Assembly (NCBI GenBank): GCA_013152755.1
Contig: JAADFR010000122.1
Coordinates: forward strand, 1 to 35,463
Origin: Alphaproteobacteria bacterium
GTDB taxonomy: Bacteria > Pseudomonadota > Alphaproteobacteria > Sphingomonadales > Emcibacteraceae
Reading direction: 5' to 3'
DNA: 35,463 nt
Shown: positions 1 through 35,463 of the stretch, piece by piece
Numbering within the stretch: position 1 is the stretch's first letter
How the letters are laid out: the number at the start of each line of letters is the position of its first letter
Program-made: the position numbers and the translations under genes
The notes under the pieces: model-generated
Told to the model about the DNA's origin: nothing
The model's database searches: none
Seen by the model: the letters and a program-made list of their open reading frames with translations, nothing else

Positions 1-447
1 CGGGTTGCACTGGCCAATTTGGAAACCGGACGTATCGGCATTGCGGCCCAAAGTGTCGGCATGGCAAAAGCCGCCCTTGATCAAGCCACCGCCTATGCCA
101 ATGAGCGCACTTCGTTTGGCAAGCCCATTATCCGTCATCAGGCCGTGGGCTTTCGCCTTGCTGATATGGCGACAAAGCTGGAAGCCGCCCGCCTGATGGT
201 CCTGAATGCAGCCTCTCTGAAAGACCGGAAAATTCCCTGCCTGACCGAGGCCTGTATGGCCAAGCTATTTGCCTCTGAAGTGGCCGAAGAAGTCTGCTCC
301 GCCGCCATTCAAACCCTTGGCGGATATGGCTATTTACGGGATTTTCCGCTGGAACGCATTTACCGTGATGTGCGGGTTTGCCAAATTTATGAGGGCACAT
401 CAGACATACAGCGCATGATCATAAACCGGGCCATGATTGAACAATAG
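1..447 (+). CDS. Acyl-CoA dehydrogenase, C-terminal part (5' end outside window)
   Basis: The reading frame is open from base 1, so the gene starts upstream; about 148 C-terminal residues are visible. They form the C-terminal helical domain of the acyl-CoA dehydrogenase family, which oxidises acyl-CoA to trans-2-enoyl-CoA with FAD and passes electrons to ETF. The family-typical stretches [22 protein letters not shown] and [16 protein letters not shown] are present. The expected catalytic glutamate sits in [11 protein letters not shown] near the end. The chain ends normally with an MIEQ-type tail, so nothing suggests 3' truncation. Substrate chain length cannot be read from this fragment. A role in fatty-acid or branched-chain beta-oxidation is inferred from family only. 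Confidence 0.93.
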
Positions 448-513
448 GCCGCAGGATATGGCCAAGACCGACGTATTATCATATAGTAATATGTGACAAG
501 TCGGGAAAATATA

Positions 514-1869
514 ATGAAATATTCTGCGTCTATTGCGGCCAACCGTTTTGGTATGGGGGCCAGACCGGGGGACCTTGAAAAAATTGATGACAATCCCAAA
601 GGCTGGCTGGACAAACAACTGTCCACCACGCCCCAAATGCCGCGCCCGTTAAAGACACTGCACGGCAGCCCGGCCATTACCAAAGAATTCCTCAAACTGC
701 GCGAGGAACGCAAACAGGCCAAAAGGGCCAATGATGACAGCAGGGTCAAGAAAACCCAAAGAACCATCCGCCAGAATTTCTTTAAAGAAGTCTATGCCCG
801 CACCCTGTCGGGCCTGAATACGGACTATCCACTGCAAGAAAGACTGGCCCGTTTCTGGGCAGATCATTTCACTGTATCCTCAACGAAAAACACCGTCCGG
901 CCCTTGGTCGGGGCTTTTGAGCGGGAAGCAATCCGGCCCTATATTCTGGGCAAATTTGAGGATATGCTGATCAAGGTGACCTCTCACCCCGCCATGCTGC
1001 TGTATCTGGATAATTTTCAGTCAGTAGGGCCAAATTCCATCGGTGGCCAGCGGCGTAAAAAGGGCCTTAACGAGAATCTGGCCCGGGAGATTCTGGAATT
1101 GCATACGCTGGGTGTGGACGGGGGTTACGGGCAGGCCGATGTCATTGCCTTTGCCAAAGTGCTGACCGGCTGGACCCTCTCCCTGCCCCGCCACAAGAAG
1201 GGCAATGTGGGTGAATTTCTGTTTATGAAACGCCTGCATGAGCCGGGAACTCATCAGATTTTAGGCAAAAAATATCCGGACCGGGGCGCAAAACAGGGCA
1301 TTGCCGTCCTCAAAGACCTTGCCCGCCATCCCTCCACCGCCCGCTTTATCGCCACCAAGCTGGCCCGTCACTTCATTTCCGACAACCCGCCGGAGAAAAT
1401 CATCACCCTACTGGCACAGGAATTTCTGGAAACCGATGGTCATCTGGGCAAGGTTATGAAGAAGCTGGTCTCCCTTGAGGACGTCTGGCAGCCCCAGCCC
1501 GGCAATATCAAAACATCCGAGGAATTTGTCATTTCGGCCCTGCGCGGGTTGAATGTGACCGAATTCACCCCCAGAGAGATCATTGAAAGCATGTATGAAA
1601 TGGGCCAGCGCCCGTTCGAGGCCCCATCCCCCGCCGGATGGCCCTATGAGGACGCCCATTGGGCCGGGCCGGATATGATTCTGAAACGTATTGAATGGGC
1701 GCAGGCTGTGGCGGAAAGAAGTCAGATCACCATGCCGCCGCAAAATCTGGCCCAAAATATTCTAGGTCAAGGATTGAGCGCCCATACCTTCCTGTCCATC
1801 CAGCGGGCCGACAGCGCCCGGCAGGCGGTCACCCTCCTGCTGGCCAGCCCGGAATTTCAGAGGAGATAG
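514..1869 (+). CDS. DUF1800 family protein
   Basis: This is a 451-residue protein of the DUF1800 family, whose biochemical role is not established. It opens with AANRFGMGARPGDL, the usual family start. It carries the conserved LAREILELHTLGV and VIAFAKVLTGWT segments and a C-terminal PAGWPYEDAHW stretch. I chose the ATG at 514 because the family alignment begins there; an in-frame GTG at 493 would add seven residues. No signal peptide is visible. The stop at 1869 lies two bases before the DUF1501 start, and that gene's AGGAGAT ribosome site is inside this gene's last codons, so the two are translationally linked. DUF1800/DUF1501 pairs recur across bacteria and probably act together. Confidence 0.88.
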   Translation: MKYSASIAANRFGMGARPGDLEKIDDNPKGWLDKQLSTTPQMPRPLKTLHGSPAITKEFLKLREERKQAKRANDDSRVKKTQRTIRQNFFKEVYARTLSGLNTDYPLQERLARFWADHFTVSSTKNTVRPLVGAFEREAIRPYILGKFEDMLIKVTSHPAMLLYLDNFQSVGPNSIGGQRRKKGLNENLAREILELHTLGVDGGYGQADVIAFAKVLTGWTLSLPRHKKGNVGEFLFMKRLHEPGTHQILGKKYPDRGAKQGIAVLKDLARHPSTARFIATKLARHFISDNPPEKIITLLAQEFLETDGHLGKVMKKLVSLEDVWQPQPGNIKTSEEFVISALRGLNVTEFTPREIIESMYEMGQRPFEAPSPAGWPYEDAHWAGPDMILKRIEWAQAVAERSQITMPPQNLAQNILGQGLSAHTFLSIQRADSARQAVTLLLASPEFQRR

Positions 1870-1871
1870 AC

Positions 1872-3047
1872 ATGATCAAAAGACGTCAGTTTATTAAAAA
1901 TGCCGCCGCCGCCGGATTAGCCAGCCAATTTCTGCCCCGTATGAGCTTTGCCGCAACACCGGGAGCAGGCGACCGAAAATTTATTTTGATTATCCTGCGC
2001 GGGGCCATGGATGGACTGGGCGCGGTTCCGGCTTACGGCGACCCCGCCTATGCAAGACAGCGCGGACAGATTGCCCTTGAGCAAAGCCAAATCCTGAAAC
2101 TGGATAGCCTGTTTGCCCTCCACCCTTCCTTGAGCAACCTGCACAGCATATATCGGGCAGGACAGGCGAATATCATTCACGCGGTAGCCAGTCCTTACCG
2201 GGCGCGCTCCCATTTCGATGGTCAGGATGTGCTTGAGACTGGTCAAGACAAGGCCTTTGCTGATAGTAGCGGCTGGCTGGGCCGGCTCTTATCCACGCAA
2301 TCCGAAAAAGGCATCGCCCTGTCCCACGGACTACCCCTTATATTGCGCGGTAGCGACAATGGCACGAGCTGGGCACCGTCCAGGCTACCCGGCGTGGATG
2401 ACGACCTGATCCGGCGGTTGGAAAAACTCTATGAGAATGACCCCATACTGAACCATAGCCTTGAACAGGCCGTTATGGCCAACAATATTGCTGCCTCCAG
2501 CATGATGGGGGGCAAGAAACGGGGGTTCCGGCAAAGCATCACCCTGTCCGCCGGTCATGCGGTGAAATTTCTTAAAGCCGATGATCATGTCAATATAGCG
2601 GTTCTGGAGAGCTATGGCTGGGACACCCATGCCCGTCAGGGCACTACGAAAGGCCCGCTCACCAATGGATTGAAAGACCTGGATAACGGCCTTGGGCTGA
2701 TCAAAAAAGAGCTTGGGCCGCTGTGGCAGAAAACCGCCGTTGCGGTTGTCACCGAATTTGGCCGCACCGTATGGGCCAATGGCAATGCCGGCACCGACCA
2801 CGGAACCGGCGGCGTTGCTTTCCTCGCCGGGGGAGCTGTACAGGGGGGACGGATTATCACCGATTGGCCGGGGCTGAGGACGCAGGACCTCTATCAGGAG
2901 CGTGACCTCTATCCCACCACAGACATCCGGTCCCTGTTCAAGGGTATTATCCGCGACCACCTTATGATCAAACCTGATGTTATAGAGGATAAAATATTCC
3001 AAAACAGCGGGACTGTAAAAGCTCTGGACGGCCTGTTCAAAATATAA
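1872..3047 (+). CDS. DUF1501 family protein with Tat signal peptide
   Basis: This 391-residue protein belongs to DUF1501, a family related to the alkaline-phosphatase/sulfatase fold, with no firmly assigned reaction. The start at 1872 is supported by AGGAGAT just upstream and by the N-terminus, a twin-arginine signal: KRRQFIK at residues 3-9, then an alanine-rich stretch to about residue 28 (ASQFLPRMSFAA). This predicts folded export to the periplasm. Family features seen are FILIILRGAMDGL near the mature start, an SHFDGQDVLETG block, the ESYGWDTHARQG block with Asp and His, and VTEFGRTVWANGNAGTDHGTGG. The aspartates and histidines in these blocks could form a metal centre, by analogy with the phosphatase superfamily. 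It is co-transcribed with the DUF1800 gene. Confidence 0.87.
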   Translation: MIKRRQFIKNAAAAGLASQFLPRMSFAATPGAGDRKFILIILRGAMDGLGAVPAYGDPAYARQRGQIALEQSQILKLDSLFALHPSLSNLHSIYRAGQANIIHAVASPYRARSHFDGQDVLETGQDKAFADSSGWLGRLLSTQSEKGIALSHGLPLILRGSDNGTSWAPSRLPGVDDDLIRRLEKLYENDPILNHSLEQAVMANNIAASSMMGGKKRGFRQSITLSAGHAVKFLKADDHVNIAVLESYGWDTHARQGTTKGPLTNGLKDLDNGLGLIKKELGPLWQKTAVAVVTEFGRTVWANGNAGTDHGTGGVAFLAGGAVQGGRIITDWPGLRTQDLYQERDLYPTTDIRSLFKGIIRDHLMIKPDVIEDKIFQNSGTVKALDGLFKI

Positions 3048-3072
3048 AATACAGAAAACACATAAACGGCCT

Positions 3073-3101
3073 TTAACTTTTGCCTTAATTATCCATATAC
3101 T
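3073..3101 (+). promoter_or_regulatory. Possible sigma70-like promoter
   Basis: TTAACT (3073-3078) and TATACT (3096-3101) are separated by 17 bases. They match the -35 and -10 consensus at 4/6 and 5/6 positions and lie about 32 bases before the start of the TPR protein gene. This is pattern matching only. Confidence 0.35.
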
Positions 3102-3133
3102 GTGGGTAATTCAAATAGTGTAAGAAACCGTTT

Positions 3134-4729
3134 ATGCCGTCAGATACCCCTATTTCACCAGATCAGATTAAAGCGCAACTCGCGCATATTCTGGCCAGTG
3201 AAACATTTGCCAATAAAAACCGCATCCAGCGGTTTCTGGACTATGTGGTGACGGAATATCTGGCTGACCGCGCCCATTTGCTCAAGGGCTATACCTTGGG
3301 ATTGGAAGTCTTTGACAAGGATGAAACATTTGATCCGCAAACGGATGCCATTGTCCGGGTAGAAGCCGGACGGCTGCGGCGGTTGCTGGAACATTATTAT
3401 ATGGACGAAGGACAGGACAGGCCGATCCATATCTCCCTGCCCAAAGGCGCTTATGCCCCGAAGGTCGAATTAGCCGCCCCCTCCAAAGCCCCGGCGCAAA
3501 AAGACCCGGTCTTTTCCGCCGCCGCCGCCCCGGCCACCGGCCCGGCCATTGCCGTTCTGCCATTTGAAAATTTAAGCGGCGAGCCTTCTGAAGAACTTTT
3601 TTGCGACGGCATAACCGAGGAAATTATCAACCATCTGTCATTTAGCCCGTCCCTTTATGTGATTTCCCGGCGCACCACAGCCCAATATAAGGGCAAGGCC
3701 GTTGACATTCGCCGCCTGAGCGCGGAGCTTGAGGCCCATTATATTCTGGAAGGCAGTATTCGCCGGGCCGGGGAACATTTGCGGGTTTCCGCGCAATTGC
3801 TCAACGCCACCAACGGGGCCGTTGTCTGGTCGAAAAGCTATGACCGCAAATTAAACCCGGAAAACCTGATTGATGTTCAGGATGAAATTGCCGCCCATGT
3901 GGCCGCCACCATCGGCGATACCTACGGCACCGTCATGCGCACCAGCGCGGTAGATATGAAACGCAGCAGCACCGAATATATGGAAGCCTATGAGAGCATG
4001 TTGCTGCTCCATGACTATCTGTTTGAGCTGTCGCCGGAAACCCACCTGAAAGCGCGCACCAGCCTTGAAAAAGCGGTAAAAATTGACCCCAATTACCCAG
4101 ACGCCTGGGCCGGATTGGCCTTTCTGGCGCTGGATGAATATCGTTTCAGTTTTAATGTTCTGGCCGACGACCCGCTGGAGCAGGCCCGGAAATATGCCGA
4201 GAAATCCATCGGGCTCAGCTCAAAATATTCCATTGCCTGGTATGCCATGACCATTATAAATTTCCACAAAGGTGACATTGAAACATTTGAGGACAATATA
4301 AAAATGGGCCTGAGCATCGCCCCCAACAGCCCGGCAATCCTCGCCGACAGCGGGGTTTACCTGTGCCTGCTTGGTAAATTGGATGAGGGTCTGTCGCTGG
4401 TCCGCAAAGCTATGGATTTGAACCCCCAGCACCCCGGCTGGTGCCGTTTTGCCCTGTGCCATGACCATTTTATTCGCGGTGAATATGACAAGGCCATTGA
4501 TCAGGTACGTTTCATCGAAACCCCAGACTGGTTCTGGCCCCACGCGCTGCAGGCCATCCTCTATGCCAAGCTGGGCAATGAAAAAGGCGCGGCGGAAGGC
4601 CGGGCGAATGTGCTCAGGCTCTATCCTGATTTTCCGAAAAATGCCGAGCAGGAATGCCGAAAGTGGTTCCAACGGGACGAGGATTTAGCCAAATACCTGG
4701 ACGGATTAAAAGCCGCCAATCTGTGCTAG
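3134..4729 (+). CDS. TolB-like/TPR protein with N-terminal adenylate-cyclase-associated domain
   Basis: This is a 531-residue soluble protein with no membrane segment. Residues about 8-115 form a domain containing KNRIQRFLDYVVTEYL, LKGYTLGLEVFDKD and IVRVEAGRLRRLLEHYY; this module is common at the front of proteins annotated as adenylate cyclases or TPR regulators. A short Ala/Pro linker follows. A TolB/FlgO-like N-terminal fold spans about 136-260 (AIAVLPFENLSGEPSEELF, YILEGSIRRAGEHLRVSAQL). The rest, about 290-520, is tetratricopeptide-type helical repeat (for example PNYPDAWAGLAFLALDEY). No cyclase catalytic domain is present. It is probably a scaffold or regulatory protein, but no function can be assigned. 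Start ATG 3134 has only a weak ribosome site. Confidence 0.8.
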   Translation: MPSDTPISPDQIKAQLAHILASETFANKNRIQRFLDYVVTEYLADRAHLLKGYTLGLEVFDKDETFDPQTDAIVRVEAGRLRRLLEHYYMDEGQDRPIHISLPKGAYAPKVELAAPSKAPAQKDPVFSAAAAPATGPAIAVLPFENLSGEPSEELFCDGITEEIINHLSFSPSLYVISRRTTAQYKGKAVDIRRLSAELEAHYILEGSIRRAGEHLRVSAQLLNATNGAVVWSKSYDRKLNPENLIDVQDEIAAHVAATIGDTYGTVMRTSAVDMKRSSTEYMEAYESMLLLHDYLFELSPETHLKARTSLEKAVKIDPNYPDAWAGLAFLALDEYRFSFNVLADDPLEQARKYAEKSIGLSSKYSIAWYAMTIINFHKGDIETFEDNIKMGLSIAPNSPAILADSGVYLCLLGKLDEGLSLVRKAMDLNPQHPGWCRFALCHDHFIRGEYDKAIDQVRFIETPDWFWPHALQAILYAKLGNEKGAAEGRANVLRLYPDFPKNAEQECRKWFQRDEDLAKYLDGLKAANLC

Positions 4730-4807
4730 AGCAATATTATCGAGGGTTTTTCTTTTGCCTGAAAGTCGTTATATATAATTAATATTTTAATTTATTCAGG
4801 ATGATAC

Positions 4808-5713
4808 ATGTCTTCCCATGCCTCAAAAAAGGTTATCTATGCCGCTCTTGTGGGTAATTTTCTGATCGCGCTGACCAAGTCAGCCGCTGCCGCCTATACC
4901 AATTCATCCGCCATGCTGTCCGAAGCCATCCACAGCATTGTGGATTGCGGCAATCAAGGGCTGTTGCTTTACGGCATTAAAAAAGCCCGCAAGCCCGCCG
5001 ACAAGGCCCACCCGTTTGGCTATGGCATGGAATTATATTTCTGGACCTTTGTGGTCGCGATTCTGATTTTTGCGGTCGGGGCTGGCGTGTCGCTCTATGA
5101 AGGCATCATAAAGGTCATCTCCCCCCATCCTGTGACCGACATTTATATCAATTACATCGTGCTTGGCATTGCGGTTATTTTTGAAGCAGGCGCATGGTCC
5201 ATTGCCTTCAAAGAATTCAGGGCCAGCCAAAGTGAACCCGGTATAATCAGGTCGGTCTTGAGAAGCAAAGACCCGACCATTTTAACGGTTCTATTTGAAG
5301 ATACGGCGGCCCTGCTCGGTCTTTTGGTGGCGTTTATCGGGCTAATGATCGGGGATATATTCAACATTCCCGAATTTGACGGGGCGGCCTCCATCGTCAT
5401 TGGCCTGATATTAGCCAGCACGGCGATTTTACTGGCCTATGAATCAAAAGGGTTGCTGTTGGGGGAAGCCGCAAGTGAAACGGTGATCAACACCATAGAG
5501 GAAATCGCCAGTGCCAAGGATGAGATTACCGGCATTAATGAAACGCTGACCATGCATATGGGGCCACAAGACGTATTGCTCAACCTCTCACTGGACTTCA
5601 AGGACGACATTACCGCCGCAGATGTGGAACGCGCCGTGAGCGAAATGGAACGCGAAATCAAAAGCCGCCTGCCCGAAATCAAACGTATCTTCATTGAGGC
5701 CCAAGGGAAATAG
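4808..5713 (+). CDS. Cation diffusion facilitator (CDF) family transporter, ZnT9-like
   Basis: This 301-residue inner-membrane protein of the CDF family moves divalent cations (Zn, Fe, Mn or similar) against protons. The first metal-site motif in TM2 is intact: SEAIHSIVD, with His42 and Asp46. HPFGYG (68-73) is also typical. In TM5 the second metal-site region reads FEDTAALLG (Glu164-Asp165) instead of the common HxxxD, which is like the ZnT9-type branch. The C-terminal cytoplasmic domain (about 215-301) has the usual ferredoxin-like pattern. AGGATG precedes ATG 4808. The metal cannot be told from sequence. It stands alone, convergent with the PEP-CTERM gene. Confidence 0.88.
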   Translation: MSSHASKKVIYAALVGNFLIALTKSAAAAYTNSSAMLSEAIHSIVDCGNQGLLLYGIKKARKPADKAHPFGYGMELYFWTFVVAILIFAVGAGVSLYEGIIKVISPHPVTDIYINYIVLGIAVIFEAGAWSIAFKEFRASQSEPGIIRSVLRSKDPTILTVLFEDTAALLGLLVAFIGLMIGDIFNIPEFDGAASIVIGLILASTAILLAYESKGLLLGEAASETVINTIEEIASAKDEITGINETLTMHMGPQDVLLNLSLDFKDDITAADVERAVSEMEREIKSRLPEIKRIFIEAQGK

Positions 5714-5732
5714 TTAGATACCTAATAAAGTC

Positions 5733-6284
5733 TTATATGCGACGCCGGAAAAGCAACAGGCCAAGACCAAGGCCAAGAAGACCCAATATACCGGGTTCTG
5801 GAATATTTTGACCTGTATTCGGATTCAGATTGATGCTCACGGTAACAAAGCCGCTGTTATCCCCACTGTTCGCATCCCAATAATATAGGGCCAAGGCACC
5901 GGCCTCTGTCATTATCTGATCAAAAAAGGTGCCAACAACAAAGAATGCACCGGATCCGATTTTACCCATCAATGTTCCATATGGGGCGGTAACACCTGCC
6001 TGCGTATAATTCCCAAAAAGGGCCGTTGGTTGACACGTCCCACCAGTGCCAATCAACCCATCTGCATTACTCACTCTGGGGCTAGACCCGGCACTCCAGC
6101 AATCATTCACATCAGTAATCATAACAAGATGATCGCCAATGCCTATATTAATACCAGTAACCGCACCGGCACCACCAGTTGAGCTGTTTCCCGCCGCATA
6201 TACATCTATCGTCGTAGCATGAGCACCCATGGCACCCACAAAAAACATAAAAAATCCAATAACCGTCATTTTAACTAAATTCAT
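5733..6284 (-). CDS. PEP-CTERM protein with LecA-like (PA-I lectin) body
   Basis: This is a 183-residue exported protein. It has a signal peptide (residues 1-23, ending GAHA). The C-terminal sorting tail has PEP at 162-164, a Leu/Gly-rich transmembrane stretch and RRR at 180-182, which is the PEP-CTERM signal cut by exosortase. The body looks to me like the LecA/PA-IL galactophilic lectin fold: GIGDHLVMIT, YGTLMGKIGSG and ALYYWDANSGDNSG. The last segment parallels LecA's calcium/galactose loop (Asp100...Asn107-Asn108), here Asp137 and Asn143. A strong AGGAGG lies just upstream of the ATG. No exosortase is in this window, so the partner must be elsewhere. It is probably a surface or matrix carbohydrate-binding protein; the lectin assignment rests on eye alignment. 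Confidence 0.82.
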   Translation of the reverse strand: MNLVKMTVIGFFMFFVGAMGAHATTIDVYAAGNSSTGGAGAVTGINIGIGDHLVMITDVNDCWSAGSSPRVSNADGLIGTGGTCQPTALFGNYTQAGVTAPYGTLMGKIGSGAFFVVGTFFDQIMTEAGALALYYWDANSGDNSGFVTVSINLNPNTGQNIPEPGILGLLGLGLGLLLFRRRI

Positions 6285-6462
6285 ATTATCCTCCTACATA
6301 AGCCTATATTAGTTCATGCAAAATATGTTCCAGAAAAAAAATTCACCTTATTTTCAATATGTTATCTAAAATAGCTGTCCGGACGTAATGAAGAATATGT
6401 AATAAATTCCGACAGTTTGTCAGGATTCTTTACAGAATCATGAGGCTCTCATACCTTAGGAA

Positions 6463-6951
6463 TTAATAACTATCCTTCATCAACCGGGCCTTTTCGCGGT
6501 TCCAATCGCGCTCTTTTTCGGTGGCCCGCTTGTCATGGGATTTTTTACCGCTGGCAAGACCGATCTTGACCTTGACCCGGTTTTTATCGTTGAAATACAG
6601 GGAAAGCGGCACCAGCGTTTTGCCCTTGCGCTGAATGGCGGCGGCGATTTTATTCACCTCACGCCGATGCAGAAGAAGTTTGCGCGGGCGGCGGGCGTCA
6701 TGGTTGAAACGGTTGCCCATTTCATATTCCTTGATATAGGCATTGATCAGAAAAATTTCGCCCATTTTGGCCTCGGCATATGAATCGGTAATATTGGCCT
6801 CACCCGCACGCAGGGATTTTACCTCGGTTCCGGTCAGAACAATCCCGGCCTCAAAATCCTCCTCAATGAAATAGTTATACCGCGCCTTGCGGTTAAGGGC
6901 GATGGCGCGGTTACCGCTTTTGGATTTATCAGAGGATTTCGGCTTGGCCAT
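6463..6951 (-). CDS. smpB: SsrA-binding protein SmpB
   Basis: This 162-residue protein binds tmRNA and delivers it to stalled ribosomes for trans-translation. The family OB-fold blocks are clear: [36 protein letters not shown] and [19 protein letters not shown]. The basic C-terminal tail ([20 protein letters not shown]) folds into a helix in the ribosomal decoding path. Length is normal. It starts 2 bases after the dapA stop, so the two are almost surely one transcript, an order common in alphaproteobacteria. The tmRNA gene itself is not in this window. Confidence 0.97.
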
Positions 6952-6953
6952 AA

Positions 6954-7832
6954 CTACGTCAGCAATCCGGCCCTTATCAGGGCCGCCTTGACCAGGGCCT
7001 TGGTATCTTCGCTGATCGGCACCATAGGCAAGCGCATCTCCGCAGAACAGATATCCAACAGCGCCATGGCATATTTTACCGGCCCGGGGTTGGGTTCCAC
7101 AAAAAGGGCCGCATGGAGGTCCGTCAGCCTGTCCTGAATCTCAAGAGCAGATTTATAATCGCCCGCCAGACAGAAATTCTGAAAGTCAGAAACCATTTTC
7201 GGGGCCACATTGGACGTCACAGAGATGCATCCCACACCGCCGTGAACATTAAAGCCAAGGGCGGTCTGATCCTCGCCGGACAATTGGATAAAATCATCCC
7301 CCATGGCCACACGTTGCAGGGGAACCCGCGCCACATTACCCGTGGCATCCTTGACGCCGATCACATTTTCAAGCTCGCGAAAACAGCGGGCCATGGTTTC
7401 AACAGACATATCAACCACCGAACGGCCCGGAATATTATAGATCACCAACGGCAGAGCCACCGCATCATTCAACGCCTTGAAATGCTGAAATAACCCCTCC
7501 TGATTAGGCTTGTTATAATAGGGCATGGCAATCAAGGCCGCATCCGCGCCGGATTCTTTGGCATGGCTCAGCAAACTGATGGCTTCTGCGGTGGAATTGG
7601 AGCCACAGCCGGCCACAACCGGCACACGCCCGGCGGATTCTGCGATACAGATCTCCGTGACCCGGTGATGTTCGTCATGATTAAGGGTTGGCGATTCACC
7701 CGTTGTCCCGCAAGGAACCAGGCCATGTATGCCCTGCTCAATCTGCCAATTGACCAGCGCCCGAAACGCTTTCTCATCAACCTGTCCATTTGTGAACGGG
7801 GTGACAAGGGCGGTAATCGATCCTCTCAGCAT
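6954..7832 (-). CDS. dapA: 4-hydroxy-tetrahydrodipicolinate synthase
   Basis: This 292-residue cytoplasmic enzyme condenses pyruvate with aspartate semialdehyde, the first committed step of the diaminopimelate/lysine branch that feeds peptidoglycan. All key residues are visible: the Schiff-base lysine Lys161 in GVKDATG, Tyr132 in YNIPGRS, Arg137, and the Thr43-Thr44 pair in [10 protein letters not shown]. Length equals the family norm. AGGAG lies nine bases before the ATG. It is first in a two-gene operon with smpB. Whether it is feedback-inhibited by lysine is not readable here. Confidence 0.97.
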
Positions 7833-7920
7833 GGCATTAGCTCCTAAAATTCATCTGTTTTCTGCTGGCAAAATAGTCTGCCTTGGGTCGGACTGCAAGT
7901 GATGAATTGCCACGACCGCC

Positions 7921-7940
7921 GCTTTATACTTATATAAAGC
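7921..7940. repeat. Perfect 8-bp inverted repeat (hairpin)
   Basis: GCTTTATA and TATAAAGC flank a 4-base loop. It lies upstream of dapA and just beyond the EF-hand gene's terminator. It could be part of the dapA control region or a second stop signal; no T-tract follows. Confidence 0.5.
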
Positions 7941-7949
7941 CCAAATGAC

Positions 7950-7978
7950 AAAAAAAAGGCGGGATAAAGGATCCCACC
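7950..7978 (-). terminator. Rho-independent terminator after the EF-hand gene
   Basis: On the minus strand GGTGGGAT, a 5-base loop and ATCCCGCC form an 8-bp stem with one A-C mismatch. It is followed at once by a run of eight T (complement of 7950-7957). It stands 46 bases past the stop of the EF-hand gene and separates it from dapA. Confidence 0.8.
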
Positions 7979-8023
7979 TAGTTCGGCTGTAATAGCCTGA
8001 GCAGTGAACTGATTAGATGATAT

Positions 8024-8539
8024 TTAGTGACCCTTTTTTTTCATATCGTGCTTTTCTTTCATATCATGCATTTTTTTCATATCGTGCATTTTTGCTTTAC
8101 GGTCATCCATATTCAAAACCCCATCGTCATTTTTATCCATGCGGATGAAGCCACGTTCACCTTTGGCATCAAATTCGGCCTTTGAAATCTTGCCGTCACC
8201 ATTGGTGTCCATTTTCTTGAAATGTTTTTGCATTTTCTTTTGCATCATCATTTTTTTGGCTTTTTCTCGCTGTTCCTTCATAATTTTAGCCATAGTGGCA
8301 AATTCTTCTATGGTGATATTACCATCACCATTTTTATCGGCACCGGAAAAATGCTGCTCCCGAAAAGTCTGAAATTCCTGTTTATCAACATTGCCATCGC
8401 CGTTGGTATCCATTAAAGCATGCATCATATGATGCTCGCCCTTCATTCCCTTCATATGCATTTTCTCACCTGCGAAAACGGTGGATGAAAAACTTAAGGT
8501 AACAACCGAGGCCACGGTAATTATGGATAACTTGTTCAT
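8024..8539 (-). CDS. Secreted EF-hand protein with His/Met-rich tail
   Basis: This 171-residue protein has a signal peptide (1-23, ending VFA). Three canonical calcium-binding EF-hand loops start at Asp44 (DTNGDGNVDKQEF), Asp68 (DKNGDGNITIEEF) and Asp111 (DTNGDGKISKAEF). A fourth, weaker loop starts at Asp135 and ends with Asp instead of Glu. After the signal there is a Met/His cluster (MHMKGMKGEHHMMH), and the C-terminus has three HDMK repeats, so it may also bind soft metals such as copper or nickel. AGGAG precedes the ATG. It is monocistronic, with its own terminator at 7950-7978. A periplasmic calcium-binding or metal-buffering role is inferred. Confidence 0.9.
   Translation of the reverse strand: MNKLSIITVASVVTLSFSSTVFAGEKMHMKGMKGEHHMMHALMDTNGDGNVDKQEFQTFREQHFSGADKNGDGNITIEEFATMAKIMKEQREKAKKMMMQKKMQKHFKKMDTNGDGKISKAEFDAKGERGFIRMDKNDDGVLNMDDRKAKMHDMKKMHDMKEKHDMKKKGH
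8041..8094. repeat. Three 18-bp tandem repeats in the EF-hand gene
   Basis: Units at 8041-8058, 8059-8076 and 8077-8094 each begin TCATATC[GA]TGC and differ at only a few bases. They encode three copies of a six-residue HDMK unit on the minus strand. Such exact units invite copy-number change by slippage without shifting the frame. Confidence 0.85.
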
Positions 8540-8747
8540 TTAATTCTCCTGTATTTTTCTAGTAACGTCCCCACTTGATAAGTAATACGCCGGAGAATGA
8601 AAAACCCTTCGTTTAAGTTGCCAAAATCTTGATTTTTACGACAAAAGGTATGTTTTTTGCGATGAAGAGCCCTATAATCCAGATTTTCTCATCAAGAAAG
8701 TAATAATATTCCATGATAATAAGAGATAAAACAAGCGGAGAGGTAAT

Positions 8748-9467
8748 ATGTTAACTACACAGAACTTCAGGTATCATTATTCTATTTGCAAAGATGCAGC
8801 CCGATGTTTATTTCTGTTTATTATGATCGCCTTCTTGCTGGCTTTGAATATTCCCAATAGCTATGCTGGTGAAATATTCACCAAATTTCCCGACCCAGTG
8901 AACCCCCAGGAAAAATATGTTTTTTATTCACATGGATTTATAGTGGAAGGCACCAATCCAAAGCCAAAGCACCCGCGCTTTGGCATTTACCAATTTCCCG
9001 ACATAAAAAAGGCCCTTGCACGCTCAAATTTTACCCTAATCGCCTATCACAGGGCCGCGCAGACAAAAGTGGGGGAATTCTCCAGAAAACTGGCCGATGA
9101 CGTGCGGCGACTTATTGCTGGCGGGGTTGATCCGGCAAATATAACATTAATAGGTTTTTCCAAAGGCGGAATTATCACGGCCTTTACCGCTAGCAACCTG
9201 TCCCTGAGGAAAATTAACATCATTCTGCTCGCCAGTTGTGGCGGCTGGATTAATAGCCAACCCGACATCATGCTCGCCGGAAATATATTGTCCATATATG
9301 AAACATCCGACCGATTTGGCAGCTGTCAGGCATTGATTGACAGAAGCAAAAATGTGACTTCTTTCAAGGAAATCGCCATTAGCACTGGCAAGGAACATGG
9401 TGCCTTTTTCACCCCGCGCAAAGAATGGGTTGAGCCCGTCCTGAACTGGATCAACAGCAGACCCTGA
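8748..9467 (+). CDS. Exported alpha/beta-hydrolase-fold protein
   Basis: This is a 239-residue protein. The N-terminus has a hydrophobic segment (about 20-40, ending NSYA), a likely signal peptide. The nucleophile motif GFSKGG places Ser138. Asp188 (YETSDRFG) and His217 (GKEHGAFF) are well spaced to complete the catalytic triad. YSHGF at 60-64 is a likely oxyanion-hole strand end. GGAGAGG precedes ATG 8748. The substrate cannot be read; it could be an esterase, lipase-like or acyl hydrolase acting in the periplasm. It is divergent from the EF-hand gene and convergent with the MFS gene. Confidence 0.8.
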   Translation: MLTTQNFRYHYSICKDAARCLFLFIMIAFLLALNIPNSYAGEIFTKFPDPVNPQEKYVFYSHGFIVEGTNPKPKHPRFGIYQFPDIKKALARSNFTLIAYHRAAQTKVGEFSRKLADDVRRLIAGGVDPANITLIGFSKGGIITAFTASNLSLRKINIILLASCGGWINSQPDIMLAGNILSIYETSDRFGSCQALIDRSKNVTSFKEIAISTGKEHGAFFTPRKEWVEPVLNWINSRP

Positions 9468-9479
9468 TGGCGACCCACA

Positions 9480-10673
9480 TTACAGGGGGGTATTCTCAAC
9501 CCGGCGGACTGATTTTGCAATGAACAGCACCATCAGGCTAAGAGCCGCCATAATGAAATAGGCGCGCCCGGCAAGCATATCATACAGAGGGCCGGATAAA
9601 ATCATCACAATACCAATGGACAGCCCCATCGGAACAGAGCTATAGAGCGACTGCGCCGTCATGAAATATTTATCCGGCACCCGGCTAGACAGGAAATACA
9701 TGGCCACCAGATGGGACGCGCCGTAGGTCAGGCCATGGAACGTCTGGACAAAAAACAATAATGGCAGGGAAATGCTCACCGCCAGAACGCTCCAGCGCAC
9801 CACCCCGAATACCGCAATGACCGCCAGCACATACATGGGGCGAAAACGGGTTATGAACCTGCCGGCAAAAATAAATATCAGTATTTCTGTGACCACCCCG
9901 ATGCTCCATAAGGCACCAATGGTCTCATTATCTATCCCCTGCTTTGCCCAGTGATAGCTGCCCATGACATAAATAAATCCATGGCTCATCTGTATCAGGC
10001 TCAACACGATCAAAAACATGACAAACCGCCGATTGGTCAGTAAGAATTTAAGCGGTGCGTTATTACCATCCGCCGAACTATTGTTTTTGGTTCGTGGCCG
10101 CCCCCCCTCACGGGGCAATAAAAATACCGCAAAAAAGGTAATAACCATGCTGCCAATACAAAAATACAGAAAATTTCCATAGCCGAAATGGTCAAGATAT
10201 TTGCCAAATAACACCGAAGCTATGACAAAGACAATTGATCCCACAGCCCGCAGGCGGCCATATTGCAGATTATATTTATCACATGCCCGCACCGCATAGC
10301 TTTCAATAAGCGGGGTCAGGGCGTAATAAACGATGGAAAATAACACCGTCACCAAAACGAAAAGGGAAAAACGGGTAAAGAAGAAATAGCCGCTGAAAAA
10401 CAGAACAGACAATGCCAGCAGAACCATCATTGGCCGGCGTACCATGCCCAGCTTATCACAAATCTGGGCGATGAACGGTGAAGACAGAGCCTTTAGGAGA
10501 GACGGAAAGCCAATTAAAAAACCGATCTCCCCGGGGCTCATGCCGACTTTCGCCAGCCATAAAGCCCAAAAGGGCATGGCAATGCCAATATAGATGAACA
10601 TGCCACTGTACACACCGGCAATTTTATAGGCAACGGGTTGTCGGAATCCACTTATTTTTTCTGTTGCGGGCAT
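9480..10673 (-). CDS. MFS transporter, HcaT / phenylpropionate-permease-like
   Basis: This 397-residue inner-membrane protein has about 12 hydrophobic segments. The opening (KIAGVYSGMFIYIGIAMPFWALWL, PGEIGFLIG, SPFIAQICDKLG) resembles the MFS_1-like / 3-phenylpropionate permease (HcaT, YcaD) subgroup. The usual MFS cytoplasmic loop motif appears as DKLGMVRR. The second half repeats the layout (KQGIDNETIGALWSIGVV, then FHGLTYGASHLVAMYFLSSRVP). The substrate is unknown and no catabolic gene sits next to it. It appears to be transcribed alone. Confidence 0.85.
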   Translation of the reverse strand: MPATEKISGFRQPVAYKIAGVYSGMFIYIGIAMPFWALWLAKVGMSPGEIGFLIGFPSLLKALSSPFIAQICDKLGMVRRPMMVLLALSVLFFSGYFFFTRFSLFVLVTVLFSIVYYALTPLIESYAVRACDKYNLQYGRLRAVGSIVFVIASVLFGKYLDHFGYGNFLYFCIGSMVITFFAVFLLPREGGRPRTKNNSSADGNNAPLKFLLTNRRFVMFLIVLSLIQMSHGFIYVMGSYHWAKQGIDNETIGALWSIGVVTEILIFIFAGRFITRFRPMYVLAVIAVFGVVRWSVLAVSISLPLLFFVQTFHGLTYGASHLVAMYFLSSRVPDKYFMTAQSLYSSVPMGLSIGIVMILSGPLYDMLAGRAYFIMAALSLMVLFIAKSVRRVENTPL

Positions 10674-10824
10674 TGGAAAATCCAGTTCAAAGCGCGTCTA
10701 TCACCATAAACCGAAATATTATTTGCGCAGATGATTTAATATGGAAACAACCTTACCTGATCATTTCACAAGCGCAAAGGAAATCCATGCAAGGAATACT
10801 ATTTATCCGCATTTACGGATATAA

Positions 10825-12357
10825 CTAGGCCGCTTCACTCACCAGCTTTGAAACCAGCTCACTCTGACCATTTTTGAACTCTACCCGAACAACATTATTT
10901 TCGTAACCACGAACCACGGCATTGATTTCTGAAAGCCAGCCATCAGGTGTGAAACATATTTCATCTCCCGCTTTCACATCAAAGGTCACATGCAACGCAG
11001 CTCCTGTCCGGCTGATATTACTTATTCCACCTGTTTTCAGAATACCATCGCAATCGACCCTGCATTTGGCGGGTGGCGCAATATCATAACGCTCACTTTT
11101 CCGACGATTAAAGGCTTCATAGCTACGAAGGTCGCTCATGATTTCATTCACTTTACCGGACAGAAAATGGATGGCTTTGGACACACCTTCTGATTCATCG
11201 GCAACCTGCCGCGCTGTTGTACTGCTATTATCCGTTTTCGTGGCAACATCAGATACATTTGTAGAAGATGTGCGGGTGGCATTTGCGGCCTCCTGAACGT
11301 TATGACTTATTTCCCGTGTAGCCGACAATTGCTCCTCAGCCGCCGAGGCTACGGATTTAGATATTTCACCGGATTCACGAATAACATCGCCAATCTTTTC
11401 CACGGCTTCCGTGGTTTCAACGGCAATTTGCTGAATACGCGTAATCTGCGTATCAACGCGGTCCGTTGCTTCGGCAGTCTGATTGGCCAGATTTTTCACT
11501 TCTGATGCCACAACAGCAAAACCTTTGCCCGCCTCACCCGCGCGCGCCGCCTCGATCGTGGCGTTAAGCGCCAACAAATTTGTTCGTGAGGCAATGTCTT
11601 TAATCATATTGGCAATATCACCAATTTCTTCCGATGCAGAAGACAGGCCCTGCACGATCTCCTTGGTACGTTGCGCCTCATCCTCCGCCCTGACGGTGGC
11701 ATCACGGGAGATACCAACCTGACGATGGATTTCCTGTGCTGAAACAGACATTTCTTCCACGGCAGCAGCACAGGATTCCACGTTATTTGTCGCATTATTT
11801 GATAATTCAACAACCTCTCTCGCCTGTGTGGTCACATCTTCAAGGTTGGCAAACATATCTTCTGCTTTTGACCCCATACTTGTGCTGCTTTTTTCCACAA
11901 TATCCACAGCGGACTTGACTTCACGCTCAAGATTATCCGCAAGGGTCGACATTTCCTGTTTCCGGTCCGTTTCAAGTTTGGCCATATGCGTCTGAGCAGT
12001 ATTGGTCAGGGCGGCCCCTCTTTTAAAATCACCCAACATGCCGCGTTCTATAAATATACGATAAAATTTACCCTCAGCCGCATGTTGTAATGTGGCCCCC
12101 GATTCACGGATAAAGGCATCTGTCATGTCATAAGCTCTATTTACTTCCGCAAGTGTATGGGACAACTCACCAAATTCATCCCAATAGATAATCCGGGCGG
12201 ACAAGTCACCCTTGGCAACCCGCGATGCCACATCTTCAATCTGGACAAATGCACTTTTATACAACTCATTTTCTTGCCGAAGCTGAGCAAGCTCATCATC
12301 GAAATGTGATGTATCTACTACGGTATTTTTACGACTGTTTATCAATTTTGCTAACAT
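10825..12357 (-). CDS. Soluble methyl-accepting chemotaxis-type receptor with C-terminal PilZ domain
   Basis: This 510-residue protein has no transmembrane segment. Residues about 25-110 look like HAMP-type linker ([10 protein letters not shown]). About 140-410 is the long coiled-coil signalling domain with the conserved tip near 253-290 ([28 protein letters not shown]). About 415-505 is a PilZ domain with both c-di-GMP motifs intact: RKSER (RxxxR) and NISRTG ([DN]xSxxG). The start at 12357 is chosen because TAAGGGGG lies just upstream; a start 21 bases earlier is possible but would overlap the PAS gene. It begins 2 bases after the PAS gene stop, so the sensor is probably that protein. A flagellar or c-di-GMP-tuned behavioural role is inferred. 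Confidence 0.9.
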
Positions 12358-12359
12358 GA

Positions 12360-12890
12360 TTACCCCCTTAATGACCAAATAAATTCTGAATAGGTTTTAT
12401 CCTGCTCCGCCAATACACGCTGCAGGAGAGATACACTGGCTTTCAAGCCCTCCTTGGCATTGGCATGTTTTTCTTCCTCTGCTAATAAGGATCCGTATAT
12501 TTTGGAAATGATGTCTACATTCTTCTGTGAGGGAGAGCGTCTGTTTGAATGATAACCATCAACATTACCATCCTTATCAAAACTGGGCGTTACATGAGCA
12601 AAAACCCAATAGTATTTTCCAGTCTTTGACATATTCTTCACATAAGCAAATATCTCGGAGCCCGCCGCAATCGTATCCCAAAGTAATTTAAAAACCGCGC
12701 GCGGCATATCGGGATGTCTGATGATGTTATGCGGTTGTCCAATAACATCGCGTGTTGACATTTCCGCTACCCGGCAAAAAACATCATTGGCATAGGTTAA
12801 TTTTCCCTTCAGGTCAGTTTTGGAAACAATAATTTCTTCCCTGTCAAAGGTAATCTCTTCATTAACTGGTGTTACAGAATAGGCAGTCAT
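12360..12890 (-). CDS. Aer-like PAS sensor protein
   Basis: This 176-residue soluble protein has a PAS domain over about residues 15-125. It shows the Aer-type FAD-binding signature: Asn35 (YANDVF), Arg58-His59-x-Asp61 ([13 protein letters not shown]) and Trp71, then [20 protein letters not shown]. These correspond closely to residues known to be needed for FAD binding in E. coli Aer, so it probably senses redox state or oxygen. The C-terminal 50 residues are helical and may couple to the receptor encoded next. In Aer the PAS and signalling parts are one membrane protein; here they are split in two adjacent genes. Confidence 0.88.
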
Positions 12891-13076
12891 ATAAGTTCTC
12901 CCGCATTGAACAAATGGATAACCACGCTTATTCGTGGGCTATATCCGAAGACATAGCACCAAAGTTAAAACCATAATCCTAATGTAAGGTTAATATTAGA
13001 GAGATGTTATATTTTTATTGCGAGAAAATATTAAAAAAAGATACTCGTGTAGATTGTAATAATTATGCAGCATAAG

Positions 13077-13102
13077 AGTGTTAAAATATATATTTTAACA
13101 CT
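13077..13102. repeat. Perfect 26-bp AT-rich palindrome
   Basis: The 26 bases read identically on both strands, with AGTGTTAAAA at the left end and TTTTAACACT at the right. It lies 13 bases after the reductase-like gene's stop and about 187 bases upstream of the PAS gene. It could be the reductase gene's 3' hairpin or a binding site; no T-tract follows on the minus strand. Confidence 0.75.
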
Positions 13103-13114
13103 ATATAGTATTTA

Positions 13115-14320
13115 TCAGATATTTTTCTTTGGCCACCATTCCGCGGATTTCATCCTTTTGCGCTGAGATAATCTGTCATCCAGCCAAAGAGCGAATTTAC
13201 GAAACCTCCCCCCGGCAATTTTCTGCCATAGCCGATTATACCATACACTATAATCCCGGTTATAGGGACAAACCCTGATACAGATGGAACAATCCGTATT
13301 CTGATTAACCCAGAATTTAAAGCATTTCTCTGCATCCGTAGACCATTTCACCACGCCTTTCAGGTTAGAGCGGTTAAATATCTTATCTGAAGGACCCTCA
13401 AAGCTAATGGCCTTTGGCGGGCAGCCTTTGGCACAACGGTTGCAAATATCGCAAAATTCTTTCACGCCAAATTTTTTCGGCTTGTCATGGACCAGCGGCA
13501 TATCAGTAAAAATTTTACCAAGCCGCAGTCGCGCGCCAAATTCCGGCGTGATGAGCAGGCTGTGGCGCCCGCCCTCCCCCAACCCGGCCTGCACCGCCAG
13601 CGGTACTGCAAGGGCGCTGTCATTCATTGTGGCATAGGCCCTATAGCCTAGGTTGCGAATATATTGCGCCATGGTCAGTAATGTTACACAGTCATTGGTA
13701 TAGCCCATGCCCGTAGCGGACCCGGCCAACGCAGAAGGCACCGTGGCGGTCAGATCCTTATCCATGGATTCACCGGTCACAATGACATTGGGCAGATCAC
13801 CTGGAATATCCAAGGGCTTTGATTTGCCGCGCGTGTCATAGATACCATCATACATCCAACGCTCATCATAAGCACAGATACCAATCAGGTCCGCCCCGGC
13901 GAAAGCCGCCACTTTACGAATATCTTCCGTTGCCTGATGGTCAGATTGAAACGCATAAGGCTCCGGCGCGCCGTCATCATGAGAGGTAAAATGATCATGG
14001 AAACCTTCCTTGCGCCCATCCTTCTGTTCCCGGATCAGGTTACAGACATGCCAGGCCGCATTACGCAAGGCATAGTCACGCTGACTGAACCCATCCGCCT
14101 TTCGGGCCTTTGCCTTGGGCATATAATAGCCCTGATAAAAATCCTTGACCTTCTTGTTGGCAACCCCCTCATCCCACAGGGCGCGGCAGAAAACATCATC
14201 CCGCTGGCTGAATTTCTCAAATGTATCAAGAACCTCAATCCCGGTCAGCCGATCAATTTCACGGCGATAGTCGAAATAGTTAGGCCGCTTAGCCTGTTTT
14301 TCTGTTACGCTGTTGCTCAT
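13115..14320 (-). CDS. Reductive-dehalogenase-family (RdhA-like) cobalamin/Fe-S protein
   Basis: This 401-residue protein carries two [4Fe-4S] motifs: CDICNRCAKGCP (Cys290, 293, 296, 300) and Cys333 with CSICIRVCP (Cys344, 347, 351). The preceding GLGEGGRHSLLITPEFGAR and RLGKIFTDMPLVHDKP blocks are typical of RdhA proteins and related to the QueG fold, which use cobalamin. There is no Tat signal and no RdhB membrane-anchor gene beside it, unlike respiratory dehalogenases, so it is expected in the cytoplasm. Its substrate is unknown; a halogenated compound or other reductive reaction is possible. A divergent MarR gene and a shared palindrome suggest ligand-controlled expression. Confidence 0.85.
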   Translation of the reverse strand: MSNSVTEKQAKRPNYFDYRREIDRLTGIEVLDTFEKFSQRDDVFCRALWDEGVANKKVKDFYQGYYMPKAKARKADGFSQRDYALRNAAWHVCNLIREQKDGRKEGFHDHFTSHDDGAPEPYAFQSDHQATEDIRKVAAFAGADLIGICAYDERWMYDGIYDTRGKSKPLDIPGDLPNVIVTGESMDKDLTATVPSALAGSATGMGYTNDCVTLLTMAQYIRNLGYRAYATMNDSALAVPLAVQAGLGEGGRHSLLITPEFGARLRLGKIFTDMPLVHDKPKKFGVKEFCDICNRCAKGCPPKAISFEGPSDKIFNRSNLKGVVKWSTDAEKCFKFWVNQNTDCSICIRVCPYNRDYSVWYNRLWQKIAGGRFRKFALWLDDRLSQRKRMKSAEWWPKKNI

Positions 14321-14326
14321 AGTTTC

Positions 14327-14354
14327 ACTATATCAAAATAATGTTTGACGTCAA
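14327..14354 (-). promoter_or_regulatory. Likely promoter of the RdhA-like gene, near-leaderless
   Basis: On the minus strand TTGACG (14354-14349) and TATAGT (14332-14327) are 16 bases apart, a 5/6 match for each box. The -10 box ends only six bases before the ATG at 14320, which puts transcription start at or next to the start codon. The -35 box lies in the palindrome 14342-14357. Confidence 0.5.
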
Positions 14355-14357
14355 ACA
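14342..14357. promoter_or_regulatory. Probable MarR operator, perfect 16-bp palindrome
   Basis: TGTTTGACGTCAAACA is perfectly symmetric and lies in the 91-base gap between the divergent RdhA-like and MarR genes. Its size and symmetry suit a MarR dimer. It contains a TTGACG box on each strand, so bound repressor would cover the -35 region in at least the RdhA direction and perhaps both. Confidence 0.7.
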
Positions 14358-14411
14358 ATTTTCTGTAATGATATGAAATAAGAGGATTTATAAACTTTAA
14401 GAGATTAAACT

Positions 14412-14861
14412 GTGAAAAAAAATGATTTAAGCTATGGCCTGTTCAGCAATATGGTCGGGATTGAATTACGCAAAGCGCAATTGCTGGCGACCCAGACCTT
14501 TATGGACGTTCTGAAAGGGCGAATACTACCCGGACATTTTACGATCCTGATCCTTATTGCCAATAACCCCGAGCAAAGCCAAAGCCGCATTGCCGAAGCC
14601 GCCGGGCTCGATCGGTCCTCTTTGGTGCCTGTTCTGAAACAATTTGAGAAAGATGGGCTGGTCAACCGGATGTCTGCCCGTCATGACCGACGGTCAAAAA
14701 CCCTGACCATCACCGCAAAAGGGCAAAAGCTGATTGATCAATTTACCGGTGACATTCAGAATCTGGAAAATATGCTCATTGAGGGGCTGGGCAAAGATAA
14801 CCATGCCAAGCTAGCCGACCTGCTGGTTCAATTTCAGGATTTGCTAAACTCCCGCCGCTAA
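14412..14861 (+). CDS. MarR family transcriptional regulator
   Basis: This is a 149-residue winged-helix regulator. The recognition region IAEAAGLDRSSLVPVLKQFEKDGLVNR is followed by the wing SARHDRRSKTLTITAKGQ, with the family's DxRxxxxxLT pattern. Helices at both ends form the dimer. The start codon is GTG at 14412. MarR proteins usually repress their own gene and a divergent neighbour until a phenolic or other small ligand binds. Here the neighbour is the RdhA-like gene, with the palindrome 14342-14357 as probable operator. Its end overlaps the recX stop (convergent) by 4 bases. Confidence 0.92.
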   Translation: MKKNDLSYGLFSNMVGIELRKAQLLATQTFMDVLKGRILPGHFTILILIANNPEQSQSRIAEAAGLDRSSLVPVLKQFEKDGLVNRMSARHDRRSKTLTITAKGQKLIDQFTGDIQNLENMLIEGLGKDNHAKLADLLVQFQDLLNSRR

Positions 14862-15424
14862 AGCCCATATAATATATCTTCCAACTCCTCACGCGGCATC
14901 ATCAGGATGCGGTTGGCCAATGCATAGGAAAAACCGGCCCGGCACATGCTGGCCAGTTCCTTTTCAACCAGTTCATTCCCGTCATGGCGAATACTGAACG
15001 CCCCGAATCGCCGCTTCCGCGCGTATTTTACCGCCGCCAGAAAATCCATATCCTCAAACTCTTCCGCCAAAGCCGCCATGACCTCTGTGGCCAACGAGGC
15101 TGCGATCCCTTTGGCCAGTAATTTCTGGTGAATTGTTCTTGTTGAATTTCCGCTGCGCATCAGGGACCGTGCTTTTGCCTCGGCATATTGACGGTCATTA
15201 ACCAGATTTTGCGTTACAGCTTTTTGGACTATTTCATCAATCCAGACCATGGCCGTGGCCTGAAGCTCCCCGTCATCTGATTCCGGCATTCGGCGATGTA
15301 CTTTACGGCCCAGAACCGCCCGCAGGTTTTTTTCCGTTGTTGCAAAACGCTGCAGGTAGCTATAGGTTGCTCGCACCAGATAATCCCGCGACAAAGGACG
15401 TTTTTTCTTAACTTCTTTTTCCAT
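14858..15424 (-). CDS. recX: RecX family regulatory protein
   Basis: This protein of about 188 residues has the three-helix RecX repeats: YLVRATYSYLQRFATTEKNLRAVL, VNDRQYAEAKARSLMRSGNSTRTIHQKLLAKGI and LAAVKYARKRRFGAFS. RecX binds RecA filaments and limits their activity. The start at 15424 (MEKEVKKKRPLS) is preferred because an earlier in-frame start at 15481 would run through the divergent EamA gene's start and adds unrelated residues. The ribosome site is weak (GGAAA). recA is not nearby. Confidence 0.85.
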   Translation of the reverse strand: MEKEVKKKRPLSRDYLVRATYSYLQRFATTEKNLRAVLGRKVHRRMPESDDGELQATAMVWIDEIVQKAVTQNLVNDRQYAEAKARSLMRSGNSTRTIHQKLLAKGIAASLATEVMAALAEEFEDMDFLAAVKYARKRRFGAFSIRHDGNELVEKELASMCRAGFSYALANRILMMPREELEDILYGL

Positions 15425-15454
15425 TTTCCATGCAACAAACACTATCAGAGTAAT

Positions 15455-16351
15455 ATGATCGAAAACAGGGCTCCCAGCCATTTTATTTACTTAGGCCTCC
15501 TTGCTCTTTTCTGGGGCAGTGCGTTTGCTTTTGTCAAATTGTCTCTGGAAAGCCTCACCCCACTGACCATAACCGCTGGCCGCGTGGGTATCGGGGCTCT
15601 TATCGTAACGCTGATCGCCCTGAAGATGGGCCGGAAACTCCCCAATAACCTTTCAGATTGGCTTTTATGCACCGTCATCGGGGTTACCGGAACCGTTATA
15701 CCCTTTTTCCTGCTAAACTGGAGCATCCAATATGTGCCGAGTTCACTTGCGGCTATATCCATGTCCCTGTCACCGCTGTTCACCATCACCCTGGCCCATT
15801 TCATGACCCGGGATGAGAAAATAAGTACAAACAAACTCATTGGCGTCTTCTTTGGCACTTTGGGCGTTGGTAGCCTTTTTTACGGAACAGTCACCGATAT
15901 TGGCCCCTCCCATACAGTGTATCTGGCTTTACTGGGGTTGCTGGCCACATCATTTTCCTATGCCCTCGCCGGCGTTCTGGTCCGGAAACTTGATAACAAA
16001 GATCACCTCAGCACCGCCTCTGCCATGTTAATCAGCGCCACCCTGATCACCATTCCTCTTGCCCTGATATTTGAAAGCCCCATGACGTTAAATCCAACAC
16101 CATCAGCTATTTATTCCGTAATAATTCTGGGTATCTTTGCAACCGGCCTGGGGTCGCTGATCCTGTTTCATTTGACCCATCTGGCCGGGGCCACCTTTGT
16201 GTCCTATAACACCTATCTGATCCCGCTGGTGGGATTAACCGCTGGCTATTTCTGGCTGGACGAAGCCATAAAAATGATCACGATTATCTCCGTCACCCTG
16301 ATTTTTAGCGGAATTTATCTAGCTGAAAAACGTAAAAAACCACATGGCTAG
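15455..16351 (+). CDS. EamA/DMT superfamily transporter
   Basis: This 298-residue inner-membrane protein has ten hydrophobic segments in two homologous halves. The first half opens with FIYLGLLALFWGSAFAFVKL and the second with LALLGLLATSFSYALAGVLV, the typical EamA (RhaT-like) layout. The start ATG 15455 is chosen because the first transmembrane helix follows within ten residues; upstream in-frame sequence would overlap recX. Members export amino acids, metabolites or drugs; no substrate can be given. It is divergent from recX, with a 30-base gap between start codons. Confidence 0.9.
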   Translation: MIENRAPSHFIYLGLLALFWGSAFAFVKLSLESLTPLTITAGRVGIGALIVTLIALKMGRKLPNNLSDWLLCTVIGVTGTVIPFFLLNWSIQYVPSSLAAISMSLSPLFTITLAHFMTRDEKISTNKLIGVFFGTLGVGSLFYGTVTDIGPSHTVYLALLGLLATSFSYALAGVLVRKLDNKDHLSTASAMLISATLITIPLALIFESPMTLNPTPSAIYSVIILGIFATGLGSLILFHLTHLAGATFVSYNTYLIPLVGLTAGYFWLDEAIKMITIISVTLIFSGIYLAEKRKKPHG

Positions 16352-16572
16352 CCTTACTTTTGGCCCTAAGTCAAAGACCCCAAACAAGAAATAGGTTGGA
16401 AAGTCGTCAGACTACCTATAAAATAACCCAAATTTAAAATAAAAACCTTGCGATACGGAACAACAAAATGTATCGAAGGTGAAATATTTTACCGGGATGC
16501 CTGCACCTGCTGCTGGCTTTCTGAATGGCGGTGGATACATCCACAGGAAAATGTGAGTGACTTTGAACATAC

Positions 16573-18315
16573 ATGCTTGAACCTATTGCGACAAAAGATC
16601 CAACACTTCCACGCAGGCTTGCTGACTTTAGCACCCTTCTGGAAGCAATCGAATATGCCGCCAAAGGCACCCGGGGTTTAAATTTCTATTCCCCGCGCGG
16701 TGAGCTTGAAACAAGCATCACTTTTGCTGAAATCAAGGAGAAGGCCCAAGAGATTGGACGGCGTTTCATCCATTTCGGCATCGAAAAAGGCTCACGGGTT
16801 GCTTTGATCGCTGAAACAAGCGATGAATTTGTCTGTTATTTTATCGGTTGCCAATATGCGGGTTTGCTGCCGGTTCCCCTGCCCCTACCCACGTCTTTCG
16901 GCGGCCGAGAGGGATATACCAGTCAATTAAATCAACAGATGAAAAGTTGCGGCGCCTCGGTGGCCGTTTCGGCCTCCTATATGTTGCCTCTGTTGGACGA
17001 GGCCACATCCGGCCTGAAAAAAATGAAATTTGTCGGCACCTCCACCACATTTGAAGCACAAGCCTCACTCAAAGAAATAAAAAGCATCACGCTGCCCGAA
17101 GCGATTCCCGAAGATCTGGCTTATCTGCAATATTCATCCGGCAGCACCCGTTTTCCCCACGGCGTTGCAGTGACCCATAAGTCACTCATGGCCAACTGTG
17201 TTGGTATCGGCGGCGAAGGCATGATGCTTAATGATGATGACCGGGCCGTATCCTGGTTGCCTTTCTATCATGACATGGGGCTGGTTGGCACCTTGCTGTC
17301 GCCCATTGCCAATCAGGTGACCACTGATTATCTGGCGACCGAGGCCTTTGCCCGCAGGCCCCTGCAATGGTTGAGGCTGATCTCAAAAAACCGGGGTACG
17401 CTGGCCTATAGCCCGACCTTTGGTTATGACATCTGCACCCGCCGGGCGAGCCCGACCAAAATCGCCGATCTGGATTTATCCTCTTGGCGCGTGGCGGGCA
17501 TTGGCGGAGATATGATCAGAGCTGATGTGCTCACTAATTTCCTGGATACCTTTGCTGATGTCGGATTCAGGGCAACAACCTTTGTTCCCAGCTACGGTTT
17601 GGCGGAATGTACTTTGGCGGTAAGCTTTGCCCGTTTGGATACCGGTTTTGAAATTGATCTGGTCCATGAAAAAGTATTGTCCGGCGAAGAAAAATGCCTG
17701 AAAAAATTCAAGGTGAATGGCAGTGGTGCTAATTACCGCAGTGTGGTTAATTGCGGCATTCCCATTTCCGAATATGAGCTTGAAATCCGCGATGAGGATA
17801 ATAACGACCTCGGCGAATATCAAATTGGCCGGGTGTGCGTGCGGGGCGCTAGCGTCATGGCCGGGTATTTTCAAGATCCGGAAGCGACCAAAAGCTGCCT
17901 GTCAGAGGACGGATGGCTGGATACCGGTGACATAGGCTATATGAAAGAAGGCTCCCTTTATATCATTGGCCGGATTAAAGACCTTATTATCATTAATGGC
18001 AAGAACCACTGGCCGCAGGATATTGAATGGGCCGTTGAACAATTGGATGACCTGCGTTCAGGCGACACCGCCGCTGTATCTATTCCCGGTGATCAGGACG
18101 AAGAAATTCCGGCAATTCTGGTGCAATGCCGCACCCGTGACGAAGCTGAACGGGCCAAAATGGAACATAGAATCAAAGATACCGTCCATTCCATGCTGGG
18201 TATTTCCCCCGTGGTTGCCCTGATCCCGCCCCGGTCCCTGCCGCGTACATCATCTGGAAAATTAAGCCGGGTCAAGGCCAGAAAACAATATCTTGAAGGC
18301 AATCTGGTCCTGTAA
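16573..18315 (+). CDS. Fatty acyl-AMP ligase / acyl-ACP synthetase of ceramide pathway (AasR-like)
   Basis: This 580-residue adenylate-forming enzyme has the ATP loop YSSGSTRFPHG (187-197), the YGLAECTLAVS block, GWLDTGDIGYMKEGSLYIIGR with the hinge, and GKNHWP typical of fatty-acyl-AMP ligases. The conserved catalytic lysine near the C-terminus is Lys563 (SSGKLSR). It would activate a fatty acid and load it on an acyl carrier protein. In Caulobacter the equivalent enzyme charges the dedicated ACP used by serine palmitoyltransferase. Here it leads a same-strand run with the reductase, ACP and Spt genes. The ribosome site is weak. A role in another lipid path is possible, but neighbours favour ceramide. 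Confidence 0.88.
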   Translation: MLEPIATKDPTLPRRLADFSTLLEAIEYAAKGTRGLNFYSPRGELETSITFAEIKEKAQEIGRRFIHFGIEKGSRVALIAETSDEFVCYFIGCQYAGLLPVPLPLPTSFGGREGYTSQLNQQMKSCGASVAVSASYMLPLLDEATSGLKKMKFVGTSTTFEAQASLKEIKSITLPEAIPEDLAYLQYSSGSTRFPHGVAVTHKSLMANCVGIGGEGMMLNDDDRAVSWLPFYHDMGLVGTLLSPIANQVTTDYLATEAFARRPLQWLRLISKNRGTLAYSPTFGYDICTRRASPTKIADLDLSSWRVAGIGGDMIRADVLTNFLDTFADVGFRATTFVPSYGLAECTLAVSFARLDTGFEIDLVHEKVLSGEEKCLKKFKVNGSGANYRSVVNCGIPISEYELEIRDEDNNDLGEYQIGRVCVRGASVMAGYFQDPEATKSCLSEDGWLDTGDIGYMKEGSLYIIGRIKDLIIINGKNHWPQDIEWAVEQLDDLRSGDTAAVSIPGDQDEEIPAILVQCRTRDEAERAKMEHRIKDTVHSMLGISPVVALIPPRSLPRTSSGKLSRVKARKQYLEGNLVL

Positions 18316-18363
18316 CGGACAGAACGGTAATTTCTTGCCCAACAAGGATGGCCGCTTTTTACT

Positions 18364-19302
18364 ATGACAAAAAATGTAGCAGTCACCGGTGCCACCGGAT
18401 TTGTCGGTAAGCATCTGGTCCGAGCACTGGTTGCCAGCGGTTATCAGGTCAGGGCTTTGACCCGCCGCCCACAGAAAAACAGCAAAAATCTGATCTGGAT
18501 TGATGGTGACCTTGAAAACAGGGCAGCCCTTGAGCAGCTTGTCAGCGGCGTTGATGTGGTATTTCATCTGGCCGGCCTGATTAAAGCGAAGAAAACATCA
18601 GATTTTACCCGGGTGAACAGCCACAGCGTAAAAACGCTTGTGGAAATTCTACGGGAAGGCCCATCAAACCCCCACTTCATTCTTCTGTCGTCTCTGGCCG
18701 CGCGGGAACCACACTTATCAAGCTATGCCAACAGCAAGCGTCACGGCGAAGATATATTGACGGCGAATGCCGCGGACGACATGCCCTGGACGATCCTGCG
18801 CCCGCCCGGAATTTATGGGCCGGAGGATATGGAAACCCTCAAGATTTTCAAATCTATTGCGGCCCGGATGGCCCCTTTACCCGGCGGGGCCCATAACAGG
18901 GCATCATGGATTTACGCCCCCGATCTCGCCCAAGCCATGCTTGCCGTCGCCGGGCATAAAGAGTGTTACGGCCAGATACTGGACGTGGATGACGGGGCTG
19001 AAAACGGCTATTCAATAGATGAAATGTATCAGACCGCAGCCGATATTCTTCAAAATAAGCCTTTTAAATTTGCGGTGCCGAAAACAGCCCTGAAAATTTT
19101 TGGCCACACAAATGTCTTATTTTCGACATTATTCGGCTATACCCCCATGCTTACGCCAGAGAAAATCAACGAATTATGTCACCCGGACTGGGTATGTCAC
19201 GGGCCCCATGTTATGGATTTGACAGGCTGGAAACCGGAAACGAATTTGAAACAAGGGTTTAACAAAACCCTGAAATGGTATAAAGAGAATAGTCTGGTTT
19301 AA
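18364..19302 (+). CDS. NAD(P)-dependent epimerase/dehydratase family; probable ceramide reductase (CerR-like)
   Basis: This 312-residue protein of the extended short-chain dehydrogenase family has the Rossmann motif GATGFVG (Gly9, Gly12, Gly15) and the catalytic Tyr121-x3-Lys125 pair in SSYANSKRHGE. SSLAA before it gives the active-site serines, and LRPPGIYGPED is the usual substrate-loop motif. In Caulobacter a protein of this family in the same context reduces the 3-keto group during ceramide formation. Here it lies between the acyl-ACP synthetase and the ACP, 48 and 36 bases away, so the same job is likely. Generic sugar-epimerase activity is the alternative. Confidence 0.85.
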   Translation: MTKNVAVTGATGFVGKHLVRALVASGYQVRALTRRPQKNSKNLIWIDGDLENRAALEQLVSGVDVVFHLAGLIKAKKTSDFTRVNSHSVKTLVEILREGPSNPHFILLSSLAAREPHLSSYANSKRHGEDILTANAADDMPWTILRPPGIYGPEDMETLKIFKSIAARMAPLPGGAHNRASWIYAPDLAQAMLAVAGHKECYGQILDVDDGAENGYSIDEMYQTAADILQNKPFKFAVPKTALKIFGHTNVLFSTLFGYTPMLTPEKINELCHPDWVCHGPHVMDLTGWKPETNLKQGFNKTLKWYKENSLV

Positions 19303-19338
19303 ACCAACACATAAAATAACTGGCCGGGATGGAAAAAT

Positions 19339-19587
19339 ATGACCCAAAATGTTGATGAAATTTTTGAGCGAATTTGCACACTCCTCAAACCCTTTAACAA
19401 AAAAGACATTGCAATTGGTAAAGACACCGCCTTCAGCATTGATCTGGAACTAGATTCCCTGACCGTAATGGATATGTTATCGGAAATTGAGGATGAGTTT
19501 GACATTACAATCCCCCTGAACATGCTGCCCGACCTGGAGACAGTTGGCCAATTCACCGATGCCGTACATAAATTATTGAGCGAATAA
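19339..19587 (+). CDS. Dedicated acyl carrier protein for sphingolipid synthesis (AcpR-like)
   Basis: This 82-residue acidic four-helix protein has the phosphopantetheine site Ser40 in ELDSLTVMDM. Its helix-2 pattern resembles ACPs but differs from the housekeeping AcpP (DSL within FGADSLD), which suits a dedicated carrier. The TAA stop overlaps the ATG of spt by one base, which couples the two proteins. It would be charged by the upstream ligase and hand acyl groups to serine palmitoyltransferase. Confidence 0.92.
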   Translation: MTQNVDEIFERICTLLKPFNKKDIAIGKDTAFSIDLELDSLTVMDMLSEIEDEFDITIPLNMLPDLETVGQFTDAVHKLLSE

Positions 19588-20822
19588 TGACCCTTGATCT
19601 CTTTGAAAAATTTGACCCGATCCTGAATGACTATAACAGCCTGCCGGAAGGAGCGGAAAATCCCTTCACCGTCAGCATGGAGAAAGTACTCTCCCCTACA
19701 ACAGCGATCATTAATGGCCGGGAAACCATATTGGCTGGCACCAATAATTACATGGGCATGACCTTTAATGCGGAATGTATGGCAGCGGCGCAGAAAGCCC
19801 TCACAGACTTTGGCACCGGAACCACCGGCTCGCGGGTTCTGAACGGCACCTATAACAGTCACAAACAACTGGAAGAAACTCTCAAAGAATTTTATGACTG
19901 TCAACATGCCATCGTTTTCTCCACCGGCTATCAGGCAAACCTTGGCGTCATCTCCACCCTTGCCGGTCCCAAAGACTATGTGGTCATTGATACGGATAGC
20001 CATGCCAGTATTTATGACGGCTGTGCCATGGGCAATGCCACCGTTGTCCGTTTCAAACATAACGACCCGGATAATCTGGACAAGCGACTGAATCGTATCC
20101 GCAGAGATGACCCCGAAGCTGGCATTCTTGTGGTTCTGGAAGGGGTTTACAGCATGCTTGGCGATCAGGCCCCCTTGAAAGAGCTCACCAGAATTTCCAA
20201 AAATCATAATGCCTATGTCCTTGTGGACGAAGCCCATTCCATCGGCGTTTTTGGTGAAACCGGACGCGGCGTGGCACAGGAACAGGATGTTGAAGATCAG
20301 ATAGACTTTATCATCGGCACCTTCAGTAAAAGCGTTGGCACCATTGGGGGCTATTGCGTCTCCAACCATCCAAAGTTTGAGGCTTTGCGCCTCGTCTGCC
20401 GCCCCTATATATTCACAGCTTCCCTGCCACCATCTGTGGTGGCCTCAGCCACAAAGGCACTGGAACTGATTGCCAGCACGAACCTTCGTAGCAAATTGCT
20501 GGATAATTCCATGAGGCTGAACAAAGGCTTGTGTGATGTGGGATTTAATATGGGGACCACAGGGGAAAGCCCCATCGCCGCCATTGTTATTGATGATCAA
20601 AATACGGCCATCGCCTTTTGGGGTGAAATGATCAAGGAAGGGGTTTATGTTAACCTTGCTCTGCCGCCAGCGACCCCCAACAGAATGAATTTGATGCGTT
20701 GCAGCCTGTCCGCAGCCCACAGCTTTGCACAGATTGACTTTATGCTGGAAAAATTCACCCTCGTCGGTAAAAGACTGGGTATTTTACAGGATAAAGTAGC
20801 CAGAATTCAAAACCTAGCCTAA
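19587..20822 (+). CDS. spt: Serine palmitoyltransferase
   Basis: This 411-residue PLP enzyme of the alpha-oxoamine synthase family condenses serine with an acyl thioester to 3-ketosphinganine. PLP contacts are visible: His139 (DSHAS), Asp214 and His217 (VDEAHSIG), and the Schiff-base Lys248 in GTFSKSVGTIGGY. The GTFSKS form is typical of Spt rather than of AONS or 2-amino-3-ketobutyrate ligase. The overlapping ACP gene suggests acyl-ACP as donor. Its last 9 bases overlap the convergent kinase-like gene. I am confident of the family and fairly sure of the Spt activity. Confidence 0.9.
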   Translation: MTLDLFEKFDPILNDYNSLPEGAENPFTVSMEKVLSPTTAIINGRETILAGTNNYMGMTFNAECMAAAQKALTDFGTGTTGSRVLNGTYNSHKQLEETLKEFYDCQHAIVFSTGYQANLGVISTLAGPKDYVVIDTDSHASIYDGCAMGNATVVRFKHNDPDNLDKRLNRIRRDDPEAGILVVLEGVYSMLGDQAPLKELTRISKNHNAYVLVDEAHSIGVFGETGRGVAQEQDVEDQIDFIIGTFSKSVGTIGGYCVSNHPKFEALRLVCRPYIFTASLPPSVVASATKALELIASTNLRSKLLDNSMRLNKGLCDVGFNMGTTGESPIAAIVIDDQNTAIAFWGEMIKEGVYVNLALPPATPNRMNLMRCSLSAAHSFAQIDFMLEKFTLVGKRLGILQDKVARIQNLA

Positions 20823-21782
20823 CTGGATAAATTTCAGGCTATCAGTAACCGTAACGAATAATTCACCGTTGTCATCAGCCTGATAATAACTGCCATCAAG
20901 GACAAACGGGGTTTTCAGCACAATTCGGGCGTGTTGAATTTCGGCAATGATATTGCCCGCATGGTCAATACCGTCATAATTACCCCTGAGCATAAGCTTG
21001 CCGGTTTCCAGAATGGCCTTTGGCGTATTCTCAACACTGATAAAATGCGCCCTGTCCTGTCTTTTTTCCTGCCCGATGGAAACGCCCCAGAAGGCCTTGT
21101 CCAACGTGGAGATCAACAGCATAAAATAGCTGCCGACAACGGCGCCGCGCTGATTACGGTTGACACGTATGGCATCTTCCAGCCTTTGCTTGCCCATGGC
21201 CCGCCGATAAGCCGCCTGAACAAGTCTGATAATGCTCAACCAGTTACGAAAACGGGAGAAGAGCCCTCTGGCGGATATTTTCCGCTTGAACAGGCTTTTC
21301 TTCTTGATAATTTTACCCGCACAAAAGAAAAGCCCATATAGATAACCAATGCCCCGAACCCCCTCCAGCTTAAGCAGAGGACATTCGGTTATCGTGTTCA
21401 GTAATCTTCCCTGCCGGTGAAATTTAAGCAAATCTTCCAATGCCTTATGTGGCTCAGATCGGTTTGCCCCGAAATTTTCCGCGACAATATTATTGTCCCC
21501 GGCAGGCAGAATGGCCAGCGGAATATCCTTACTTTTCAGCAAGTCCTTTTCCAGTATATGTTCAAAGGTTGCCGAGGTTAACGCCCGGTCCCCCAAAATG
21601 GCGATGACATCCACATCAACCTGACTGAACCGGCCTAACGCTTCGGCAATATCCTTGTGCTTTTCCACCTCATAATGGAAAATCCCGGTCCCCTCGGAAA
21701 TGACCGCCCGGATTTTATCCATTTCACCATTCTCTGTGAAAGAGGACGGGCTACTCAATATGGCAATTATTCCCAATGACAA
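20814..21782 (-). CDS. Diacylglycerol/sphingosine-kinase-like protein with degraded GGDGT loop
   Basis: This 322-residue protein has the layout of the DAGK catalytic-domain family. Residues 1-105 form an NAD-kinase-like alpha/beta domain with PAGDNNIVAENFG (93-105) in place of PxGTxNxxA. A beta-rich C-terminal domain has FVLDGSYY near the end, where DGE is usual. The nucleotide loop, normally GGDGT, reads AILGDRALTSATF at 61-73, with two of three glycines gone. A basic segment (160-185, KKKSLFKRKISARG) may bind membrane. The start is TTG at 21782 (or TTG 21776) behind GGGAAG. In Caulobacter a kinase of this fold phosphorylates ceramide; this may be a related lipid enzyme or a non-catalytic relative. 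Confidence 0.75.
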   Translation of the reverse strand: MSLGIIAILSSPSSFTENGEMDKIRAVISEGTGIFHYEVEKHKDIAEALGRFSQVDVDVIAILGDRALTSATFEHILEKDLLKSKDIPLAILPAGDNNIVAENFGANRSEPHKALEDLLKFHRQGRLLNTITECPLLKLEGVRGIGYLYGLFFCAGKIIKKKSLFKRKISARGLFSRFRNWLSIIRLVQAAYRRAMGKQRLEDAIRVNRNQRGAVVGSYFMLLISTLDKAFWGVSIGQEKRQDRAHFISVENTPKAILETGKLMLRGNYDGIDHAGNIIAEIQHARIVLKTPFVLDGSYYQADDNGELFVTVTDSLKFIQLG

Positions 21783-21941
21783 TACTTCCCGCTAATTTAT
21801 TTTGGTTATTCAACGATTTTTCACATTCAGCCTAATAAAAACCACAAAATTCAGCTTATTTGGCAAAAAAATATTTACTAACTTCGTACCCTAAATGCTA
21901 TAAGCGTGAAATCAGGCTAAATCCAGACCAAAAGCGACTAA

Positions 21942-23117
21942 ATGCTGAAAAAAATTGATAAATATATATTGCGCGAGACCATAGTGCCCCTTCTGGTCAC
22001 TTTGGGCATATCCGCATTGCTGTTGCTACTGGAAAAAATGCTCAGTCTTTTCGATTTTGTCATCAATCAGGGCGGGCCTATCGACATCGTCTGGCGCATG
22101 CTGGGCAACCTGATGCCGCAATATCTGACCCTCGTCCTGCCCCTGTCCATGTTTCTGGGCGTTTTGCTCGCGGTGCGCAAGATGGCCCTGAATAGCGAAC
22201 TGGATGCCATGATGGCGGCCGGGATCAGCCTGAACCGAATTATCGTGCCCAGCCTCTATGTGGCGGTCTTTTTGCTGATCGTCAATGTGATCGTTGTCGG
22301 CTTTGTTCAGCCCTATAGCCGCTATACCTATCAAGGGCTAGTCTTTGACATTCGCAGCGGTGCACTGGGGGCCAGCATCAAAGCCGGGGAATTTACCGAC
22401 CTTGGCGATGGCCTGACCCTGCGCATCGAAGAATCCCGCAATTCAGGCCGGGAACTGATCCAGATTTTTGCCCAGAAGGAACAACAGGATGGCCGCATCC
22501 AGTCCATCAATGCGGAAAGGGGCAGCTTTTTTGTCTCTCCCGACAAGCGTTATCTGATCCTGCGCCTTGAAAACGGCACCTTAATTGACCTTGATCTGTC
22601 CCGAAGTCGGCCCAATATTGTCAATTTTGATATTCATGACCTGCCCATAGATGTACCCAACTTTGCCACCTTCCGCGACCGGGGCGAAGAAGCCAAGGAA
22701 ATGACCATCGTGGAACTGTGGGATAAGCGGGGCAGTAATGACCCGGCGATCATTGCCACCCTCCATTCAAGGACGGCGCGCGCCCTGTCCATTCTGATTG
22801 TTCCCTTTCTGGCCATACCGCTTGGGCTGGTGGCCAAACGATCCGGGCGGGCGCTGGGTATTACGGTGGGGATCGTGATTCTGCTCATCTATCACAAGAT
22901 TCTGGAATTCGGCCTTAATTTTTCAGCCACGGGCGACATATCCCCCTTAATGGCCATCTGGCTACCCACGGCAATTTTTGTTTTACTGACCGCCAGATTC
23001 TATTATATCGGAACCTATAAGGTCGGCGGAATGCCACTCAGGAAAATTGAAATCATCTATGACATTACGGTCAGCGCCATCACCCGCATGGTCAGCCGGT
23101 TAAGGGCGGCCAACTGA
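21942..23117 (+). CDS. LptF/LptG family permease (first of pair, LptF-like)
   Basis: This 391-residue inner-membrane protein has three N-terminal and three C-terminal transmembrane segments around a periplasmic beta-jellyroll domain (about 125-270). Family motifs include KKIDKYILRETIVPLL, KMALNSELDAMMAAGIS (coupling helix contacting the ATPase) and FLAIPLGLVAKRSGR. LptF/LptG form the membrane part of the ABC exporter that pulls lipid from the inner membrane towards the outer membrane with LptB. Here the pair is followed by a ceramide-synthase-like gene, not by lptD, surA and pdxA as is common, so sphingolipid export is an alternative cargo. It is divergent from the kinase-like gene. Confidence 0.9.
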   Translation: MLKKIDKYILRETIVPLLVTLGISALLLLLEKMLSLFDFVINQGGPIDIVWRMLGNLMPQYLTLVLPLSMFLGVLLAVRKMALNSELDAMMAAGISLNRIIVPSLYVAVFLLIVNVIVVGFVQPYSRYTYQGLVFDIRSGALGASIKAGEFTDLGDGLTLRIEESRNSGRELIQIFAQKEQQDGRIQSINAERGSFFVSPDKRYLILRLENGTLIDLDLSRSRPNIVNFDIHDLPIDVPNFATFRDRGEEAKEMTIVELWDKRGSNDPAIIATLHSRTARALSILIVPFLAIPLGLVAKRSGRALGITVGIVILLIYHKILEFGLNFSATGDISPLMAIWLPTAIFVLLTARFYYIGTYKVGGMPLRKIEIIYDITVSAITRMVSRLRAAN

Positions 23118-23118
23118 T

Positions 23119-24246
23119 ATGGAAAGATTCATTAAATTTTCCAACCATTTGGGTGGTCTTTTTAACCCGGGAAGCATGGATATATATCTGGCCAAGCTTT
23201 TTGCCAGCCGCTATATCGTCATTCTGATCGGCTTGGTGGCGACCCTGCAAATGCTGGACCTCTTGTCTGAATCCGATGACATTATGGCCGGTGAAGGGGC
23301 GGTATATTCTGACCTATGGCATTATGTGACCCTGCGTACGCCGACCCTGTTATCGTTATTCTCGCCCTTTGTTGCCCTGTTGGCCTCGATCATGTGTCTG
23401 GCTGGCTTGAATGTTCATAGCGAAATTGTCATCATGAAATCTGCCGGATGGTCCGCCTTTCGCATTATTACGCCCATGATCCTCATGTCTCTGCTCATTG
23501 CCTCTCTGCATTTCGTATTCACCGAAACGGTCACCATCAGCGCCAAGGCAGAACTTAGAAACTGGAAAGAAAACAAATACGCCGCCGACCTGCCGCCCGC
23601 GCCGGACACGGTCTATGACACATGGGTTAATGACGGCAATAACCTGATCAAGGCGGAAAGCGCCAGCCGCAATGGCAGCATCCTGCTTCTGGACAAGGTG
23701 ACACAGTATATCAGGGACAAGGACAAACGTATTACCTCCCTGATCAAGGCCGACTTTGCCGTTTACCGGGACGGCAAATGGACCCTGTTCGAGGTTAAGG
23801 ACTTTAACCTGCGCACCCTGAAAGTGACGCCGATGGAAAATCTGGTCTGGGATACGGATATTCCGCCCCAGCGTTTCATCGCGCTGGCCCTGAAACCGGA
23901 TCAGGTCAGCCTGCAACGACTGCGCACCGCCATAGCCCAACTGGGCAAAGAAGGCCATAATACCGCGAGCTTTGAAACCATGCTCTATCAGAAATTTGTC
24001 TCACCTCTCAGCACCCTGCTGATGCCGCTTCTGGCGGGGCTGGCGGCCTTTGGGTTGCATCGGGGCGGCAATTTATTTGGCCGTATCGCGCTCACCGGAG
24101 CCATGGGATTTGGCTATTTTGTCATTAACAATCTTTTCGTCGCGTTGGGCCAATATGGCGCGGTGCCACCAATCGTGGCTGCATGGTTACCATTTTTGCT
24201 GTTTTTCCTCATCGGCGTAAGCTTCATCCTGCTCACAGAAGAATAA
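23119..24246 (+). CDS. LptF/LptG family permease (second of pair, LptG-like)
   Basis: This 375-residue partner has the same six-helix plus jellyroll design. MDIYLAKLFASRYIVILIGL begins the first helix, GLNVHSEIVIMKSAGWSAFRI is the coupling-helix region, and LMPLLAGLAAFGLHRGG and GAMGFGYFVINNLF lie in the last helices. It starts one base after the lptF-like stop. A start at Met20 (23176) is also possible, since many LptG proteins begin there. Its stop lies 23 bases before the GNAT gene, which suggests one transcript lptF-lptG-GNAT. No lptA, lptB, lptC or lptD is in the window. Confidence 0.9.
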   Translation: MERFIKFSNHLGGLFNPGSMDIYLAKLFASRYIVILIGLVATLQMLDLLSESDDIMAGEGAVYSDLWHYVTLRTPTLLSLFSPFVALLASIMCLAGLNVHSEIVIMKSAGWSAFRIITPMILMSLLIASLHFVFTETVTISAKAELRNWKENKYAADLPPAPDTVYDTWVNDGNNLIKAESASRNGSILLLDKVTQYIRDKDKRITSLIKADFAVYRDGKWTLFEVKDFNLRTLKVTPMENLVWDTDIPPQRFIALALKPDQVSLQRLRTAIAQLGKEGHNTASFETMLYQKFVSPLSTLLMPLLAGLAAFGLHRGGNLFGRIALTGAMGFGYFVINNLFVALGQYGAVPPIVAAWLPFLLFFLIGVSFILLTEE

Positions 24247-24269
24247 AAAGAAAACAAGGGACATCTCAT

Positions 24270-25415
24270 ATGACATCAGCCATCACCATCAAAGAGGTGA
24301 CCGACAAAGCAGGTTTCAAAGCCTTTGTTACCCTGCCTTGGGCCTTATATAAGGATGACCCAAACTGGGTGCCCCCCATCATCATGGAGCGGCTGGAAGT
24401 ACTGGATAAGGACAAGAATCCTTACTTCGAGCATGCCCGCGCCAAATTCTGGCTGGCCTACAAGGGAAATGAGGTCGTTGGTCGCATATCAGCCCAGATT
24501 GATGACCTTGTAGAACAACAGCATAACGAAAAAATCGGCCATTTCGGTTTTTTTGAATGTACCAATGACCCTGCGGCGGCGGCGGCCCTGATGGATACCG
24601 CTTGCGCGTGGCTGAAATCAGAAGGACGCACCAGCGTAATCGGACCGTTCAGCCTGTCCATCAATGAAGAAGCCGGTATGCTGGTGGAGGGATTTGACAC
24701 CCCGCCCAGCCTGATGATGAACCATGCCCTGCCCTATTATCAGGATTTGATGACCGGATACGGCATGGAAAAGATCAAGGATTTATGGGCCTATTACCTG
24801 AAATTTAACCAGCCCGTCCTGCCGCCCACCATTGACAAACTGGTCAAGCGCAGCATGCGCGACGGCAAGGTCCGTCTGCGGCGGATAAATATGAAAAATT
24901 ATACCAGAGACCTGAGAATTATCCTCGATATTTTCAATGATGCCTGGACCGATAACTGGATGGCCCTGCCTTTTACCGAAGCCGAATTGAACAAGGCGGT
25001 CAAGGATATGAAACTCCTGATCAGGGAGGATTTTACCTATATCGCCGAATATGACGGTGTGCCCATGGCCATGATGGTCACCCTGCCCAACCTCAATGAA
25101 ATCATTGCTGATCTTGACGGGCATTTGTTTCCTTTTGGTATATTTAAACTACTCTGGCGGCTTAAATTAAATCCCCGCTATAAAACCGTTCGGGTGCCTC
25201 TGATGGGGGTGCGCAAGGAATTTCAGAATACCGCTCTTGGCGGTGCCATGGCCTTTGCCCTGATTGAGGAATGCCGGATTCAGGCGGAAAAGGCCGGCTG
25301 TACCCATGCCGAGCTATCATGGGTTCTGGAAGAAAACACCCGCCTGTCAAAAATGCTGGAAACCATTGGTTGCTGGCGATATAAAAATTACCGTATGTAT
25401 AGCAAAACACTGTAA
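24270..25415 (+). CDS. GNAT-type N-acyltransferase, probable bacterial ceramide synthase (bCerS-like)
   Basis: This 381-residue soluble protein contains an acyltransferase domain related to GNAT. Visible blocks are FWLAYKGNEVVGRISAQIDD, IGPFSLSINEEAGMLVEGFD and, in the second half, KTVRVPLMGVRKEFQNTALGGAMAFALIEECRIQAEKAG followed by AELSWVLEENTRLSKMLETIG. The start ATG 24270 follows AAGGGAC; upstream in-frame sequence overlaps lptG. In Caulobacter a protein of this class N-acylates the sphingoid base and is not homologous to eukaryotic ceramide synthase. The position next to spt, cerR and acp genes makes the same activity likely here. Another amine acceptor cannot be excluded. Confidence 0.82.
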   Translation: MTSAITIKEVTDKAGFKAFVTLPWALYKDDPNWVPPIIMERLEVLDKDKNPYFEHARAKFWLAYKGNEVVGRISAQIDDLVEQQHNEKIGHFGFFECTNDPAAAAALMDTACAWLKSEGRTSVIGPFSLSINEEAGMLVEGFDTPPSLMMNHALPYYQDLMTGYGMEKIKDLWAYYLKFNQPVLPPTIDKLVKRSMRDGKVRLRRINMKNYTRDLRIILDIFNDAWTDNWMALPFTEAELNKAVKDMKLLIREDFTYIAEYDGVPMAMMVTLPNLNEIIADLDGHLFPFGIFKLLWRLKLNPRYKTVRVPLMGVRKEFQNTALGGAMAFALIEECRIQAEKAGCTHAELSWVLEENTRLSKMLETIGCWRYKNYRMYSKTL

Positions 25416-25486
25416 AAGACATATTGCGGACATATTGAATATCTATATATGGCCAATAAGATAAACCCTGATTTTCGGATAAAAAA

Positions 25487-26155
25487 ATGCCTGATACACC
25501 ACCTAGCAAGCCGCAAAAAAGTTTTCTGCAACGGTTGAGAACCTACTTTCTGACCGGGCTTGTCGTGGCCTCCCCTGTGGGCATTACCATTTATCTGGCA
25601 CTGGCCTTCATTAACCTTATTGACCGCAATGTGAAGCCTCTTATTCCGGCGACCTACAATCCGGAGACATATCTGCCTTTCCCCCTGCCGGGTATCGGGC
25701 TGGTTTTCTTGTTTCTAATGCTAACTGTTCTGGGCTTTTTCGCCGCCAATTTTTTGGGCCGGACCCTGATCAGGATTGGCGAGAAAATACTCAACCGCAT
25801 GCCCGTGGTGCGTAGTGTTTACAACACCCTGAAACAGATTTTCGAAACTGTAATTTCGGAAAACAAGGGCAGTTTTCAGGAGGTGGTTTTAATCGAATAT
25901 CCGCGTAAAGGTCTGTGGGCCATCGCCTTTATTTCCGGCGAAAATAAAGGCGAAATACAGCGCAAAATGGCCGATGATGTGGTCAATGTCTTTCTGCCCA
26001 CAACGCCAAACCCCACGTCCGGATTTCTGTTGTTTGTACCCAGAAAAGATATTATCCGGCTCGATATGACCCCGGACGAGGGCGCAAAATATGTCATCTC
26101 CGCCGGCCTTGTCGACCCTGGCAATATGCCGGTTAAGGAAGAGCCCTCATCCTGA
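25487..26155 (+). CDS. DUF502 family membrane protein
   Basis: This 222-residue protein has two hydrophobic segments (about residues 16-40 and 60-85) and then a soluble domain. Typical family wording is YFLTGLVVASPVGITIYLA, NRMPVVRSVYNTLKQI and PTTPNPTSGFLLFVP. No function is established for DUF502. The gene sits tail to tail with recG, overlapping its end by 9 bases, a neighbourhood (DUF502, recG, sdhE, mfd) I recognise from other alphaproteobacteria. The start ATG 25487 follows an A/T-rich leader. Confidence 0.9.
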   Translation: MPDTPPSKPQKSFLQRLRTYFLTGLVVASPVGITIYLALAFINLIDRNVKPLIPATYNPETYLPFPLPGIGLVFLFLMLTVLGFFAANFLGRTLIRIGEKILNRMPVVRSVYNTLKQIFETVISENKGSFQEVVLIEYPRKGLWAIAFISGENKGEIQRKMADDVVNVFLPTTPNPTSGFLLFVPRKDIIRLDMTPDEGAKYVISAGLVDPGNMPVKEEPSS

Positions 26156-28234
26156 GGTCAGATATTTAACCCCTTCGTCCCGCTCAAACAGATAGAGCAA
26201 AATCCTGAGTGCCTTCCCGCGCGCGCTTTTTAATTCCGGGTCTTTTTCAAGGATCAGGCGGGCATCATCCCGCGCCATGGGAATGAGCTTGCCGTGATCC
26301 TCAAGGCTTGCCGCCTTAAAATCCGGCATACCGCTTTGCCGGGTGCCCAGCAATTCTCCGGCGCCGCGCAGGCGCAAATCCTCCTCGGCAATCAGAAAGC
26401 CATCATCACTTTCCCGCATAATCTTAAGCCGCGCCTTTGCCGCCCCCTGTCCCAAAGCACCGTACAGCAACAGGCATGTGGATTTTTCAGGCCCGCGCCC
26501 GACACGGCCCCTAAGCTGATGCAATTGAGACAGGCCAAATCTTTCCGCATGTTCGATAATCATAATCGTGGCTTCCGGTACATCAACCCCCACCTCCACC
26601 ACCGTGGTCGCCACCAGAATATCAATGTCCCCCCGCACGAACAGGTCCATGACCGCATCTTTATCCTTTGGTTTCATCTTGCCATGCACCAGCCCAACTC
26701 TATCGCCGAAAATATGTTCCAGATGGCGGAATCTCTCCTCAGCAGCGGCCAGGTCAAGGACTTCAGATTCTTCCACCAATGGACATATCCAGAAGGCTCG
26801 GGTGCCGGACTTTATGGCCCGCCTAATACCCTGCACCACCTCGTCAAGGCGGCTTAAGGGAATGGTTCTTGTATCCACCGGCTGTCGCCCCGGCGGCTTT
26901 TCATAGAGCTGAGACACATCCATATCGCCGTAAGCCGTCAGGGTCAGGGTGCGCGGAATGGGGGTTGCGGTCATGGCCAGAACATCCATCGCCCCCTGTC
27001 CCTTGGCCGACAGGGCCAGCCGTTGTTCAACCCCGAACCGATGCTGTTCATCAATCACCACAAAGGCCAGATCATCATAGATCACATCTTTTTGAAACAA
27101 AGCATGGGTGCCCACCAGAATATCAATCTCCCCGGCCTCTAACGCCGTCAGGAGCTTCTGCCGCGCCTTGCCCTTGTCCCGCCCGGTGAGGATGGCGATG
27201 GTGACGTCCATGCCCTCTGTCATCTGACTCAGGCTGGTATAATGCTGACGGGCAAGAATTTCAGTGGGCGCGATCATGGCCGCCTGAGCGCCGCTTTCCA
27301 CCGCCACCAGCATGGCCAGCAGGGCCACCACCGTCTTGCCACTGCCCACATCCCCCTGAAGCAATCGCATCATGGCATAGGGCTGGGCCAGATCCTGTTC
27401 AATGGCCTGCAAACTCTCCCCCTGCGCCCCGGTCAGGTCGTAGGGCAGGTTATCCAGAAGCTGTTTTTTCAAATGGCCTTTGGCTATCAGGGCGCGTCCT
27501 TTTTTGCGGCGATTCTGCAACCGCATGATTTCCAGCGCCAATTGATTGGCCAGAAACTCATCATAAGCCACCCGCATACGGGCCGGGCTTTCGGGCAACA
27601 GATCAGCGGTACTCGCCGGATTATGAATTTGCGTCATGGCGTCAAACCATGTGGGCCAGCCCTCACGCGTCATCAGGGATTTATCCTGCCATTCGGGCAA
27701 CTCAACCAGCCTTTCAATGGCACCGCGCACGATTTTAGCCATGACCTTGCCGCTGATACCAGCCGTCAGGGGATAGACCGGCTCCACCGCCGGAATTTCA
27801 TTCTGCTGATCCGGGGACAGCATATAATCCGGGTGGCTCATTTGCAGCGCGCCGTTATAGACCTCTACCTTGCCGCTGATCAGACGATCTTCGCCCTCCG
27901 GCAGCTGCCGCCTGATATAATCACCGCGTGCGTGAAAAAAGATCAGTTGAAGCTTACCCGTATCATCATGGCACCATACCCGATAAGGCCGCTTGCTGCC
28001 CTTTGGCGGAATGTCGTGGCTGCCGATGGTCACTTTTACCGTGACAATCTGGTCATATTTAATATCGGTGAGCGCTGGACAGGACCGGCGATCAATAATA
28101 TCCACCGGAAAATGCCAGAAAAGATCCAGAACCTTGCGCCCGACGATTTTTTCCAACAGGCTCGCAATACGGCCCCCCACACCGGGCAGGCTGATGGTAT
28201 CGGCAAAAAAAGGATATAATATTTCCGGGCGCAT
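26147..28234 (-). CDS. recG: ATP-dependent DNA helicase RecG
   Basis: This 695-residue helicase remodels stalled forks and branched DNA. It has an N-terminal wedge/OB region (about 1-260, including YDQIVTVKVTIGSHD), Walker A GDVGSGKTVVA near residue 294, and the DExH motif VIDEQHRFGVEQR near 393. Motif TATPIPRTL follows, then the C-terminal helicase half with QLRGRVGRGPEKS and the RecG tail DLRLRGAGELLGTRQSG. Length is normal. It is divergent from sdhE with a 74-base gap and convergent with DUF502. Confidence 0.97.
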   Translation of the reverse strand: MRPEILYPFFADTISLPGVGGRIASLLEKIVGRKVLDLFWHFPVDIIDRRSCPALTDIKYDQIVTVKVTIGSHDIPPKGSKRPYRVWCHDDTGKLQLIFFHARGDYIRRQLPEGEDRLISGKVEVYNGALQMSHPDYMLSPDQQNEIPAVEPVYPLTAGISGKVMAKIVRGAIERLVELPEWQDKSLMTREGWPTWFDAMTQIHNPASTADLLPESPARMRVAYDEFLANQLALEIMRLQNRRKKGRALIAKGHLKKQLLDNLPYDLTGAQGESLQAIEQDLAQPYAMMRLLQGDVGSGKTVVALLAMLVAVESGAQAAMIAPTEILARQHYTSLSQMTEGMDVTIAILTGRDKGKARQKLLTALEAGEIDILVGTHALFQKDVIYDDLAFVVIDEQHRFGVEQRLALSAKGQGAMDVLAMTATPIPRTLTLTAYGDMDVSQLYEKPPGRQPVDTRTIPLSRLDEVVQGIRRAIKSGTRAFWICPLVEESEVLDLAAAEERFRHLEHIFGDRVGLVHGKMKPKDKDAVMDLFVRGDIDILVATTVVEVGVDVPEATIMIIEHAERFGLSQLHQLRGRVGRGPEKSTCLLLYGALGQGAAKARLKIMRESDDGFLIAEEDLRLRGAGELLGTRQSGMPDFKAASLEDHGKLIPMARDDARLILEKDPELKSARGKALRILLYLFERDEGVKYLTSG

Positions 28235-28308
28235 GACTTTATGTTTGCTTCACGTTGGGTTTTTTCCTATCAGTAATATAATAGATTTAATTGTAGAATG
28301 AAACGACA

Positions 28309-28626
28309 ATGCCCTCATTTGATGCCCCCGGATTTATTGAACCGGAAATAGACACTAGTGAATCCCTTGAAACCCGCCGTAAACGCCTGAAATTCAGGAG
28401 TTGGCACAGGGGGATCAAGGAAGCGGATATTCTGCTGGGTCATTTCGCCGACACCCATTTAAGCAAGCTGGACAATGATCAGCTGGACCGTTATGAGAAT
28501 CTGCTGCGGGAGCCGGATGGCCGGATTGTCGCCTGGATTACCAAAGATACCCCTGCGCCCGCCCATCTGCAAAATGACGTCATGGACATGTTACAGGCTC
28601 TGGATTACCTCAAGATCATCAAGTGA
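28309..28626 (+). CDS. sdhE: Succinate dehydrogenase assembly factor SdhE
   Basis: This 105-residue protein helps attach FAD covalently to SdhA. The family signature RGIKEADILLG (RGxxE) is at 34-44, preceded by RRKRLKFRSWH, with LDRYENLLREPDG following. The N-terminal extension of about 20 residues (GFIEPEIDTSES) is longer than in E. coli. Its TGA overlaps the GTG start of mfd by 4 bases, so the two are translationally coupled. Confidence 0.95.
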   Translation: MPSFDAPGFIEPEIDTSESLETRRKRLKFRSWHRGIKEADILLGHFADTHLSKLDNDQLDRYENLLREPDGRIVAWITKDTPAPAHLQNDVMDMLQALDYLKIIK

Positions 28627-31600
28627 ATAAAAACCGTCAATTCATAACTGCCGAAGTCCCCCTGCAAATTGCCGCCGCGCCAGAAGGCATGGACGCCCTG
28701 TTCATGGCGCAGGTTATGGAAAGCGACGCCGATGTCCTGCTCCATATCGCCCGCGATGATCACCGCATGGATAATCTGGCGGAACTGGTGCATTTCTTCG
28801 CGCCGGACATTGAAATATTGACCTTCCCCGCGTGGGACTGCCTGCCTTATGACCGGGTATCGCCCAACCCGGACATCAGCGCCCGGCGCATGACCACCCT
28901 CAGCAGACTGGTCGAGGAGGCCCCCAAAAAAAGGCTGGTTATCACCACCATCAATGCGGCCACTCAAATGATCCCGGAACGGGATACGCTCAAGGATCAT
29001 GCCTTTCTGGCCCGAACCGGGGACAAGATTGATGTGGACAAGCTGTCCGCCTATCTCAGCCGCAACGGATACGCCCGGTCCAGCACCGTGGTGGAACATG
29101 GGGATTTCGCCATTCGTGGCGGGTTGATTGATATTTTTCCCTCAGGTCAGGAAAGCCCGGTGCGCATTGACCTGTGGGGCGATGAGATTGAGGTCATGCG
29201 CCTGTTTGACCCCATCAGCCAGCGCACGGCAGGCAAGATTGATGAAATCGCCCTCGTCCCCATGAGCGAGGTCATTCTGGACGAGGACAGCATCCGGCGG
29301 TTTCGCGGCGCATATGTGCGCGAATTTGGCACCGTTCGTGATCAGGATCCCCTCTACGAAGCGGTCAAGGAAGGCCGCAAGCATCAGGGCATGGAACATT
29401 GGCTGCCCTATTTCCATTTCAAACTGGAAAGTCTGTTTGACTATCTACCCCATTGCCCGGTTACGATGGACAGCCTGACCAGCGAAGCCTTTTCGGACCG
29501 ACTGGCGGCCATAGAGGATTATTATCAGACCCGCAAACAGGCTCTGAAACAAACCACCAAAGGGGTCATGGCGGCCTATAAGCCCCTGCCGCCGGAAAAG
29601 CTTTACCTGACGGCGGAACAATGGCAAAGCCTGTGCGAAGACCGCAAAATTCATCAATTTTCCGCCTTCAACGCACCGCCTGATGTTAATCATATGGTGC
29701 TTGATGGGCATATCGGGCGGGATTTTGCCCCCGAAAGAACCGACCAGAAAATAAATGTCTATGACAGCCTGCGCCAACATTGCATCGCCCTTCAGGCCAA
29801 AGACCATAAAGTCCTGATCGCCTCCTATAGTGCGGGGTCGCAAAACCGGCTGGCGGCGGTATTGACCGAACATGGCATGGTTCGCCATCAGATTATGGAC
29901 AGCTGGGCAAGCCGTACAGCCCTGCCCAAAGATACGCTCGGGCTGATCATCCTGCCTTTGGAACATGGGTTTGAAACCGACGGGCTGGCGATCATATCCG
30001 AGCAGGATATTCTGGGCGACCGTCTGGTGCGCAAGGCCCGTAAATCCCGCAAGGCTGAAAATTTCATTCAGGAAGCCTCCGCCCTCACCCCCGGTGATCT
30101 GGTGGTCCATATGGATCACGGCATTGGCCGCTATGAAAATCTGGTCACCATAGAGGTGAACGGCGCATCCCATGACTGTGTCCATTTGACCTATCACGGC
30201 GGGGATAAGCTCTATGTTCCTGTGGAAAATATCGAGATATTAAGCCGTTACGGCTCCGAAGGCAGTGACGGGCAATTGGACAAGCTGGGCGGTGCGGCGT
30301 GGCAAGGGCGCAAGGCCAAGCTGAAAAAACGCATCCGGGACATGGCCGATGAGCTGATCAAGGTCGCCGCACAGCGTGCTTTACGCAAAGGCGCCATCAT
30401 TCAGCCGCCGGAAGGGCTGTATGACGAATTCTGTGCCCGTTTCCCCTATACGGAAACCGATGATCAGTTGCGCGCCATTGCCGATGTGGTCACCGACCTT
30501 GGCAGTGGCAAACCCATGGATCGGCTGATCTGCGGTGATGTGGGTTTTGGCAAGACAGAGGTCGCCCTGCGCGCCGCCTTCCTTGGCGTGATGGAGGGCT
30601 TTCAGGTGGCGATCATCGCGCCAACGACCCTGCTGGTGCGTCAACATTACAAGACCTTTACCGACCGTTTTCGCGGCCTGCCGGTGAGAATTGGTCATCT
30701 GTCCCGTCTGGTCAACGCCAAGGATCAGAAATTGACCCGCGCGGAACTGGCCGCTGGCACCTGTGAGATTGTCATTGGCACCCATGCCCTGCTGGGAAAA
30801 TCAGTATCCTTTAAAAATCTGGGGCTGATTGTCATTGACGAGGAACAGCATTTCGGCGTTGCCCATAAGGAACGCCTGAAGAAAATGAAAAATGATGTTC
30901 ATGTGCTGACCCTGACCGCAACCCCCATTCCGCGCACGTTGCAACTGGCCATGAGCGGCATGCGCGGCCTGAGCCTGATCGCGACGCCGCCGGTGGACCG
31001 ACTGGCGGTGCGGACCTTTGTCCTGCCGCTGGATAGTATGATTGTTCGTGAGGCTTTACTCCGAGAGCATTACCGGGGCGGACAGAGTTTCTATGTCTGT
31101 CCGCGCGTATCTGACCTGAAAGAGATTGAGGATCTGCTGCGCGAACATGTTCCGGAAGTAAAAACCGTCACCGCCCACGGCCAGATGGCCCCGACCCAGA
31201 TTGAGGACGTCATGAATGCCTTTTATGACGGCAAATATGATGTGCTGATTTCCACCACCATCGTTGAATCCGGGCTGGATATTCCCACCGCCAACACCAT
31301 GATCATCCATCGGGCGGATATGTTCGGCCTGTCGCAGCTCTATCAGCTCCGGGGCCGGGTTGGTCGCTCAAAGGTTAGGGCCTATGCCTACCTGACTTTG
31401 CCGCCGCGCCGGATGCCCACGGCACAGGCCGAAAAACGCCTTCAGGTCTTGCAGACCCTTGATACATTAGGGGCCGGATTTACCCTCGCCAGCCATGATC
31501 TTGACATTCGCGGCGCGGGCAACCTGCTGGGCGAGGAACAGTCGGGCCATATCAAGGAAGTGGGCATGGAGCTTTACCAGCAGATGCTGGAAGAAGCCGT

Positions 31601-32096
31601 GGCCGAGGCCAAGGGCGGCATTACCGATGATGAAATTTCCGGTGTCTGGTCACCGCAAATCAATGTGGGGGCCGCCGTATTGATTCCAGAAAGCTATGTC
31701 CCGGATTTAAATTTACGCATGTCGCTCTATCGTAGGCTTGCGGAACTAAAAGGGCGGCAGGATATTGACGCCTTTGGCGCGGAATTGATCGACCGTTTCG
31801 GCGATCTGCCACAGGAAGTGGAGCATCTGCTGAAAATCATTCTGATCAAGCATTTCTGCCGCCTGGCCGGGATTGAGAAGATTGACACCGGGCCAAAGGG
31901 GGCCATTGTTACCTTCCGGGAGTCAAAATTTGCCAATCCGGCAGGCCTGATCGAATTTATCAGCAATCAATCCACGGTCACCAAGCTGCGCACCGATCAC
32001 CGGCTGGTGTATGTGCGTAAATGGTCCAAAATTGAAAACCGCCTTCAGGGATCACTTAATCTTGCCCATGCCCTTGCCAAGGCGGCCCGTCCATAA
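28623..32096 (+). CDS. mfd: Transcription-repair coupling factor Mfd
   Basis: This 1157-residue translocase removes stalled RNA polymerase at lesions and recruits UvrA. In order it has an N-terminal UvrB-like region (about 10-340, with FPAWDCLPYDRVSPN), an RNA-polymerase-binding CarD-like domain near 485-550 (LTPGDLVVHMDHGIGRYE), Walker A GDVGFGKTEVA near 638, the DExx box VIDEEQHFGV near 739, and QLRGRVGRSKVRAYAY. The C-terminal TRCF domain starts from about 1000. The start codon is GTG, in a 4-base overlap with sdhE. Length and domain order are normal. Confidence 0.98.
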   Translation: MNKNRQFITAEVPLQIAAAPEGMDALFMAQVMESDADVLLHIARDDHRMDNLAELVHFFAPDIEILTFPAWDCLPYDRVSPNPDISARRMTTLSRLVEEAPKKRLVITTINAATQMIPERDTLKDHAFLARTGDKIDVDKLSAYLSRNGYARSSTVVEHGDFAIRGGLIDIFPSGQESPVRIDLWGDEIEVMRLFDPISQRTAGKIDEIALVPMSEVILDEDSIRRFRGAYVREFGTVRDQDPLYEAVKEGRKHQGMEHWLPYFHFKLESLFDYLPHCPVTMDSLTSEAFSDRLAAIEDYYQTRKQALKQTTKGVMAAYKPLPPEKLYLTAEQWQSLCEDRKIHQFSAFNAPPDVNHMVLDGHIGRDFAPERTDQKINVYDSLRQHCIALQAKDHKVLIASYSAGSQNRLAAVLTEHGMVRHQIMDSWASRTALPKDTLGLIILPLEHGFETDGLAIISEQDILGDRLVRKARKSRKAENFIQEASALTPGDLVVHMDHGIGRYENLVTIEVNGASHDCVHLTYHGGDKLYVPVENIEILSRYGSEGSDGQLDKLGGAAWQGRKAKLKKRIRDMADELIKVAAQRALRKGAIIQPPEGLYDEFCARFPYTETDDQLRAIADVVTDLGSGKPMDRLICGDVGFGKTEVALRAAFLGVMEGFQVAIIAPTTLLVRQHYKTFTDRFRGLPVRIGHLSRLVNAKDQKLTRAELAAGTCEIVIGTHALLGKSVSFKNLGLIVIDEEQHFGVAHKERLKKMKNDVHVLTLTATPIPRTLQLAMSGMRGLSLIATPPVDRLAVRTFVLPLDSMIVREALLREHYRGGQSFYVCPRVSDLKEIEDLLREHVPEVKTVTAHGQMAPTQIEDVMNAFYDGKYDVLISTTIVESGLDIPTANTMIIHRADMFGLSQLYQLRGRVGRSKVRAYAYLTLPPRRMPTAQAEKRLQVLQTLDTLGAGFTLASHDLDIRGAGNLLGEEQSGHIKEVGMELYQQMLEEAVAEAKGGITDDEISGVWSPQINVGAAVLIPESYVPDLNLRMSLYRRLAELKGRQDIDAFGAELIDRFGDLPQEVEHLLKIILIKHFCRLAGIEKIDTGPKGAIVTFRESKFANPAGLIEFISNQSTVTKLRTDHRLVYVRKWSKIENRLQGSLNLAHALAKAARP

Positions 32097-32191
32097 GCCG
32101 CAATCTTTATCTTTTGTTAAGATAATATTAGACTTCCTTGAATATAGTCTGGGGAATCGAGCAGATATTCCTATGCAATGGAAAGAACAGA

Positions 32192-32593
32192 ATGTTCAAG
32201 GCTATACAGACAAGTGTTTCCGGATTGATCGCCTCCAGCGTCCGACTTAACGTGGCGGCAGAAAATATTGTCAATGCGCAAACCACCTCAACACCAAAAG
32301 GCAGCGTGCCTTCCGGTCTGGTTTTCAGTGCGGGCTATACCCCGAAACGGGTGGAGCAATCCTCCACAGGAACCGGCGGTGTCCGGGCAACGGTTGTGCC
32401 GGTATCTCCCGCAAGTCTGACCCTGTTTGACCCCACATCCCCCCTGTCCAGCGCGGAAGGTTTTGTCAATACACCAAATGTCTCCCTGCCCGCCGAAATC
32501 GGCGAACTGACCCGCGCCAGCCAGGCCTATAAAGCAAATGCGTCCGTCCTCAAAACCCTTGACGACACTTTTAAGACACTGCTGAAAATCTAG
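32192..32593 (+). CDS. Orphan FlgC-like flagellar basal-body rod family protein
   Basis: This 133-residue protein has the flagellar rod N-terminal motif (MFKAIQTSVSGLIASSVRLN, AAENIVNAQT) and the C-terminal rod/hook motif (ELTRASQAYKANASVLKTLDDTFKTLLKI). The middle is variable and Ser/Thr/Pro-rich. FlgC forms the proximal rod, but this gene stands outside any flagellar operon, behind mfd. The start 32192 is chosen by the family N-terminus and GGAAAG upstream; an earlier in-frame start adds 18 unrelated residues. It may be the organism's FlgC or an extra rod-like paralogue. Confidence 0.85.
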   Translation: MFKAIQTSVSGLIASSVRLNVAAENIVNAQTTSTPKGSVPSGLVFSAGYTPKRVEQSSTGTGGVRATVVPVSPASLTLFDPTSPLSSAEGFVNTPNVSLPAEIGELTRASQAYKANASVLKTLDDTFKTLLKI

Positions 32594-32757
32594 AGCAATA
32601 CCAGACCTATCGTAAAGAACACGGTTTATTGTAATAATTTACCTCAAATTAATCAGTTGATAATTACTATTGCACCATAAGTGTTTAACGTATAGCTTAC
32701 GTAAAGGTAAAGATTACTGCTCTTTCTTAATAAGTGCAGACAGTTAGAAGGTTTTTT

Positions 32758-33873
32758 ATGGCGCCCAATGAACCGAAAATAACACAAGAAATATCCAGCC
32801 TTCTAAAGCTTGCGTATGATCGCGAAGCCGGTAGCCGCTCAGAACTATTTAAAAAAATTACCGATTTTCTGGAACGCCGTCACACGGACATGACGCCCAA
32901 TGGTCTGGAGCTCATGTCGGAAATTCTCGAAAAACTCCTGATCAATGTTGAAATGAGCGTTCGTCAAAAACTGGCCGATCGTTTGGCAGAGGATGAAAAT
33001 GCACCACTTGATTTAATTATTCTGCTGGCAAATGACCAGATTGATGTGGCAGGCCCCGTCCTTAAACTCAGCGAGCTATTGTCCGATAAGGAACTGGTTA
33101 ATATCATCCGCCATAAAACCGCCCAGCATCAATTGAGTATTGCTGGCCGGGCAAAACTTTCATCGGATGTATGTCGGGAACTGGTCACGGTTGGCAACGA
33201 CAAGACGCTGATCGTGCTGTTGAACAATCGTGATGCAAAGATTGGCAATCAGTCGCTGGCCAATCTTGTGGAAAAATCCAAGAATAATATCCCAATCCAG
33301 CCGCCCCTCATTGAACGCCCGGACCTGCCAAAGGAAATGACCGCCAAGATGTATCAATGGGTGTCGGAAAGCCTTAAAGAATCAATATTGACCAAGCTGA
33401 ATATGAGCGAGATGGAAATTGATAAATTTCTGAACAGCGCCATTCAGGAAGTGGCTCAGGAAGGCGGAAGCCACATCACCAAGGAGAAATCTGAAATTCT
33501 TCTGGTCAATAAATTACATAAAGCCGGGAAGCTGACACCAGCTTTCCTCATGAAATGCTTAAATCAGGGACAGTCGTCCCTGTTTGAAATCGGTTTTGCC
33601 AAATTGATTTCTATTCCCCATAAAATCATGCGGTCTTTTCTTTATGACAGGGGGGCAGAAGCGCTGGCCGTTTCCTGTTGTGCAGCGGGCATCGACCGGA
33701 GTGTTTTCCTGACTATTTATGAATTGACCCGTGCGGCCCAGAATGTTGACACCAATCTTTCAGATACGGAAGTGGCCGAGGCCTTTGAGTATTTCAAAAA
33801 ACTGGATCGCAAAAAGGCCCTTCATACAATTCAGAAATGGGTTGCGGAAGCCACAGGCGCCGCTATATTCTAA
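32758..33873 (+). CDS. DUF2336 family protein
   Basis: This 371-residue, all-helical cytoplasmic protein is of a family found mainly in alphaproteobacteria and of unknown function. Repeating helical segments such as [35 protein letters not shown] and [22 protein letters not shown] look like HEAT-type repeats, as in DUF2336. No catalytic motif or membrane segment is seen. The start ATG 32758 follows AGAAGG; an earlier GTG at 32734 is possible. It lies 4 bases upstream of nadK, so the two are probably co-transcribed. Confidence 0.85.
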
Positions 33874-33877
33874 GGCC

Positions 33878-34651
33878 ATGACCAAAGACAATCAAAAAAT
33901 TGCCCTTGTTGCGTCTGATACAGAGATCGCACAAGCCGCAGCGGCGGCTTTAAAAAAACGTTACGACTTTGTAGCCGTTGATGAAGCCGATGTTGTCGTG
34001 GTACTTGGCGGAGATGGCTTTATTCTCCATTTCATCCATGACATTATGCCCCACAAGGCATCCATTTTCGGAATGAACAAAGGTACTGTCGGCTTCCTGC
34101 TCAATGATTATCACCGGGATGGTCTGATGGAACGTATTAAGGCCTCAACCTCCGTCACCCTTCATCCGCTGCGCATGACCGCAGAGACCGAGGACGGGCA
34201 AGTCATTGAAGCCCTTGCCATAAATGAAGTATCCCTTCTGCGTCAAACCCGGCAAACGGCAAAAATACGCATTCTGGTAGATGGCAAAATCAGGATGAAG
34301 GAATTGGTCTGTGATGGTATTCTGCTGTCTACGCCTGCGGGAAGCACAGCCTATAACCTGTCTGCCCATGGGCCAATTATCCCCATGAAGGCGGAAATCA
34401 TGGCCATGACACCAATAAGTGCCTTTCGTCCAAGACGGTGGAAAGGGGCTTTACTGCCCCAAAATTCCGAAGTTACATTCGAGGTTATCCATCCGGAAAA
34501 ACGGCCCGTAAGCGCAGTTGCAGATACTTTGGAAGTCCGTCATATTACCAGAGTTAACATCAAGCAGGACAGGTCCATTAAAATAAACCTGTTGTTTGAC
34601 AGTCATCATACATTGGAAGAGAGAATCTTAAACGAGCAGTTTATAGATTAA
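33878..34651 (+). CDS. nadK: NAD kinase
   Basis: This 257-residue enzyme phosphorylates NAD to NADP. The nucleotide motif LGGDGFIL has Gly44-Gly45-Asp46-Gly47. The NE motif appears in [12 protein letters not shown], and the third signature is [21 protein letters not shown]. The start ATG 33878 follows the DUF2336 stop by 4 bases and fits the normal N-terminus. The short length is typical of alphaproteobacterial NadK. It is convergent with the histidine kinase gene with a 3-base gap. Confidence 0.95.
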
Positions 34652-34654
34652 AAT

Positions 34655-35463
34655 CTATTCATGAAGCATGAAGGTCACCGTAAATTCGGACCCCTCACTA
34701 ACAACACTTTTCATTGCAATACCGCCGCCCATCTGTTGTGCCAGATGCTGAGAAATATGAAGTCCGAGGCCGGTCCCCTCCTCTTTGCGGGAATAGATAT
34801 TATCAGTGGCCTGGTGAAATTTCTCAAAAACCAGTTCATGTTGGTCCTCAGAAATTCCAATCCCCGTATCCCACACAGTCACAGCAATCGTTGATGAATT
34901 TACTTTCACAACCCGAAGGCCGATTTCACCGTAGTCCGGGGTAAATTTTACGGCATTACTCAACAGATTGACAAAAATCTGTACGGCGCGGCGCTCATCC
35001 GCCTGTATGAGAAAGTCCTCAGAGACCTTAACCTGGCTGATATTCAATTGTTTCTGGTTTGCCCGCAAAACAATGAGGTTAAGGGCTTTGTTGACCACAT
35101 CCTTAAGCGAAACACTGTCCATATCCAGTTTGATCTTGCCGCTTTCCAAAACGGCCACATCAAGTACATCATTGATCAGTTCAAGCAGATGATGGCCAGC
35201 GGACATAATGTCATTGCTATAGGACACATATTGGGGGTTCAAGTCACCGAACACCTGCATTTTCATAGCCTCGGCAAAACCAATAATGGCATTAAGCGGT
35301 GTTCTGAGTTCATGGCTCATGGCGGCCAGAAATTCACTCTTGGCCCCCAAGGCAACTTCGGATTCTGCCGATGCCATGTCGAGCTGAATATTCTTGTTGG
35401 TGAGTTCCTCAAGCGTATGTTCCAGCGATTTTTGAACGGCAATGGTTTCCAGACGCGCCTTGT
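34655..35463 (-). CDS. Sensor histidine kinase, PleC/DivJ-like, C-terminal part (5' end outside window)
   Basis: The frame is open to the window end, adding 28 coiled-coil codons before the first ATG at 35377, so the gene begins upstream. Visible are the phosphorylation site SHELRTPLNAIIGFAEAM, the N box QIFVNLLSNAVKFTP, G1 DTGIGI and G2 GTGLGLHIS. The HisKA wording (GHHLLELINDVLDVAVLESGK) matches the PleC/DivJ-type kinases common in alphaproteobacteria. There is no receiver domain at the C-terminus. The sensor part is outside the window, so the signal is unknown. Confidence 0.92.
   Translation of the reverse strand, partial: KARLETIAVQKSLEHTLEELTNKNIQLDMASAESEVALGAKSEFLAAMSHELRTPLNAIIGFAEAMKMQVFGDLNPQYVSYSNDIMSAGHHLLELINDVLDVAVLESGKIKLDMDSVSLKDVVNKALNLIVLRANQKQLNISQVKVSEDFLIQADERRAVQIFVNLLSNAVKFTPDYGEIGLRVVKVNSSTIAVTVWDTGIGISEDQHELVFEKFHQATDNIYSRKEEGTGLGLHISQHLAQQMGGGIAMKSVVSEGSEFTVTFMLHE

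Follow-up and report, generated by a model that had tools for sequence, protein, structure and literature searches.

The closest described counterpart of the gene pair studied here is found in Caulobacter crescentus, where CC_1156 and CC_1155 were named LptF2 and LptG2 and were proposed, without a test, to transport phosphosphingolipids (PMC11324152, 2024). Mutants in CC_1156 have fitness profiles in common with phosphosphingolipid genes, and the route by which bacterial sphingolipids reach the outer membrane was called unknown in the same work (PMC11324152). The other point of reference is the LPS exporter LptB2FG of E. coli and Shigella. In the LPS-bound Shigella structure, LptG contacts the 4′-phosphate through K40, the glucosamines through D37 and the inner core through K41, while LptF R292 and LptG R301 extend to the nucleotide (PMC6744409).

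We analysed a stretch of 35,463 nucleotides (the window) from an Emcibacteraceae-like organism, which GTDB places in the order Sphingomonadales. Its nearest named genomes are the hydrothermal-vent Sphingomonadales MAG HyVt-439 (SPT 98%) and Emcibacter sp. (84%). The original prediction placed an LptF/LptG pair within a sphingolipid locus, preceded by a lipid-kinase-like gene and followed by a ceramide-synthase-like gene. This was borne out (Table 1). Both proteins have matches among LptF/LptG chains of solved structure (6s8g and 6mhu, for instance), and these sequence matches settle the assignment to the LptF/LptG fold. The gene after the pair is a GNAT-type cerS. The kinase label is a fair one for the gene before the pair, which lies on the opposite strand, but its Pfam match is weak; in other families of the order, relatives with 25-65% identity occupy the equivalent position. 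The aasR-cerR-acpR-spt run stands upstream of lptFG. The genes lptF, lptG and cerS are co-directional, with gaps of 1 base between lptF and lptG and 23 bases between lptG and cerS, and are probably transcribed together. Judged from the sequence, a start of cerS at 24270 is likely, rather than the ATG at 24183 that overlaps lptG.

Table 1. Sphingolipid locus of the window: features, positions, strands and the evidence for each assignment.
Feature	Position	Strand	Evidence
aasR-like fatty acyl-AMP/ACP ligase	16573..18315	+	NF006624, 807 bits (cut-off 600)
cerR-like NAD-dependent reductase	18364..19302	+	PF01370; synteny with the Caulobacter order (PMC11324152)
acpR-like acyl carrier protein, 81 aa	19339..19584	+	open frame with ...ELDSLTVMD... 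motif; conserved at other loci
spt, serine palmitoyltransferase	19587..20822	+	NF047599, 616 bits (cut-off 500)
DAGK-like protein, possible ceramide kinase	20814..21782	-	PF00781, 20.5 bits (under the cut-off of 23.6)
lptF (LptF2-type permease), 391 aa	21942..23117	+	TIGR04407, 263.8 bits (cut-off 230); PF03739; ceramide-locus clade
lptG (LptG2-type permease), 375 aa	23119..24246	+	TIGR04408, 275.8 bits (cut-off 240); outside canonical LptG clade; residues
cerS, GNAT-type bacterial ceramide synthase	24270..25415	+	PF00583; position; relatives found at ceramide loci in other families
DUF502 membrane protein	25487..26155	+	PF04367; co-directional after cerS; conserved neighbour in L069-L073

Two further observations concern the surroundings of the locus. 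In several families of the order, the DUF502 gene and recG (25487-28234) are conserved neighbours of cerS. On the minus strand, at 13115-14320, the window encodes a reductive-dehalogenase-like protein (TIGR02486, 173 bits; cut-off 160), which is unexpected for such an organism.

The layout of ceramide genes around lptFG recurs in six of the seven families sampled within the order and in several others beyond it. Related loci of other families contain a DAGK-type kinase and a fatty acid hydroxylase; some also have a Wzx-like flippase adjoining lptG. In several families of the order, lptG is directly followed by an ORF of about 510-520 aa (L079, 11813-13381, with counterparts in L073, L075, L076 and L083), and the L079 copy encodes a Wzx-like (PF13440) protein, a possible sphingolipid flippase. 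Since a search of the window organism's own genome gave no match to it, this flippase was dismissed as a fixed part of the locus, although it occurs in other families of the order. Linkage of lptFG to spt is not universal either. Among 51 named loci with full flanks, the pair lies within 10 kb of spt in 16 and farther away in 35, many of the latter in Erythrobacter-type genomes; the Caulobacter study likewise noted such unlinked pairs in two species (PMC11324152).

The separation of lptFG and spt, which affects many Sphingomonadaceae, would suit an explanation in which the cargo of the pair is a different surface glycolipid, such as a lipid-linked polysaccharide or a capsule anchor, and the ceramide genes adjoin the pair through shared regulation or chance, the more so as the sphingolipid substrate is something we infer. 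This explanation appears improbable to us, given that the linkage recurs across families within and beyond the order, that a ceramide-type pair coexists with an LPS pair in two spt-bearing, LpxC-positive genomes (G163 and G164, see below), and that the Caulobacter pair of the same type shares the fitness profiles of sphingolipid genes (PMC11324152).

The window pair is the only one in its genome assembly, a 2.9 Mb draft of 191 contigs and 95.5% completeness; a search for a further PF03739 pair, including one next to lptD as the original prediction had suggested, gave none, and lptD stands without lptFG. Of the 148 genomes of the order, 145 retain LptF/LptG, in most cases as a single pair. Against this rule, four or five LptF/LptG-family matches were counted in G003, G050, G056, G071 and G084.

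Neither LpxC nor LpxB was found in the window organism's genome. The draft state of this assembly, together with the fact that both permeases pass the LptF/LptG equivalog cut-offs, would allow for an ordinary LPS exporter that had moved beside the ceramide genes, with the lpx genes merely missing from the draft. An assembly gap is ruled out, however, as LpxC is missing from all 148 genomes of the order, many of them complete; LpxB is absent from all 19 order genomes tested. Class-wide, LpxC is present in 50 of 61 genomes. The pair moreover falls outside the canonical clade, and residues that contact lipid A are altered, as described below. The explanation as an ordinary LPS exporter is thus strongly contradicted, and we regard it as very improbable.

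In the same genome, LptB, LptA, LptC and LptD are kept, and the lptC-lptA-lptB-rpoN run is intact. LptC is encoded once; no LptC2 was found in this genome. Likewise, all 19 order genomes tested for LptD retain it. The Lpt bridge thus outlives its usual cargo.

Several genomes deviate from these patterns. G188 and G191 are LpxC-negative and lack spt, yet they contain a canonical pair and LpxB and may for this reason make LPS after all. G187, an LpxC-negative genome with ceramide genes, has a weak LpxB-like match (105 bits; G187:C16:40168-41214). G203 (L133, L111) combines LpxC and spt/ceramide genes with a canonical LptF/LptG pair only. A full ceramide operon is present in G194, a complete alphaproteobacterial genome of 5.4 Mb (L132; G194:C1:1499800-1519700), in which no LptF/LptG, LptD, LpxC or LpxB was found. 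Ceramide genes can hence occur without Lpt, and a need of sphingolipids for Lpt is not general.

Most of the LPS-making alphaproteobacteria sampled have lptF and lptG between pepA and lptD, and pepA and lptF-lptG are also adjacent in E. coli. The original prediction correctly noted that lptD-surA-pdxA are absent beside the window pair; these genes are located on another contig, in the arrangement holC-pepA | lptD-surA-pdxA-ksgA. The organism thereby resembles the canonical alphaproteobacterial locus pepA | lptF-lptG-lptD-surA-pdxA-ksgA in having lptD, surA, pdxA and ksgA, but differs from it in that lptF and lptG are gone from the site, as they are in the order. The pepA and lptD reading frames are 144 bases apart. 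Of 20 further LPS-less genomes, 18 show the same junction without lptFG, their matched parts of pepA and lptD being separated by 189-462 bases; in G200 and G204, the two exceptions, lptD is located elsewhere.

Two kinds of LptF/LptG pair can be told apart. Canonical LptF proteins are about 21-28% identical to the window LptF and are mostly encoded at the pepA-lptD site, whereas LptF proteins of the other kind are about 29-87% identical to it and are mostly tied to ceramide genes. The LptF tree separates 38 canonical rows from 39 that are ceramide-type or LPS-less, with an SH-aLRT support of 99 for the split. In the LptG tree, the canonical clade has a support of 100 and the ceramide-type branch one of 43. 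For both proteins, AU tests reject trees that nest the pairs of the order within the canonical clade (p-AU 8.5e-45 for LptF and 8.6e-8 for LptG). The original prediction had named as evidence against it a pair that was both the only one in the genome and clustered with canonical LPS exporters. The pair is indeed the only one, but in the trees and AU tests it does not cluster with them; it falls outside the alphaproteobacterial LPS-exporter clade and, in the best trees, together with other ceramide-locus pairs. Pair type is also associated with the presence of LpxC. Among the genomes whose pair type was checked, to which the Fisher test is confined, LpxC is missing from 7 of 7 with the ceramide type only, and the canonical type is present in 36 of 36 with LpxC (p 7.9e-7).

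G163 and G164, which are positive for LpxC and spt, each encode both types of pair. Their second pairs have the ceramide-locus layout seen in the order and share most of its LptG residue changes, and in the best trees the order's pairs group with such second pairs of LpxC-positive genomes (support 99 for LptF and 43 for LptG). These genomes bear on the origin of the window pair. With the canonical site empty and a pair present in the ceramide locus, the canonical lptFG could have moved from pepA-lptD to the ceramide genes and diverged after the loss of LPS, then serving sphingolipid export. In line with this, AU tests of trees with the pairs of the order adjacent to the canonical clade were not significant (p-AU 0.125 for LptF and 0.34 for LptG). 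The coexistence of both types in G163 and G164, the grouping of their second pairs with those of the order and the shared layout and residues argue against such a move, which we consider unlikely. Takeover by an old paralogue is likelier than relocation, but it is not proven because of the low support of the ceramide-type LptG branch and the p-AU values of the alternative.

The LptG residues that contact lipid A or the LPS core in Shigella differ between the two kinds of pair. Canonical alphaproteobacterial LptG proteins have E or D at position 37 (34 of 36), R at 40 (32 of 36) and R or K at 41 (33 of 36). Ceramide-type LptG proteins mostly have A or S at 37 and D or E at both 40 and 41. In the window LptG, S50, D53 and D54 correspond to positions 37, 40 and 41 of E. 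coli LptG, so that the charge is lost or inverted. LptG K34 proved useless as a marker of specificity, with D found there in both alphaproteobacterial clades. Both kinds of pair retain the coupling arginines; R300 and R315 of the window proteins stand for LptF R292 and LptG R301. The engine is preserved and the lipid A contacts are gone, which is consistent with a change of substrate without indicating what the new one is. Part of the clade-specific residue change is expected from divergence alone.

Taken together, we think it likely that the two permeases make up the membrane-spanning half of an ABC exporter of the Lpt type that carries a sphingolipid, i.e. a ceramide-based glyco- or phospholipid, and not LPS. 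The original prediction had allowed for a sphingolipid instead of, or as well as, LPS. The former is supported and the latter not favoured, because the only pair falls outside the canonical clade and LpxC and LpxB are missing from the genome and from the order where tested. An LptB2FG of the ceramide type would take the ceramide-based lipid made by the locus from the inner membrane, and transport would be directed outwards: the β-jellyroll domains of LptF and LptG would pass the lipid to LptC and then to LptA, and LptD, encoded elsewhere, would place it in the outer leaflet of the outer membrane. LptB, LptC, LptA and LptD would thus be used in common with the machinery known from LPS export. 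As for the sequence of events, LPS synthesis and the canonical lptFG were probably lost order-wide, while an LptF2/LptG2-type paralogue and the rest of the bridge stayed. Somewhat more probable than not, in our estimation, is the wider proposal that the whole Lpt machine from LptB2FG to LptD was given over to sphingolipid across the LPS-less order and several outside families, the ceramide-locus paralogue replacing the canonical permease, with lipid A headgroup contacts rebuilt and ATP coupling kept.

The existence of the LptF2/LptG2 kind of pair and its proposed role were already known from Caulobacter (PMC11324152). New here are the order-wide LPS-less state with the pair as sole copy, the deletion scar at pepA-lptD and the residue signature; no precedent was found in the literature covered, subscription papers and preprints being outside its scope. 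The window locus shares with Caulobacter the order aasR-cerR-acpR-spt ... lptF-lptG-cerS (PMC11324152). Caulobacter has in addition LPS, a canonical pair and LptC2, whereas the window organism has a lone pair and one LptC and lacks the LPS genes tested. In this comparison the Caulobacter pair was represented by its published description, with the G163 and G164 sequences as stand-ins. With LptB2FG of E. coli and Shigella (6mhu, 6s8g; PMC6744409), the window pair has in common the protein families, the order of the two genes and the coupling arginines. It differs in that D37, K40 and K41 of LptG are replaced by S, D and D, in that it is not located beside pepA, and in that no lipid A genes were found in its genome. 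A lineage that lacks LPS but has one ceramide-linked LptFG and a kept Lpt bridge makes the question of sphingolipid export testable without confusing LPS traffic. If the proposal is true, Lpt, which has been taken as specific for LPS, can switch its substrate by the exchange of the permease pair alone.
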